Assembly: GCF_016820635.1 (NCBI RefSeq)
Contig: NZ_WSFU01000108.1
Span: forward strand, 1 to 53,888
DNA from: Anaeromonas gelatinilytica
GTDB taxonomy: Bacteria; Bacillota; Clostridia; Tissierellales; SIT17
Reading direction: 5' to 3'
Length of the DNA stretch: 53,888 nt
In this document: positions 1 to 53,888 of the stretch, one piece after another
Layout: every line of letters starts with the position of its first letter
Position numbering within the stretch: position 1 is the stretch's first letter
Position numbers and translations under genes: made by a program
The notes under the pieces: generated by a model
Seen by the model: the letters and a program-made list of their open reading frames with translations, nothing else
Databases searched by the model: none
What the model was told of the DNA's origin: nothing

Positions 1-2
1 TT

Positions 3-321
3 TTAATCATTTTTCTTTAACTCCTTTAAAACTTTTTTAGCTTTATTAGCTCTTTCCCTTGAAGTCTACAACTAAAAACAGTAACTATTTGGATTAAATC
101 TTCAACCAACTCCTATTCTTCCCGTTTCAATGCTAAAATGAGTAATTTTAGTATAGATATTCGGTCTTCTTTCCTGTTACTCCCTGCTTATCTACCAATA
201 TCAATCTCTTATTAGTAAATAGAAACATGTCCCTTATTAGTTTATATGCTTTTTCCACACGCTCATTTGGTGCTAAAATATCATCATATTTCTCTTGTAT
301 CTTTTCTGAATTAGTTTCTGA
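3..321 (-). pseudogene. Decayed PH-domain (YvbH-like) gene remnant
   Basis: Read on the minus strand, an open stretch near 290-165 gives APNERVEKAYKLIRDMFLFT followed by NKRLILVDKQGVTGKKTEYL, which looks like a bacterial PH-domain (bPH_2) protein. It stops at 148-150. In another frame, 150-115 continues with KITHFSIETG, the next expected piece of such domains, so codons were lost and the frame broke. A third fragment ends RANKAKKVLKELKKND at a stop at 3-5. A good ribosome site lies at 322-329 but no start codon follows in frame. I read this as one gene with several lesions; the family name rests on recall. Confidence 0.6.
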
Positions 322-396
322 ATCCCTCCTAAAATATATCTACGTTTATTTCCTCAATCAATAATATAATCTATGTATAATTATAATACTATTTCA

Positions 397-1209
397 TCAA
401 TTATCAAATATTCTTCCCTTTAAAAATGCTAGTATAAAATAAGTCGTTGCAGATAATAAAATTATTGTTGCTCCTGATGCTATATTAAATGCATAGGATA
501 AAAATAATCCTAAAATAGTAAATACAATACCTAATATACTAGATATTATCATCATATTCTTTAAATCATAAGTAAATAATTTAGCAATAGATGGAGGAAT
601 AGTAAGTAACGCTATGACCAGAATAATACCTACTACTCTAAGTAATACAACTATAGTCAATGCAATCATAATAAAAAGAAATTTTTCTAAAAATCTAGTA
701 GGTATTCCTAATACCTCAGAAAATTCTTCATCAAATAAATATAACTTCCAATAATTAAATAATATTATTATTGATGATAATACTACTATATTAGCAATAA
801 TCATCATATTTAATGATAAATTAGAAACAGTTAATATATCCCCAAATAAATATGAAGTCATATCCGGTGGGTATCCTGGCATTAAAGATACAAAAAATAT
901 CCCTAGTGACATTCCTACAGACCAAAATATTCCCACTATAGCATCAGAATTTGTTCTAGCTATTCTATTTATAGTTGATATAGATAAAGCAGCCAATACT
1001 GAAAATCCAAATGCTCCTAATATAGGTTCAAATCCTAACAGATATCCTAGTCCTATCCCACCAAATGAGGTATGAGCTATTCCTCCACTCATCATAACTA
1101 ATTTTTTCTCTACTATTATAGTACCTATTATTCCACATACAATACTAGCAAGTATTGCCGCTATAAATGCATTTTTAAAAAAATCATACTTAAAGGCTTC
1201 TATTATCAT
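397..1209 (-). CDS. znuB: Zinc/manganese-type ABC transporter permease
   Basis: Integral membrane permease of the ABC-3 family (ZnuB/MntB/AdcB), moving a divalent metal delivered by the binding protein encoded two genes upstream. The 270-residue product is almost wholly hydrophobic, with about eight membrane segments, and has the family hallmark GGIAHTSFGGIGLGYLLG near residue 42. The start chosen is the ATG at 1209, six bases after GAGGAGG; two earlier in-frame ATGs lie inside or against that ribosome site. Its beginning overlaps the end of the ATPase gene by 20 bases, so the two are probably translationally coupled. Zinc rather than manganese is inferred from the histidine-rich binding protein. 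Confidence 0.9.
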   Translation of the reverse strand: MIIEAFKYDFFKNAFIAAILASIVCGIIGTIIVEKKLVMMSGGIAHTSFGGIGLGYLLGFEPILGAFGFSVLAALSISTINRIARTNSDAIVGIFWSVGMSLGIFFVSLMPGYPPDMTSYLFGDILTVSNLSLNMMIIANIVVLSSIIILFNYWKLYLFDEEFSEVLGIPTRFLEKFLFIMIALTIVVLLRVVGIILVIALLTIPPSIAKLFTYDLKNMMIISSILGIVFTILGLFLSYAFNIASGATIILLSATTYFILAFLKGRIFDN

Positions 1210-1957
1210 CTTCATCCTCCTCATGAACTCTCAATACCCTATGGGGAGTAGGTCCATGGGCTACTAATTCCACAGGACAACCATATACTTTTTCTAAAGT
1301 ATTTTTATTTAATTTAGTATCATCCCCATGATAATGAAGATGTTTATTCAAACAAGCTACAGTATCAATATAAGAGTTTATAACTCCCATATCATGACTT
1401 ACCACAATAATAGTCTTATCTTTATTTAGTTTCTTCAACAAATTATATATATCTGTTTTAGCATTAGCATCAAGACTAGCAGTAGGTTCATCTAATATCA
1501 TTATTTCTGGTTCTACCATTAATGCTCTAGCTATTAAAACCTTTTGTAATTGCCCTCCTGAAAGCTGTGATATCTGTCTATCTTTAAAATCCAATATTTC
1601 TAAAGAATCCATTATATCCTCTGCTTTTCTTATCTGATCCTTTTTAAATTTATGAAGAAATTTAATCTTTCCATCTAAGGCACCTAAAAGTATAACATCT
1701 AATACACTAATGGGAAATCCCCTATCAAAATTACTAAATTGGGGAACGTACCCTATTGGTCTTTTATTATTAACCTTTAATTCCCCTTTAGTAGGCTTTA
1801 TAAGCCCTAATAAAACCTTTAGTAAAGTGGTCTTTCCTCCACCATTAGGACCTATTATTCCTAGAAACTCTCCCTTATTCACATTTAAATTTATATTTTC
1901 TAAAACTCGGACATGCCCATAATCTACACATAAGTCCTTCACTTTTATAATAGCCAT
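1190..1957 (-). CDS. znuC: Zinc/manganese-type ABC transporter ATP-binding protein
   Basis: Cytoplasmic ATPase that powers the metal importer. It shows a Walker A motif (GPNGGGKTT), the Q-loop YVPQ, the ABC signature LSGGQ, Walker B ILDEP and the H-loop histidine in VVSHD, in the usual order, and has the usual length of about 255 residues. The start is the ATG at 1957, six bases behind a perfect AGGAGG; an upstream in-frame start would run into the preceding gene and has no ribosome site. It sits 10 bases after the binding-protein gene and overlaps the permease gene, forming a three-gene operon. Metal specificity follows from the neighbour, not from this protein. Confidence 0.92.
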   Translation of the reverse strand: MAIIKVKDLCVDYGHVRVLENINLNVNKGEFLGIIGPNGGGKTTLLKVLLGLIKPTKGELKVNNKRPIGYVPQFSNFDRGFPISVLDVILLGALDGKIKFLHKFKKDQIRKAEDIMDSLEILDFKDRQISQLSGGQLQKVLIARALMVEPEIMILDEPTASLDANAKTDIYNLLKKLNKDKTIIVVSHDMGVINSYIDTVACLNKHLHYHGDDTKLNKNTLEKVYGCPVELVAHGPTPHRVLRVHEEDEDDNRSL

Positions 1958-1967
1958 AGATTTCCTC

Positions 1968-2909
1968 CTACTGAAGTACTTCCTCAAATTTTCCTGCTAT
2001 TTCCTTCATACTATTTATATAATCTTCTGATAATACATCTATACTTATAGCTGCCCCATCAATTTCCTTAGATATAGTATCAGCTTGGGACTTATCAAAT
2101 TCCTCTTGATAAAAAACAAATTTTATATCCTCTTTTTTGGCAAAATCTATTACTTCCTTTAATTTCTTAGCAGATGCTTCCTTTCCAGACTCCTCTATTG
2201 CTACCATTTCCAATCCATAATCATCGGCAAAGTAACCCATAGAAGGGTGGTATATTATAAAGGACTGTTTATTTGATCCTTCAAGACTTTCCTTTATCTC
2301 TTCATCTAGCTGGTCTAATTCAGCTAAATACTCCTCAGCATTATCGCGATAAAATTCCTCATTATCAGGATCTAAATCCATAAGCTCATCCTTTATAATT
2401 TCTACAATTTCCTTTACTCTTTTAGGAGACATCCATATATGGGGATCCATCCCCTCATGGTCATGGTCTTCGTTTTCGCCATGACTGTGTTCCTCATCTT
2501 CACCATGACTGTGTTCTTCCTCTTCATCAAAATATCTAGCAGGATAAACTTCTGATACTAAATCTGATACATTTACAACTTTCATATTCTTATTATAATC
2601 ATCTAATTGAGGTAATATATTATTTGATTCTGCAGGAACCTCCACAGAAAAATAAATATCAGCATCACTTAACTGAGTCATCTGTTTAGGTGTAGGCTGA
2701 TAATTGGCAGGACTGTTTCCTGGAGGTATCATAGTTACTACTTCAATTTTATCTCCAGCAATTTCCTTTACAAAACTTTCTACAGGTGGTATTGTAACAC
2801 CTACTGTTAATTTATTTTGTTCATCCTTTTGAGCTTCTTCACCATCACTACATGCAGTAAATAATACTATTAAAGTTATTAACATTATTATTAAAATACT
2901 CTTTTTCAT
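1968..2909 (-). CDS. znuA: Zinc-binding lipoprotein of ABC importer (ZnuA/AdcA family)
   Basis: Surface-anchored metal-binding protein (cluster A-I, ZnuA/AdcA/PsaA family) that captures metal and passes it to the ABC importer. The N-terminus is a lipoprotein signal with the lipobox LFTAC (Cys-20). Around residues 130-155 there is a loop rich in His, Asp and Glu with repeated HSHGE and HDHEG, followed by MDPHIWMSP, a conserved metal-ligand segment. Such His/acidic loops are typical of zinc members and rare in manganese members, so zinc is favoured. It is the first gene of the operon, preceded by a sigma-A promoter and a palindromic operator. Confidence 0.9.
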   Translation of the reverse strand: MKKSILIIMLITLIVLFTACSDGEEAQKDEQNKLTVGVTIPPVESFVKEIAGDKIEVVTMIPPGNSPANYQPTPKQMTQLSDADIYFSVEVPAESNNILPQLDDYNKNMKVVNVSDLVSEVYPARYFDEEEEHSHGEDEEHSHGENEDHDHEGMDPHIWMSPKRVKEIVEIIKDELMDLDPDNEEFYRDNAEEYLAELDQLDEEIKESLEGSNKQSFIIYHPSMGYFADDYGLEMVAIEESGKEASAKKLKEVIDFAKKEDIKFVFYQEEFDKSQADTISKEIDGAAISIDVLSEDYINSMKEIAGKFEEVLQ

Positions 2910-2923
2910 AAAAAAACCTCCTC

Positions 2924-2940
2924 TTGCAAATCATTTGCAA
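2924..2940 (-). promoter_or_regulatory. Palindromic operator, FUR-family-like (Zur?)
   Basis: A perfect inverted repeat, TTGCAAAT, one base, ATTTGCAA, lies just upstream of the znuA ribosome site and just downstream of the predicted transcription start. The 8-1-8 layout resembles boxes bound by FUR-family repressors such as Zur and PerR. Zur is inferred from the zinc-type operon it precedes; the exact regulator is not shown. Confidence 0.6.
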
Positions 2941-2956
2941 TAAATTTGATAATAAT

Positions 2957-2984
2957 ATTTTATCATAAAAATTACCAATGTCAA
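2957..2984 (-). promoter_or_regulatory. Sigma-A promoter of the znu operon
   Basis: On the minus strand, TTGACA (2979-2984) and TAAAAT (2957-2962) are separated by 16 bases. A second inverted repeat, TGATAA/TTATCA with a 7-base gap, covers 2947-2965 and overlaps the -10 box. Confidence 0.65.
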
Positions 2985-3096
2985 TATTTCAGTATCTCTA
3001 TATTTTCAATTATAATATTAAAATATACACTCATTTCTCTCATGAATATACTATTATTGAATTCTTACCAAAATCAATTATAATTAGACGTAAAAA

Positions 3097-3116
3097 GAAG
3101 GGCATTTTAGCCCTTC
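3097..3116 (-). terminator. Intrinsic terminator of tex
   Basis: GAAGGGC and GCCCTTC form a 7-bp stem with a 6-base loop directly after the tex stop, followed on the minus strand by TTTTTA. Confidence 0.8.
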
Positions 3117-3120
3117 CCCC

Positions 3121-5277
3121 TTACATTCCCTTCATTGTAAGAGATATTCTTCCTTTATCAATATCCACATCCATTATCTTAACTTTAACTTGATCTCCTA
3201 CTGATACTACATCCATAGGACTTTTAATATATTTATCACTTAATTGAGATATATGAACTAATCCATCCTGTTTTACTCCAATGTCTACAAAAGCACCAAA
3301 ATCTACAACATTTCTAACAGTACCTCCCAGTATCATATCAGCTTTTAAATCCTCCATCTTAAGAACATCTGACCTAAATACTGGTTTAGGCATATCCTCC
3401 CTAGGATCCCTTCCCGGTTTCTTTATCTCTGAAATAATATCTTTCAATGTAGGAACTCCTACTTCTAACTTTTCTGCCAAATCCTCTATTAAACCATATT
3501 CTGCTATTTTAGAATCTATATCCTTAAGTTTCCCATTTTCTATATCTTCCTTGGTATAACTTAATTTATCTATTAATTTCATAGTTATCTTATAGGATTC
3601 AGGATGAACAGAAGTATTATCTAAAGGGTTATCCCCCCCTGCTATTCTTAAAAATCCTGCACATTGTTCAAAGGTCTTTCCTCCTAACCTCTTAACCTTT
3701 TTTATTTCCTTCCTATTCTTAAATCTTCCTATTTCTTCCCTGTATTTCACAATATTTTTAGATACCGCTGGTGATAATCCCGCTACATAATTTAATAAAG
3801 ATGGTGAAGCAGTATTTAAATCTACTCCTACTGTATTTACACAATTCTCCACAACATCTTTTAAAGATTCTCCTAATTTACCTTGATTTAAATCATGTTG
3901 GTACTGTCCTACACCTATATGCTTAGGATCAATCTTTACTAATTCAGCTAATGGGTCTTGAAGTCTTCGTCCAATACTTATAGCTCCCCTTATTGATACA
4001 TTAACATCAGGATACTCCTCTGTACCTAATTTTGATGCCGAATATACTGAAGCTCCCGCTTCACTTACTATTGTATAATGAACTTCCCTGTCTATTTCCT
4101 TTATCATATCAGAAACTATAAGTTCTGTTTCCCTTGAAGCAGTACCATTTCCAATAGGAATAATATCTATATCATATTTTTTGATTATATCTTTCATTAC
4201 TTTTTTTGACTCCTCTACCTTATTTTGAGGTTCGTTAGGATATATAGTAGTATAGTCTAATAATTTTCCTGTTTCATCTAATACTGCAATCTTACAGCCC
4301 GTTCTAAAACTAGGATCAATAGCCATTACCCTAACTCCTGAAACTGGAGGTATCATAAGTAATGGTTTTGTATTCTTTGCAAATACCTTTATAGCTTCCT
4401 CCTCTGCCCTTTCAGTTAAATAACTTCTTATCTCCCTCTCAATAGCTGGGTATATCAGTCTCTTATAAGAATCTTCGATAGCTTCTTCTATAATATTTTT
4501 AAATATTGAATTTTTATTAGTAATTACATTTCTATTTATATAATCTAATAAAATATCTTCATCACTTATTATACTTATCTTTAATATTCCTTCCTTTTCC
4601 CCTCTATTTATTGCTAATATTCTATGATTTGGCATATTCTTTATGTTTTCATTATAATCATAGTACATCTCATATACTGATTTTTCTTCTTTATCATTAA
4701 CTTGAGACCTTATTAAACCTTTATTATATACTACACTTCTAATGTATTTTCTAAAATCTGCATTATCTGAAACTATCTCAGCTATTATATCCTTCGATCC
4801 ATCTATAGCATCCTCTACTGTAGGAATTTCTTTATCTTCATCAATATAATCTTTAGCTATATCATCTATATTTCCTTCTTCTATTTCTTGTTCTAATATA
4901 ATATTGGCTAAAGGTTCCAATCCTTTTTCCTTTGCCTTTGTAGCTCTAGTTCTTCTCTTCTTTTTATAAGGTCTATATAAATCCTCAACTCTTTGTAATA
5001 CTTCTGCTTCCAATATTTCTTTCTCTAATTCTTCTGTTAACTTTTCCTGTTCATCTATTAATCTTATAACTTCTTCTTTTCTATTTTCAAGATTTCTCAA
5101 ATATGTAAGTCTTTCATCTAAACCTCTCAATAATTCATCAGAAAGTCCACCAGTCATTTCTTTCCTATACCTAGCAATAAAAGGGATAGTATTCCCCTCA
5201 TCTATTAAATTCAATGTATTTTGAACCTGATTTTCTTTTATATCAAACTCTTTAGCTAATTTCAAAACTATATCCAT
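3121..5277 (-). CDS. tex: Tex-family RNA-binding transcription accessory protein
   Basis: Cytoplasmic nucleic-acid-binding protein of the Tex family (Tex_N, YqgF-like, helix-hairpin-helix and S1 domains in order). The N-terminal hallmark GNTIPFIARYRKEMTGGLSD is near residue 33; the YqgF-like core contains AIDPSFRTGCKIAVLDETGK; the HhH segment contains LNTASPSLLNYVAGLSP; and an S1 domain closes the protein (GAFVDIGVKQDGLVHISQLS). The length of 718 residues is normal. The start is the second ATG after AGGGGG, giving MDIVLKLAKEF, which matches how family members begin; an ATG two codons upstream is too close to the ribosome site. It is transcribed alone, with a terminator behind it. Confidence 0.93.
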   Translation of the reverse strand: MDIVLKLAKEFDIKENQVQNTLNLIDEGNTIPFIARYRKEMTGGLSDELLRGLDERLTYLRNLENRKEEVIRLIDEQEKLTEELEKEILEAEVLQRVEDLYRPYKKKRRTRATKAKEKGLEPLANIILEQEIEEGNIDDIAKDYIDEDKEIPTVEDAIDGSKDIIAEIVSDNADFRKYIRSVVYNKGLIRSQVNDKEEKSVYEMYYDYNENIKNMPNHRILAINRGEKEGILKISIISDEDILLDYINRNVITNKNSIFKNIIEEAIEDSYKRLIYPAIEREIRSYLTERAEEEAIKVFAKNTKPLLMIPPVSGVRVMAIDPSFRTGCKIAVLDETGKLLDYTTIYPNEPQNKVEESKKVMKDIIKKYDIDIIPIGNGTASRETELIVSDMIKEIDREVHYTIVSEAGASVYSASKLGTEEYPDVNVSIRGAISIGRRLQDPLAELVKIDPKHIGVGQYQHDLNQGKLGESLKDVVENCVNTVGVDLNTASPSLLNYVAGLSPAVSKNIVKYREEIGRFKNRKEIKKVKRLGGKTFEQCAGFLRIAGGDNPLDNTSVHPESYKITMKLIDKLSYTKEDIENGKLKDIDSKIAEYGLIEDLAEKLEVGVPTLKDIISEIKKPGRDPREDMPKPVFRSDVLKMEDLKADMILGGTVRNVVDFGAFVDIGVKQDGLVHISQLSDKYIKSPMDVVSVGDQVKVKIMDVDIDKGRISLTMKGM

Positions 5278-5338
5278 ATACATACCCCCTAAAAAACTTA
5301 TGTTATTATTATACATTTTTATTTAATTTTAAACAAAT

Positions 5339-5370
5339 AAATATGGACTAGTAATTACTAGTCCATATTT
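5339..5370 (-). terminator. Intrinsic terminator (32-nt perfect palindrome)
   Basis: Perfect 32-base palindrome that contains the stop codon of the HAD gene and is followed on the minus strand by a T-rich run. It closes the tagatose-pathway transcript before tex. Confidence 0.75.
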
Positions 5371-6020
5371 ATAACTTTATTTAAATTTTCTCGGTTGAAA
5401 TGATCTATTACTATATCTGCTCTATCTAAACTTTGAAATTCACTTTCTCTATTATTAAATCCTACACATTTCATTCCAGCACTTTTTGCAGCTTTTACTC
5501 CATTCTGTGAATCCTCTATCACTAGGCAATCTTTAGGATTTAATTCTAATTTTTCTGCCGCCTTTAAAAAAATGTCAGGGGCTGGCTTCCCATTTTCTAC
5601 GGTATTACCATCTACATATCCTATCATATAATTATCCAAATTAAATTTATCGTATATAAGTTTAATGACTTTATCATGGTTGGAGGAAGCTATTATCATC
5701 TTGACTTTCTTTTCTTTAAAATACTTTAACCATTCCTCTAATCCATCCATAAGAGTTAATTCTTCATTATCCTTCATATTCTTATAGAATGAATCCATCT
5801 GCTTTTCATACATATCTTTTGAAGTATGCTTATGCTCTAGATTAAATCTTTTTAATATATCTCCCCAAACTTCTCTCATATTAACACCGACATATGATTC
5901 AATCTCTTCATCATTAAAACATATATCGTGATCTTTAAAAAACTTTTTGTCTATTTCCATATACATTGGTTCACTGTCTATTATTACTCCATCCATATCA
6001 AAAATTATCCCCTTAAACAT
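5358..6020 (-). CDS. HAD-superfamily sugar phosphatase/phosphomutase-like
   Basis: HAD hydrolase of the beta-phosphoglucomutase-like subfamily, 220 residues. The nucleophile motif is DMDGVIIDSEPMY (Asp-8 and Asp-10), motif II is IIASS, and the later motifs are KPAPDIFLKAAEKL and VIEDSQNGVKAA. Such proteins act on phosphorylated sugars, or interconvert hexose phosphates when they carry mutase-specific residues. It starts 11 bases after the kinase gene and ends the sugar operon, so it may remove a dead-end sugar phosphate made by the pathway. That role is inferred from position; the substrate is unknown. Confidence 0.85.
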   Translation of the reverse strand: MFKGIIFDMDGVIIDSEPMYMEIDKKFFKDHDICFNDEEIESYVGVNMREVWGDILKRFNLEHKHTSKDMYEKQMDSFYKNMKDNEELTLMDGLEEWLKYFKEKKVKMIIASSNHDKVIKLIYDKFNLDNYMIGYVDGNTVENGKPAPDIFLKAAEKLELNPKDCLVIEDSQNGVKAAKSAGMKCVGFNNRESEFQSLDRADIVIDHFNRENLNKVINMD

Positions 6021-6031
6021 ATCAACCCTCC

Positions 6032-6958
6032 TTATATCTTTATTACTTGTATATCTTCAACTAATTTCTTCATCACTTCAAAATCAATATATCCTGTTTC
6101 TTTTTCCATTGCATTAGCCATACCACATCCATTAGCTATTTTAAAAACTTCATTTATATCTAAGCCTTTAGCTAAACCATAAGCAAAACCTGCTACTGAA
6201 CTATCACCAGAGCCTACTGGATTTTTCACTTTTATTTCAGGAATATTTACTTTGAAGTTACCTTCCTCACCAATAAAATACATACCCATACTTCCTAAAG
6301 ATATAGCTACATTTCTAGCACCTAATTCTAAAACTTTATTTCCTGCCCTTATAATATCTTCTTCATCCTTTAGTTTAAATCCTGCTATATTTTCTATTTC
6401 TTTCTTATTAGGCTTCACTAGATAAGGAGAAAATTTTAAATTGTCCAAAAGAACTTTATTGCTAGTATCCAGGATAGTTTTTACTCCCTCTTTATTTCCT
6501 ACTTCTATCAATTTCCCATATATATTATTTTCCACACCTAAAGGTAAACTACCAGATATGGTTATAACATCTAAACTAGAAATATTTCTTTTAAATTCTA
6601 TCAATAATTTATCAATAGACTCATTATCTATTTGAGGTCCTTTTTCCAACACTTCAATATTATTTCCTTCTTTATCCATTATATTAAGACAAGTTCTAGT
6701 AGAACCTTCAATTTCAACAAAATGAGAATTTATGCCTAATTTTTGAATCTCATTAGATATAAAAATTCCTTCACTACCCCCTAAAAATCCAAAAGCCAAC
6801 ACTTCTTCTCCAAATAATCTCAACACTCTACTTACATTTAATCCCTTTCCACCAGCTGTAGCAGAATAATCAGAAGTTCTCTCAACTATATTTAAATCTA
6901 ATTTTTCAATAAGATATCTTCTATCTACTGCAGGATTTAGAGTAACAGTTCCTATCAT
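6032..6958 (-). CDS. lacC: PfkB-family tagatose-6-phosphate kinase / 1-phosphofructokinase
   Basis: Ribokinase-fold (PfkB) sugar-phosphate kinase of the 1-phosphofructokinase/LacC type, 308 residues. The start matches the family (MIGTVTLNPAVDRRY), the first PfkB signature region is GGKGLNVSRVL near residue 37, and the C-terminal catalytic segment is NPVGSGDSSVAGFAYGLAKG with the catalytic Asp in GSGDS. LacC and FruK cannot be told apart by sequence reading alone; the neighbours (LacA, LacB, AgaS and a tagatose-bisphosphate aldolase) argue for phosphorylating tagatose-6-phosphate to tagatose-1,6-bisphosphate with ATP. It lies 8 bases behind the aldolase gene. Confidence 0.85.
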   Translation of the reverse strand: MIGTVTLNPAVDRRYLIEKLDLNIVERTSDYSATAGGKGLNVSRVLRLFGEEVLAFGFLGGSEGIFISNEIQKLGINSHFVEIEGSTRTCLNIMDKEGNNIEVLEKGPQIDNESIDKLLIEFKRNISSLDVITISGSLPLGVENNIYGKLIEVGNKEGVKTILDTSNKVLLDNLKFSPYLVKPNKKEIENIAGFKLKDEEDIIRAGNKVLELGARNVAISLGSMGMYFIGEEGNFKVNIPEIKVKNPVGSGDSSVAGFAYGLAKGLDINEVFKIANGCGMANAMEKETGYIDFEVMKKLVEDIQVIKI

Positions 6959-6966
6959 AATATCAC

Positions 6967-7833
<867 letters not shown>

Positions 7834-7991
7834 CTATTTTTTATTTTTATATATAATTTCTACATATTTGTATTCCTATATATTACTTTGAAATTTATCA
7901 AAGGAAAAAGTAAAGAACCAAGAAGCATATACACTCTTTTATATTCTTTACTTTTACCCTGAAATCATTCCATAATGAATATTTTTAATTT

Positions 7992-9422
7992 TTAAATGGT
8001 TTGTTTTTGCTTACTCATTTCATATTTTTTATTACGTTCTTTCATTTCTTTAATATACCAAACAAATAACCCAATATAAACTACTAATGATCCTAAAGCT
8101 TTCAAAATTGAATCTAAACTAAAACTTTTTCCAGCTTTACCAACTAATATAGCAATAAATTTTTCAACTGGTCCTTCTAACGTTGAATGAGTAATCAATG
8201 TTCCCTCTGCGATCCCTTCAGGAAGAGCACCAACTGACTGTGCTGTTTCTGTTACAAAAGGTGCAATTGCAGTGCCTGACCATAAAAATACAGGTAACAT
8301 AATTATTCCAATTAATATCATTCGTAGTATTTTACCTCTACAAACTACAAGTAATGCTGGAGTTAAACCAATCGCTATAATGCCACCTAAAGGAAGTATT
8401 TTACTACCCGGAAGGAATAAAGCTATAATAAGCATAATTGGTGCTAAAACATTAGCTGCTGCCCACATTTCTGGACGTGCTGCAACAAATGGCCAATCAA
8501 TACCAATGTTAAAAGTTCGTCCCTTTAATTTCTTACTCATGAAATCAGTAATTCCTTGAGATATAGGTTCCATAGAAGCAATAAACCATGTACCCACAGT
8601 TGAAAAAAGTTCAAGTGAAACACCACCAATAAACCCAAGAGTAAATATACCAGAAACTGGTTGTCGTCCAAGTATTCCAACAAAAACTCCTAAATAAATA
8701 CCTATTGCAAATTTACTTCCCCAAAATCCTATTTTTTCATTTAACCAAGCAGCATCAAAATCATACTTGTCTAGGGAAGGAAAGAGTTTATCAATAATCT
8801 TATCAAATAACATTATTAATGGATTTAACAAAAAATTCATATGTGTTGTCGTCGTTGGATTATGTTCTGGCATATCAAGTAAATCATTAAAAGTAGGTTT
8901 CATTATATCTGCATTTATGAATTTCATAACCCCTAATAAAATAACCAATAATGTAGCTATTAAAAGACTATCTGAATAATATATTACAAGTAATCCCACT
9001 ATAGAAAGATGCCAAAAATTAAATATATCAATATCTAAAGTATCTGTCTTATTCATTATAAGTAAAACAAGATTTACTATAACAAGTATTAATAAAAAGA
9101 ATAAGGTATATGCCGAACCCCATGTAATTGTAGCAAGTGGAGCCCATCCAACATCTGTAATTGTTAATTCAATACCTGTTGATTTAACAAAATCTTGAAG
9201 TGCAGGAGCAAAATTTCCTGTAAGTATATTAATAACCGCTCCTATACCTGTTAGAGCTATTGCTAATTTTAAACCACCTTCTAATGCTTTACTTACTTTT
9301 ACTTTCATCAATATTGCTAACAATGATAGTAAAATAAACATCATTGGTGCTGCACCTAAATCAATTAAAGGTTGAAAAATTGTATTAGCAAAATCAATAA
9401 TTAAATTTAACACCTTTATCAC
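7992..9422 (-). CDS. gatC: PTS galactitol-family transporter, EIIC component
   Basis: Membrane channel subunit of a galactitol-family (Gat) phosphotransferase system, 476 residues with about ten or more membrane segments. It has the family motifs VVCRGKILRMILIGIIMLPV and the conserved stretch GIDWPFVAARPEMWAAANV near residue 305. It takes up the sugar that EIIB phosphorylates. Members import galactitol in enterics but galactose in several streptococci; the presence of LacA and LacB and the lack of a galactitol-phosphate dehydrogenase here favour galactose. It uses more CGN arginine codons than the GalNAc genes nearby. Confidence 0.9.
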   Translation of the reverse strand: MIKVLNLIIDFANTIFQPLIDLGAAPMMFILLSLLAILMKVKVSKALEGGLKLAIALTGIGAVINILTGNFAPALQDFVKSTGIELTITDVGWAPLATITWGSAYTLFFLLILVIVNLVLLIMNKTDTLDIDIFNFWHLSIVGLLVIYYSDSLLIATLLVILLGVMKFINADIMKPTFNDLLDMPEHNPTTTTHMNFLLNPLIMLFDKIIDKLFPSLDKYDFDAAWLNEKIGFWGSKFAIGIYLGVFVGILGRQPVSGIFTLGFIGGVSLELFSTVGTWFIASMEPISQGITDFMSKKLKGRTFNIGIDWPFVAARPEMWAAANVLAPIMLIIALFLPGSKILPLGGIIAIGLTPALLVVCRGKILRMILIGIIMLPVFLWSGTAIAPFVTETAQSVGALPEGIAEGTLITHSTLEGPVEKFIAILVGKAGKSFSLDSILKALGSLVVYIGLFVWYIKEMKERNKKYEMSKQKQTI

Positions 9423-9449
9423 TCCCCTTTTTCAATTTAATAAAATTAT

Positions 9450-9752
9450 TTATTTATTTAAATCTCTAATAATATTTTCCAATTCATCATAAACAGGATC
9501 TGCCATTGCTGGTATACGATATAAAATTGGTCCTGCTTCTACTACTGGTATATCAATTTTAAAACTAAATTTCATCTTTGAAATAGGAGTAAATATATCA
9601 TATTTATTCATTATTTCTTGTGTTATATCTTTAACAACTATAGTATCTACACTTACATCATATTTTCTCTTTTTCATTTCATTTTCAATAGCTGTTTTTA
9701 TTTGATGACTCGAATTAATTCCAGCTCCACACGCAGCTAAAATTTTAATCAT
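9450..9752 (-). CDS. gatB: PTS galactitol-family EIIB component
   Basis: Small cytoplasmic phosphocarrier (100 residues) that takes phosphate from EIIA and hands it to the sugar at EIIC. The phosphocysteine P-loop is at the start: MIKILAACGAGINSSHQIK, with Cys-8 as the phosphorylation site. The ATG at 9752 was chosen, nine bases after GGGGAG; a TTG two codons earlier lies only three bases from that site. It stands between the EIIA and EIIC genes, in the usual gat order. Confidence 0.9.
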   Translation of the reverse strand: MIKILAACGAGINSSHQIKTAIENEMKKRKYDVSVDTIVVKDITQEIMNKYDIFTPISKMKFSFKIDIPVVEAGPILYRIPAMADPVYDELENIIRDLNK

Positions 9753-9769
9753 AATCAACCACTCCCCAT

Positions 9770-10240
9770 TTAAATATTTTTTATTAAAAATTCATAAATA
9801 TCACTTTCTGAATTAAGTTTATCTAAATGTTCTATCTTTTCTTTTTCTGTTATAAAACTCATTAATCGAGATAACACATTACTCTGTTTTGTTTTTTCAT
9901 CATTAATAATAAAAAACAAATAATTAACTTTCAACTCTTTATCTGGTTCAATCATGTTATTAAAAACTATTGAATTGTTCAATTTCACAACTACAACTAA
10001 CTTTGATTTACAGTATTCTGTCTCTGTATGTGGTATCGCTACGTTTGGCAAACCATTTCCTACTGGAGAAAGATCTAATCCAGTGGGAAAATTCTTTTCT
10101 CTTTCAATAATAGCTTCCTTAAATTCTTCAGTGACAAGCCCCCTTTCTAATAAAATATTATAAATTTCTTCAAAAATTTCTTCTTGTGTATTTTTATCAC
10201 TTATATAAACTAAATCTTTTTTAAATAAAGATTGCAACAT
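9770..10240 (-). CDS. gatA: PTS fructose/mannitol-type EIIA component (GatA)
   Basis: Cytoplasmic EIIA of the fructose-mannitol family (PTS EIIA type 2), 156 residues, which accepts phosphate from HPr. The active histidine lies in LPNVAIPHTETEYC. The ORF opens upstream with a GTG at 10255, but that GTG is part of the AGGAGGTG ribosome site and cannot be the start, so the ATG at 10240 is used; the spacing of 14 bases is long. It follows lacB by about 60 bases and precedes gatB, giving a compact EIIA-EIIB-EIIC set. Confidence 0.85.
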   Translation of the reverse strand: MLQSLFKKDLVYISDKNTQEEIFEEIYNILLERGLVTEEFKEAIIEREKNFPTGLDLSPVGNGLPNVAIPHTETEYCKSKLVVVVKLNNSIVFNNMIEPDKELKVNYLFFIINDEKTKQSNVLSRLMSFITEKEKIEHLDKLNSESDIYEFLIKNI

Positions 10241-10298
10241 ATTTAAATATTCCACCTCCTATATAAAAAATATTTATTTTAATTCTTTAATTTAATTA

Positions 10299-10814
10299 TT
10301 AATCATGGTATTCTCCACAATCCCATTTTTTAAGAAACTCATCAAAATAATCATCATCATTGACTTGACCTACATGCCCATTAAGAGAGTTTATTTTTTG
10401 TATTATTTTCTCATTTTCTTTTGTTGATTTATATTCTGTTCCAAGAAATACATCTATAATATTTTCTATAAGACCAATACCTAAAATACGTCCACCGAAA
10501 GCAACTATATTTGCATTTAGATTTTCTTTTGCATATCTAGCAGTTTCTACGTCACCAACTAGTGCTGCACGAACACCATCTACTTTATTAGCACTTGTAG
10601 AAATACCAACACCTGTTCCACAAATAGTTATCCCTAAATCAGCTTCACCAGACGCAACTTTGTCCGCTGTTTTTTTACCATAAATAGGATAATGTGTCCG
10701 TATCTTATCATATGTTCCATTGTCAATAACTTTATGTCCCTTACTTTCTAAATAATCAATTAAATGATTTTTAATTTCAGTGACAATATGATCACAACCA
10801 ATTGAAATTATCAT
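10299..10814 (-). CDS. lacB: Galactose-6-phosphate isomerase subunit LacB
   Basis: Larger subunit of the LacAB isomerase, which turns galactose-6-phosphate into tagatose-6-phosphate. It is in the RpiB/LacAB family: the opening [20 protein letters not shown], the catalytic-Cys segment [18 protein letters not shown] near residue 65, and [18 protein letters not shown] follow the family. At 171 residues it matches LacB rather than RpiB (about 150). It sits 13 bases after lacA with its own AAGGAG site. Together with the PTS it implies entry of galactose (or lactose-derived galactose) as the 6-phosphate. Confidence 0.92.
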
Positions 10815-10827
10815 TTTAGTTCACTCC

Positions 10828-11256
10828 TTACCATAATTTATTCAACATATCTACTCGAATTTGATGTCTTCCTCCATCATATTCTGAAGCTAAAAATATC
10901 TCTGCTATTTTTTCTGCTAATCTTACTCCAACTATTCCTGAACCAATAGTAATCATAGTAGAATTATTATGTCTTCTAGTCATTTTAGCAGAATGTTCAT
11001 CAAATACATTTGCACAAATAATTCCTTTATGCTTATTGGCAACAATAAATGATCCAACACCATATTCATCAATAACAATACCTCTATCAACTTTTTTTTC
11101 TTGAATTGCCTTTGCTATCTTACAAGTTACATCAAAAAAATCTAATTCTTTTTCTAATGTCATATCTTGTATTTCATAACCAAGACTATTAAGATATTCC
11201 TTAATATGTTCTTTTAACTCATAACCTTTTAGATCACTTCCAATAGCTACTTTCAT
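10828..11256 (-). CDS. lacA: Galactose-6-phosphate isomerase subunit LacA
   Basis: Smaller subunit of the LacAB isomerase, 142 residues, family RpiB/LacAB. It begins MKVAIGSDLKGYELKEHIKE and carries IDEYGVGSFIVANKHKGI and RRHNNSTMITIGSGIVG, the equivalents of the active-site segments. The position of the catalytic cysteine of RpiB is replaced (DEYGVGS), as expected for LacA, where LacB supplies the cysteine. It is the first enzyme gene behind the DeoR regulator. Confidence 0.92.
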   Translation of the reverse strand: MKVAIGSDLKGYELKEHIKEYLNSLGYEIQDMTLEKELDFFDVTCKIAKAIQEKKVDRGIVIDEYGVGSFIVANKHKGIICANVFDEHSAKMTRRHNNSTMITIGSGIVGVRLAEKIAEIFLASEYDGGRHQIRVDMLNKLW

Positions 11257-11279
11257 TTTTAATCCTCCTACTTTAATAT

Positions 11280-12038
11280 TTATTTAATAATCTTAACTTT
11301 CCCATCATAAAATTCTTCAACTTGACTAGAAAGTTTATCATCAGTAATAATCGCTGTAATTTCACTAATATTACATAATACTTGAAAAGCTTCTATTCCA
11401 AATTTAGTACTATCCGCTAATACATAGTTTTCATGAGAATTATTTAAAATAACTTGTTGAACTACGCCTTCTTCCTCTTCAGCTGTCGTAATATTTTCAT
11501 CTTTAATTCCATTTGTTCCAATAAAAACTTTTTGAACTTTAATATCTTTTATCCATTTTTGTGTAAAATATCCAACAAAAGTTCCTGTTCGTTCTCTAAG
11601 CTTACCTCCAGTTAAAATAAGATCAAATTTTGAATCACTTTTGAAACGATTAAATATTGAAATTGAATTTGTAATAATCTTAGCTGAACCAACATTGATA
11701 TAATCATACATATATTCTGTTGTAGTTCCAGCACCAATAAATACAACATCATTATCATTAATTAATTCAGCAGCCTTTTTAGCTACATATTTCTTTTCAG
11801 ATATGTTTAATAATTTTTTTTGTCTATGAGACAACTCTATATATTCGCTTTTTATATTTTTCTTTTTCTTAGCTCCACCATGAATTCTTTCTATTTCTCC
11901 TTCTGCTTCCAATTCCTTAAAATCACGTCTAATAGTCATTTCAGCCACTTTTAATATATTAGATGCATCAGATACTTTCAAAAAATTTGTTTCATCAATT
12001 AATTGAAGAATACGTTTTTGCCTATCTTTTTTTAACAT
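11280..12038 (-). CDS. lacR: DeoR-family transcriptional regulator (LacR-like)
   Basis: Sugar-responsive repressor of the DeoR family, 252 residues. The N-terminal winged helix-turn-helix includes LKVSDASNILKVAEMTIRRD, and the C-terminal effector domain carries the family pattern VFIGAGTTTEYMYDYI and VLADSTKFG. By analogy with LacR of staphylococci the inducer would be tagatose-6-phosphate, which is made by the operon it leads. Phased TGTT repeats overlapping its own promoter make autoregulation likely. About half its arginine codons are CGN, unlike the GalNAc genes. Confidence 0.9.
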   Translation of the reverse strand: MLKKDRQKRILQLIDETNFLKVSDASNILKVAEMTIRRDFKELEAEGEIERIHGGAKKKKNIKSEYIELSHRQKKLLNISEKKYVAKKAAELINDNDVVFIGAGTTTEYMYDYINVGSAKIITNSISIFNRFKSDSKFDLILTGGKLRERTGTFVGYFTQKWIKDIKVQKVFIGTNGIKDENITTAEEEEGVVQQVILNNSHENYVLADSTKFGIEAFQVLCNISEITAIITDDKLSSQVEEFYDGKVKIIK

Positions 12039-12053
12039 ATTTAACTCCTCACA

Positions 12054-12096
12054 TGTTTATTTATGTTCTTAAATGTTCTAATTGTTCTATAATGTT
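12054..12096 (-). promoter_or_regulatory. Operator array: five phased TGTT repeats
   Basis: Plus-strand TGTT occurs at 12054, 12064, 12074, 12083 and 12093, that is every 10, 10, 9 and 10 bases, mostly as ATGTTC or ATGTTT. One helical turn per repeat places all copies on the same face of the DNA between the predicted transcription start and the lacR start codon. Likely bound by the DeoR-family regulator. Confidence 0.65.
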
Positions 12097-12125
12097 ATTA
12101 TAGTTTACATCAATATTTTAGTCAA
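12097..12125 (-). promoter_or_regulatory. Sigma-A promoter of the lac-gat operon
   Basis: Minus strand TTGACT (12120-12125), 17-base spacer, perfect TATAAT (12097-12102). The operator repeats begin inside the -10 region. Confidence 0.8.
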
Positions 12126-12236
12126 GTATTTTTTATTGTCTTCCAATATTTTCTGTAACTATTAACTCTTGTATTTATCAATAGTCTAAAACTTTTGTTA
12201 AATAAACTTTCTTATACAATAAAAAATACACATATA

Positions 12237-12265
12237 AAAAATCGAGAATTGAATCCTCGATTTTT
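12237..12265 (-). terminator. Intrinsic terminator of the GalNAc operon
   Basis: Downstream of nagA, AAAAATCGAG pairs with CTCGATTTTT around a 9-base loop, followed on the minus strand by a long T-rich run. The stem closely resembles the terminator at 18152-18178. The rest of 12127-12295 holds nothing else I can support. Confidence 0.8.
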
Positions 12266-12295
12266 ACTATTTTACACATTATCATTAGAAATATT

Positions 12296-13465
12296 TTATT
12301 TCTTATTACTTCCTTCATTTTTTCTATATACAATTTTTCCATTGACTATAGTCATATAAATATTTAAATCATCATCTATCACTGTTAAATTGGCTCTTTT
12401 ACCTTCTCTTATGCTACCTATATTTCTATCTATTCCTAAAGCTTTAGCTGGTATTATTGTAGCTAATTTTAATCCCTCAAATAAATCTATATCACAAGCA
12501 TTCATGATATTCTTTATTCCATTTTTAAGTTTAAGAGTACTTCCAGCTAAAGATCCTGATTCTGTCCTAGCTATGGAATCTTTTACATTAACTTTTAATT
12601 CTCCTAATTGGTATTCACCATCATCAAGGCCTCCTGCCATCATGCAATCGGTTATAAGATATAATTTATCTTTTCCTTTTAATTTGTATAAAATCCTCAT
12701 AACTGCAGGGTTTACATGGATATTGTCTGATATTAATTCTCCATATATCTTATCTGAATCCATAATAGCACCTACTACTCCCGGCTCTCTATGATGAAGC
12801 CCTCTCATCCCATTAAAAGTATGAACTCCAATACTTGCCCCCTTTTCAATAGCATCCATAGTTTCATCATAGGTAGCATTGGTATGACCTATTGAGGTTT
12901 TAATTCCTCTATTTTTTAAATACTCTACTATTTCTAAAGAATTCTCCTTCTCAGGAGCTATAGTCACTACCTTTATCGTATCTTCACTAGAATCTATTAA
13001 TTTTTTTATTTCATTTAAACTTACCTTTCTCATAAATTCTACTGGATGAGCCCCTTTATATTCTTCAGTAAGGTAAGGTCCCTCTAAATATGAGCCTAAT
13101 ACTTCTGCTCCTTCAAGTCCTTTTTCCATGGACTCCTTCACATTTACTAATGCCTTTTTTACCTTATCCAAAGGAGCAGTTAGAGTTGTAGCTAAAAATG
13201 AAGTAACTCCATTCTTAGAAAGATATAAAGACATATTATTTAATGCCTCATAATTTCCATCCATTACATCATATCCATCCGCCCCATGAATATGCAGATC
13301 TACTAGTCCTGGTATTATATTTAAATCTCCTAATTCTATAATTTCTAAGTCTTCACTTTTATTTTTTTCAACTCTTTCAATCTTTCCATCCTTTATTAAT
13401 AAATAATAATCATTTAATATTTCATCTTCTACATATATCTCTTTAGATTTCAAATAATATTTCAT
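12296..13465 (-). CDS. nagA: N-acetylglucosamine/galactosamine-6-phosphate deacetylase
   Basis: Amidohydrolase-family deacetylase, 389 residues, removing acetate from N-acetylhexosamine-6-phosphate. Metal and active-site segments are in order: GLVDLHIHGADGYDVMDGNY, LEGPYL, SIGHTNATYDE, GVHTFNGMRGLHHREPG and LITDCMMAGG. NagA and AgaA share this fold; its place behind a GalNAc-type PTS suggests the substrate is GalNAc-6-phosphate, feeding AgaS with galactosamine-6-phosphate. It is the last gene of the operon, nine bases after the EIIA gene. Confidence 0.9.
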   Translation of the reverse strand: MKYYLKSKEIYVEDEILNDYYLLIKDGKIERVEKNKSEDLEIIELGDLNIIPGLVDLHIHGADGYDVMDGNYEALNNMSLYLSKNGVTSFLATTLTAPLDKVKKALVNVKESMEKGLEGAEVLGSYLEGPYLTEEYKGAHPVEFMRKVSLNEIKKLIDSSEDTIKVVTIAPEKENSLEIVEYLKNRGIKTSIGHTNATYDETMDAIEKGASIGVHTFNGMRGLHHREPGVVGAIMDSDKIYGELISDNIHVNPAVMRILYKLKGKDKLYLITDCMMAGGLDDGEYQLGELKVNVKDSIARTESGSLAGSTLKLKNGIKNIMNACDIDLFEGLKLATIIPAKALGIDRNIGSIREGKRANLTVIDDDLNIYMTIVNGKIVYRKNEGSNKK

Positions 13466-13474
13466 ATTATCACC

Positions 13475-13903
13475 CTATATTCCTTCATCAATATTTTCTT
13501 TTTTATCTCTATTTTTTCTCAATTCGAAGGATTTAATTTGATTCTTACCTGTTTCCATTGCTCTTTCCTTTAATTCTTCTATATTTGAACCATCTCTATC
13601 AAACAATATTTCCATGATCATAGGCACATTACTTCCTGATATTACTTCACAGCCTTCTCTCTCCATGGAAATCTCTACTGCCGTCTTAAATGGAGAACCT
13701 CCTGGGATGTCTGTAAAAAATAAACATTCTTCTTCATTAATTTTATCCAATTCTTTAATCATTTTTTCCTTTAAATCTTCTGTAGAATCTCCTTCTAAAA
13801 AATCTACAACTTCTAAATTTTCTTGTTCTCCGGCTACAAGCTTAATCACAGAATACATACCTGATGCAAAATTTCCATGTCCTGCTATAATTATTCCTGT
13901 CAT
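13475..13903 (-). CDS. PTS mannose-family EIIA component
   Basis: Cytoplasmic EIIA of the mannose/sorbose PTS family, 142 residues. The phosphorylated histidine is His-9 in GIIIAGHGNFASGM, and the later conserved segment FFTDIPGGSPFKTA is present. It accepts phosphate from HPr and passes it to the separate EIIB of this operon. A perfect hairpin lies between the EIID gene and this one, which may lower or stabilise its part of the message. Confidence 0.9.
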   Translation of the reverse strand: MTGIIIAGHGNFASGMYSVIKLVAGEQENLEVVDFLEGDSTEDLKEKMIKELDKINEEECLFFTDIPGGSPFKTAVEISMEREGCEVISGSNVPMIMEILFDRDGSNIEELKERAMETGKNQIKSFELRKNRDKKENIDEGI

Positions 13904-13931
13904 ACATATACCTCCAGTTATCCATGATTTA

Positions 13932-13963
13932 AAATATGGAAGACCTTAAGGTCTTCCATATTT
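13932..13963 (-). terminator. 32-nt perfect palindrome between EIID and EIIA genes
   Basis: A perfect palindrome just after the EIID stop, with only a short T run behind it on the minus strand. It may be a weak terminator with read-through or an mRNA-stabilising hairpin that sets EIIA and NagA levels. Confidence 0.55.
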
Positions 13964-13965
13964 GA

Positions 13966-14814
13966 TTAAAGTATTCCTAAATATTTTCCTGCAACACCTA
14001 TAACTACTGTTATTCCTATTAATTTTATAGGTGACCAATTTTTCTTAAGCAAGAAGTACATCAATAATGCATATCCTAATGGAAGCATCTTTGGCATTAT
14101 TTGATCCAATACATCTGCCTGTAATGCAACCCTAGCTTCCCCTGCATTTATTACTGCTGTTGTTTCTAAACCAATATAAGAAGCTATTAATCCACCTACA
14201 ACAGATAAGCCTAATATACTTGCTGCTCTAGAAACTAGCTTAGTATTTTCCTTAATCATACTTACAGAATTAACTCCAGTCCTATACCCATAATGCATTA
14301 ATCCAAATCTCAATGCGAAATGAACTATATTAAACATAATTAAGAAAATTATAGGTCCAGCTATACTACCATCTATTGCTAAAGATGCACCTATTCCTGC
14401 ACTAATAGGTAATAATGTCAACCAGAATAGTGCATCTCCAATACCACCAAGGGGACCCATTGTTGCAACCTTTACACCTCTTATAGTTTCTGTATCGCTC
14501 TTATTTTCCTCCATAGCAGCTATTATTCCCATAATAAATGTTACAAGGAAAGGATGGGTATTAAAGAATTCCATATGCACCTTCATTGATTTTGATAAAT
14601 CTTCCTTCTTCTTGTGTATCTTCTTTAAAGCAGGAGCCATACTAAATAGCCATCCAGCTGCTTGCATTCTTTCATAATTAAATGAAGCCTGTAAAAATAA
14701 GGATCTCCATGCCATTTTATTTAAATCTTTCTTAGTTAAAACCTTTTCCCCACTCTCATCTTTATATTGAGTATTATTTATTTGTGGATTATTTATATCT
14801 TTAGATGCCATCAT
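13966..14814 (-). CDS. PTS mannose-family EIID component
   Basis: Membrane subunit of a mannose-family PTS (AgaD/ManZ-like), 282 residues, forming the sugar channel with EIIC. It has the family segments MAWRSLFLQASFNYERMQAA near residue 34, ATMGPLGGIGDALFWLTLLP and a hydrophobic C-terminal half. The first residues are polar and variable. Its start overlaps the EIIC gene by 14 bases, so translation is probably coupled. The nearby AgaS and NagA suggest N-acetylgalactosamine as substrate, which is inference. Confidence 0.9.
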   Translation of the reverse strand: MMASKDINNPQINNTQYKDESGEKVLTKKDLNKMAWRSLFLQASFNYERMQAAGWLFSMAPALKKIHKKKEDLSKSMKVHMEFFNTHPFLVTFIMGIIAAMEENKSDTETIRGVKVATMGPLGGIGDALFWLTLLPISAGIGASLAIDGSIAGPIIFLIMFNIVHFALRFGLMHYGYRTGVNSVSMIKENTKLVSRAASILGLSVVGGLIASYIGLETTAVINAGEARVALQADVLDQIMPKMLPLGYALLMYFLLKKNWSPIKLIGITVVIGVAGKYLGIL

Positions 14815-15580
14815 TCACAACCCCCTCATTTGAATTTGCTGGTGGTGGTGTATTATCTTTATTTTTATTATTGTAGAAATCATATAAGGCTATAGTAGTA
14901 CCTAAAAGAGCTACAGCTAGTACAGGTAATTCCAAGTATGCCACTAATACAAATCCTAAAATAAGGAATCCAGTGTATTCTTTTTTTAACATAATCTTTA
15001 GTAACATTGCAAATCCTACTGCTGGCATCATACCTCCGGCTACTGATAAACCATCAATAAATGTTTGAGGTAACTTACTTACCATAGCTTCTGCAGTATC
15101 TGCTCCAAAGTAAATTGGTAAAAATGCAACTATAAAATAAGATACAAATAAAATTGCAAGTCCTAGATAATTGATTTTATCAATACCTTTTAAATTAGCT
15201 TCTTCTGCATATTTATCAGCTTTATGCATAACTGGTGAAAATGCTGTAAATAGTAATGTAATACCTGCTTGTGCTGCTACGGCAAAAGGAACTGCAATTC
15301 CTACTGCTACATTTGGTTCTTGATTTGCTAAAATAGCAAAGGAAGCTCCGATAATACCTCCTATTACTACATTAGGTGGTTGTGCTCCTGCTAATGGTGC
15401 CATTCCCATCCAAACTAATTCCAGCATACCACCGGTAATTAATCCTGTTTGAATATCACCTAATATTAAACCTACTATTAAACCAGTCACTAATGGTCTA
15501 TGAATATGAGTTAATCCATTAAAGTTATCTATCCCAGTTATTCCAGCCCATAGTGCTATAAGTAAAGCTTTAATAAACAT
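14801..15580 (-). CDS. PTS mannose-family EIIC component
   Basis: Membrane subunit of the mannose-family PTS (AgaC/AgaW/ManY-like), 259 residues with about seven membrane segments. It opens with LIALWAGITGIDNFNGLTHI, typical of the GalNAc/sorbose branch, and has GLIVGLILGDIQTGLITGGM and ELVWMGMAPLAGAQPPNVV, both hallmarks of the family. The C-terminus is a short proline/asparagine-rich tail. It lies between the EIIB and EIID genes. Confidence 0.9.
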   Translation of the reverse strand: MFIKALLIALWAGITGIDNFNGLTHIHRPLVTGLIVGLILGDIQTGLITGGMLELVWMGMAPLAGAQPPNVVIGGIIGASFAILANQEPNVAVGIAVPFAVAAQAGITLLFTAFSPVMHKADKYAEEANLKGIDKINYLGLAILFVSYFIVAFLPIYFGADTAEAMVSKLPQTFIDGLSVAGGMMPAVGFAMLLKIMLKKEYTGFLILGFVLVAYLELPVLAVALLGTTIALYDFYNNKNKDNTPPPANSNEGVVNDGI

Positions 15581-15626
15581 TATTTTTCCTCCTTTAAATT
15601 TATTTATAAAAACCTTTTCATGAATT

Positions 15627-16100
15627 TTAAATGAAAGACATCATGTCCTTTCCTCTTTCATCGGGTACTCTTCTTATATCTAATTCTACTCCTAGTTCAT
15701 TTAATTTTTTAAATGTCTCTTTATCTTTATCGTCAATAGATACTGTTGAAGTAATTTGCTCCTTACCCTCTTCATAGTGCATATTACCTACATTAACTTT
15801 ATCAATAGGAGCTCCTCCTTCTACTAAAGTTAAAACATCTTGTGGAGTTTTACATACTATAAATATCTTTTGTCTATCTGCTGCCTTATGAATTACATCT
15901 ATAGTTTTTTGCAATGTAAAAAATCTTGTTCCAACTGTATCTGGAAGTACCATATCCATTAAGTCCTGTCTTACTTGATCTTTAGCTACATCATCATTAG
16001 CTACTAATACTAAATTTGCTCCCAAGTGATTAGTCCATGTAACTCCCACTTGGCCATGGATAAGTCTATTATCGATTCTTGTTAATAAAATATTTGGCAT
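15627..16100 (-). CDS. PTS mannose-family EIIB component
   Basis: Cytoplasmic EIIB of the mannose/sorbose family, 157 residues. His-15, in TRIDNRLIHGQVGVTW, is the phosphorylation site. Further conserved pieces are LVANDDVAKD and VNVGNMHYEEGKEQ. In the mannose PTS family EIIB is phosphorylated on histidine, unlike the cysteine-type EIIB of the galactitol system in the same window. It follows agaS by 29 bases with its own ribosome site. Confidence 0.9.
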   Translation of the reverse strand: MPNILLTRIDNRLIHGQVGVTWTNHLGANLVLVANDDVAKDQVRQDLMDMVLPDTVGTRFFTLQKTIDVIHKAADRQKIFIVCKTPQDVLTLVEGGAPIDKVNVGNMHYEEGKEQITSTVSIDDKDKETFKKLNELGVELDIRRVPDERGKDMMSFI

Positions 16101-16129
16101 ATAAATTCCTCCTTACATACTTTAAGTTT

Positions 16130-17275
16130 TTATTTATCATAGGGATAAATTTTTACCCCTTGTACTACCCTATTCACACTACCTTCAGGACTTGGATTAT
16201 CTGGATTTATACCTAACTTAATAGATTCTAATAGTCCAAGAATTTGAGGATAAATAATATAGTTTATAGAATTAAACCTTTCATCAATACTTAATTCCTC
16301 ATCACTTAAATAAATATAATAGTCACTTAATCCTTCTATAGATTTATCTAATGTTTCTGATATAACTAATACTTTATGCCTTCCTTCCTCTAAAGATAAC
16401 TCCCTTATTAAATCATATTCATATTTTCTTGAATAATCATTTCTTGATAGAAATATTACTATTAAAGTTTCATCATCAACTATAGATTTAGGACCATGTC
16501 TAAATCCTAAAGGACTATCATATCTAGTAACGATTTTTCCTGCTGTAAGTTCTAATAATTTAAGAGAAGATTCTCTAGCTAAACCATAAAAGGAATTTGT
16601 CCCTAAATAAATTATTTTATTAAAGCTTATACTTGCTATTTTTTCGATTGTTTCAGTATTTTCTAAAGCTTTAATCCCTAAATCAAATACCTTATAAATA
16701 TTTCTTTTCAAGTATTCAATTTCATCAATACTAAAAAAGAGTAATGAAGCTAACACCATAGATGTATAACTACTAGTCATAGCAAAACCTTTATCATTAG
16801 ACTCTTCTGGCAATAATATTAGTTTATTTTTAGCTTTATCTATATTCTTAGCCAATTCTCCCTCTAAATTACAAGTAAATACAATCTGATAAAGATTATC
16901 AATCAAATCTTCAGCTAATTTTACTGTAGCCACACTTTCAGGACTATTTCCTGATCTTGCAAAGGATATTAATAATATAGGAATATTACTTTTAAAATAA
17001 GTTTCAGGATGACTCACTATATCTGTAGTATGAACAGATTCTACATCTAGATTAGAAAATTTGTTCTTTATATAAGGTACTACTGTATCTCCTATAAATC
17101 CTGAAGTACCTGCTCCTGTGAATATAATTCTTATATTTTCAACATTTATAATGTCTTCTAAAAAGATCTCTAATTCTTTCTTTTTATCCTCTATTATTTT
17201 AAATGTTTTCTTCCAAACTTCAGGTTGATGATATATTTCCCTTCCAGTAACATATTTATTAATATTATTATTCAT
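16130..17275 (-). CDS. agaS: SIS-domain galactosamine-6-phosphate deaminase/isomerase AgaS
   Basis: Two SIS domains in 381 residues, in the AgaS family. Sugar-phosphate-binding segments are FTGAGTSGFIGDTVVPYIKN near residue 52 and LISFARSGNSPESVATVKLA; the second SIS domain has YLGTNSFYGLARESSLKLLE and SPLGFRHGPKS. AgaS converts galactosamine-6-phosphate to tagatose-6-phosphate and ammonia. It is the first enzyme gene of the operon, 56 bases behind the GntR regulator, with an ACTGGT half-site in the gap. No separate NagB-type deaminase is seen, which fits AgaS doing this step. Confidence 0.9.
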   Translation of the reverse strand: MNNNINKYVTGREIYHQPEVWKKTFKIIEDKKKELEIFLEDIINVENIRIIFTGAGTSGFIGDTVVPYIKNKFSNLDVESVHTTDIVSHPETYFKSNIPILLISFARSGNSPESVATVKLAEDLIDNLYQIVFTCNLEGELAKNIDKAKNKLILLPEESNDKGFAMTSSYTSMVLASLLFFSIDEIEYLKRNIYKVFDLGIKALENTETIEKIASISFNKIIYLGTNSFYGLARESSLKLLELTAGKIVTRYDSPLGFRHGPKSIVDDETLIVIFLSRNDYSRKYEYDLIRELSLEEGRHKVLVISETLDKSIEGLSDYYIYLSDEELSIDERFNSINYIIYPQILGLLESIKLGINPDNPSPEGSVNRVVQGVKIYPYDK

Positions 17276-17311
17276 CTTTTTACCTCCTTATACCGATAAC
17301 ATGTCATCATT

Positions 17312-17317
17312 ACCAGT
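17312..17317 (-). promoter_or_regulatory. ACTGGT half-site before agaS
   Basis: The minus-strand gap between the GntR gene and agaS contains AACTGGTAATGATG. The same AACTGGTA starts a motif before the GntR gene. ACTGGT is the half-site known for NagR/DasR-type GntR regulators. A clear second half is not visible. Confidence 0.4.
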
Positions 17318-17331
17318 TATATTAAAAAAAT

Positions 17332-18060
17332 TTATTTTTTTAATATAACTCTAAATTCAAACTTATCTCCTCTAGCAATACCTACAGTATATTCTATTAT
17401 ATTATCTTTCTCATAAGTATATCTTTCAATCATCATACTAGGAATTTTTTTATTTATATCTAATAATTCAGCCTCATTTTTTCTGGTAATTACTGGTCTA
17501 AACCTTTCTTCAGCCTTAGAAAATGTTACTCCATATTTATCTCTAAAGATATCATACATAGCCTTGTTTTCTAATTCTTCATTGGTTAAACTAGGAAATC
17601 TTTCTTGAGGCAAATAAGTTGTTTCTAACATCATTGGCTCATTATCTGCCAATCTTATCCTTGTAAATTTATATAGTCTACTCTCTATATGACAATTAAG
17701 CTTTCTAGATAATTTTTCAGTAGTATCTACAATTCCAAAATCTATAACTTCTGAAGAAGGTTCTTTACCTATCTTCTTCATTTCTTCCGTAAAACTATAA
17801 AATTCTAACAAATCTTGTTTAAAAGCATGATCAGATACAAATATTCCTTTTCCATGCTTTTTATAAATATAGCCCTTCTTTTCTAATTCATTCATTGCCT
17901 TTCTTACTGTAGCTCTACTGATATCATATTCATCACATAGTTCTCTTTCAGAGGGTAATTTATCATGTTCATTATATACCCTAGATTCTATTTGATTAAC
18001 AATGATATCATATAATTGATAATATAAAGGAATTTTATTATCCTTACTTAAAAGTGTCAT
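17332..18060 (-). CDS. GntR-family (HutC/UTRA) transcriptional regulator
   Basis: Regulator of 242 residues with an N-terminal GntR winged helix (LPSERELCDEYDISRATVRK) and a C-terminal UTRA sensor domain (IESRLYKFTRIRLADNEPMM through IEYTVGIARGDKFEFRV). This is the NagR/DasR/HutC subfamily, whose ligands are often phosphorylated amino sugars. Heading an AgaS-PTS-NagA operon, it is probably the GalNAc-pathway regulator sensing a GalNAc- or galactosamine-phosphate. A sigma-A promoter and an ACTGGT half-site precede it. Confidence 0.9.
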   Translation of the reverse strand: MTLLSKDNKIPLYYQLYDIIVNQIESRVYNEHDKLPSERELCDEYDISRATVRKAMNELEKKGYIYKKHGKGIFVSDHAFKQDLLEFYSFTEEMKKIGKEPSSEVIDFGIVDTTEKLSRKLNCHIESRLYKFTRIRLADNEPMMLETTYLPQERFPSLTNEELENKAMYDIFRDKYGVTFSKAEERFRPVITRKNEAELLDINKKIPSMMIERYTYEKDNIIEYTVGIARGDKFEFRVILKK

Positions 18061-18093
18061 TTAACCACCCATTTCACTCATGATGTTGTGCGT

Positions 18094-18139
18094 ACCAGTT
18101 TCTTATTTTCATTTTATACTTTTTATATAAATTTGTCAA
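18094..18139 (-). promoter_or_regulatory. Promoter of the GalNAc operon with ACTGGT half-site
   Basis: Minus strand TTGACA (18134-18139), 17-base spacer, TAAAAT (18111-18116). ACTGGT at 18094-18099 lies around +10, where a bound GntR-family repressor would block transcription. Confidence 0.7.
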
Positions 18140-18151
18140 GAAAATATACAA

Positions 18152-18178
18152 AAAATCGAGGATTAAATCCTCGATTTT
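18152..18178 (-). terminator. Intrinsic terminator of the chemoreceptor gene
   Basis: Inverted repeat of 13 bp arms around one base, just after the chemoreceptor stop, followed on the minus strand by TTTTTTG. It separates this gene from the GntR promoter. Confidence 0.85.
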
Positions 18179-18179
18179 C

Positions 18180-20360
18180 CTATTCTATCTTAAATTCCTT
18201 AACTATATCGACTAATTCATCTGCCATTTCATCTAATTTATCTGCTAATTCTTCAACATGCTCGATTGCTGATTGTTGTTCTTCTGCACTGGCTAAAACT
18301 GTTTGAGTTCCAGCTCCAGTTTCCTGAGATACTGCACTTACTATATTTACACTTTTTTCTACTTCCTTCATACCTTTAGTTAATCCCTCTACTATACTAG
18401 AGAATTTTTCTACTATCTCATTTACTCTATTAGTTTCTTCTTTAATATTTTCAAAAGAATCTGTAGCCTTATTAATTACTTCTGTTCCCTTATTTACTTC
18501 TACAATGCTATCATCCATTGATGTAGTAACATATTCTGTTTCTTTTTGTATATTATTAAGAATATTCACTATATCCTTGGATGCATTTCCTGTTTGCTCG
18601 GCTAATTTTCTTATTTCATCAGCTACTACTGTAAATCCTCTACCGGCTTCTCCTGCTCTTGCTGCTTCAATTGCTGCATTAAGGGCTAGGAGATTAGTTT
18701 GATTTGATATATTATCTATAAATGTTATTATTTTTCCTATTTCTTTCATTTCACCTGTTAATTCAGATATTTGAACTGAAGCATTTTCTACTTTCTCAAC
18801 TATATTAGATATAGCTGTCTGAGCATCATTTATATGTATAGTTCCCTTATATGCCATATCTGTAGCTTGTAATGACGCTTCTTTAATATCTTTAACTCTA
18901 TTTTCTACATCTTTCATCTCCTCTGACATATTTCCAATAATTTGAGTAGAATTTTCAACACTTTCTATCTGATTTTCCGCTCCTGCTGAAACCTGTTGTG
19001 CTACTGATGAAATTTCTTCTGATGCCTTTACTGTAAGATCTGAACGTTCTTTTAACTCTTTTATCGAATCTTTTACATTATTTGAAGCAATATTTACTTT
19101 TTTAATGACTCTTGTAAGAGAATCTACCATATTTCCAAAAGATCCTTGTAATAGACCTATTTCATTCTTAGATGTTGTCTTTATTTTTTCGGTCATATCT
19201 CCTTCTTTAATTCTATGGGCACTTTTTGCTAAACTTATAATTGGCTTTGCAAACACCCTTGCTATTACTGATGTTAATATAGCTATTATTAATCCTGCTA
19301 TAAGGGTTATTATACTGGTTCTTTTAAGCGCCGCCGCTGCATTTTCTTCTATTTCTGATACATCTTGCTCTACAACTATTCCCCAATCAGTAAATTCTAC
19401 ATTTGTATAAGCACCTATAACTTCCTCATTATTTTCATTTTCATAAGTAGCTACATCAGTATTTCCATCAGTAGCTTTTATTGCTCCATGATTACCGTTA
19501 TCAGAAGCATTATGCCTATTTAAGACCTTATTTTCAAAATCTTTATGTCCAATAACAATACCTGTTCTATCCACTATATATGCTAAACCGGTATCTCCAA
19601 TCTTTTGAGATTCAGATATATTACTTAATTCATTCACATCTAATTTAGCAGCAATAACTCCTTTAGTCTTTCCTATTAAATTCTCCATAGGAAGAGATAT
19701 CATTACCCCAGGCTTACTAGTCGCTTCATCTATGAATGAATCAGACACATATCTTTCACCACTCTTTGCCTTTACAAAATATAATTCATTCGATAAATTT
19801 TGACTCATTTCTTTAGTTCCCTGTATTAAATCTCCCTCTGTATCTATGACATAAATATCCTCTATGGCTTCATTTTCATCTCTTACCCTTCTTATCTTAT
19901 TTGCTATATCCTGCTTTTCCATTTCTGTAAAATCATTAGATAATGATAATGCTTCCACAGCAGAAAATGAATTAGTTATCATATAATTCACTTGATTTGA
20001 TATAGATTTTGCAATTGTTAAATTAGATTCTTTAACCATATCCATCATGTTTGTTTTTTCAAATCGATAATTAATAATTCCGACTATTAACATTGGTATT
20101 AATGCTAATACAAGAACAATTCCTATTAACTGATTTCTTATCTTATGTTTTGTACTAAATGTTTCATCTCCATCCCTATTATCCTTCTTGGACTCTTTAT
20201 TCCTTTTAATTTTAAAGAGTCCTTTATTTTCTTGTTTGAATATGTCCTTTTTCTCTTTTAACTTTTTAAGAAACTTAAAATTCTTTTTACTCTTTTGAAT
20301 ATTTTTCTTCACACCTTTAAGTTTAAAAAATTTCTTTTTCATCCCATCATTCAATTGCAT
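18180..20360 (-). CDS. Methyl-accepting chemotaxis protein (dCache sensor)
   Basis: Transmembrane chemoreceptor, 726 residues. The first 70 residues are a cytoplasmic tail very rich in lysine, which is unusual. Then come TM1 (about 76-98), an extracellular double-Cache-like sensor (about 100-340) with [22 protein letters not shown]2 (about 345-370), a HAMP domain, and a signalling domain with the conserved tip [20 protein letters not shown]. It passes ligand signals to CheA/CheW and so controls the flagella encoded further along. The start is uncertain: AGGGGG sits one base from the first ATG, and an alternative begins at the sixth codon after it. The ligand is unknown. Confidence 0.9.
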
Positions 20361-20486
20361 ACCCCCTAACCTATAATGTCTATAATTTTCGTTCTATTAA
20401 GAATTCTATAAATTTTCTGTTAATCCTTCTTTCTTTTTTTTAAATCTAATTATTTTATCGAAATAACTTGAATAAATACAAAAATA

Positions 20487-20512
20487 AGACTAAAGGCTTA
20501 GTCCTCTAGTCT
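20487..20512 (-). terminator. Intrinsic terminator of prfB
   Basis: AGACTA and TAGTCT with an inner AGG/CCT form a stem around the prfB stop, followed on the minus strand by TATTTTTG. The region from here to 20360 carries the chemoreceptor promoter, which I cannot place with confidence. Confidence 0.65.
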
Positions 20513-21613
20513 CATTTTTTGTATTTTAAATATTCATTTATAAATTTATCTATATCTCCATTCATTACCTTATCCGTATTTCCTTCTTCTACATTAGTTC
20601 TATGATCCTTTACTAAATTATACGGATGAAATATATAAGATCTTATCTGTGAACCCCAAGCTATCTGATTATAATTACCTTGGATATCTTCTATTTTTTC
20701 CTTTTGTTCCATTTCTTTAATCTCAATAAGTTTAGCCTGCAACATTTTCATCGCTGTAGCCTTATTACTATGTTGAGATCTTTCATTCTGACACTGTACT
20801 ACCACTCCAGTGGGTATATGAGTTATCCTTATAGCAGAATCTGTAGTATTTACATGTTGTCCTCCTGCTCCACTAGCTCTATATGTGTCTATTCTAATAT
20901 CACTATTACTTATTTCAATTTCCACATCATCATCTAATTCGGGAATAACATCCACTGATGCGAATGAAGTATGTCTTCTTCCAGAAGAATCAAATGGAGA
21001 TATTCTAACTAAGCGATGAACCCCTTTTTCACTCTTAAGATATCCATAGGCATTCTTTCCCTCTATAGAAAGAGTTACAGATTTTATACCAGCCTCTGTA
21101 TCGGGAAGTATATCTAAAGTACTTATTTTATACCCCTTTCTTTCTGCCCATCTATTATACATTCTCAAAAGCATTTCAGCCCAATCCTGAGCTTCTACCC
21201 CTCCTGCTCCTGGATGTATAGAAAGTATTGCATTATTACTGTCATAATCACCATTTAACAGTGTCTTTATCCTAAATTCTTCCAAACGATTCTCTATTTC
21301 TTTTCTTTTTGCTTCTATATCAGCTAATAAGTTCTTTTCTTCTTCTTCTTCAACTAATATTAACAATACTTCTAAATCATCTATCTCTTCTGATAAATTT
21401 TTATATTCATCTAACTTTTCTTTTGCCTCATTAGATTTTTGTATTATTTCTTGAGCTTTAACATTATCATCCCAAAAATCTGATTTCGACATTTTCTCTT
21501 CAAATTCTTCTAATCGTTTCTTTAAAGAAGGTAAGTCAAAGAGACACACCTACCTCATCAAGTTTCTTTCTAAAAGAGTCAACTACTCCATTATACTTTT
21601 CTAACTCTAACAT
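20512..21613 (-). CDS. prfB: Peptide chain release factor 2, with programmed +1 frameshift
   Basis: RF2 reads stop codons UAA and UGA and releases the finished peptide. The gene starts at the ATG at 21613 behind GGAGAG, runs 25 codons to CTT, meets an in-frame TGA (21536-21538), and continues in the +1 frame from GAC to 20512. The joined protein is 366 residues, the normal RF2 length. The stop-recognition motif SPF (RISPFDSSGRRHTSFASV) and the catalytic GGQ (YRASGAGGQHVNTTDSAIR) are present. Annotated without the shift, the gene would look truncated at its 5' end. It lies 10 bases after secA, probably as an operon. Confidence 0.95.
21535..21541 (-). promoter_or_regulatory. RF2 +1 frameshift site CTTTGAC
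   Basis: CTT TGA C at codon 25-26 of prfB matches the canonical RF2 recoding site, where tRNA-Leu slips from CUU to UUU when RF2 is scarce. An AGGTG stretch about ten bases upstream could act as the stimulatory internal Shine-Dalgarno element. Confidence 0.9.
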
Positions 21614-21623
21614 TTAATCTCTC

Positions 21624-24362
21624 CTATCTACCACAACATTTTTTATATTTCTTACCACTGCCACAGGGACAAGGATCATTTCTACCTATTTTTTTGCCTT
21701 TAACTACAGTTTTTTGTACTTGATTCTCTTTATTACCATGACTAGAACTAGTAACTTTAGCTACTCTTTCTCTTTCTATTTTCTCCGCTGGTTGTAAGTT
21801 ATATAAATGTTTTACTGTATCCAACTGAATATTTTTTATCATTTCATTAAACATATCAAAACCTTCTACTTGATATGCTCTTACTGGGTCTTCATTTCCC
21901 ATAGCTCTAAGATTAATGCCCTGTCTTAATTGATCCATTGCATCTATATGATCCATCCATTTTCTATCTACTACCTTAAGAAGTACAACTCTCTCCAATT
22001 CTCTTAACTGTTCTTCCCCTACTTCCTTTTCCTTCGCTTCATATTTTCCTTTGGCTATTTCTTTTAACATTTCACACAAGTCTTCTTTAGTCAAAGACTC
22101 TTTATCGTCTATTTGAAGACCTTCTTCAGAAAGAAATATAGGTAATAAATAGTCTTCTATACCTTGATAATCCCATTCTTCTGGATACTTGCTATTAGTC
22201 GTATATATATCAACTACACCATCAATTGTCTCATTTACCATACCTTGAACATAATCTCTCATGTTCTCTCCTTCAAGCACCTTTTTTCTCTGCTCATATA
22301 TTACTTCTCTTTGCTTATTCATTACATCATCATATTGTAATACATGTTTTCTAATAGAAAAGTTCTTACTCTCTACCTTCCTCTGAGCAGATTCAATGGA
22401 CTTATTTAATAGTTTATGTTCTAAGGGTTCATCATCAGGCATGCCTAATGAATCTACTATTCCTTTCATTCTTTCACTACCAAACAACCTCATTAAATCA
22501 TCTTCTAATGATATAAAGAATAAAGATGATCCAGGATCTCCTTGACGACCAGAACGTCCCCTTAACTGATTGTCAATACGTCTTGATTCATGTCGCTCTG
22601 TACCTATTATATGAAGTCCTCCAGCTTCTAATACATTATTTTGTTCATCTTTAGTCTCTTCTTTATACTTTTGAAGAAGTTTATTATATACTTCTTTTGC
22701 TGCAATTACTTCCTCATCATCTCTATCTATATGACTATCTGCTAAGGCTATTATACGATCTGAATAACCTTTTTTCTTCATCGCTGACTTAGCCATAAAT
22801 TCAGGATTACCTCCTAAAACAATATCAGTACCACGACCAGCCATATTTGTAGCTATAGTAACTGCACCATACCTTCCTGCCTGAGCTACTATCTCTGCCT
22901 CCCTCTCATGTTGCTTAGCATTTAGTACTTCATGTTTTATTCCTTGCTTTTTAAGCAATTTACTCAAAATCTCGGAATTTTCTATACTAATAGTCCCAAC
23001 TAATATTGGTTGACCATTAGAATGTCTTTTCTTTATTTCCTCAACTATAGCTTTAAACTTCACTTCTATACTTTTATATATTAAATCAGATTTATCTTCT
23101 CTAATTACTGGTTTATTTGTAGGGATCTCTACTACATTCATATTATATATATGCTCAAATTCTTCTTCTTCTGTTTTAGCAGTACCAGTCATTCCGGATA
23201 GCTTATTATACATTCTAAAGAAATTTTGGAATGTAATAGTGGCTAAAGTCTTTGATTCTCTCTTCACATCTAAACTTTCCTTAGCCTCTATCGCTTGATG
23301 AAGACCATCAGAGTATCTTCTACCAAACATAAGTCTTCCGGTAAAATTATCAACTATAATTACTTCTCCATCCTTTACTACATAGTCCTTATCTTTAAAC
23401 ATTATATTTTGAGCTTTTAATGCTTGATTTATATGATGACTTAATTCCATATTTTCTGCATCAGCTAAATTTTCTATTCCAAAGAAATCCTCAGCCTTTT
23501 TTACACCCTTTTCTGATAATGTTACAGTCTTAGCTTTTTCATCTATGGTAAAATCCATCTTTTCTTCCTTCATTTCTCGAACAAATGGATCTTTTTTCTT
23601 TTCACTTTCCTCTATTACTCTTCCCTTTAATGTTCTTGCAAAATTATCAGAAGCTCTATATAATTCTGTGGGTTTATCTCCCTGTCCAGATATTATTAGA
23701 GGAGTTCTAGCTTCATCTATAAGGATACTGTCTACCTCATCTATCACGGCGTAATTAAGGTCCCTTTGAACCATTTCCTTTTTATATATAACCATATTAT
23801 CTTTTAGGTAATCAAAACCATATTCATTATTAGTTCCATAGGTAATATCTGCATTATAAGCTTTTCTTCTATCCTCTACACTTAGACCATGAACTATTAC
23901 TCCTGTAGTTAAACCCAAAAAATTATATAATTTACTCATAGTTTCCCCTTGGAATGAAGCAAGATAATCATTCACTGTAACTAAATGAGCTCCCTTTCCT
24001 TCCAGAGCATTTAGATATAAAGGCATTGAAGCAACATATGTTTTACCTTCTCCAGTTTTCATCTCAGCAATATTTCCTTCATGAAGGACTATTCCACCTA
24101 ATAATTGTACTCTATATGGTCTTAAGCCTAAAACCCTGACAGAGGCCTCCCTTACTACTGCAAAAGCCTCCACTAATATATCATCCAATGTTTCTCCATT
24201 AGCTAATCTATTTTTAAATTCTTTTGTTTTCCCTTGTAATTCTTTGTCATTTAACTTTTTCATATCTGGTTCTAAGGCTTCTATTTTATCCAACAATGGA
24301 TTCAGTCTCTTTATCTCTCTATTACTATACGTACCAAATATTTTTTCAAATATTCTTTTCAT
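21624..24362 (-). CDS. secA: Preprotein translocase ATPase SecA
   Basis: Motor ATPase that drives proteins through SecYEG at the membrane. The 912-residue protein has Walker A ([20 protein letters not shown]), the DEVD-type box ([20 protein letters not shown]), the preprotein-binding domain and helicase motifs ending [15 protein letters not shown], and a C-terminal zinc finger [13 protein letters not shown]. Length and domain order are normal. The start ATG follows GAAGGGTGG. It is followed closely by prfB, a common Firmicutes arrangement. Confidence 0.97.
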
Positions 24363-24426
24363 TTATTTACCACCCTTCATAGTTAACCTATCTTATAATT
24401 TTATCACTAATAGACTTTCTATACAA

Positions 24427-24457
24427 ATGGGACATGGGGACGGTTCTCGTGTCCCAT
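24427..24457. repeat. REP-like palindromic element remnant
   Basis: ATGGGACA at 24427-24434 pairs with TGTCCCAT at 24450-24457 around a GC-rich middle (TGGGGACGGTTCTCG). From memory, this near-palindrome, related to GGGACAC...GTGTCCC, recurs in many clostridial genomes near REP-associated tyrosine transposase genes. Its base composition differs sharply from its surroundings. Only one copy is present here. Confidence 0.55.
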
Positions 24458-24480
24458 TATTCGACAAGAATCAACAAAAA

Positions 24481-24506
24481 AGATAAACAGTATATACTGT
24501 TTATCT
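24481..24506 (-). terminator. Intrinsic terminator of the DUF5317 gene
   Basis: Perfect 26-base palindrome spanning the stop codon of the DUF5317 gene, followed on the minus strand by TTTTTTG. Confidence 0.85.
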
Positions 24507-25082
24507 GCCAAAGCCAAAACTCATTTTTCTATCTAATCCTTTATCAGTCATAGAAGTTTCTATAAATACAAATAGTCCTAAAGCTATTAAAAAATCTCCT
24601 ATACTGAATACAGCAGGAAAAGGAAAATATTCTGAAATAGCAATAGTTTGTGCTAATACAGGAAAATGAATATTCTCTGTTAAACTAGTAAATAGCCTAA
24701 GTTCTCCTGATTGAAGCAATTGCACGGTTTCACTCATTCCTGCCAACTCTAAAGCCTTTATTGATACCGGCATATTTCCACTATTCATAATAAATACAAA
24801 GAAATTTAATGCACTTCCTATCAAAACTATTATTAGAGGTATATTTCTAATATTTATTAAAATACCTATAAACAATAATATATAGGATGCAATATAGATT
24901 TCATCCATATAATCAGAAATTAATTTTATATCACTATTTCCAAAAAATATTATTACATATTGAAGAATTAATGCCAATATAAATATACCTAAATATTTGA
25001 AATTTAAATTTCCTAATCTCCTTAACTTCCCACCTTTAAGCCAACCAACTATAATGGCAAGTATTAAAAATATCCAAATCAT
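24501..25082 (-). CDS. DUF5317-family membrane protein
   Basis: Uncharacterised membrane protein of 193 residues with about five to six hydrophobic segments. Recognisable family features are the start WIFLILAIIVGWLKGGKLRR, the central FFVFIMNSGNMPVSIKALEL and the C-terminal FPAVFSIGDFLIALGLFVFI. I recall this pattern as DUF5317, common in Clostridia; no function is known. It starts behind GGAGG and is transcribed alone, between hpf and secA, with its own terminator. Confidence 0.75.
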   Translation of the reverse strand: MIWIFLILAIIVGWLKGGKLRRLGNLNFKYLGIFILALILQYVIIFFGNSDIKLISDYMDEIYIASYILLFIGILINIRNIPLIIVLIGSALNFFVFIMNSGNMPVSIKALELAGMSETVQLLQSGELRLFTSLTENIHFPVLAQTIAISEYFPFPAVFSIGDFLIALGLFVFIETSMTDKGLDRKMSFGFGR

Positions 25083-25284
25083 TTGACTAAACCTCCCTGA
25101 ATTTTCTATCTCTATCTACTATTAATTCTATATATATATCAAATATCCTTCTTTTAAATTTGAGATAATATTATACACTTTTTTCCATAAAATTTAATTA
25201 TAAATATATATTAAAATACGAATATTATAAAAAATAATTATTTATATTACAATGTAGTTATGAATATATAATAAAATATAAACA

Positions 25285-25379
25285 ATGAATGAAGGCTTTG
25301 AGTATTTTGTTAAGGAAATCCCGTGAATGAAAGGAAAAAATTCGTTAAGAAATTTGAACTCAAAAAATAAATAAACCTT
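25285..25379. other. Candidate structured RNA or repeat element downstream of hpf
   Basis: Within the 376-base gap between the DUF5317 gene and hpf, AAGG (25292) can pair with CCTT (25376-25379) and TTTGAGT (25297-25303) with ACTCAAA, enclosing about 60 bases. Inside are two imperfect direct repeats: GAATGAAGG...GTTAAGGAAAT and GAATGAAAGG...GTTAAGAAATT. No ORF fits. The GC content is higher than the flanks. Family unknown; the rest of the gap (25083-25284) is plain AT-rich sequence. Confidence 0.4.
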
Positions 25380-25419
25380 AGAAATTATAAAAACCCAACA
25401 ATATATTTATTCACATAGT

Positions 25420-25449
25420 AAAAGGTAAAGAAATCTTTCTTCACCTTTT
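25420..25449 (-). terminator. Intrinsic terminator of hpf
   Basis: AAAAGGT and ACCTTTT close a stem extended by AAGAAA/TTTCTT just after the hpf stop; the minus-strand 3' side ends in CCTTTT. Confidence 0.7.
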
Positions 25450-25458
25450 AAGTATATT

Positions 25459-25989
25459 TTAAATTTCAGGTTCAATCAACCCATAATTTCCATCTTTTCT
25501 TTTATATATAACATTTGTTTCATTAGTATCTGCATGTTTATATACGAAGAAATTATGTCCTAATAATTCCATCTGTAATATAGCTTCCTCATCATCCATT
25601 GGTTTCATTGCAAATTTCTTTGTCTTTACAATTTTAGGTTCATCATCTTCATCTTCTTTATATTCTGGAATATTTTCAAACCTTATAGTTCTACCATTAT
25701 TTTTTCTTCTTTCTAATTTAGTCTTATGCTTTCTAATTTGTCTTTCTAATAAATCTACCACCTTATCAATAGATGTATACATGTCTTCTGTTTCTTCCTC
25801 TGCACGTATTATAGCACTTGAAAAGGGAACACTTACCTCTATTATCTGTCTATTCTTTTCTACAGTCATCGTAACCTTTACTCTAGCGCCTTTTTGAAAA
25901 AATTTATCTAGCTTGTCTAACTTCCTATTCACCGTTTCTCTAAGTCCTTCTGTTACCTGCATATTTTTTCCACTAATAATAATGTCCAT
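25459..25989 (-). CDS. hpf: Ribosome hibernation-promoting factor, long form
   Basis: Long-form HPF (RaiA/YvyD family), 176 residues, which binds 70S ribosomes and dimerises them to 100S when growth slows. The N-terminal domain starts MDIIISGKNMQVTEGLRETV and continues through KVTMTVEKNRQIIEVSVPF; a charged linker (about 95-120) joins a C-terminal dimerisation domain with KTKKFAMKPMDDEEAILQME and VIYKRKDGNYGLIEPEI. The ATG at 25989 was chosen, eight bases after AAGGGAG; a TTG six codons upstream overlaps that site. A GC-rich hairpin sits in its leader at 26021-26035. Confidence 0.93.
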   Translation of the reverse strand: MDIIISGKNMQVTEGLRETVNRKLDKLDKFFQKGARVKVTMTVEKNRQIIEVSVPFSSAIIRAEEETEDMYTSIDKVVDLLERQIRKHKTKLERRKNNGRTIRFENIPEYKEDEDDEPKIVKTKKFAMKPMDDEEAILQMELLGHNFFVYKHADTNETNVIYKRKDGNYGLIEPEI

Positions 25990-26020
25990 AAATTCAACTC
26001 CCTTCAATTTATATGAAGTA

Positions 26021-26035
26021 ATCGGCGAAGCCGAT
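26021..26035 (-). other. GC-rich hairpin in the hpf leader
   Basis: ATCGGC and GCCGAT form a 6-bp stem with a 3-base loop about 30 bases upstream of the hpf start codon, in otherwise AT-rich sequence. Possibly an mRNA stability or translation element. Confidence 0.4.
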
Positions 26036-26206
26036 CAAAAATGATAACTACTAAATATTTTATGAAGTTTATTATCTATATTAATACCCAATAAAAAAAT
26101 TTTTTAACATACAATTCAATATGTTTATTTAATATATTCGTATATCTTATCAATATATATCATTATATATCATTTTATGCAACCTATTGAATATTTATTT
26201 AAATTT

Positions 26207-26328
26207 TTATCCACATAATTTTTTCTGGATATGTGAATAAGTATAGGTGAAATCTGTGGATAATGTGTATAAGTTTGTGGATTACTGTTAATTAGTACAA
26301 GTTATTGTGTGGAAAAAGATGTGGAATA
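26207..26328. other. DnaA-box cluster
   Basis: Four perfect matches to TTATNCACA lie within 66 bases: TTATCCACA (26207-26215, plus), and on the minus strand TTATTCACA (26232-26240), TTATCCACA (26255-26263) and TTATACACA (26264-26272, abutting the previous). Weaker ones follow on the minus strand: TAATCCACA (26276-26284), TTTTCCACA (26308-26316) and TATTCCACA (26320-26328). Very AT-rich DNA lies on both sides (26040-26205 and 26330-26400). This is the content of the gene-free stretch 26036-26406. Confidence 0.75.
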
Positions 26329-26406
26329 TATGTTAATTTGATTTATAATATATCAACAATAGATTTTATTAATTTTTAGACAATTATATTTTATTTTATA
26401 TAAAAG

Positions 26407-26428
26407 AAGAGCAGAATATTCTACTCTT
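26407..26428 (+). terminator. Bidirectional-looking hairpin after the GNAT gene
   Basis: AAGAG, one base, AGAATATTCT, one base, CTCTT forms a hairpin beside the GNAT stop. The longest T run (eight) is on the plus strand, but the minus side also reads CTTCTTTTAT, so it may end the minus-strand transcript too. Confidence 0.6.
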
Positions 26429-26432
26429 TTTT

Positions 26433-26903
26433 TTACATCTTATATTCATGTTCTAATATAGATAATACTATCAATGATCTATAACCATTTTTACCCTTTT
26501 TTGATTCCCTTAACACACCTTCAATATTAAATCCTTCAGATAAATATAAAGCTAATCCTCTATGATTATCATCATAAACATCCAACCATAATCTATGACA
26601 TTTCTCTTTTTCAAAAGCTAATTTCTTTATTAATTTTATACTCTCTCTACCATAACCTTTACCCTTTTTATCGATTGCTATTCTTCTAAACTCTATAGAT
26701 TCATCTGCACCACCTATATTGTTTAGCAATACATATCCAACAATTAAATCATCCTCCTTAAGCTTTATAGTAATATGAATTTCACTAGAACTATTAATAG
26801 CTTCAAGATGTCTTTCTTTTGACCAAGAAAATACATATTTACTGTTTTCCTTATTTCTTTCAATTTCTATAATTCTATCCAAATCTTTTTTCTTTGTTTC
26901 CAC
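26433..26903 (-). CDS. GNAT-family N-acetyltransferase
   Basis: GNAT acyltransferase, 156 residues from a GTG start. The acetyl-CoA-binding motif A is IAIDKKGKGYGRESIKLIKK, followed by CHRLWLDVYDDNHRGLALYL, as in RimJ/SpeG-like members. The reading frame stays open upstream and encodes INSIVESERIVF, which looks like the usual family start; a ribosome site GAGGTG lies five bases before the ATC codon at 26937-26939, right after the stop of the transporter gene. Either a rare ATC start is used or the original start was lost. The substrate is unknown. Confidence 0.85.
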   Translation of the reverse strand: METKKKDLDRIIEIERNKENSKYVFSWSKERHLEAINSSSEIHITIKLKEDDLIVGYVLLNNIGGADESIEFRRIAIDKKGKGYGRESIKLIKKLAFEKEKCHRLWLDVYDDNHRGLALYLSEGFNIEGVLRESKKGKNGYRSLIVLSILEHEYKM

Positions 26904-26951
26904 AAATACTATTCTCTCTGACTCTACAATACTGTTGATATTATCACCTCA

Positions 26952-28340
26952 CTAAAATGGTCCATAATTAATAATAACTGACAATGCTACAAATACTGCT
27001 CCTATTGCTGTCCAAATCAGGAATAATGGTAACATCCATTTTGCCCATTTCTCCCAAGTAATACCACCTATAGCTATCGCAGCCATAAAATATCCAGATG
27101 TAGGAGAAATTACATTTGAAAATCCATCTCCTAATTGAAACGCTAATACAGATGTTTGTCTAGTTATCCCAACAACATCTGACATAGGTGCCATTATCGG
27201 CATAGATACTGCGGCCTGACCACTTCCTGATGGAACAAATATATTCATTAAACTTTGAACGAGAAACATTCCTATTCCACTTAATGTAGAAGGTAAACCT
27301 TGAACAAGAGTAGCCATTCCATTAATTATAGTATCTAATATTCTTCCCTCTTCTAATACTACCATAATAGATGTAGCTAATCCAATTACCAAAGCTCCAT
27401 ATACTAACTCCTTAGCACCATTTACAAATTCCTCTCCTATCTCATTTATGCCCAAACCTCCAGCTATACCAGCTAATATTCCTATTATTAAAAAAGTAGC
27501 TGTGAGCTCTGTTATATAAAATTCTAATTTAATTACTCCAAAAGCCAATATTCCCATTCCAACTACTAAAATCCCTAATACTAATTTATGTCTAGTATTA
27601 AATTCTGGTAAGTTATCAATATTAAGATTTTCTTGTTTTATCTTATCTTGCTCATAAGTAGGAGATAATTCAGGCTTTTTCTGTATTTTACTAGCATATC
27701 TATATACATATATTATTGTAACACCTAAAATTGCAGCATAAACTATTAATCTAAATTCTATTCCAGAAAACAAAGGCAATCCTGCTATACCTTGAGCTAT
27801 ACCCACAGTAAAAGGATTTAAAAATGCTCCAGCAAATCCAGCACCTGCTCCTAAAAGTACCATTGCAGTACCAGTAACACTATCAAATCCCAATGCTAAG
27901 GCAAGAGATATTACAATTGGATAGAAGGGTAACATCTCTTCTGCTGAACCTAACATTGCTCCTGCTAAAGAAAATATAAACATTACAACTGGTATAATTA
28001 ATTTTTCTTTACCCTTCATAGCAATTACTGCTTTCCCTATACCAGCATCTATTGCTCCTGTAGATTGAAGTATTCCAAAAGAACCCCCTATCATAAGTAC
28101 AAAGAAAATTATATAGCCTGCACTCTCCATTCCTTGAGGTATTGCTTTAAATAAATCAAATGGTCCTACTGGATTACTTTCTACTTTATGAAAACTTTCT
28201 GGCACAACAAATATTCTTTCTGTATCTGGATCTTCTTCTCTATCAAATTCTCCTGCTGGCACTACATAAGTCAGGATTGCTGCAAAAATTATAATAAAAA
28301 ATAATAATGCATAAGTATGAGGTAATCTAAATTTTTTCAT
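26952..28340 (-). CDS. YfcC-family transporter
   Basis: Membrane transporter of 462 residues, about twelve membrane segments, in the YfcC/DcuC-like group (ion transporter superfamily). It starts MKKFRLPHTYALLFFIIIFA and has the conserved GSAEEMLPFYPIVISLALAL, GAGFAGAFLNPFTVGIAQGI and PSGSGQAAVSMPIMAPMSDV. Members are annotated as carriers of basic amino acids, short peptides or dicarboxylates, mostly untested. It lies 11 bases after an M20 peptidase gene, so it may bring in a peptide or N-acyl amino acid that the peptidase cleaves. Confidence 0.88.
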   Translation of the reverse strand: MKKFRLPHTYALLFFIIIFAAILTYVVPAGEFDREEDPDTERIFVVPESFHKVESNPVGPFDLFKAIPQGMESAGYIIFFVLMIGGSFGILQSTGAIDAGIGKAVIAMKGKEKLIIPVVMFIFSLAGAMLGSAEEMLPFYPIVISLALALGFDSVTGTAMVLLGAGAGFAGAFLNPFTVGIAQGIAGLPLFSGIEFRLIVYAAILGVTIIYVYRYASKIQKKPELSPTYEQDKIKQENLNIDNLPEFNTRHKLVLGILVVGMGILAFGVIKLEFYITELTATFLIIGILAGIAGGLGINEIGEEFVNGAKELVYGALVIGLATSIMVVLEEGRILDTIINGMATLVQGLPSTLSGIGMFLVQSLMNIFVPSGSGQAAVSMPIMAPMSDVVGITRQTSVLAFQLGDGFSNVISPTSGYFMAAIAIGGITWEKWAKWMLPLFLIWTAIGAVFVALSVIINYGPF

Positions 28341-28351
28341 GAAATTTTCTC

Positions 28352-29527
28352 CTATTTACAAATTTTTTCTATCAAATCAAAATATATTTCTGCTGCTTGA
28401 TATATCTCATCTATATCACAAAATTCATCATTAGCATGAGCTTGATTTATATTTCCTGGTCCTAATATAATAGCCTCTGTATACCCATGATTACTTAATA
28501 ATGCAGCATCACTCCATGCTGGAAAAGCTACTGGTTTTCTCTTTTTTCCAGTAAATTTCTCTGTAGATTTCAATGCTTCTTTAACTAATATATGATTCTT
28601 ATCTATACTATGGGGAGTATTTATCATAGAAGCAGTAAATTCTCTTAATGCTCTTATCTCATATTCTCCTCCTGTCCTTGCTACTGCTCTTTTAGCTAAA
28701 TCCTCTAATTCTTCATGAACAGATTCTAATGTTTCACTTGGAAGCCACCTTCTATCTATTTTTAGTACACATTTATCTGGAACAATATTAGGATCATCTC
28801 CCCCATCTATAACACCTACATTTACTGTTCCATTACCTAATAAATCAAATTTTCTATTTTCTAATATTTCTGAAAATTCTTCATATATTAAACGATTAAA
28901 TTCTGAGGCAGTATATATAGCATTGATTCCTTCCTTAGGTTTACTTCCATGAGTCGATCTTCCTTTGAACATAATTTCTATCCATTCCATGCCTTTATGG
29001 GCAATAGATACATTTAATTCCGTAGGTTCTCCTATTACTGCCATCTTGGGATTAATGCCTTTCTTTATTAATCTCTCTGTACCTTTAGAACGTTCTTCTT
29101 CATCTATTACTCCTGCAAACATCACAGTTTTATCTAATTTCTGCCCGGATCTCTTCATAGCTACTATAGCTGCTAACATAGCTGTTATTCCCCCCTTCAT
29201 ATCAGCAGACCCTCTACCATAAAGTTTTCCATCCTTTATAAAAGGTTTAAAAGCATCATAATCCATATCAAATCCTGGTATTGTATCGATATGTCCATTA
29301 AACATTAATTCTATATCATCAGTATTTCCTCGTAATTTCCCATATACATTAGGTCTATTTTTCTCTATTATATCTACCTCATTTTCAATGTCTTCCTTAT
29401 CCAATAACGCATGAATATATTCTGCAACCTTTGATTCCTTTATTTCTGTATCCTTATGTCCTTCAATAGATACCAAATCTTGAACAATTTTAATTATCTC
29501 TTTTTTGCTAATAAAATCTTTTAACAT
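28352..29527 (-). CDS. M20-family metallopeptidase (ArgE/DapE-like)
   Basis: Zinc-dependent M20 amidohydrolase, 391 residues. Metal ligands and catalytic residues appear in order: MFNGHIDTIPG (His and Asp), YGRGSADMKGG (Asp), GVIDEEERSKGTERL (catalytic Glu pair), VIGEPTELNVSIAHKG, and a C-terminal His in GPGNINQAHANDEF. Such enzymes cut acyl or dipeptide bonds, for example in acetylornithine, succinyl-diaminopimelate or dipeptides. The start at 29527 is set by GGGAGG eight bases upstream, ignoring a longer ORF. It is the first gene of the operon, and a candidate ArsR operator lies just upstream. Substrate unknown. Confidence 0.88.
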   Translation of the reverse strand: MLKDFISKKEIIKIVQDLVSIEGHKDTEIKESKVAEYIHALLDKEDIENEVDIIEKNRPNVYGKLRGNTDDIELMFNGHIDTIPGFDMDYDAFKPFIKDGKLYGRGSADMKGGITAMLAAIVAMKRSGQKLDKTVMFAGVIDEEERSKGTERLIKKGINPKMAVIGEPTELNVSIAHKGMEWIEIMFKGRSTHGSKPKEGINAIYTASEFNRLIYEEFSEILENRKFDLLGNGTVNVGVIDGGDDPNIVPDKCVLKIDRRWLPSETLESVHEELEDLAKRAVARTGGEYEIRALREFTASMINTPHSIDKNHILVKEALKSTEKFTGKKRKPVAFPAWSDAALLSNHGYTEAIILGPGNINQAHANDEFCDIDEIYQAAEIYFDLIEKICK

Positions 29528-29549
29528 AGTATTTTTCCTCCCAATAGTG

Positions 29550-29569
29550 TATATGTTTACACATATCAA
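29550..29569 (-). promoter_or_regulatory. Shared motif (ArsR operator?) before the M20 peptidase gene
   Basis: Minus strand TTGATATGTGTAAACATATA. Its core ATATGT-TTAC-ACATAT is a perfect 6-4-6 inverted repeat. The same 20-base motif with two or three changes stands before the other YfcC operon. A TTGACA at 29589-29594 would place it over the -10 region. Confidence 0.6.
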
Positions 29570-29637
29570 TTCAATTGTTAAAGCTATATGTCAACTATTC
29601 TAGTTCATAACACATTAATCCCTCCCTTTTATTTTTT

Positions 29638-29669
29638 ATAAGTTCATATGTTTAAAATAATGAACTTAT
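29638..29669. other. Inverted repeat between arsR-type gene and M20 gene
   Basis: ATAAGTTCAT and ATGAACTTAT pair with a 12-base loop. The loop contains ATATGTTTA, the left half of the candidate ArsR motif. On the minus strand it is followed by AAAAAA, so it is a poor terminator; an extra operator is possible. Confidence 0.4.
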
Positions 29670-29697
29670 TTATTATATATATACCCTTTTAAAAATA

Positions 29698-29982
29698 TTA
29701 ATAACTAATAAATCCTAAAATTGATTGAGCTAAAGAAGTAAGAACATAATTATTCACTGAATAAAAGGTTTCCTTCCCTTCTTTTCTTGATTCTACTATC
29801 CTAGCTCTTTTAAGTATCTGAAGATGATGAGATATAGTAGGCCTAGAAACCTTAGAGTTTTGAGCAATTTCATTTACATTCATTTCTCTATTTCCTAATA
29901 ACTTTAATATATCTATTCTAGTTTCATCGGCTAAAGCTTTCAATATTTCTATATCTATATCATTGTTATTAAATCCTATCAT
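29698..29982 (-). CDS. ArsR-family helix-turn-helix regulator
   Basis: Small winged-helix repressor, 94 residues, of the ArsR/SmtB family. It has the opening ILKALADETRIDILKLLGNR and the recognition helix region IAQNSKVSRPTISHHLQILK, and lacks the usual Cys-rich metal sites (no cysteine at all), so it probably senses something other than metal. It is 24 bases after a YfcC transporter gene and upstream of the M20-YfcC operon. Matching motifs before both operons suggest that it regulates both. Confidence 0.88.
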   Translation of the reverse strand: MIGFNNNDIDIEILKALADETRIDILKLLGNREMNVNEIAQNSKVSRPTISHHLQILKRARIVESRKEGKETFYSVNNYVLTSLAQSILGFISY

Positions 29983-30006
29983 ATTTTTACTCCTAATAAA
30001 TTCATT

Positions 30007-31383
30007 TTAAAATGGTCCATATCCTATTATACTAGAAATTATCAATAATATACAACCCTCTATAAACCATATTATAAATAAAGGTATAAACCATTTAACC
30101 CATTTTTTCCATGTTATACCACCTATAGTCAATGCCGCCATAAAATATCCCGACGTGGGAGCTATTACATTAGTAAATCCATCACCAAATTGAAATGCTA
30201 ATACAGCAGTTTGTCTAGTTATTCCAGATAAATCTGCCACATTCTTCATTATAGGCATAGTTACTGCAGCCTGCCCACTTCCAGAAGTAATAAATAAATC
30301 TATTATAGTCTGACTAATAAACATACCTATAATTCCAGCTAATGATCCAATTCCCTTTATTGATTCAGCTAAGATGTATATTATAGTATCCATTATTTGC
30401 CCTGTTTCCATTACCGTCATTACAGATTTAGCAAGACCTATTATCAATGCTCCGTATACCTGATTAGAAGATCCTTTCATAAATTCTGATACAATTCTAC
30501 CAGAACTAAAACCTCCTAATAATCCTGAAACTATACCCATTAATAAAAAAGTAGTTGAAATTTCAGTAATATAAAAATCAAATCTTATTATTCCTACTAA
30601 CAGAAATATAAGTGATAAAATTAAAACTAAAATAACTCTCATATCTTTTTTATCTAATTTAATTTGATCATTTATACTTAAATTTCTATTAGAATCATAT
30701 TTTTCATCTAAAGCTAATTTTCTTCCTTTTATTTTTGTTCCATATCTATATACAAAAATAATAGCAGTAGATAAAAATACTACATAAGAAATAATCCTTA
30801 TAGAAATACCTGAAAATAAAGGTAATTCTGACACATTTTGAGCTATACCGGTAGTAAAAGGATTTAACACTCCAGCCACAAATCCAGAACCAGTTCCTAG
30901 TAAAATCATTACGACTCCAGTAAGTTTATCAAATCCTAATGCTAAAGATAAACTTATAATCATAGTATAAAAAGGTAATGCTTCCTCTGCGGTACCAAAC
31001 ACTGTTCCAGCTAAGGAAAATGCTATCATTATCAATGGAATTACATTCTTTTCCTTACCTTTATATCTTATTACTATATCTTTTATTATTCTATTAATAG
31101 TTCCAGTAGCATTTATAATACCAAGACTACCTCCTGCAATTAATACAAATACTATTATATTTCCTGATTGCATCATACCTTCAGGGATAGAATTGAATAT
31201 ATCAAATACCGAAAGAGAAGATTTTTCAGTCCTTGTATAACTATCTGGAACAACATAAGTAATACCTGTCTCTTCATCTATATATCTTTCATAAGTACCT
31301 GATGGAATTATATAAGACATTAAACCCATTATTATTATTATTATAAATAAAAGCACATATGAATTAGGTATCCTATTAGTCAT
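30007..31383 (-). CDS. YfcC-family transporter (second copy)
   Basis: Paralogue of the transporter at 26952-28340, 458 residues, about twelve membrane segments. Shared segments are GTAEEALPFYTMIISLSLAL, PFTTGIAQNVSELPLFSGIS and SGSGQAAVTMPIMKNVADLS, in the same order and at the same spacing. The start at 31383 follows GGAGGAGTTATT, eleven codons into a longer ORF. It is paired with the ArsR gene, while its sister is paired with an M20 peptidase; substrates may be related. Two paralogues in a row suggest duplication with later divergence. Confidence 0.87.
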   Translation of the reverse strand: MTNRIPNSYVLLFIIIIIMGLMSYIIPSGTYERYIDEETGITYVVPDSYTRTEKSSLSVFDIFNSIPEGMMQSGNIIVFVLIAGGSLGIINATGTINRIIKDIVIRYKGKEKNVIPLIMIAFSLAGTVFGTAEEALPFYTMIISLSLALGFDKLTGVVMILLGTGSGFVAGVLNPFTTGIAQNVSELPLFSGISIRIISYVVFLSTAIIFVYRYGTKIKGRKLALDEKYDSNRNLSINDQIKLDKKDMRVILVLILSLIFLLVGIIRFDFYITEISTTFLLMGIVSGLLGGFSSGRIVSEFMKGSSNQVYGALIIGLAKSVMTVMETGQIMDTIIYILAESIKGIGSLAGIIGMFISQTIIDLFITSGSGQAAVTMPIMKNVADLSGITRQTAVLAFQFGDGFTNVIAPTSGYFMAALTIGGITWKKWVKWFIPLFIIWFIEGCILLIISSIIGYGPF

Positions 31384-31404
31384 AATAACTCCTCCAAAAA
31401 ATAT

Positions 31405-31424
31405 TATAAGTTTATACATATCAA
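31405..31424 (-). promoter_or_regulatory. Shared motif (ArsR operator?) before the second YfcC gene
   Basis: Minus strand TTGATATGTATAAACTTATA, the partner of the motif at 29550-29569. A TATAAT-like element (31403-31408) overlaps its downstream end. No convincing -35 box. Confidence 0.55.
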
Positions 31425-31507
31425 CATATTATTTAATATTCTATATTAATTATAAAAATCCTTCTTATTTTTAAAAAAATCTGATAGTTTATTATTTCAC
31501 AAAAATA

Positions 31508-31525
31508 AGGCAGATTGCTCTGCCT
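31508..31525 (-). terminator. Intrinsic terminator of the flagellar operon end
   Basis: AGGCAGA and TCTGCCT with a 4-base loop, followed on the minus strand by TATTTTTG, just after the FliT-like gene. Confidence 0.85.
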
Positions 31526-31530
31526 CAAAA

Positions 31531-31998
31531 TTAATTTTTTGAATCTATAAAATATCCTTCAGTATTTGGAGCCTTATTATAATATTTATTAGTAGTAGTC
31601 TTGCCCCTTTTTACTTCCCTTAATTTTGTTTTTACATAATTAAATTTATTTTTCATATCTTCACTATTACTCTTGTCCAAATCTACTATTTTCATCATTT
31701 TATCATTACATTTGTTAGTTACTTCTTTAAGCCTTAATAGATACATCTTTTCTACATTTAATTCCATCAAATCTGTAACTTGATATTTTTCTTTAATATT
31801 ATTAAATATTTTTAGAAATTTATTATCTAGATTATCGACCTTTCCTATGACTTTTTCCTTATTATTTATTAGTCTATTTAACTTTTCTATATCCATAGCT
31901 TTAATAAGTTTCTTTTGAGCAATAGTTAATCTATAAAAATCATCTAATAAAATATTTTTATTTTCTAAAATCTGTATAAGCTTATTTATTTCTTCCAT
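31531..31998 (-). CDS. FliT-like flagellar chaperone
   Basis: Helical, charged protein of 155 residues with no membrane segment. Its place right after fliS (two bases away) and its coiled-coil-like first 110 residues fit the FliT/FlgN class of export chaperones, which hold FliD or FlgK before secretion. The last 25 residues are basic and probably disordered. Sequence similarity within this class is low, so the name rests mainly on gene order. It starts behind GAAGGG. Confidence 0.6.
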   Translation of the reverse strand: MEEINKLIQILENKNILLDDFYRLTIAQKKLIKAMDIEKLNRLINNKEKVIGKVDNLDNKFLKIFNNIKEKYQVTDLMELNVEKMYLLRLKEVTNKCNDKMMKIVDLDKSNSEDMKNKFNYVKTKLREVKRGKTTTNKYYNKAPNTEGYFIDSKN

Positions 31999-31999
31999 A

Positions 32000-32380
32000 C
32001 TATTTTCCCTTCTTAGCTAATTTCATAGCTTGTTGCCAAGTATCTTTTAATTCTTTAGCCATACCATATATTTCATTTAAAATTTCTACATCTTTACCTA
32101 TATTAGCCTCTATTAATCTTCTATTCATATAATCATATAATTGATATAAACTTTCTCCTACTTCATAATTTCTATCTACAGTAGCCATAAACTCATTTAT
32201 AATATTTTGGGCTTTTAAATTACTATTATGAGATTTTTCTGCATTTCTTTCTTCAGCAAATATAATTGCTTCCTTTATAAATCTCATACATCCCTCATAA
32301 AGTTTGAGAGTAAGTTCTTCTGGAGATGATGTCATTATTGAATTATTTTGATATTGTGAATATGGATTCTGCATTGTCAC
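32000..32380 (-). CDS. fliS: Flagellin export chaperone FliS
   Basis: Cytoplasmic four-helix chaperone, 126 residues, that binds the C-terminus of flagellin and keeps it unpolymerised until export. It shows the family pattern NPYSQYQNNSIMTSSPEELT, LKLYEGCMRFIKEAIIFAEE and LYDYMNRRLIEANI. A GTG start six bases after GGAGGAG is used; an ATG two codons later is possible. It sits between flaG and a FliT-like gene. Confidence 0.93.
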   Translation of the reverse strand: MTMQNPYSQYQNNSIMTSSPEELTLKLYEGCMRFIKEAIIFAEERNAEKSHNSNLKAQNIINEFMATVDRNYEVGESLYQLYDYMNRRLIEANIGKDVEILNEIYGMAKELKDTWQQAMKLAKKGK

Positions 32381-32418
32381 AACTATCTCCTCCTAATATA
32401 TAAATCAATATAATTTTT

Positions 32419-32790
32419 TCAAATTTTTTCGTCAACTATAAGCCCCGCTAGTTCCCACATTTTCCCTATCATATCTAATATCTTCTCTGGTGGTATTTCT
32501 CGTATTATTTCTTCTGTTTCTGTATCTACTAATTTGACCATAATAGTCTTAGTTTGTTCATGAACTGAATATTCAAGCTTCCTGTCATAAAGTTTTAAAC
32601 TCTCATTAGATGCATTAATAGCATGTATCAATTCATCTTCGCTAACCTTTTTTTCCCCTTGAAGACCACTTTCTGATGTTATTTTTACAGTTTTTATTTG
32701 TTCTTCTTGTTTGTTTTGAGGATTTACTTCTTCACTAATACTTCCTCCAATATTAACCATTTGTGAACCCACTATTCCTTCAATGGACAT
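32419..32790 (-). CDS. flaG: FlaG-family flagellar protein
   Basis: Protein of 123 residues with a variable N-terminal half and the FlaG domain at the C-terminus: YSVHEQTKTIMVKLVDTETE followed by EIIREIPPEKILDMIGKMWE. FlaG is linked to filament length control in other bacteria; its mechanism is unclear. It starts behind AGGGGG and lies between fliD and fliS, the usual position. Confidence 0.88.
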   Translation of the reverse strand: MSIEGIVGSQMVNIGGSISEEVNPQNKQEEQIKTVKITSESGLQGEKKVSEDELIHAINASNESLKLYDRKLEYSVHEQTKTIMVKLVDTETEEIIREIPPEKILDMIGKMWELAGLIVDEKI

Positions 32791-32816
32791 TGTTCATACC
32801 CCCTTAATTAAACTCC

Positions 32817-35258
32817 TTATCCGAATTGTTGATTTAGCCACCCAGATTGTGCATTCATTTGTTGAATTGCTTTCTCCATCTTAGCAAACATACTATAATA
32901 ATAATTTTCTTTATCTGTTAATTCTTTAAGTAAAGTAGTTATTCTACCTTCATAATCTTCAATTTTTTCGCTTAACATATTATCAGTATCTGATATATCT
33001 CCTTCGATTCCAGCTTTTTCTAATAATCTACCTTTATTACCATATTCATCTCTGGTAGTTCTAATATTATCGTTTAAAATATCATTCAATCGTTCTGCTA
33101 TTCCTTCACTTTTATATCTTTCTCCTCTATTCGATGTATCATCATAACTTACCGTAGAATCCTTAGTAAATAAGGCTATTACATCTTCAGGTCTATCATT
33201 AAGTGCATCTCTTAATTTTGTTTCATCAATAACTAATTTTCCCTTATCTAAATAATTTGAACTAGTTTTTATTCCAATTTCATAAAGATTTAAATCTACT
33301 CCTTCTACATCATCATATAAAGCTCTTCGCATATCATATGTTATTTTTTGCACAATAGAATCACTTCTTAATATTCCACTTTTTGATTTTTCTTCCCACA
33401 ATTCAATTTCTTTTTCACTCATTTCCTTCTTCTCTTCGTCAGTAAGTGGTCTATAATCTCTATATCTTTTTTCACTTAAACTCACATTGATTTTATCAAT
33501 CATTTCATTATATTGTTTTACAAATTCTTTTATTTTTTCAATAGCCTCATCAGGATTAGAATTAATAGATATATCAATATCTCCAACTACTTCTTGTTTC
33601 AATGTATATTCTACACCATCTATTGTAAATTCATTTTTACTTCTAGTTGTAGAAACTCCATTAAAATTAAATGAAGCATCTTGTGCATCTTGATCTTTCA
33701 CTAAACCTAAAACTTCACCTAAAAAATTACCTGAATCATCATTAATAGTTACATCATTCATTAATCCAGTTTCTTTTGACTCTAATTGAAACTCATCGGT
33801 TACACTATTATATCTTAACTTTACTCCTACATCACTAGAATTTACAGCTTCTATAATATCTTTCATAGTATCTGTATCACTAAATGTAAATTTTTCATCA
33901 TTTATAGTAAAAGATATCTCATTATCAACAAAGTTAATATTTTGAGTAAATTTAGCATCTTTAAGCTGATCATTTAAATTCAATGTATTTGTCTGTCCTA
34001 CTTCAAATCCCAAATCATTTACTATAGTTTCAGTACTATTAGAAATCTTTATCTCTTCTCCATTAGTTCCTATAAAAGAAAGTTTTCCATCTAAAACAGT
34101 GGCAGTAATTGAACCATGAGAAAGTTGAGAATTTATTTCTGTAACTAAACTTGAAACATCCTCAAAGTCACTGTCTAAATCTATATGATAATCAACTCCA
34201 TCGATATTAATATTAAACTCTTTTCCTATCTCAGATATATCCATATTTGGAGTAGCTTCTAATGGTTTAATTTTAGAACCATTTTTTAAACCTAGTTTCT
34301 TTATTACGTCATCTGTTTCTCCACTATTAAATGTTATTTCATCAGACGTATTATAAGATATAAATTTCAATGAATCTTCATCATTAGTCACTTTAATCTT
34401 ATTTGCTCCTAATGCTGCATCAATATCATCCTGTAATTGTGTGGTAAACTCATCGATATCATTAGCATTAATATCAATAGCTATATCAGTTTCTATATCA
34501 TTAATATCTACTTTTATATTTCCACTAAAAGTTATAGGATTTGTGAAATCTCTCTTAGACCCTAAAATAGAATTCGACTGATTATTATTAAATCCTAAAT
34601 CTGATACATATCTATGAGGTGTACTTTTTATTTGTAAATCATGACCTACAGAATCAATTTGAATATTTCCTCCATTATCTGATAATACAATATTTCCAGC
34701 TCCAAACGCTTTATCTAATTTTACCTGTAAGTCTTCTATTAATTTAGTTGTAGTTTCTGATGAATAATCTTTATCTAAAGTTATAGTTTTTTCTACACCA
34801 TCAAGACTAATATTAAAGCTTTTTCCTTCCTTTAAATTATCTTTATTCAAATTTGTACCAATCATATTAGAAATATTTTTAGTATCATCTGTACTCCATA
34901 TAGCCTTTTTAGCTAATATAATATCACTTATAGTATAATTTCCTGGAGAAGCACTCCCAGTAGGATTTATACTTATAGCACTTGTATCTACACCATTCAT
35001 TTTTATAATAGATTCAAAAGTAGAAAAAGCAGATGTAGTTCTAAAGTTTGTAGAAGGTTTTAAAAAATTAAAATATTCATCTTGAAACCCTCTAAGCATA
35101 TTTGCAACATCTCTATATGCATCCCTCTTCCACTCTGTGTAAGTTTTTTCTTGTTTTACTCTATTTACTTTCATTTTCTCGGCTTCCATCATTTTTTCTA
35201 TCATACTTTCAGTATCTACACCTGATGCTAACCCTGTTATCCTTAACATATCGCTCAT
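32817..35258 (-). CDS. fliD: Flagellar cap protein FliD with three tandem inserted repeats
   Basis: Filament cap (hook-associated protein 2) that guides flagellin assembly at the tip. At 813 residues it is far longer than usual (about 450-550). The N-terminal FliD domain begins LRITGLASGVDTESMIEKMM, and the C-terminal domain ends with YYYSMFAKMEKAIQQMNAQS. Between them, residues about 146-430 form three repeats of roughly 85-100 residues, each with a strand like FNISLDGVEKTITLD, a helix and a closing LGF or LGL. These are probably surface domains. It has its own sigma-D promoter upstream. Confidence 0.93.
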   Translation of the reverse strand: MSDMLRITGLASGVDTESMIEKMMEAEKMKVNRVKQEKTYTEWKRDAYRDVANMLRGFQDEYFNFLKPSTNFRTTSAFSTFESIIKMNGVDTSAISINPTGSASPGNYTISDIILAKKAIWSTDDTKNISNMIGTNLNKDNLKEGKSFNISLDGVEKTITLDKDYSSETTTKLIEDLQVKLDKAFGAGNIVLSDNGGNIQIDSVGHDLQIKSTPHRYVSDLGFNNNQSNSILGSKRDFTNPITFSGNIKVDINDIETDIAIDINANDIDEFTTQLQDDIDAALGANKIKVTNDEDSLKFISYNTSDEITFNSGETDDVIKKLGLKNGSKIKPLEATPNMDISEIGKEFNINIDGVDYHIDLDSDFEDVSSLVTEINSQLSHGSITATVLDGKLSFIGTNGEEIKISNSTETIVNDLGFEVGQTNTLNLNDQLKDAKFTQNINFVDNEISFTINDEKFTFSDTDTMKDIIEAVNSSDVGVKLRYNSVTDEFQLESKETGLMNDVTINDDSGNFLGEVLGLVKDQDAQDASFNFNGVSTTRSKNEFTIDGVEYTLKQEVVGDIDISINSNPDEAIEKIKEFVKQYNEMIDKINVSLSEKRYRDYRPLTDEEKKEMSEKEIELWEEKSKSGILRSDSIVQKITYDMRRALYDDVEGVDLNLYEIGIKTSSNYLDKGKLVIDETKLRDALNDRPEDVIALFTKDSTVSYDDTSNRGERYKSEGIAERLNDILNDNIRTTRDEYGNKGRLLEKAGIEGDISDTDNMLSEKIEDYEGRITTLLKELTDKENYYYSMFAKMEKAIQQMNAQSGWLNQQFG

Positions 35259-35298
35259 TAAATCATCGCCTCCAATATAATTTCCATTCCTAAATAAA

Positions 35299-35325
35299 TT
35301 ATCGACAAAAAATACGATTTCTTTA
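35299..35325 (-). promoter_or_regulatory. Sigma-D promoter of fliD
   Basis: Minus strand TAAA (35322-35325), 15-base spacer, GTCGATAA (35299-35306), one change from the sigma-28 consensus GCCGATAA. Confidence 0.75.
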
Positions 35326-35329
35326 GTTT

Positions 35330-37195
35330 TTATATCATTTTTGCATTTTTTTGTTCTATTAAATTATTTATAGTTTCCTTTATAAGAGGCAATGTAAATT
35401 CTACTGATTCATATAAAGATTTATAAAAGATACGCGATCTATTCATGATTGAAATATCATCTTGCTCATCATCAATAAGTGTATTTTCTATAAAAACTCT
35501 ATATACAATAGGTTCTATTAAATAATTAATCATACTAATTTCTTCTCTTTTTTCCTTTAAGTATCTATCTATGTCATCTAATCTATTTAATTTAGCTTTA
35601 ATATTAACATTTTCTATTTTTCTATTTTCATAAGATTCTATTATTTTATTACAAATATTAATACCATCTAAAGACTTCTTATATATTATTTCTAAATTAC
35701 TATAAATTTCTTCCAATTTCTTAACTAAAAGTTTTAATTCTTGCTTATTAAATTTAAAACTATCATCTAAGGCATTACTAATTTTTTCAGTAATATTTAT
35801 ATTTTGTTTACAATATTCTTCTATTGTATTTTTAAATGTCATTACTTTAGTGCCTTCTATTTTAGCTCCTCCTTCTGTAGCATCAATATATTTACGTTCA
35901 CTTTTATCATTTGCTATTTCATTTTCGAACCACTTTAAAAAAGTATATAAATCATGTCCTGTTAATATTTTGTCTCCATTTATATCTTCAACTTTAAAAT
36001 ATTTAGTTTTTATATTACTAATTTCTGTACTATATTTTGTCCCCTTAGCATGAGTTTTATTGTTTGTATAAGCTAAATCTTGTCCAATAAATATTATAGG
36101 ATCGGCTCCAAGCTTTTTAGCAACATTAAAAGCAACACAAGCTACTGAACCTCCTAACTTTATAATTCCTACATCTTTGCCAAATTCTTTAAACAACTCT
36201 TTAATATATCCGTTGTTATTATCAGCTAATATCTTAGCTCCTCTATGTTTTTTCAATATTTCTGGATGGGAAGTTCCAATATAAATCAAAGGAATATCAC
36301 TATAATCCAATTTATCAAAATGACCTAAATTTAATTTTCCACCATCGACAGTAATAATAAAATCTGGTTCAATCTCTTTAGCTAATAAAACCTTAAGAGC
36401 TGTATCTACACAAATAATTACTGCTTTTTCCTTTATAGTTTTTAATAATTCTACATTTTTATTTAATGAAGGCCCTGCCGAAACTATTACTACTGGTCTA
36501 TTTTTAAAAATACCTTTCAATTGATTTATATTATGACTTTCTGTAGCAAATCTTATATTTTTTAATAAATTCCTCTGCCATTCTCTATCAAATCTAATTA
36601 TCGTGTTTCTATCAATTTTTCTTATAAATACATGATCTTCAATAACTTGTTTTACATTTTGCTCAGTTTCTTGGAAAAACTTTTTATATACAGGAAATGA
36701 ATAGTACTCTATTAAATGATAATTCTTCCAAGATAATTTTGTTATTAAAAATTGTTTTAATATATCATTGTTTTTTCCTAACATAACATAAATATTTTTA
36801 TTCTCTATAATATCAGTTATATCAATATTTCTAATTATCTCATTAAATATTGATATGCTAGGTTCAATGACTAATACTTTTACTGTCTTATCTAATTTTT
36901 TTATTAATTCTTTTATATGATAAATCATACCAAATCCAAATAGTATATATATTTTTTCTTTTTTTATATTTTTATCAGAAATCCACCTCTCAGCTTCTCT
37001 CTGGGGATTAAATTTACTATGTAAATGAACATTAGCATCTTCTATATTAAGAACAAAGGATTTTTGACCATTTCTTGCTTCTTTAACATCTACAATTATA
37101 TTATCTTTTTTTTCATTCATACTTTCTTTCATATCAGGAAATCTATCATTAAACTTTTTTAAATTTTTTCTATATATTTCATCATTTATATTCAT
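35330..37195 (-). CDS. Motility accessory factor (Maf/MptE-like) glycosyltransferase
   Basis: Protein of 621 residues of the flagellar Maf family (DUF115, 6-hydroxymethylpterin diphosphokinase MptE-like fold). The core contains FKNRPVVIVSAGPSLNKNVE near residue 228, IICVDTALKVLLAKEIEPDF and GGSVACVAFNVAKKLGADPI, followed by FIGQDLAYTNNKTHAKGT. Maf proteins transfer nonulosonic acids (pseudaminic or legionaminic acid) to flagellin before export. Sitting between flagellin and fliD, it suggests glycosylated filaments. No sugar-biosynthesis genes are in the window, so the donor must be made elsewhere. Confidence 0.85.
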   Translation of the reverse strand: MNINDEIYRKNLKKFNDRFPDMKESMNEKKDNIIVDVKEARNGQKSFVLNIEDANVHLHSKFNPQREAERWISDKNIKKEKIYILFGFGMIYHIKELIKKLDKTVKVLVIEPSISIFNEIIRNIDITDIIENKNIYVMLGKNNDILKQFLITKLSWKNYHLIEYYSFPVYKKFFQETEQNVKQVIEDHVFIRKIDRNTIIRFDREWQRNLLKNIRFATESHNINQLKGIFKNRPVVIVSAGPSLNKNVELLKTIKEKAVIICVDTALKVLLAKEIEPDFIITVDGGKLNLGHFDKLDYSDIPLIYIGTSHPEILKKHRGAKILADNNNGYIKELFKEFGKDVGIIKLGGSVACVAFNVAKKLGADPIIFIGQDLAYTNNKTHAKGTKYSTEISNIKTKYFKVEDINGDKILTGHDLYTFLKWFENEIANDKSERKYIDATEGGAKIEGTKVMTFKNTIEEYCKQNINITEKISNALDDSFKFNKQELKLLVKKLEEIYSNLEIIYKKSLDGINICNKIIESYENRKIENVNIKAKLNRLDDIDRYLKEKREEISMINYLIEPIVYRVFIENTLIDDEQDDISIMNRSRIFYKSLYESVEFTLPLIKETINNLIEQKNAKMI

Positions 37196-37294
37196 AATAC
37201 TCTCCCTATCATATTTATTAGAGCTAATTAATTTATATATTTCAGGATATTTTTTTGTAAAATCATTATATTATATACAGCCATACTTTACAGC

Positions 37295-37663
37295 TTAATT
37301 CACAGTGAAACTAATATTAGATATCCCTTTTTTCCAATAAGTAAACATATCTAACATTTCATATTCTAATAAATCATTTAAATATATATAGTCCTCATTC
37401 TTTAACGCTTTTTCAAATTCTAATAGCATTTCATTTATTTTATTTTCATCAATATTTATATTATAGGTAGCTAGAGTCGGTTTTGTAAGTGTTACAACCT
37501 CTATACACCAATTTATACCTTCCATAGCTTCTACTAATAGTTTTAAAGCTTCTCCTTGTTTATCTTGAGAAAAATACTTTATCATTTTTTTTACTCCTGG
37601 TATAAGTCTATCAAGATACTCGTTCAATGAATTTAGAGAATCATTTATCAAGTTAGTTGTCAT
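37295..37663 (-). CDS. Conserved small helical protein in the flagellar cluster
   Basis: Not recognised with confidence. The 122 residues look all-helical and acidic, without membrane segments: LNSLNEYLDRLIPGVKKMIK, then LVEAMEGINWCIEVVTLTKP, and a C-terminal YEMLDMFTYWKKG. It stands between flagellin and the Maf glycosyltransferase, separated from flagellin by a terminator with probable read-through. A partner or chaperone for flagellin modification is a reasonable guess from position only. Confidence 0.6.
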   Translation of the reverse strand: MTTNLINDSLNSLNEYLDRLIPGVKKMIKYFSQDKQGEALKLLVEAMEGINWCIEVVTLTKPTLATYNINIDENKINEMLLEFEKALKNEDYIYLNDLLEYEMLDMFTYWKKGISNISFTVN

Positions 37664-37687
37664 AAATATTTACCTCCTTTATTAAAA

Positions 37688-37713
37688 TAAGACTAACCAA
37701 TAGGTCAGCCTTA
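37688..37713 (-). terminator. Terminator after flagellin
   Basis: An 11-bp stem with two G-U pairs and a 4-base loop (37699-37702), followed on the minus strand by TTTT. Ends most of the abundant flagellin message. Confidence 0.8.
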
Positions 37714-37741
37714 CTTTAATAATATTATATCAATTATTTAA

Positions 37742-38554
37742 TTATCTTAATAATTGAAGTACCTGTTGTGGTTGTTGATTAGCTTGAGCAAGCATAGCTT
37801 GAGCAGCTTGGCTAAGAATATTATTCTTAGTAAAACTCATCATTTCTTCAGCCATATCAACATCTCTAATCCTTGACTCAGAAGATTGTAAGTTCTCAGA
37901 TGCATTATCAAGATTCTTGATAGTATGCTCTAATCTATTTTGAAGAGCTCCTAATCCTGAACGCTCTCCAGATAATTTTTCAATAGCTGCATCTATTGTT
38001 GCTATTGCCGCATCTGCGCCAGATTGAGTTGAAACAGTTATATCCTTTAGACCTAATCCACTTGCAGTCATATTTCCTATTGATAATGAAACATTTTCGC
38101 CTTTATTAGCTCCTATATGAATTATAGCACCTTTTAAACTACCTGTTAATAAGTCTTTCTTATTAAATTGAGTACTTTCACCTATTCTAGTTAATTCTTC
38201 TTTTAATGCATTTACTTCATCAACTATAGCATCTCTATCAGCTTCTTCGTTTGTATCACTTGCAGCTTGAACAGAAAGCTCTCTCATTCTTTGAAGTATT
38301 GCATGAGACTCATTTAATGCACCTTCAGCAGTTTGGATAAGAGATATACCATCTTGAGCATTACTTGATGCTTGGTTAAGTCCTCTTATTTGTCCTCTCA
38401 TTTTTTCTGAGATAGATAGACCTGCTGCATCATCTCCAGCTCTATTGATTCTGTGACCTGAAGATAATTTCTCTAAAGATTTTGATGTTGCGTTGTTGTT
38501 GATTCCTAATTGTCTGTGACTGTTCATAGCCATTAAGTTATGATTAATTCTCAT
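37742..38554 (-). CDS. hag: Flagellin
   Basis: Filament subunit, 270 residues, a short flagellin. The N-terminal D0/D1 region starts MRINHNLMAMNSHRQLGINN and has LSSGHRINRAGDDAAGLSIS; the C-terminal part has RIRDVDMAEEMMSFTKNNIL and ends QQPQQVLQLLR. The variable middle is small (about residues 140-190), with little room for a D2/D3 domain. The start at 38554 follows AAGGAGG; the longer ORF is part of the leader. A sigma-D promoter and a leader of about 120 bases with two GGA motifs point to sigma-D and CsrA control. Confidence 0.96.
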   Translation of the reverse strand: MRINHNLMAMNSHRQLGINNNATSKSLEKLSSGHRINRAGDDAAGLSISEKMRGQIRGLNQASSNAQDGISLIQTAEGALNESHAILQRMRELSVQAASDTNEEADRDAIVDEVNALKEELTRIGESTQFNKKDLLTGSLKGAIIHIGANKGENVSLSIGNMTASGLGLKDITVSTQSGADAAIATIDAAIEKLSGERSGLGALQNRLEHTIKNLDNASENLQSSESRIRDVDMAEEMMSFTKNNILSQAAQAMLAQANQQPQQVLQLLR

Positions 38555-38561
38555 TTTATAT

Positions 38562-38593
38562 TCCTCCTTGAATTTTACCCTTTTGGCATCCTT
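38562..38593 (-). promoter_or_regulatory. Candidate CsrA-binding sites in the flagellin leader
   Basis: The leader has AAGGAT (38588-38593) and AAGGAGGA (38562-38569), two GGA motifs about 20 bases apart, the second covering the ribosome site. This is the arrangement bound by CsrA on the B. subtilis hag leader. csrA and fliW are the next genes upstream. Confidence 0.55.
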
Positions 38594-38677
38594 ACCTGGG
38601 ATATTTTTATTTAATAAACAAATATAATACATTCGGCCGTTATGTAAAATATTAATTTATTTTATTCTTCACATATA

Positions 38678-38704
38678 TTATCGGCAGTCTTTTATAACAC
38701 TTTA
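38678..38704 (-). promoter_or_regulatory. Sigma-D promoter of flagellin
   Basis: Minus strand TAAA (38701-38704), exactly 15 bases, GCCGATAA (38678-38685): a perfect sigma-28 promoter. Confidence 0.9.
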
Positions 38705-38732
38705 GTGTTTTTTTAAAACTTTTTATAAAAAT

Positions 38733-38957
38733 TTAAAAAAACATATCTTTTAACTTATCAATATTTACCTCTTTGCTATTTGCTGCCTCTTTATTTTCTT
38801 TTTGAATATCTTCATATATTTCTTTTCTATGTATATCTATATCCTTCGGTGCATTTATTCCTATTTTTACTTTTCCATCCTCTATATCAGATATTATTAC
38901 CTCAATATTATCTCCTATTATGACACTTTCATTTTTCTTTCTGGATAGTATAAGCAT
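38733..38957 (-). CDS. csrA: Translational regulator CsrA
   Basis: Small RNA-binding protein of 74 residues with the standard start [20 protein letters not shown] and the core [20 protein letters not shown]. In Firmicutes it blocks translation of flagellin by binding the hag leader. It follows fliW by two bases and lies just upstream of flagellin, the usual layout for the FliW-CsrA-Hag homeostasis circuit. Confidence 0.95.
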
Positions 38958-38959
38958 AT

Positions 38960-39403
38960 TTATTCCCCCTGCCCTTGATTCTGAAATAAAGGATATTTAG
39001 TAGTATATCTTTTATCATCTAATATTATTTGTTTTCCTAATCTTTCTTTACAATTTATAATAATTGGTCCTGATAAATTAGCAGTTGTATTCTTTATATC
39101 TTCTGGAACTACCACTATAGTATATATTGCTATATCTTTAGGAGAATTTATTTTCAATTTATTTACTACAGAATCTGGAATATTTATATCGTAATCTTTT
39201 TTAAATAAAAAAGGATTTATTATTACAAAAGATAGTTCTGGATTTTCTAATGATTGAAACCATTGAAACGAATTATTCTTATCTCCATTATCTATAATTA
39301 TAAATCTCTTCTGATCTTCAAATGCCAATATTCCCCCCGGAAAATCTATTATTGATTCTTCATTTATCTCTATTTCTCCAAATCTTTTTGTACTTATTAT
39401 CAC
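38960..39403 (-). CDS. fliW: Flagellar assembly factor FliW
   Basis: Protein of 147 residues that binds flagellin or CsrA and so releases flagellin translation once the hook is complete. Family signs: [20 protein letters not shown] near the start, [20 protein letters not shown] and [20 protein letters not shown]. It is coupled to csrA, whose start is two bases after its stop. Confidence 0.94.
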
Positions 39404-39460
39404 ATTTTCACCTGCTTTCTAGTATATGAACTTACTTATTATGTTTATAATATAATAATA

Positions 39461-40009
39461 TCATATTTTTTCATCTATATAATTAATACTTATCTCAGGC
39501 CATTTTTCCATATATATATCTACTTTACCAGGAGTATAATCTACATTAATTTTGTATGGAACATACTCCGCTTCTACTCCTCCCAATTCCCAATATATTT
39601 TTATTCCACCTTTAACATCAATTTTAGGCCTTGATTTTGGCATAGTAACAGCTCCGAATTCTTTTTCCTCCATCATACTATTTTCTGCAATTTCTGGTAT
39701 TGCATCAGGCATATTATTTCCTATCATAGCACATCTATCTCCTTCTTCACATCTCCGTTGTATACCTTCTAAAACAGCTCTTTTTGCTATAGCTACCATT
39801 TCTGCAGATAAGTCCGTATTATTTTTAAGACCAGCTTCAGCGAAACACTGATACTGGTCTATTATTACTTGAACTGGTTCTCCATCTATATTCATTTTTG
39901 CAGGATTTTGTTTCAAATTTAATTGTCCCTTTTGTGTATTAATATCTATGTTTGCATTATGAGTATTTATACCTATTTGTCCTTGTTGTGTATTTATTTG
40001 TAAAGGCAC
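39461..40009 (-). CDS. DUF6470-family protein of the flagellar cluster
   Basis: Protein of 182 residues beginning with repetitive strands (QINTQQGQIGINTHNANIDI) in which QxGxIxINT-like units recur, as in DUF6470 proteins found beside flgL and fliW in Firmicutes. It has two cysteines (Cys-55 region and RRCEEGDRC) and a C-terminal YVPYKINVDYTPGKVDIYME. Function unknown; conservation of position between flgL and fliW points to a role in flagellar assembly. Confidence 0.8.
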   Translation of the reverse strand: MPLQINTQQGQIGINTHNANIDINTQKGQLNLKQNPAKMNIDGEPVQVIIDQYQCFAEAGLKNNTDLSAEMVAIAKRAVLEGIQRRCEEGDRCAMIGNNMPDAIPEIAENSMMEEKEFGAVTMPKSRPKIDVKGGIKIYWELGGVEAEYVPYKINVDYTPGKVDIYMEKWPEISINYIDEKI

Positions 40010-40053
40010 TATATCATCTCCTTAAAACTCTTCTTTAACTTCAATACGACAAA

Positions 40054-40983
40054 TTACCCAAGAAAATCTATAAGACTAGGCTGTATTACCCTAGCTCCTG
40101 CCGATAAAGATGCATTATATACATTCTCCATCATCTTTAGATTCATTATAACTTCTGACATATCTACATCTTCATTATTAGATAAAAGTTTAGTTACACT
40201 TAACTTTTGTTCTTCTAATCTATTCATATTCAAATCTAATCTATTAGTTTTAGCTCCTATTCCTGCTCCTATTGATAAAAGATTCTTCATAGTATCATCT
40301 ATAGCTGCTATACTATTATCTATCAACGCATTATCATCATTATCTAGCCCCTGTATAAGATTATCAATAACTTCCAACATTTGACATTTCTCACCAGCAA
40401 CTGCATCATTATCTGTATACCCACTATCAGCGACGCGTCCAAATAATTCATTTCCTACTGTATTTATTAAAATAGAATCAGCTGGACCTACATTATATGC
40501 ACTTTTTTCCGTTATACTTAAATTAACGTTGTAATTTCCATCTTCATCTAATACATCTTTATCTGTTTTATACCCAGAAAATATTGACCTATTGGCATAT
40601 TTAGTATTTGCTACCTTTATGATTTGTTCTCTAATCTGTTTTACCTCTGCTGAAATTTTCTCTAAGTCTTCAGGGCCATATGAATCAGTAGCACCTTCAA
40701 CAGTAATCTCTCTAACCCTCTGAAAAATATCGACAAGTTCAGCTACTGATGATTCAGTTATCTCAAGCCAAGATACAGCATCATTTACATTTCTTTTATA
40801 TTGCTCTATCTTAGATAAATCTGTATTATATTTAAGACTTTTAGACACTCCTATCGGATCATCAGAGGGCAACCGGAATTTCTTTTGTGAAGACATTTGT
40901 TGTTGAACCTTATCTAATCTTCCAAGATTACTATGCATATTATTCATCATATTCATTATCATCATGTTATTTGTAATTCTCAT
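40054..40983 (-). CDS. flgL: Hook-filament junction protein FlgL
   Basis: Hook-associated protein 3, 309 residues, joining FlgK to the filament. Flagellin-like ends are present: MRITNNMMIMNMMNNMHSNL and KFRLPSDDPIGVSKSLKYNT at the start, and VDMSEVIMNLKMMENVYNAS near the end. It follows the second flgK by 17 bases and is the usual partner in the flgK-flgL pair. Confidence 0.95.
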   Translation of the reverse strand: MRITNNMMIMNMMNNMHSNLGRLDKVQQQMSSQKKFRLPSDDPIGVSKSLKYNTDLSKIEQYKRNVNDAVSWLEITESSVAELVDIFQRVREITVEGATDSYGPEDLEKISAEVKQIREQIIKVANTKYANRSIFSGYKTDKDVLDEDGNYNVNLSITEKSAYNVGPADSILINTVGNELFGRVADSGYTDNDAVAGEKCQMLEVIDNLIQGLDNDDNALIDNSIAAIDDTMKNLLSIGAGIGAKTNRLDLNMNRLEEQKLSVTKLLSNNEDVDMSEVIMNLKMMENVYNASLSAGARVIQPSLIDFLG

Positions 40984-41000
40984 AATATCACTCCCTTACC

Positions 41001-42491
41001 TTATCTTCCTACTAATCCTAACCTATTTATAGTTACATCATATATATTATCTATTGTGGTTATCATTCTCGCTGCTGCATTATATGAATGTTGAAATTTA
41101 ACCATATTTGTAACTTCTTCATCAAGAGATACTCCTGATTCTGATTCTCTCCTTCTTTCTATTCCTTGAATAATTACTTTTTGATTAGTTTTCATTCTTT
41201 TTGCCTGATCTCCATCCACCGCTAATGTGGATAATACTGATTTCATAAAATCATCTGGTGTCCCCTGAGGTACTGTATCATTAAAAAATGTAGTATCATC
41301 TCTAGCTGCTATAAGTTCTAATAAATTCTTATTATTTTCCTTCTCATCATTAATTGGACTATCAGATACTGCTATTTTATCTAAATCTCCTATTAACTCT
41401 GCTGATAAAGATATATTATATGCTTTAACTTGACCCACTAAATCATCTAAATCAGTAAAATCAGATGTGGGTCTCCCATCTATAGTAAACATAAATATAT
41501 CAGTTTCACCATCTAAAGTATATCCTGAAGAATGTATCTCATTCATTTTGCGAGTAAATACTTGAGCAAAATCATCCAATCTATCCATATAATAAGTTAT
41601 TCCTCTATATGTATTGTTTTCTCCATTTTCATCCCTTACCTCTAAAAGAGCTTTAAGCTCTCCTCCTTCTAACTTAACATCTTTTCCATTTTCCCATTGG
41701 ACTAAATTTAATTTTTCCTTGGGATTATGAGGATTATCTTTTAAATTTGGAGGATATTTTAATTTATTATTAGTAATATGGTCAACTAATGTTGAACCTC
41801 CTATATCTACTCTAAATTTTCCATTAACTTCTGTAGTATTTATATCAACTATTTTTGACAATTCATCTACTAGCAAATCTCTACTATCTCTAAGATCATT
41901 AGCTGTTCTCCCATCTATCTCAACTTTATATATTTCTTCATTAAGACCTCTTATCCTAGAAGCTAAATCATTTATTTGCTTAATCTTAGTAGATACTTGA
42001 GAATTCAATTCTTTTTGAGCATCGTATAATTTTTCTGCTGTACTATTCATATAGCTAGTTAATGCCATCGCTTCTTTCTGTACTAATTCTCTATAAGAAT
42101 CATCCGAAGGACTAGTAGAAAGAGTTTCTAATGCTTTAAAAAAATCATCAAGATTCTGTCTAATGGCACTATCAGAAGGTTCATTAAATATTTCTTGTAT
42201 TTCTGTAAGAGTTGATTCTTTAATCTCCCACTCTCCCATAGGAGCTCGTTCTCCCCAATACTTAAAATCTAAATAACTATTTCTTACTCTAGTTACATCA
42301 GTCACATCTGTTCCTGTTCCCAAAAACCCTACCCCTGGTATACTTAATGCACTTCTTGCCTCTTGAGTATTCTTCTGTCTACTATATCCTTTAGTTGCCG
42401 AATTAGATATATTATGATATGTTGTATATAAATTTCTCTGACTAGCCAAAAGTCCTGATACTGCTGTATTAAATCCTATCCATCCACTCAT
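41001..42491 (-). CDS. flgK: Hook-filament junction protein FlgK (second copy)
   Basis: Hook-associated protein 1, 496 residues, normal length. The start contains GFNTAVSGLLASQRNLYTTY and HNISNSATKGYSRQ; the end has SGVSLDEEVTNMVKFQHSYN and AAARMITTIDNIYDVTINRL, the conserved D0 helices. A different FlgK gene lies 19 bases upstream, so the operon makes two FlgK proteins. This one, next to flgL, is the more canonical. Confidence 0.94.
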   Translation of the reverse strand: MSGWIGFNTAVSGLLASQRNLYTTYHNISNSATKGYSRQKNTQEARSALSIPGVGFLGTGTDVTDVTRVRNSYLDFKYWGERAPMGEWEIKESTLTEIQEIFNEPSDSAIRQNLDDFFKALETLSTSPSDDSYRELVQKEAMALTSYMNSTAEKLYDAQKELNSQVSTKIKQINDLASRIRGLNEEIYKVEIDGRTANDLRDSRDLLVDELSKIVDINTTEVNGKFRVDIGGSTLVDHITNNKLKYPPNLKDNPHNPKEKLNLVQWENGKDVKLEGGELKALLEVRDENGENNTYRGITYYMDRLDDFAQVFTRKMNEIHSSGYTLDGETDIFMFTIDGRPTSDFTDLDDLVGQVKAYNISLSAELIGDLDKIAVSDSPINDEKENNKNLLELIAARDDTTFFNDTVPQGTPDDFMKSVLSTLAVDGDQAKRMKTNQKVIIQGIERRRESESGVSLDEEVTNMVKFQHSYNAAARMITTIDNIYDVTINRLGLVGR

Positions 42492-42510
42492 TATATCTCT
42501 CCTTAATCAA

Positions 42511-44388
42511 TTAATTTCCTACTTTACCCATTTTATTTACAATATTATCAATCATCTCATCAATTGCATTTACAACTCTACTATTAGCTGTATAAGAATG
42601 CTGAAATTTAAGCATATTTGTCATTTCCTCATCCATTGATACTCCTGAAATAGATATTCTGTCATTGTCTATATTTTTTATAATTATATTTTGACTTTTT
42701 TCCATTTCAATAGACTCATTAGCCACCACACCCAACTCCAATACTATATTCCTATAAAAATTATCAGCATTCAAATTACCAAAGATATATTGATCCCTTA
42801 ATTTTATTATTTCTTCAGCTATTTTCCCGTCTCCTTTTTTTCCGGATTCAGATGCCGCTATATTATTTAAATTCTCTAGATTAGGATTCAACATTATATT
42901 TCCTGCTTGAATTTCAGTACCTTCTTCAATAGGCACAAAAAAATCTTCTCCATCCTCTCCTAATAATGTTTTTCCTTGTTTATGTATATCATTTATGTTC
43001 CTTGCTAATGTATTTACAAATGTATTTAATTGTTTCTTTATTGAAGGTATTATTTCTGTATAATCATCTATATGTCCCATTTCTCTAGCCATAGAATCTG
43101 TAGTTTCCTGAACTATATCTTTTATTTCTAAGTTACTATCTACAGAAGAAAATATATTACCATTAGTAGCTGCAGCTATATCATCCCATCCATCTGTTTC
43201 ATTTGTTATAACCGTTACAGACACACCTAAACTCTTTAATGTCTCTAATTCTTCTGCTGTTGGATTCATTTTCTGATCCGAAGCCAATACTATTTTTCTA
43301 TGAGCACCTTCTTCCCAGTTTCCACTATCATTTTCATTTTTAATATAAGCTATTAAATCACTTACATTATTTATCGCTGGACTATTATCCTCTACTATAT
43401 TGGATTCTATATCCTTTTTACTCAATTCATCAGCATAATCAGTAAGTATAGCATCTCCAGTTTTGTTTATAACCCTAACATCAACCTTAGGATTAACTGC
43501 TCCATTATTTTCTCCCAAAATAGTATTTTCTACATCACCTCTAGCATGTAAAAGACCTAACATATATCCTGAATTAATATCTACCTTCATATCACCAGGC
43601 ATATCTTTCCAATATACCTCATGAAAAGAACTATTTATTCTTTTTGCTTCCATCTCTCTATAGTCAGTACCACTTACCAACATTGTTCCTCCAACGTATA
43701 TATCTACACAAGAGTTCTTTTTATCGACTGTTTCTATATTTATCAATTCAGATAACCTATCTATTAATCCGTTTCTTTTATCTCTTATATCATTTGCTTT
43801 TCGTCCATCACTTTCTGCCTCCATTATTAATCTATTGGTTTTAGTTATTTCTTCAGCTATATCATTGATTTCTTCTACAGTATCCCCAATCTGTTTATTT
43901 AAATTTATTTGTAAAGCATCTATACCAGCATTTATATGGTTTACAGTGTCTACAAAAGCAGTAGCCCTTCCCTTTACTAAACCTCTTATAATAGGATTAC
44001 TTGGATCTTTGGATAGCTCTTCAAAGCCATCCCATAATTCATCCATTACATTTTGTAAACTTGTATCCGAGACCTCGTTTATTATCTCTTGAACCTGGGA
44101 AAAAACATCATTTCTTGCTTCCCAATAGCCTTTTATATTTGCTTGATCTCTATATCTTATATCTAAAAACTCATCTCTAATCTGTCTTATTTCCTGTATA
44201 TCTACCCCTCTTCCTATTTGTCCTACTCCTGGTATATTTAAATATCTCATAGATGCCTGAATAACATCTTGCCTTACATAATTAGGATTATCTGCATTTG
44301 ATATATTATGAGATACTGTATCTAATGCCTTTTGACTTGTATACAATCCTGATATGGCTGTAGCTAATCCTGAAAATATTGTACTCAT
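42511..44388 (-). CDS. FlgK paralogue with von Willebrand A-like insert
   Basis: Second hook-associated protein 1, 625 residues, with the same terminal helices as its neighbour (ISGLYTSQKALDTVSHNISN and SGVSMDEEMTNMLKFQHSYT). Residues about 293-435 have no counterpart in the 496-residue copy. Within them, HRKIVLASDQKMNPTAEELE, TLKSLGVSVTVITNE and DDIAAATNGNIFSSV follow the second half of a vWA domain; a clear DxSxS metal site is missing. The insert is where FlgK proteins expose a surface domain. Which FlgK is used, or whether both are, is unknown. Confidence 0.88.
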   Translation of the reverse strand: MSTIFSGLATAISGLYTSQKALDTVSHNISNADNPNYVRQDVIQASMRYLNIPGVGQIGRGVDIQEIRQIRDEFLDIRYRDQANIKGYWEARNDVFSQVQEIINEVSDTSLQNVMDELWDGFEELSKDPSNPIIRGLVKGRATAFVDTVNHINAGIDALQINLNKQIGDTVEEINDIAEEITKTNRLIMEAESDGRKANDIRDKRNGLIDRLSELINIETVDKKNSCVDIYVGGTMLVSGTDYREMEAKRINSSFHEVYWKDMPGDMKVDINSGYMLGLLHARGDVENTILGENNGAVNPKVDVRVINKTGDAILTDYADELSKKDIESNIVEDNSPAINNVSDLIAYIKNENDSGNWEEGAHRKIVLASDQKMNPTAEELETLKSLGVSVTVITNETDGWDDIAAATNGNIFSSVDSNLEIKDIVQETTDSMAREMGHIDDYTEIIPSIKKQLNTFVNTLARNINDIHKQGKTLLGEDGEDFFVPIEEGTEIQAGNIMLNPNLENLNNIAASESGKKGDGKIAEEIIKLRDQYIFGNLNADNFYRNIVLELGVVANESIEMEKSQNIIIKNIDNDRISISGVSMDEEMTNMLKFQHSYTANSRVVNAIDEMIDNIVNKMGKVGN

Positions 44389-44403
44389 AACTTACCTCCT
44401 ATC

Positions 44404-44886
44404 TTAAGCTTCTTGATTAAATATACTTATAGTAGACTTCTTATTTTTATTACCATAAGTTATTTCATCTTCCTCTTCTGTAAACATACTTATATTTAAA
44501 TTTACATAGTCTAAACTATCTTTGATTAATGAAGAATTCAACTGATTTTTATCTTTTATCTTAGATAACACTTCTAAAAATTCTTCTCTTAAATCAAATA
44601 CCTCTTTTTTATCCTCATCATCTAATATTTTTAGAAGTCTTAATATATCTATATCTTCATTCATTCCTGCCTTATGTTGAATATTAAATATTACTTTATT
44701 TCTTAAATTGTCAAATTTCCCCAATTTATTGACAATATTATTTTCTTTATTAGTTAATTTATCTAATTTTTCAATATTTCCTTCTATTAAAATCTCTGTT
44801 TTTTCATTCATTAAATTTAATAAATCTCTATATACTAATATCTCCTCTTTCAAAACTTTTTTTAAAATATCTACTAAGTCTTTCAT
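44404..44886 (-). CDS. flgN: FlgN-family flagellar chaperone
   Basis: Helical export chaperone of 160 residues for FlgK and FlgL. It begins MKDLVDILKKVLKEEILVYR and contains LLNLMNEKTEILIEGNIEKL, the pattern of the FlgN family. The ATG at 44886 is four bases behind GGGAGG; a GTG four codons upstream belongs to that site. It directly precedes the flgK genes and follows flgM. Confidence 0.82.
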   Translation of the reverse strand: MKDLVDILKKVLKEEILVYRDLLNLMNEKTEILIEGNIEKLDKLTNKENNIVNKLGKFDNLRNKVIFNIQHKAGMNEDIDILRLLKILDDEDKKEVFDLREEFLEVLSKIKDKNQLNSSLIKDSLDYVNLNISMFTEEEDEITYGNKNKKSTISIFNQEA

Positions 44887-44897
44887 ATAACCTCCCA

Positions 44898-45188
44898 CTA
44901 ATAATCATTTCTGATTTTTATATCTTCTATCATTTTTTCTACAACCTTTTTAGGATCAATATTATAATTACCTGAGTCATATCTAGCTTTAATCTCTTCT
45001 ACTTTTTCTTTACGGATATCTGGAGATTCTTTTGCAATTTTAAATGCTCTTTGTATATCCTTAGCTTCTTTTGATATAGTAAATTCATCCTTTTTTCCAA
45101 GTCTATTATTTTCTGATACTTCATTTTTATTAGTTTTCTTATAAGCATTCATTACCTTATTTATACTATTGTTATTAAAAATTTTCAT
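44898..45188 (-). CDS. flgM: Anti-sigma-D factor FlgM
   Basis: Anti-sigma factor of 96 residues that holds sigma-D until the hook is finished and then is secreted. It is basic at the start (MKIFNNNSINKVMNAYKKTN) and has the conserved C-terminal RAFKIAKESPDIRKEKVEEI followed by KARYDSGNYNIDPKKVVEKM. The start at 45188 follows GGGGTG. It has its own sigma-D-type promoter, so sigma-D would raise its own inhibitor. Confidence 0.9.
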   Translation of the reverse strand: MKIFNNNSINKVMNAYKKTNKNEVSENNRLGKKDEFTISKEAKDIQRAFKIAKESPDIRKEKVEEIKARYDSGNYNIDPKKVVEKMIEDIKIRNDY

Positions 45189-45224
45189 AAAAACACCCCA
45201 TCTCACCGATTTATTCTATCTCTA

Positions 45225-45252
45225 TTATCGGCAATAATGAGGTATAACTTTA
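45225..45252 (-). promoter_or_regulatory. Sigma-D-type promoter of flgM
   Basis: Minus strand TAAA (45249-45252), 16-base spacer, perfect GCCGATAA (45225-45232). The spacer is one base longer than the usual 15. Confidence 0.7.
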
Positions 45253-45271
45253 ATATATTTATTTAATTATT

Positions 45272-45670
45272 TTAACGTCTGTCCTTCACATTCATATTTC
45301 TTCCAGTCTTCTTAGTTCTAAAAGGCTTATTATCATTTTTAATAGCTCCTACTAACTCTCTCCCTAATTCATATGCACACTTATTACAAAATCTTCCAGT
45401 TTTTATAGCTTGTCCACATCTTTCACAATCTAATATTAAATTACTTCCATCTTTTACTTCTAATCTACCTTGTCTAAGATAATTCAATATTTTTTTAGTA
45501 GAAACTTCTGTCTCTTCGGAAACTTCTTGAATTGTAGCATCAGGATTATTATATATATATGCTTTAACCTTTTGAAATAATTCTTCTTCTTCCCTTCTAC
45601 AACGACTACAATAAGGAAATCCATCATAATTATATATTTTCCCACATTTGTTACAATTTCTTACACCCAT
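45272..45670 (-). CDS. yvyF: YvyF-family flagellar region protein (TIGR03826)
   Basis: Protein of 132 residues with two zinc-finger-like knots, CNKCGKIYNYDGFPYCSRCR near the start and CERCGQAIKTGRFCNKCA near the end, and a helix-turn-helix-like middle (IQEVSEETEVSTKKILNYLR). This layout is typical of YvyF next to comF and flgM in Firmicutes; its function in flagellar regulation is not settled. The ATG at 45670 is eight bases after AAGGAG. Confidence 0.87.
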   Translation of the reverse strand: MGVRNCNKCGKIYNYDGFPYCSRCRREEEELFQKVKAYIYNNPDATIQEVSEETEVSTKKILNYLRQGRLEVKDGSNLILDCERCGQAIKTGRFCNKCAYELGRELVGAIKNDNKPFRTKKTGRNMNVKDRR

Positions 45671-45713
45671 TCTTTTCACTCCTTATTTACAGAATACCCT
45701 TTTTTCCATTCTA

Positions 45714-46358
45714 CTATAAATTTCTTCCGGTTGCTATAGTTATTAAATATGTATTTTTACATCCTACACTTTTTAAAACCCTAGAAGCCTCATTATATGT
45801 AGAACCCGTAGTAAATATATCATCCACTAATAATATATTCTTATTTATAAAATTCTTACTGTCTTTTACCTTAAATACCCCTTTTATATTTTGTCTTCGT
45901 TCTTTTTTACTAAGTTCACTTTGACTTCTAGTACTCTTTATTTTTATCAAATTTTTAATATCTATTGGTATATTTATTTTTTTAGAAATATATTTTGCTA
46001 ACAATTCTGATTGATTAAATCCTCGAGATGCCTTTTTTCTTCTATCCAAAGGTATAGGAACTATTATATCTATACCTTTTATTTCAGAAGAATAATAAGA
46101 ATCCACTAAAATTTCACCAAATATTTTATACAAATAAGGATTCCTACCATATTTATATTTAAATATTAATTCTTTTACTATTCCTTGATACTTTAAAGGA
46201 CAGATTATATCTTTTTCCACTATTTGATCTAAAAAAGGCAATTTATTTCTACATTCATTACATAAATAATTTTCTATACCTTTATAATACTCATCGCATA
46301 TAAAACATATATTTTTTTCTGGATAAATCAATTCTAATAATAGCTCTAATATATTCAT
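45714..46358 (-). CDS. comF: ComF-family phosphoribosyltransferase-like protein
   Basis: Cytoplasmic protein of 214 residues. A Cys4 zinc site (CFICDEYYKGIENYLCNECR) opens the protein, and the phosphoribosyltransferase motif ILLVDDIFTTGSTYNEASRV lies near residue 174; between them is IIVPIPLDRRKKASRGFNQS. ComF is needed for DNA uptake in competent Firmicutes and may act on single-stranded DNA in the cytoplasm. It starts one base after recD2 ends. Confidence 0.92.
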   Translation of the reverse strand: MNILELLLELIYPEKNICFICDEYYKGIENYLCNECRNKLPFLDQIVEKDIICPLKYQGIVKELIFKYKYGRNPYLYKIFGEILVDSYYSSEIKGIDIIVPIPLDRRKKASRGFNQSELLAKYISKKINIPIDIKNLIKIKSTRSQSELSKKERRQNIKGVFKVKDSKNFINKNILLVDDIFTTGSTYNEASRVLKSVGCKNTYLITIATGRNL

Positions 46359-46359
46359 A

Positions 46360-48588
46360 TTATCTCCTCATATATAGATCAAAAACATCCTTTAATCTTC
46401 TACTTAATCCAGAATATCTTTTAGTTATTCTATTATTTGATATCATTGCACCAAGATATTTTTCCATGCCTACTAATACTACTAATTCTCTAGCCCTAGT
46501 AATCCCAGTATATAATAGATTTCTAGTCAATAGCATTGGAGGACCCCAGGATATAGGAATTATTACAACAGGAAATTCACTTCCTTGACTCTTATGTATG
46601 GTAGTAGCATAGGCTAATCTCAATTCATCTAGTTGACTAAAAGGATAGATAACTTCTTTATTATCATCAAATTTTATATTAAGTTCACTCTCTTCATTAT
46701 CTATAGCAATGATTATTCCTAAATCACCATTAAATATTCCTTCTCCTTCTTCTACTACTTTACTTCCATCATATATCTTCCATTCACTACTATAATTATT
46801 TTTTATTTGCATGATCTTATCCCCAACTCTAAAAATAGTATCTCCTTGTTTTCTTTCTTTCTTCAAATTACTCTTGGGATTTAAAATACTTTGTATCTTT
46901 TCATTTAATATATTTACACCTACATCACTTTTTTTCATTGGAGTTAAGACTTGAATATCTGCTGTAGGATTATACCCATTGAATTTTCTTAATCTTCTAT
47001 GCACTAACTCTAATATCGTTCTTTGTATGTCTTGAGGATTTTCTCTAGGCATAAAGAAAAAATCCTTATCTTTTTTATTTAAATATGGATATTCACCTTT
47101 GTTTATCCTATGAGCATTTACTACAATCATACTCTCCTTTGCTTGTCTAAATATTTCATTTAATTGAACTATTTTTATAAGTTTTGAATCTATTATATCC
47201 CTTAATACGTTTCCTGCTCCTACTGAAGGAAGTTGATCCACATCTCCTACTAATATTAATCTTGTGCCAGGAGTTATTGCCTTTAATAAATTATTCATAA
47301 GTAAAATATCTACCATAGATACTTCATCTATTATTATTACATCACTTTCCATAGGAGTTCCATCATCTCTACCAAAGGCCATCCCTATCTGATCATCTAC
47401 AAAAGAATATTCTAATAATCTATGTATAGTTTTTGCCTCTTTTCCTGTAGCCTCGCTCATTCTCTTAGCTGCTCTTCCCGTAGGAGCTGCTAATGTAATC
47501 TCTAAATCTTCCATTTCAAATAATTTAATTATAGTATTTATAGTAGTTGTCTTTCCAGTTCCAGGTCCTCCAGTAATTACCAGTACGCCATTTTCTACTG
47601 ATTCCTTTACAGCTTCCCTTTGATTATTAGCTAAATCAATACCTTCTCTATTTTCAATGATTTGAATCTCTTTTTCTATATCTAAATTAATAGATGGCAT
47701 ATCCACTATAGATAACTCTACTAATCTTTTACTTACATTTGTCTCTGCCGTATAAAAAGGTATAGAGTATACTCTAATTTCTCCATCAACATTTTCTAAT
47801 TTTATATTGTCTTCTAAAATCATAGAAGTAATTCCATTTTCTATTTCTTCTTCAGAAATTCCTAATATTTTCTTAGATTTATATATTAAAATATCTTTTA
47901 ATATATATGTATGTCCTTCTGTAGAATATTTTACTAAAGCAAACTTTATACCAGCTCTTATTCTATATTTAGAATTAAAATCTATACCCATAGACATAGC
48001 TATTTTATCAGCCATTTTAAATCCTATACCAAACACTTCTTCAGATAATCTATAGGGATTTTCCTTCACTTTTGCTATAGTATCTTTTCCATATTTCTTA
48101 TATATTTTAATACCAAATTTAGAACTTATATCATATTGCTGTAAAAATAACATTACCTCTTTTATCTCTAATTGTTCTCCATAAGATTCAACTATTTTCT
48201 TAATCTTCTTCTTCCCTATACCATCTATTTCTTCCAGTTTATCGGGATTATATTGAATAATGTCTAAAGATGATTCACCAAATTTATCTACAATTTTTTC
48301 TGCAGTTTTTGCCCCTATTCCAGAAATAAGTCCTGATGATAAATAATTTATTATCCCATTAGTTGTAGCTGGAACCACTGGGGAATAATTTTTAACCTTT
48401 AATTGCTGTCCAAATTTTTTATGACGTTCCCATTCTCCTTCAACCCTTATAGTTTCACCGATATTCATCACAGGAATATATCCTACTATAGTCACTATAT
48501 CATCTTCTGATTCTAATATAGCTACTATATATCCATTTGACTCATTCCTATATATTATTTCCTCTACTGTCCCTTGGATAGAAATCAC
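46360..48588 (-). CDS. recD2: RecD2-type ATP-dependent DNA helicase
   Basis: Superfamily 1B 5'-3' helicase without RecBC partners, 742 residues. The N-terminal region has an OB-like domain and helix-hairpin-helix pairs (GLISGIGAKTAEKIVDKFGE). Helicase motifs follow: Walker A VITGGPGTGKTTTI, motif II VIIIDEVSMVD, motif III LVGDVDQLPSVGAGN, and the late motifs YATTIHKSQGSEFPVVI and YTGITRARELVVLV. The start is the GTG at 48588, seven bases after GGAGGG; a GTG five codons upstream falls inside that site. It acts in DNA repair and replication-fork handling. Confidence 0.93.
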   Translation of the reverse strand: MISIQGTVEEIIYRNESNGYIVAILESEDDIVTIVGYIPVMNIGETIRVEGEWERHKKFGQQLKVKNYSPVVPATTNGIINYLSSGLISGIGAKTAEKIVDKFGESSLDIIQYNPDKLEEIDGIGKKKIKKIVESYGEQLEIKEVMLFLQQYDISSKFGIKIYKKYGKDTIAKVKENPYRLSEEVFGIGFKMADKIAMSMGIDFNSKYRIRAGIKFALVKYSTEGHTYILKDILIYKSKKILGISEEEIENGITSMILEDNIKLENVDGEIRVYSIPFYTAETNVSKRLVELSIVDMPSINLDIEKEIQIIENREGIDLANNQREAVKESVENGVLVITGGPGTGKTTTINTIIKLFEMEDLEITLAAPTGRAAKRMSEATGKEAKTIHRLLEYSFVDDQIGMAFGRDDGTPMESDVIIIDEVSMVDILLMNNLLKAITPGTRLILVGDVDQLPSVGAGNVLRDIIDSKLIKIVQLNEIFRQAKESMIVVNAHRINKGEYPYLNKKDKDFFFMPRENPQDIQRTILELVHRRLRKFNGYNPTADIQVLTPMKKSDVGVNILNEKIQSILNPKSNLKKERKQGDTIFRVGDKIMQIKNNYSSEWKIYDGSKVVEEGEGIFNGDLGIIIAIDNEESELNIKFDDNKEVIYPFSQLDELRLAYATTIHKSQGSEFPVVIIPISWGPPMLLTRNLLYTGITRARELVVLVGMEKYLGAMISNNRITKRYSGLSRRLKDVFDLYMRR

Positions 48589-48622
48589 ATTAAAACCCTC
48601 CACCCTAATTTTCTTTATTATA

Positions 48623-49216
48623 TCATAGAGACTTATTCTTCGTCGATAATCTATTCTTTATATCTACTATTTCCCTTATAACTAAAGCAATATCTTCCTT
48701 AGTAGCGGGAGTTTTATACATTAAAGATTCTTCTTTAATATATGACCCTAATCTTTCATTGTATATTTGCCTTACAACTTTTCCTTCGTTTATGTGCCTT
48801 ATTATAGTTCGTTTTTTATTTAATACTTCAATATCCCTATTATCAATAGTTCTAATAAAAATCTTTTCTCCTTCCTCTATAATACTATTAATATATCTTA
48901 AATTAAAATATCCTATGGAACCATCATTCTTCGAAACAGGAATTCGAGTCTTTATTTGTATCAGTACATCCCTTTTATTCAAAGGAATTGGAACCATATT
49001 TTTTGATTCTATTCCTTTGCCATATTCCCTTCTAATAGATTGAAGGTTAACCGTATAATGATTTGCAATTACTTTAAGCACTGTAGATATTCTATTATTT
49101 ATATACATATCCTGAAATTTTTCCAAAATTATTCTTGTAGAATTTCCTTCATTTTTCACATAGACTGGAATCATAGCAATAAGATTACCCCTGAGCATTT
49201 TCTCTAAATCTTTCAT
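48623..49216 (-). CDS. Unrecognised protein, possibly ComK-related
   Basis: Not recognised with confidence. The 197 residues are soluble and basic. The order of features recalls the competence regulator ComK: an early strand region (STVLKVIANHYTVNLQSIRR), YGKGIESKNMVPIPLNKRDV, a middle IQIKTRIPVSKNDGSIGYFN and a later IRTIDNRDIEVLNKKRTIIR. Individual ComK-specific residues are mostly not matched. Its position 20 bases before recD2, with comF next, fits a role in DNA uptake or repair. Treat the ComK link as a hypothesis. Confidence 0.5.
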   Translation of the reverse strand: MKDLEKMLRGNLIAMIPVYVKNEGNSTRIILEKFQDMYINNRISTVLKVIANHYTVNLQSIRREYGKGIESKNMVPIPLNKRDVLIQIKTRIPVSKNDGSIGYFNLRYINSIIEEGEKIFIRTIDNRDIEVLNKKRTIIRHINEGKVVRQIYNERLGSYIKEESLMYKTPATKEDIALVIREIVDIKNRLSTKNKSL

Positions 49217-49356
49217 CCCAAATCATCCTTTCTTTATAATTATTATAACCAAACATATGTTCTTTGTAAACATAAAATAATTTCTTTTTTAAATTGAATA
49301 ACTCACCACTCTTTTTGGCAACCATAATAATAATATATATTGTTAGGAGGTTTAAA

Positions 49357-49815
49357 GTGAAAAAAAATTCTCAAAAGAATCTTACCGTAATTTTACTAAT
49401 TTTTTTATTATTTTTAATAGCAGCTTGTGGTCTTGCTACCAGTGAGGATAATACCATAACACACAAAGACTATCCATATAAAGATGGTACTTATACTGGT
49501 AGAACAGAGCCTTGGGAATATGGCAGAGAAGAAGCTATTGTCAAAATAGTAAGTGGCAAAATAGATGAAATAATGTTAAGAAAGCTGGACAATGATAGTA
49601 AAGAAATCGACTATGACAATTGGACTGGAAAAGAAGTTGATGGTCAAACTTTTCCCAATCTAATGGATTATAGAAAAACAATGGAAGAAGAAATGATTGA
49701 AAAACAGACCTATGATATAGACTCTATTTCTGGAGCTACAATTACTACAGAAAATTGGATAGAATCAGTTAAATTAGCATTAGAAGAGGCTTCTTCTGAT
49801 GAATATGTAGAGTAA
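49357..49815 (+). CDS. FMN-binding domain lipoprotein
   Basis: Extracellular lipoprotein of 152 residues, one of only two plus-strand features. A signal peptide ends in the lipobox LIAAC. The FMN-binding domain follows, with GTYTGRTEPWEYGREEAIVK and the flavinylation motif in DSISGATITTENW, where the Thr of SGAT is joined to FMN by ApbE. Such proteins carry electrons on the cell surface or in Rnf-like chains. A GTG start six bases after AGGAGG was chosen. It is transcribed alone, divergent from the gene at 48623. Confidence 0.88.
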   Translation: MKKNSQKNLTVILLIFLLFLIAACGLATSEDNTITHKDYPYKDGTYTGRTEPWEYGREEAIVKIVSGKIDEIMLRKLDNDSKEIDYDNWTGKEVDGQTFPNLMDYRKTMEEEMIEKQTYDIDSISGATITTENWIESVKLALEEASSDEYVE

Positions 49816-49842
49816 GCTTAAGAGTATATACTCTTAAGCTTA
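49813..49842. terminator. Convergent terminator, 30-nt perfect palindrome
   Basis: Perfect palindrome lying between the plus-strand lipoprotein stop and the minus-strand YvrJ stop, overlapping both ends. It probably serves both transcripts. The T run on either side is weak. Confidence 0.65.
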
Positions 49843-49983
49843 TAATTTAGAGGATATTGCCTTTGTTAATTCATTTATACTACTAGTTATTTCAGATAAT
49901 TTTGCTTCTATTCTTACTAACAAAAATATTGATACAACTATAGGAAATCCTAAATTAGCAATATGGCTAAATATCTCCTCCAT
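49840..49983 (-). CDS. yvrJ: YvrJ-family small membrane protein
   Basis: Very short gene of 47 residues: MEEIFSHIANLGFPIVVSIF, then LLVRIEAKLSEITSSINELT. One membrane segment (about 10-24) followed by an amphipathic helix is the YvrJ pattern. The ATG is seven bases after GGGAGG. It follows a perfect terminator behind the DUF2922 gene, so it is reached only by read-through or from an unseen promoter. In B. subtilis yvrJ belongs to the sigma-O regulon; its role is unknown. Confidence 0.82.
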   Translation of the reverse strand: MEEIFSHIANLGFPIVVSIFLLVRIEAKLSEITSSINELTKAISSKL

Positions 49984-50005
49984 CCAATAACCTCCCTTCA
50001 AAAAA

Positions 50006-50029
50006 GGTAGACTTAAATTTAAGTCTACC
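50006..50029 (-). terminator. Internal terminator between DUF2922 and yvrJ
   Basis: Perfect 24-base palindrome followed on the minus strand by TTTTTT, which leads straight into the yvrJ ribosome site. Confidence 0.85.
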
Positions 50030-50038
50030 CTTAAATAA

Positions 50039-50257
50039 TTAACCTATTATATCTTCAATCTGAGTAGTCACTATTCTTGCTCCAGATATAGATACTAAAT
50101 CTCCTCCAGAAGTATCAAAAATATTTTCGGCTATAATGTTATCCATTGCTACTTGAACCTCTGCTTCAGTTAAATCCTCCTTAGGATTATCTATAGAAAT
50201 TCTAGTTGTTCTATCCTTTTGATTTTTAAAAATCAACTCTATTTTCTTACTCATCAT
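50039..50257 (-). CDS. DUF2922-family protein
   Basis: Small soluble protein of 72 residues. The pattern is that of DUF2922: KIELIFKNQKDRTTRISIDN, PKEDLTEAEVQVAMDNIIAE and a C-terminal SISGARIVTTQIEDII. It is mostly strands and one helix, and its C-terminal SGAxIVxT resembles that of the neighbouring family only loosely. It starts behind AGGAGG and lies 32 bases after the DUF1659 gene. No function is known for the family. Confidence 0.82.
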   Translation of the reverse strand: MMSKKIELIFKNQKDRTTRISIDNPKEDLTEAEVQVAMDNIIAENIFDTSGGDLVSISGARIVTTQIEDIIG

Positions 50258-50289
50258 ATATCACACCTCCTTTTTCTTAAATCAACTAA

Positions 50290-50517
50290 TTACTCACCCA
50301 TCGTTAATTCAGTCTCATCAATTCTCTTTACTGAGACTAATGGTAATGATTGAAGTCCTGATAGAGCAGATATTGTGTTATATGCTCCTTCATTAGTTGC
50401 ATCAGTTTTTACTGAAGAAAAAGTTTTGGACTTTAATATATCTTTCCCCTGATCATCTTGACCATTATGCAATTCCATCTTTACTTTAGATCCTGTAAGT
50501 ATACTGTTTACTGCCAT
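50290..50517 (-). CDS. DUF1659-family protein
   Basis: Small soluble protein of 75 residues of the DUF1659 family, with KVKMELHNGQDDQGKDILKS, KTFSSVKTDATNEGAYNTIS and LSGLQSLPLVSVKRIDETEL. The start at 50517 follows AAGGAGGTGATAAGG; the longer ORF covers the ribosome site. It stands between a sigma factor and a DUF2922 gene, an arrangement I recall from other Firmicutes. No function is known. Confidence 0.82.
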   Translation of the reverse strand: MAVNSILTGSKVKMELHNGQDDQGKDILKSKTFSSVKTDATNEGAYNTISALSGLQSLPLVSVKRIDETELTMGE

Positions 50518-50565
50518 CCTTATCACCTCCTTCAATTTATATATAAAAATAATAAAGAATATTTA

Positions 50566-51123
50566 CTATAATGTTTTTCTTAATTTTTCTATAGCTTGTA
50601 CTTTTATATTTATAACCGTTCTATAACTTATACCAAGCTTTACAGCAATTTCTGATATTTTTAATCTTTCAACATAGAAAAGGATTATAATTTCCTTTTG
50701 CCTTTGAGTTAAAACCTCTAAGGAATTATACAATTCATTAGTTTCTTCATCTTTTATATATTCCTCTTCAATATCAATTTCTGATTCTAATGTATCTAAT
50801 AATGTAATACTTTCATCTTCTCCTATAGGCATATTTAAAGATATCATTTGTTTATTATTTCTTAGTTTATTTAAATAATGAAAATTTAAAATTGTCTTTA
50901 AATACCCAGGAAATTTCACTCCCTTTTTCTTATCAAAGTCTTTTATTCCTTTAATTATTACCTCAAATCCTTCTTGTAGTAAATCTTCAAATTCTTGATT
51001 ATTAAAATAGTATCTCTTCATGGAAGATAAAATCAATGGTCTAAATTTCTCTATTAACTCCTCTTTAGCAAACTCATCTCCACCATTAGCTTTTTCATAT
51101 AATTCATTTACTTTTTTATACAT
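50566..51123 (-). CDS. Sigma-70-family RNA polymerase sigma factor
   Basis: Small sigma factor of 185 residues with region 2 (FEDLLQEGFEVIIKGIKDFD, FPGYLKTILNFHYLNKLRNN) and region 4 (LEVLTQRQKEIIILFYVERL, KISEIAVKLGISYRTVINIK) and nothing recognisable of regions 1 or 3. It heads a cassette with DUF1659, DUF2922 and YvrJ genes. It may direct transcription of this cassette; no anti-sigma gene is beside it. It starts behind GAGGG, with a small hairpin just before. Confidence 0.87.
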   Translation of the reverse strand: MYKKVNELYEKANGGDEFAKEELIEKFRPLILSSMKRYYFNNQEFEDLLQEGFEVIIKGIKDFDKKKGVKFPGYLKTILNFHYLNKLRNNKQMISLNMPIGEDESITLLDTLESEIDIEEEYIKDEETNELYNSLEVLTQRQKEIIILFYVERLKISEIAVKLGISYRTVINIKVQAIEKLRKTL

Positions 51124-51238
51124 ACTTTCCCTCTTTTCAGAAGAGCGCCCCTTCTTATTTACCGGTAATAATATGATATATTTTTTATGTTTTTTATTGA
51201 AATTTGGACTTATACAAAATCTAAATATGAATAAGAAA

Positions 51239-51274
51239 GACCCGCTAATAGAACGTACGTTCTATTAGCGGGTC
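51239..51274 (-). terminator. 36-nt perfect palindrome (terminator of gene 51314-51601)
   Basis: A perfect 36-base palindrome centred on CGTACG, with GC-rich ends (GACCCGC/GCGGGTC) unlike the AT-rich surroundings. On the minus strand it is followed by TTTCTTATT. Confidence 0.7.
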
Positions 51275-51313
51275 CTAGGGGAATTATTGTATCTCACAGA
51301 AGATTTTTTATAT

Positions 51314-51601
51314 TTACTTTAATTCCTGTATATCAAAAGTTTCTATATTAAATTTATGGTATGCTATTCTTATCATCTCCATAAGCTCTTCATCTTCAGT
51401 ATCTAAATACACTTTAATAGGGGCAAATTTATCCTTTAAATTTAAAAATATATATTCTAATTCTTTTTCATCTTCTACTATAATACTAATTTTATGAGTT
51501 TTTTTAGGTATATCATATCCCAAAAGGATATTTTTAATAAATTCAATGATTCCATATATAAAAAATACATAAATCACTATATACATAATATATATGACCA
51601 T
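51314..51601 (-). CDS. Small membrane-anchored protein of unknown function
   Basis: Not recognised. The 95 residues begin with one membrane segment (VIYIMYIVIYVFFIYGIIEF) followed by a cytoplasmic domain of about 65 residues with alternating strands and helices: HKISIIVEDEKELEYIFLNL, then KVYLDTEDEELMEMIRIAYH. The soluble part resembles small alpha-beta folds in shape but no family comes to mind. It lies 87 bases after metK and is closed by a perfect palindrome, so it may share the metK transcript by read-through. Confidence 0.65.
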   Translation of the reverse strand: MVIYIMYIVIYVFFIYGIIEFIKNILLGYDIPKKTHKISIIVEDEKELEYIFLNLKDKFAPIKVYLDTEDEELMEMIRIAYHKFNIETFDIQELK

Positions 51602-51623
51602 ATCCTCACCCCTAATAATAAGA

Positions 51624-51654
51624 GTTTAATATATTATATGTTAGTATATTAAAC
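51624..51654 (-). terminator. Probable terminator of metK
   Basis: GTTTAATATA and TATATTAAAC pair in a 10-bp stem with an 11-base loop; the run behind it on the minus strand (CTCTTATTATT) is only moderately T-rich. Confidence 0.5.
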
Positions 51655-51688
51655 CTGTTACTAAGATTCAAATATGGTCATCATAAAT

Positions 51689-52876
51689 TTAATCTAATAT
51701 TTCTTTTTTAAGAATTTCAGCCTTATCAGTTTTTTCCCAAGGTAAATCAACATCAATCCTACCAAAATGTCCATAAGCTGCAGTTTGTTTATAAATAGGT
51801 CTTCTTAAATCTAAGTCTCTTATAATTGCTGCTGGACGTAAATCAAAATGTCTTCTAACTAACTTTTCAATTTTTTCCTCAGTAATTTTACCAGTTCCAA
51901 AAGTATCCACCATTATAGATACTGGTTGAGCTACACCAATAGCATAAGCCAATTGAACTTCACACTTTGAGCTAAGACCTGCTGCTACAATATTTTTGGC
52001 TACATATCTTGCTGCATATGTTGCAGATCTATCAACCTTTGTTGGATCCTTACCAGAAAAAGCTCCTCCACCATGTCTAGAATATCCACCATAAGTATCT
52101 ACAATAATCTTTCTTCCAGTAAGACCAGCATCACCCTGAGGACCGCCGATAACAAATCTTCCCGTAGGATTAATAAAATACTTAGTATCTTCATCTAACA
52201 ATTCCGCTGGAATTACTTCCCTAATAACTAACTTCTTTAGATCACTCTCTATAGTCTTTAATTCAACAGAATCACTATGTTGAGTAGAAATAACTACAGT
52301 ATCAACTCTAACTGGTTTATTATCATTATATTCAACAGTAACTTGAGTCTTACCATCAGGACGAAGATAATCAAGTCTGCCACTTTTTCTAACCTCTGAT
52401 AATCTTCTAGCTAATTTATGGGCTAATGAAATAGGTAAAGGCATCAATTCCTCTGTTTCATCACAAGCATATCCAAACATAATACCTTGATCTCCAGCTC
52501 CAGTATCTGATACACTAGATCTCTTTTGTTCTTCTCTACTTTCAAAAGATTCATTTACTCCCATAGCTATATCAGAAGATTGCTCATCAATAGATGTAAG
52601 TACAGAACATGTTTCACTGTCAAATCCATATTTAGCTCTCGTATATCCTATTTCTTCAATGGTCTTTCTGACAACTTTAGGTATATCCACATAAGTATTA
52701 GTAGTAATCTCACCAGAAACTAATACTAATCCAGTAGTTACAGAAGTCTCACAAGCAACTCTAGCTTCAGGATCTTTTGCCAAAATAGCATCTAATATCC
52801 CATCTGACACTTGATCACATATTTTATCAGGATGTCCTTCAGTAACAGACTCTGATGTAAAAAGCCATTTTCTCAT
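51689..52876 (-). CDS. metK: S-adenosylmethionine synthetase
   Basis: Makes S-adenosylmethionine from methionine and ATP. The 395-residue protein shows the family segments [35 protein letters not shown] (ATP site), [20 protein letters not shown] and [20 protein letters not shown]. The start at 52876 follows GGGAGG; the longer ORF includes the ribosome site. A SAM-I riboswitch and a sigma-A promoter lie upstream, so it is turned down when SAM is plentiful. Confidence 0.97.
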
Positions 52877-52900
52877 ATTTATTCCTCCCATAATAAATTT

Positions 52901-53048
52901 TAAAAAACCTCTTCTTTGAAAAGAAGAGGTTTCATTCCCATATTTTTATCCTCATCTTCCAGAGTATAAACTCTGTAGGATTTAGCACCGATTCTTATAC
53001 CGGTTGCCGGGCTTCATAGGGCCTATTCCCTCCACCACTCTTGATAAG
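52901..53048 (-). ncRNA. SAM-I (S-box) riboswitch with terminator
   Basis: Conserved S-box pieces appear in order on the minus strand: CTTATCAAGAGTGGTGGAGG, GGCCC-ATGAAGCCCGGCAACC, GGTGCTAAATCC, and GATGAG closing P1 against CTTATC. The aptamer spans 52951-53048. A terminator stem (52906-52931) with a T run follows before metK. By known S-box logic SAM binding favours the terminator. Confidence 0.95.
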
Positions 53049-53080
53049 GTAATCAAGATTCTTATTTATTTAATAAGTAA

Positions 53081-53109
53081 ATACTAACATAAGTAATTTA
53101 TCCTGTCAA
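53081..53109 (-). promoter_or_regulatory. Sigma-A promoter of metK
   Basis: Minus strand TTGACA (53104-53109), 17-base spacer, TAGTAT (53081-53086), about 30 bases before the aptamer. Confidence 0.8.
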
Positions 53110-53145
53110 GAAATAAGATAAGACCTTAGATAATTATTTTTATCA

Positions 53146-53619
53146 TTATATAAACATCCATAATCCAACAGTACTTAATGTATACATAATAATACCAGCC
53201 GTTATGACTCCTGCAACTATAGTTGGAAAGGCAAATTTAAATCTTAGATTAAATAAACTAGCAGCTAAACACCCAGTATACGCCCCTGTTGTAGGTAATG
53301 GTATTGCCACTAATAAATAAAGTCCTAATATAGTATATTTTTTCATTTTTCTACTTCTTCTTAATGTTCTATCTTCTAACCATTCAATTTTTCTATCAAA
53401 AAAATCATATTTTCTTAAAAATTTAAATACAGGTCTGAGTAAAAGTAATAAAAAAGGCACAGGCAACATATTTCCGATAATTCCTAATATAGTGCTTTGC
53501 AATGGTGAAAACCCTAATGTTACCCCTAAAGGTATAGCCCCCCTTAATTCGAATATAGGAGTAGCGCCTAAAATTATTACTGCTAATTCCTTTTTTAACA
53601 CCTCAATCAATTCCATCAT
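53146..53619 (-). CDS. Small multidrug-export-family membrane protein (PF06695)
   Basis: Membrane protein of about 157 residues with four or five hydrophobic segments. The pattern TPIFELRGAIPLGVTLGFSP near the start, then LLLLLRPVFKFLRKYDFFDR and LYLLVAIPLPTTGAYTGCLA, matches the small multidrug export (DedA-like) family. The name is historical and export activity is little tested. The start is unsure: ATGs at 53619 and 53616 both fit the family, with AGGGGG 13 bases upstream; the longer ORF has no better site. Confidence 0.82.
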   Translation of the reverse strand: MMELIEVLKKELAVIILGATPIFELRGAIPLGVTLGFSPLQSTILGIIGNMLPVPFLLLLLRPVFKFLRKYDFFDRKIEWLEDRTLRRSRKMKKYTILGLYLLVAIPLPTTGAYTGCLAASLFNLRFKFAFPTIVAGVITAGIIMYTLSTVGLWMFI

Positions 53620-53825
53620 AGCTAAATTACTTCCCCCTATTAATATTAGTCCCATATAATTATACACTAAGAAATTAAACAATAAAACAATATTATAGAA
53701 ATTTTAAGAATTTCTTAAGAAAACAAAGATATCAAGATATATCTAAAGCTAATCAAAAATAATACGATTATATAAGACTTTTCAAACCAATTTAATTTTT
53801 GTATACTGAATTAGCAACACGTTTA

Positions 53826-53888
53826 CGGGGTGTGGCGCAGTTTGGTAGCGCATCTGGTTTGGGACCAGAGGGCCGCGGGTTCAAATCC
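53826..53888 (+). tRNA. tRNA-Pro (anticodon UGG), 3' end outside the window
   Basis: Acceptor 5' arm CGGGGTG, D-arm GCGC...GCGC, anticodon stem TCTGG/CCAGA around the loop TTTGGGA with anticodon TGG, then GCGGG and TTCAAAT of the T arm. The window ends inside the T arm, so about 14 bases are missing. The gap 53683-53825 before it shows no gene. Confidence 0.92.

Follow-up and report, generated by a model that had tools for sequence, protein, structure and literature searches.

The locus between hpf and the GNAT gene

The window (the whole stretch of 53,888 nucleotides that was analysed) carries on its minus strand the gene for the ribosome hibernation-promoting factor (hpf) and, upstream of it, a GNAT gene, and the gap between these two co-oriented genes, in which no open reading frame of at least 80 amino acids was found, holds a dense cluster of DnaA boxes (Table 1). 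Four exact copies of TTATNCACA, one on the plus and three on the minus strand, fall within 66 bp (26207-26272). The cluster and its gene-free, co-oriented surroundings are thus as a sequence-only reading of this DNA had described them, and of the three near matches that it counted within 122 bases two stand, with one mismatch each, whereas the third (26320-26328) has two mismatches. In three congeners (G001, G002 and G003) a one-mismatch box occupies the position of this weak extra box. The same reading placed the clustering far above chance, and rightly so: 200 first-order Markov shuffles yielded at most one exact box per 66 bp, against the four observed, and the shuffle maximum of boxes with at most one mismatch per 122 bp was 4, against 6 observed. 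Over its full length the window shows no enrichment, with 91 sites of at most one mismatch versus 90 expected, and exact boxes in the whole genome number 160 versus 131 for the reversed pattern. The GC content is 0.29 in the cluster versus 0.18 (26020-26206) and 0.13 (26329-26420) in the flanks, which had correctly been called AT-rich.

Table 1. Features of the hpf-GNAT locus, with positions in the window.
Feature	Position	Strand	Remarks
Weak extra box	26320..26328	-	TATTCCACA, 2 mismatches; 12 bp before A
DnaA box A	26308..26316	-	TTTTCCACA, 1 mismatch; 32 bp before B
DnaA box B	26276..26284	-	TAATCCACA, 1 mismatch
DnaA box C	26264..26272	-	TTATACACA, exact; 12 bp after B
DnaA box D	26255..26263	-	TTATCCACA, exact; 9 bp after C, no gap
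DnaA box E	26232..26240	-	TTATTCACA, exact; 23 bp after D
Inverted DnaA box F	26207..26215	+	TTATCCACA, exact; directed towards the array, 48 bp from D
Core module matched by sequence model R1	26250..26318	-	this copy was itself used in building R1
hpf, ribosome hibernation-promoting factor	25459..25989, from ATG	-	TIGR00741; neighbour, outside the module
GNAT gene	26433-26903	-	upstream neighbour of the module
Terminator-like hairpin with T-rich tail	26407..26428	-	behind the GNAT gene; 1 in 25900-26460, shuffle mean 0.1
Promoter-like GTTAAA-N13-GGGTAT	26084..26108	-	119 bp before hpf, ~100 bp from box F

The hairpin behind the GNAT gene probably marks where the upstream unit ends, which would place the module beyond that unit. 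The motif GTTAAA-N13-GGGTAT is a possible separate promoter of hpf; it resembles the sigma-B type of Bacillus subtilis yvyD, the hpf gene of that species. An RNA element at the locus was rejected, there being no Rfam match at the gathering threshold in 24000-28000. The closest named homologue of hpf is that of Anaeromonas frigoriresistens (80% identity), and the host, contrary to what had been implied at the outset, is probably not a Bacillus. The stretch 26433-31419, between fliS and the module, holds the GNAT gene and a YfcC-like transporter gene and, by eye, also a second YfcC-like gene and an M20-type peptidase-like gene. One congener (G002) shares the GNAT and YfcC-like neighbours of the module, and the other two have fliS there.

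A conserved spacing grammar upstream of hpf

Matches to hpf were obtained in 214 genomes (40 + 181, with 7 shared), and the 117 with the better hpf scores were examined; one locus (L099), with 59 bp of upstream DNA, was dropped to leave 116, and another (L144) was kept with only 207 bp, family f60 being represented by these two alone. In the direction of hpf, the boxes come in a common order, namely A, 30-32 bp, B, 12 bp, C, 9 bp, D, and in the host's order D is often followed by E at 23 bp and by the inverted box F at about 50 bp from D. Under strict limits (at most one mismatch in each box and at most two in total), the trio B-12-C-9-D is present upstream of hpf in 53 of the 116 genomes and 24 of the 44 families, so that the cluster is indeed found beside hpf in relatives; the strict trio occurs on the opposite strand in none of the 116 regions and in none of 20 shuffled sets. 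When all 36x36 spacing pairs from 9 to 44 bp were tried, (12,9) came out at the top with its 53 loci, the median pair having 0, and the next commonest pairs (21,23; 9,23; 12,32; 31,21; 44,9) are sub-spacings of the same array.

Looser limits raise the trio to 62 of the 116 regions and 25 families. At this loosest setting it is absent from the other 54 regions, 19 of the 44 families being without any, and the site is thus dispensable in many lineages. Many families look all-or-none: the trio is found in every member of f36 (9/9), f38 (5/5), f41 (4/4) and f64 (4/4), and in no member of f52 (0/8), f37 (0/4) and f57 (0/4). In f4 (1/6), f24 (2/5) and f42 (2/4), part of the members have it. Among the 62 trio loci, box A (at most one mismatch, 30-32 bp before B) is present in 45 and box E (at most one mismatch, 23 bp) in 22, all but one of these (in f80) belonging to families of the host's order; box D is the least variable of B, C and D, reading TTATCCACA in 47. 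A motif of the GTTAAA-N13-GGGTAT type lies within 300 bp of hpf in 18 of the 116 regions, 9 of the 62 trio loci among them, and 0-1 times per shuffled set of 116.

An alignment of 50 copies has the boxes as its conserved columns, and the spacer between A and B is not conserved. The mean A-B distance of 31.1 bp corresponds to 2.97 helical turns at 10.5 bp, and the B-D distance of 21 bp to 2.0 turns; thus, judged by length, A, B and D should be exposed on a common face of the double helix, C lying between B and D.

Distribution in the host's order and in Bacillota

A sequence model (R1) was built from 50 hpf-side copies and searched with Infernal, under stricter filters, against the own genome with 40 relatives and against 398 Bacillota genomes drawn evenly from the phylum. 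At E<=0.01, 40 of the 41 genomes of the former set have a match. The hpf place scores 43-63 bits in 27 of the 41, many of these copies being part of R1 itself; likewise, the window copy, with 54.9 bits and E 2.4e-14 in the own-genome search, was used in building the model, and the only other match listed in its genome at E<=0.01 has 17.8 bits. The listed matches away from hpf in the 41 genomes reach at most 34 bits, tsaD clusters included, with the exception of G014, where a match of 47.6 bits lies beside a flgN gene at a contig end and no hpf was found in the genome. In the host's order the module is thus, as a rule, present as a single strong copy.

In the phylum-wide set, R1 matches at E<=1e-6 occur in 204 of the 398 genomes, many of which have two. 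Fifty-nine of the 67 best-scoring copies, which were picked with a model built on hpf copies and to which some genomes contribute two, are found either at the com/fli-hpf-secA junction or 3' of tsaD. By the genes within about 1.5 kb, 21 copies adjoin tsaD, on its 3' side, one an ABC-F gene at a contig end, and 20 hpf, eight of the latter (L232, L252-L257 and L263) having been used to build R1; 17 are at comFC, flgN, fliS, fliD or SBP_bac_3 genes, and 8 elsewhere. Seven of the 17 junction copies were read further out, and hpf follows in six (L306, L307, L310, L316, L317 and L320), where the order is comFC/fli genes, module, SBP_bac_3 gene and then hpf; in the seventh (L309) there is no hpf within the ~9.6 kb available. 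An ABC-type ATPase gene also stands between module and hpf in 5 of the 6 SBP_bac_3 stretches, and secA and prfB mostly come behind hpf, so copies next to SBP_bac_3 genes can belong to the same com/fli-hpf junction. In these six genomes the module stays at the edge of the com/fli block and other genes intervene before hpf; the own genome shows the opposite arrangement, its module being separated from the fli genes by the GNAT and YfcC-like genes. The transporter genes between module and hpf in the six genomes weaken the idea of an hpf promoter element, and the module is thus not simply such an element.

All three copies from one family (f141; L311, L312 and L313) have a large helicase gene downstream of them, by eye of the UvrD/HelD type, and are not at hpf or tsaD, which makes this place a third locus in that family.

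Position on the chromosome and relation to oriC

In 37 single-contig genomes, the 51 copies of at least 35 bits have a median distance from dnaA of 0.32 of the arm, and 45 of them lie within 0.6; by successive tenths of the arm the 51 divide into 3, 10, 11, 8, 9, 4, 2, 2, 1 and 1, the farthest copy being at 0.93. The 51 come from 67 matches of a search made for this purpose, which are not the 67 copies classified above; the 35-bit limit drops three genomes, including G262 with its 31-bit match beside dnaA. For most of the chromosomes the length was rounded to 0.1 Mb.

The sequence-only reading found no dnaA, dnaN or rpmH nearby, and all three turn out to be on another contig (C121) of the 146-contig assembly: the one strong Bac_DnaA match of the genome (264.6 bits, the other three having 20.8-43.2) is there, with rpmH and dnaN adjoining dnaA and box clusters on both sides of it. 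The GC skew of the window is negative at every 2-kb step, from -0.19 to -0.48; hence there is no skew switch in the window, and the cluster has neither the gene neighbourhood nor the skew change of an oriC. The secondary replication origin that had been offered as an alternative, for which DnaA boxes adjoining AT-rich DNA would speak, is therefore extremely improbable, given this lack of a skew change and of dnaA/dnaN context, flanking genes that all run in one direction, and the fact that none of 25 dnaA loci, 14 of which are truncated upstream of dnaA at the start of the record, shares A-(41..45)-C-9-D. Compared with the bipartite Bacillota oriC (rpmH-dnaA-dnaN), the module has the same kind of box and AT-rich surroundings but a different box arrangement. 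Certain oriC arrays nevertheless partly resemble it, with weak R1 matches at two oriC loci, one of 31.2 bits directly after dnaA (G262:C1:1569-1628) and one of 27.7 bits between dnaA and dnaN (L296, in G467).

Copies beside tsaD and the gcp/ydiF region of Bacillus subtilis

Published work is cited here by PMC number, in each case from the portion of the text that was accessible. In B. subtilis, eight regions bind DnaA strongly both in vivo and in vitro, among them gcp/ydiF, from which 16-fold more DNA was recovered with ATP-DnaA than with ADP-DnaA at 55 nM (PMC4447404). As far as the accessible text of that paper goes, the com/fli-hpf-secA junction is not among the eight, and the name yvyD does not occur in it.

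The second conserved place of the module, beside tsaD (gcp), corresponds to this region. In the host's order, 11 tsaD clusters were found with a simple pair pattern rather than with R1, all of them between convergent tsaD and ABC-F genes, and A-42/43-C-9-D is present in 5 of the 11, the own genome's included, whereas 6 are without A-(41..45)-C-9-D. The own cluster (L206, contig C76, 2161-2288), a second extra-oriC cluster of this genome, has the form A-43-C-9-D between convergent tsaD and ABC-F genes and is, to judge by this setting, the homologous place of B. subtilis gcp/ydiF. SirA was detected in 7 of the 398 phylum genomes and, among 14 control genomes, in B. subtilis only. With the limit at E<=0.01, R1 gives 18 matches, spread over six of the seven SirA-bearing Bacilli. 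Fifteen places were fetched, of which five, from 4 genomes, adjoin tsaD/ABC-F, one is at dnaA-dnaN and none is at hpf. Three of these tsaD places were counted, and A-42/43-C-9-D was found in two and the C-9-D doublet in all three.

The spacing of the window copy, A-44-C-9-D, is of this gcp/ydiF type, the reference being the loci of SirA-bearing Bacilli and not the B. subtilis sequence itself. The shared spacings imply an architecture common to the hpf cluster and some of the tsaD clusters. Our first idea of the grammar, in which box B was essential, was dropped, because the fitting tsaD copies of the host's order keep A-42/43-C-9-D; box B appears to be mostly an hpf-side addition in that order. 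Like gcp/ydiF, the module thus comprises several DnaA boxes in an intergenic position outside oriC, but the window copy lies at the com/fli-hpf-secA junction, adjoining hpf and not between tsaD and an ABC-F gene, and adds box B 12 bp before C.

Functional interpretation

Judged from its sequence, the feature in the window is a real, conserved extra-oriC DnaA-box module of the B. subtilis type, that is, a box cluster lying outside oriC, and DnaA very likely binds to it. We consider it reasonably probable that the site sequesters (ATP-)DnaA and delays re-initiation. The head-to-tail boxes A, B, C and D would hold a cooperative DnaA assembly at a site between the flagellar/competence genes and hpf-secA, in most cases within the half of the arm nearer the origin; the replication fork would double this site after initiation, and the new copies would take up DnaA, most likely in the ATP form, lowering the free pool and so postponing a further start at oriC, a mechanism already put forward for the B. 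subtilis clusters. In that species, joint deletion of six clusters leads to early initiation (PMC5295017, PMC13220808), although PMC5295017, in its accessible part, does not count the six as significant regulators; in E. coli, DNA near oriC is dense in boxes and DnaA is held by the chromosome (PMC12371093). It is by analogy with such sites that we infer a titration function for the window cluster, and the initial suggestion of a Bacillus-like titration or replication-control cluster has gained support from a grammar that is kept beside hpf and recurs 3' of tsaD, at the gcp/ydiF place. Weighing against this reading are the many hpf regions that have no trio, the missing hpf-side places among those fetched from SirA-bearing Bacilli, the six tsaD clusters of the host's order with another arrangement, the copies far from the origin and the weak R1 matches at oriC loci. 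Titration alone moreover leaves the exact spacing and orientation unexplained, which points to a defined complex, and such strict spacing would count against a plain sponge.

A defined complex could mean that the site is no passive sponge but switches the nucleotide state of DnaA, like datA (hydrolysis of ATP-DnaA) or DARS (release of ADP). The exact spacing and orientation, where a sponge would need boxes alone, speak for this, as does the 12-bp step from B to C: E. coli DARS1 and DARS2, which are likewise intergenic and between origin and terminus, each have, as we read them, two co-oriented boxes at this distance. In some lineages D is moreover followed by an inverted box at 15-18 bp (at 16 bp in 3 and at 18 bp in 1 of the 62 trio loci, and at 15 bp in L015 and L033), which is not unlike DARS; furthermore, gcp/ydiF strongly prefers ATP-DnaA (PMC4447404), and it is stated to be an open matter whether B. 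subtilis has any regulators of the ATP/ADP balance of DnaA (PMC13220808). The DARS core of three boxes, with box I opposite II and III, is nevertheless not what is found here: the inverted third box of DARS is close by, at 14 and 17 bp after the pair as we read it, although the accessible part of a review gives this spacing as equal in DARS1 and DARS2, whereas the module has a direct box, D, at 9 bp, another direct box 30-32 bp upstream, and in the window its inverted box F only at 48 bp from D. E. coli datA is, like the module, a DnaA-box cluster outside oriC, and it restrains initiation, but it works with IHF, which B. subtilis lacks (PMC13220808), and the A-B spacer of the 50 aligned copies has no conserved non-box block in which another protein could have its site; this missing partner site would count against datA. 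A switch of the datA or DARS kind therefore seems decidedly unlikely, even though sponge and switch cannot be separated from sequence. Unlikely, too, is the wider proposal that the grammar marks a phylum-wide switch element, a long-missed Bacillota counterpart of datA on which head-to-tail DnaA would form one defined ATP-DnaA complex and thereby have its ATP form hydrolysed or locked up. Each chromosome would carry the element at one or two fixed syntenic positions, and the hpf-junction copy would be an unreported main site in Clostridia.

With slightly better prospects, though still on the unlikely side, DnaA might act here as a transcription factor for hpf or the downstream operon, tying ribosome hibernation or amino-acid uptake to the state of replication. 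The module points towards hpf in the trio loci (0/116 on the other strand), the next gene is an SBP_bac_3 transporter gene in many genomes, and clusters of this kind are used by DnaA in B. subtilis to control sda and several operons (PMC4447404). Yet the distance from D to the hpf start varies from 91 to 792 bp, an SBP_bac_3 gene separates module and hpf in the six junction genomes named above, hpf has a promoter-like motif of its own about 100 bp from F, albeit in only 9 of the 62 trio loci, and all 11 tsaD clusters of the host's order lie where two genes converge and no promoter is expected. Very improbable, in our view, is a role in chromosome architecture, with DnaA and DnaD or similar proteins bridging the locus to oriC. 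Its appeal comes from three single-contig genomes of the host's order (G018, G009 and G040), in which dnaA is 788, 381 and 653 kb from the hpf copy and, on the other arm, 786, 386 and 731 kb from a cwlD-side cluster; these similar distances on two arms are suggestive, but they come from three genomes only, and the 50 copies show no conserved partner motif between A and B. Finally, a chance cluster in AT-rich DNA, which the AT-richness of the window and a near-box total no higher than expected might have favoured, has practically no probability left and is ruled out by the 0/200 shuffles and by a spacing that is conserved across families.

Sequestration thus stays our preferred reading, and its bearing is on a field in which the control of DnaA away from oriC is understood for E. 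coli (datA, DARS) and is known in Gram-positives largely from the six B. subtilis clusters. According to PMC4447404, again as accessible, there have been too few regions to define the features, box spacing and orientation included, that give a preference for ATP-DnaA; one grammar in more than 200 sampled genomes, mostly at two syntenic loci, makes this question directly testable. For Clostridia, the module is a concrete candidate control site; the C. difficile origin paper (PMC7561715), in the portion accessible, treats only oriC boxes. Neither the hpf-side site nor the grammar was found in print in the open-access literature searched, and as far as that search reaches, the com/fli-hpf-secA place and the spacing grammar are new.

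Further clusters

A third cluster is conserved in the host's order: all seven of its loci (L200, L202, L203, L209, L211, L213 and L217) have a contiguous C-9-D doublet and, 15 bp further on, an inverted box. A cwlD-like gene adjoins it in six of these, L213 ending before it, and rpsI in three; the cwlD-like gene is TIGR02883 in L202, with similar genes in L200 and L203. Two exact boxes, 32 bp apart from start to start, were also noted on a further contig of the own genome (C78; L207, 2752-2792) and in a congener (L214 of G001, 3049-3089). This 41-nt pair, being without the grammar, was left out as a copy of the module; it is kept in the genus (G000-G003), within or across frames that by eye resemble pyrimidine-operon genes.
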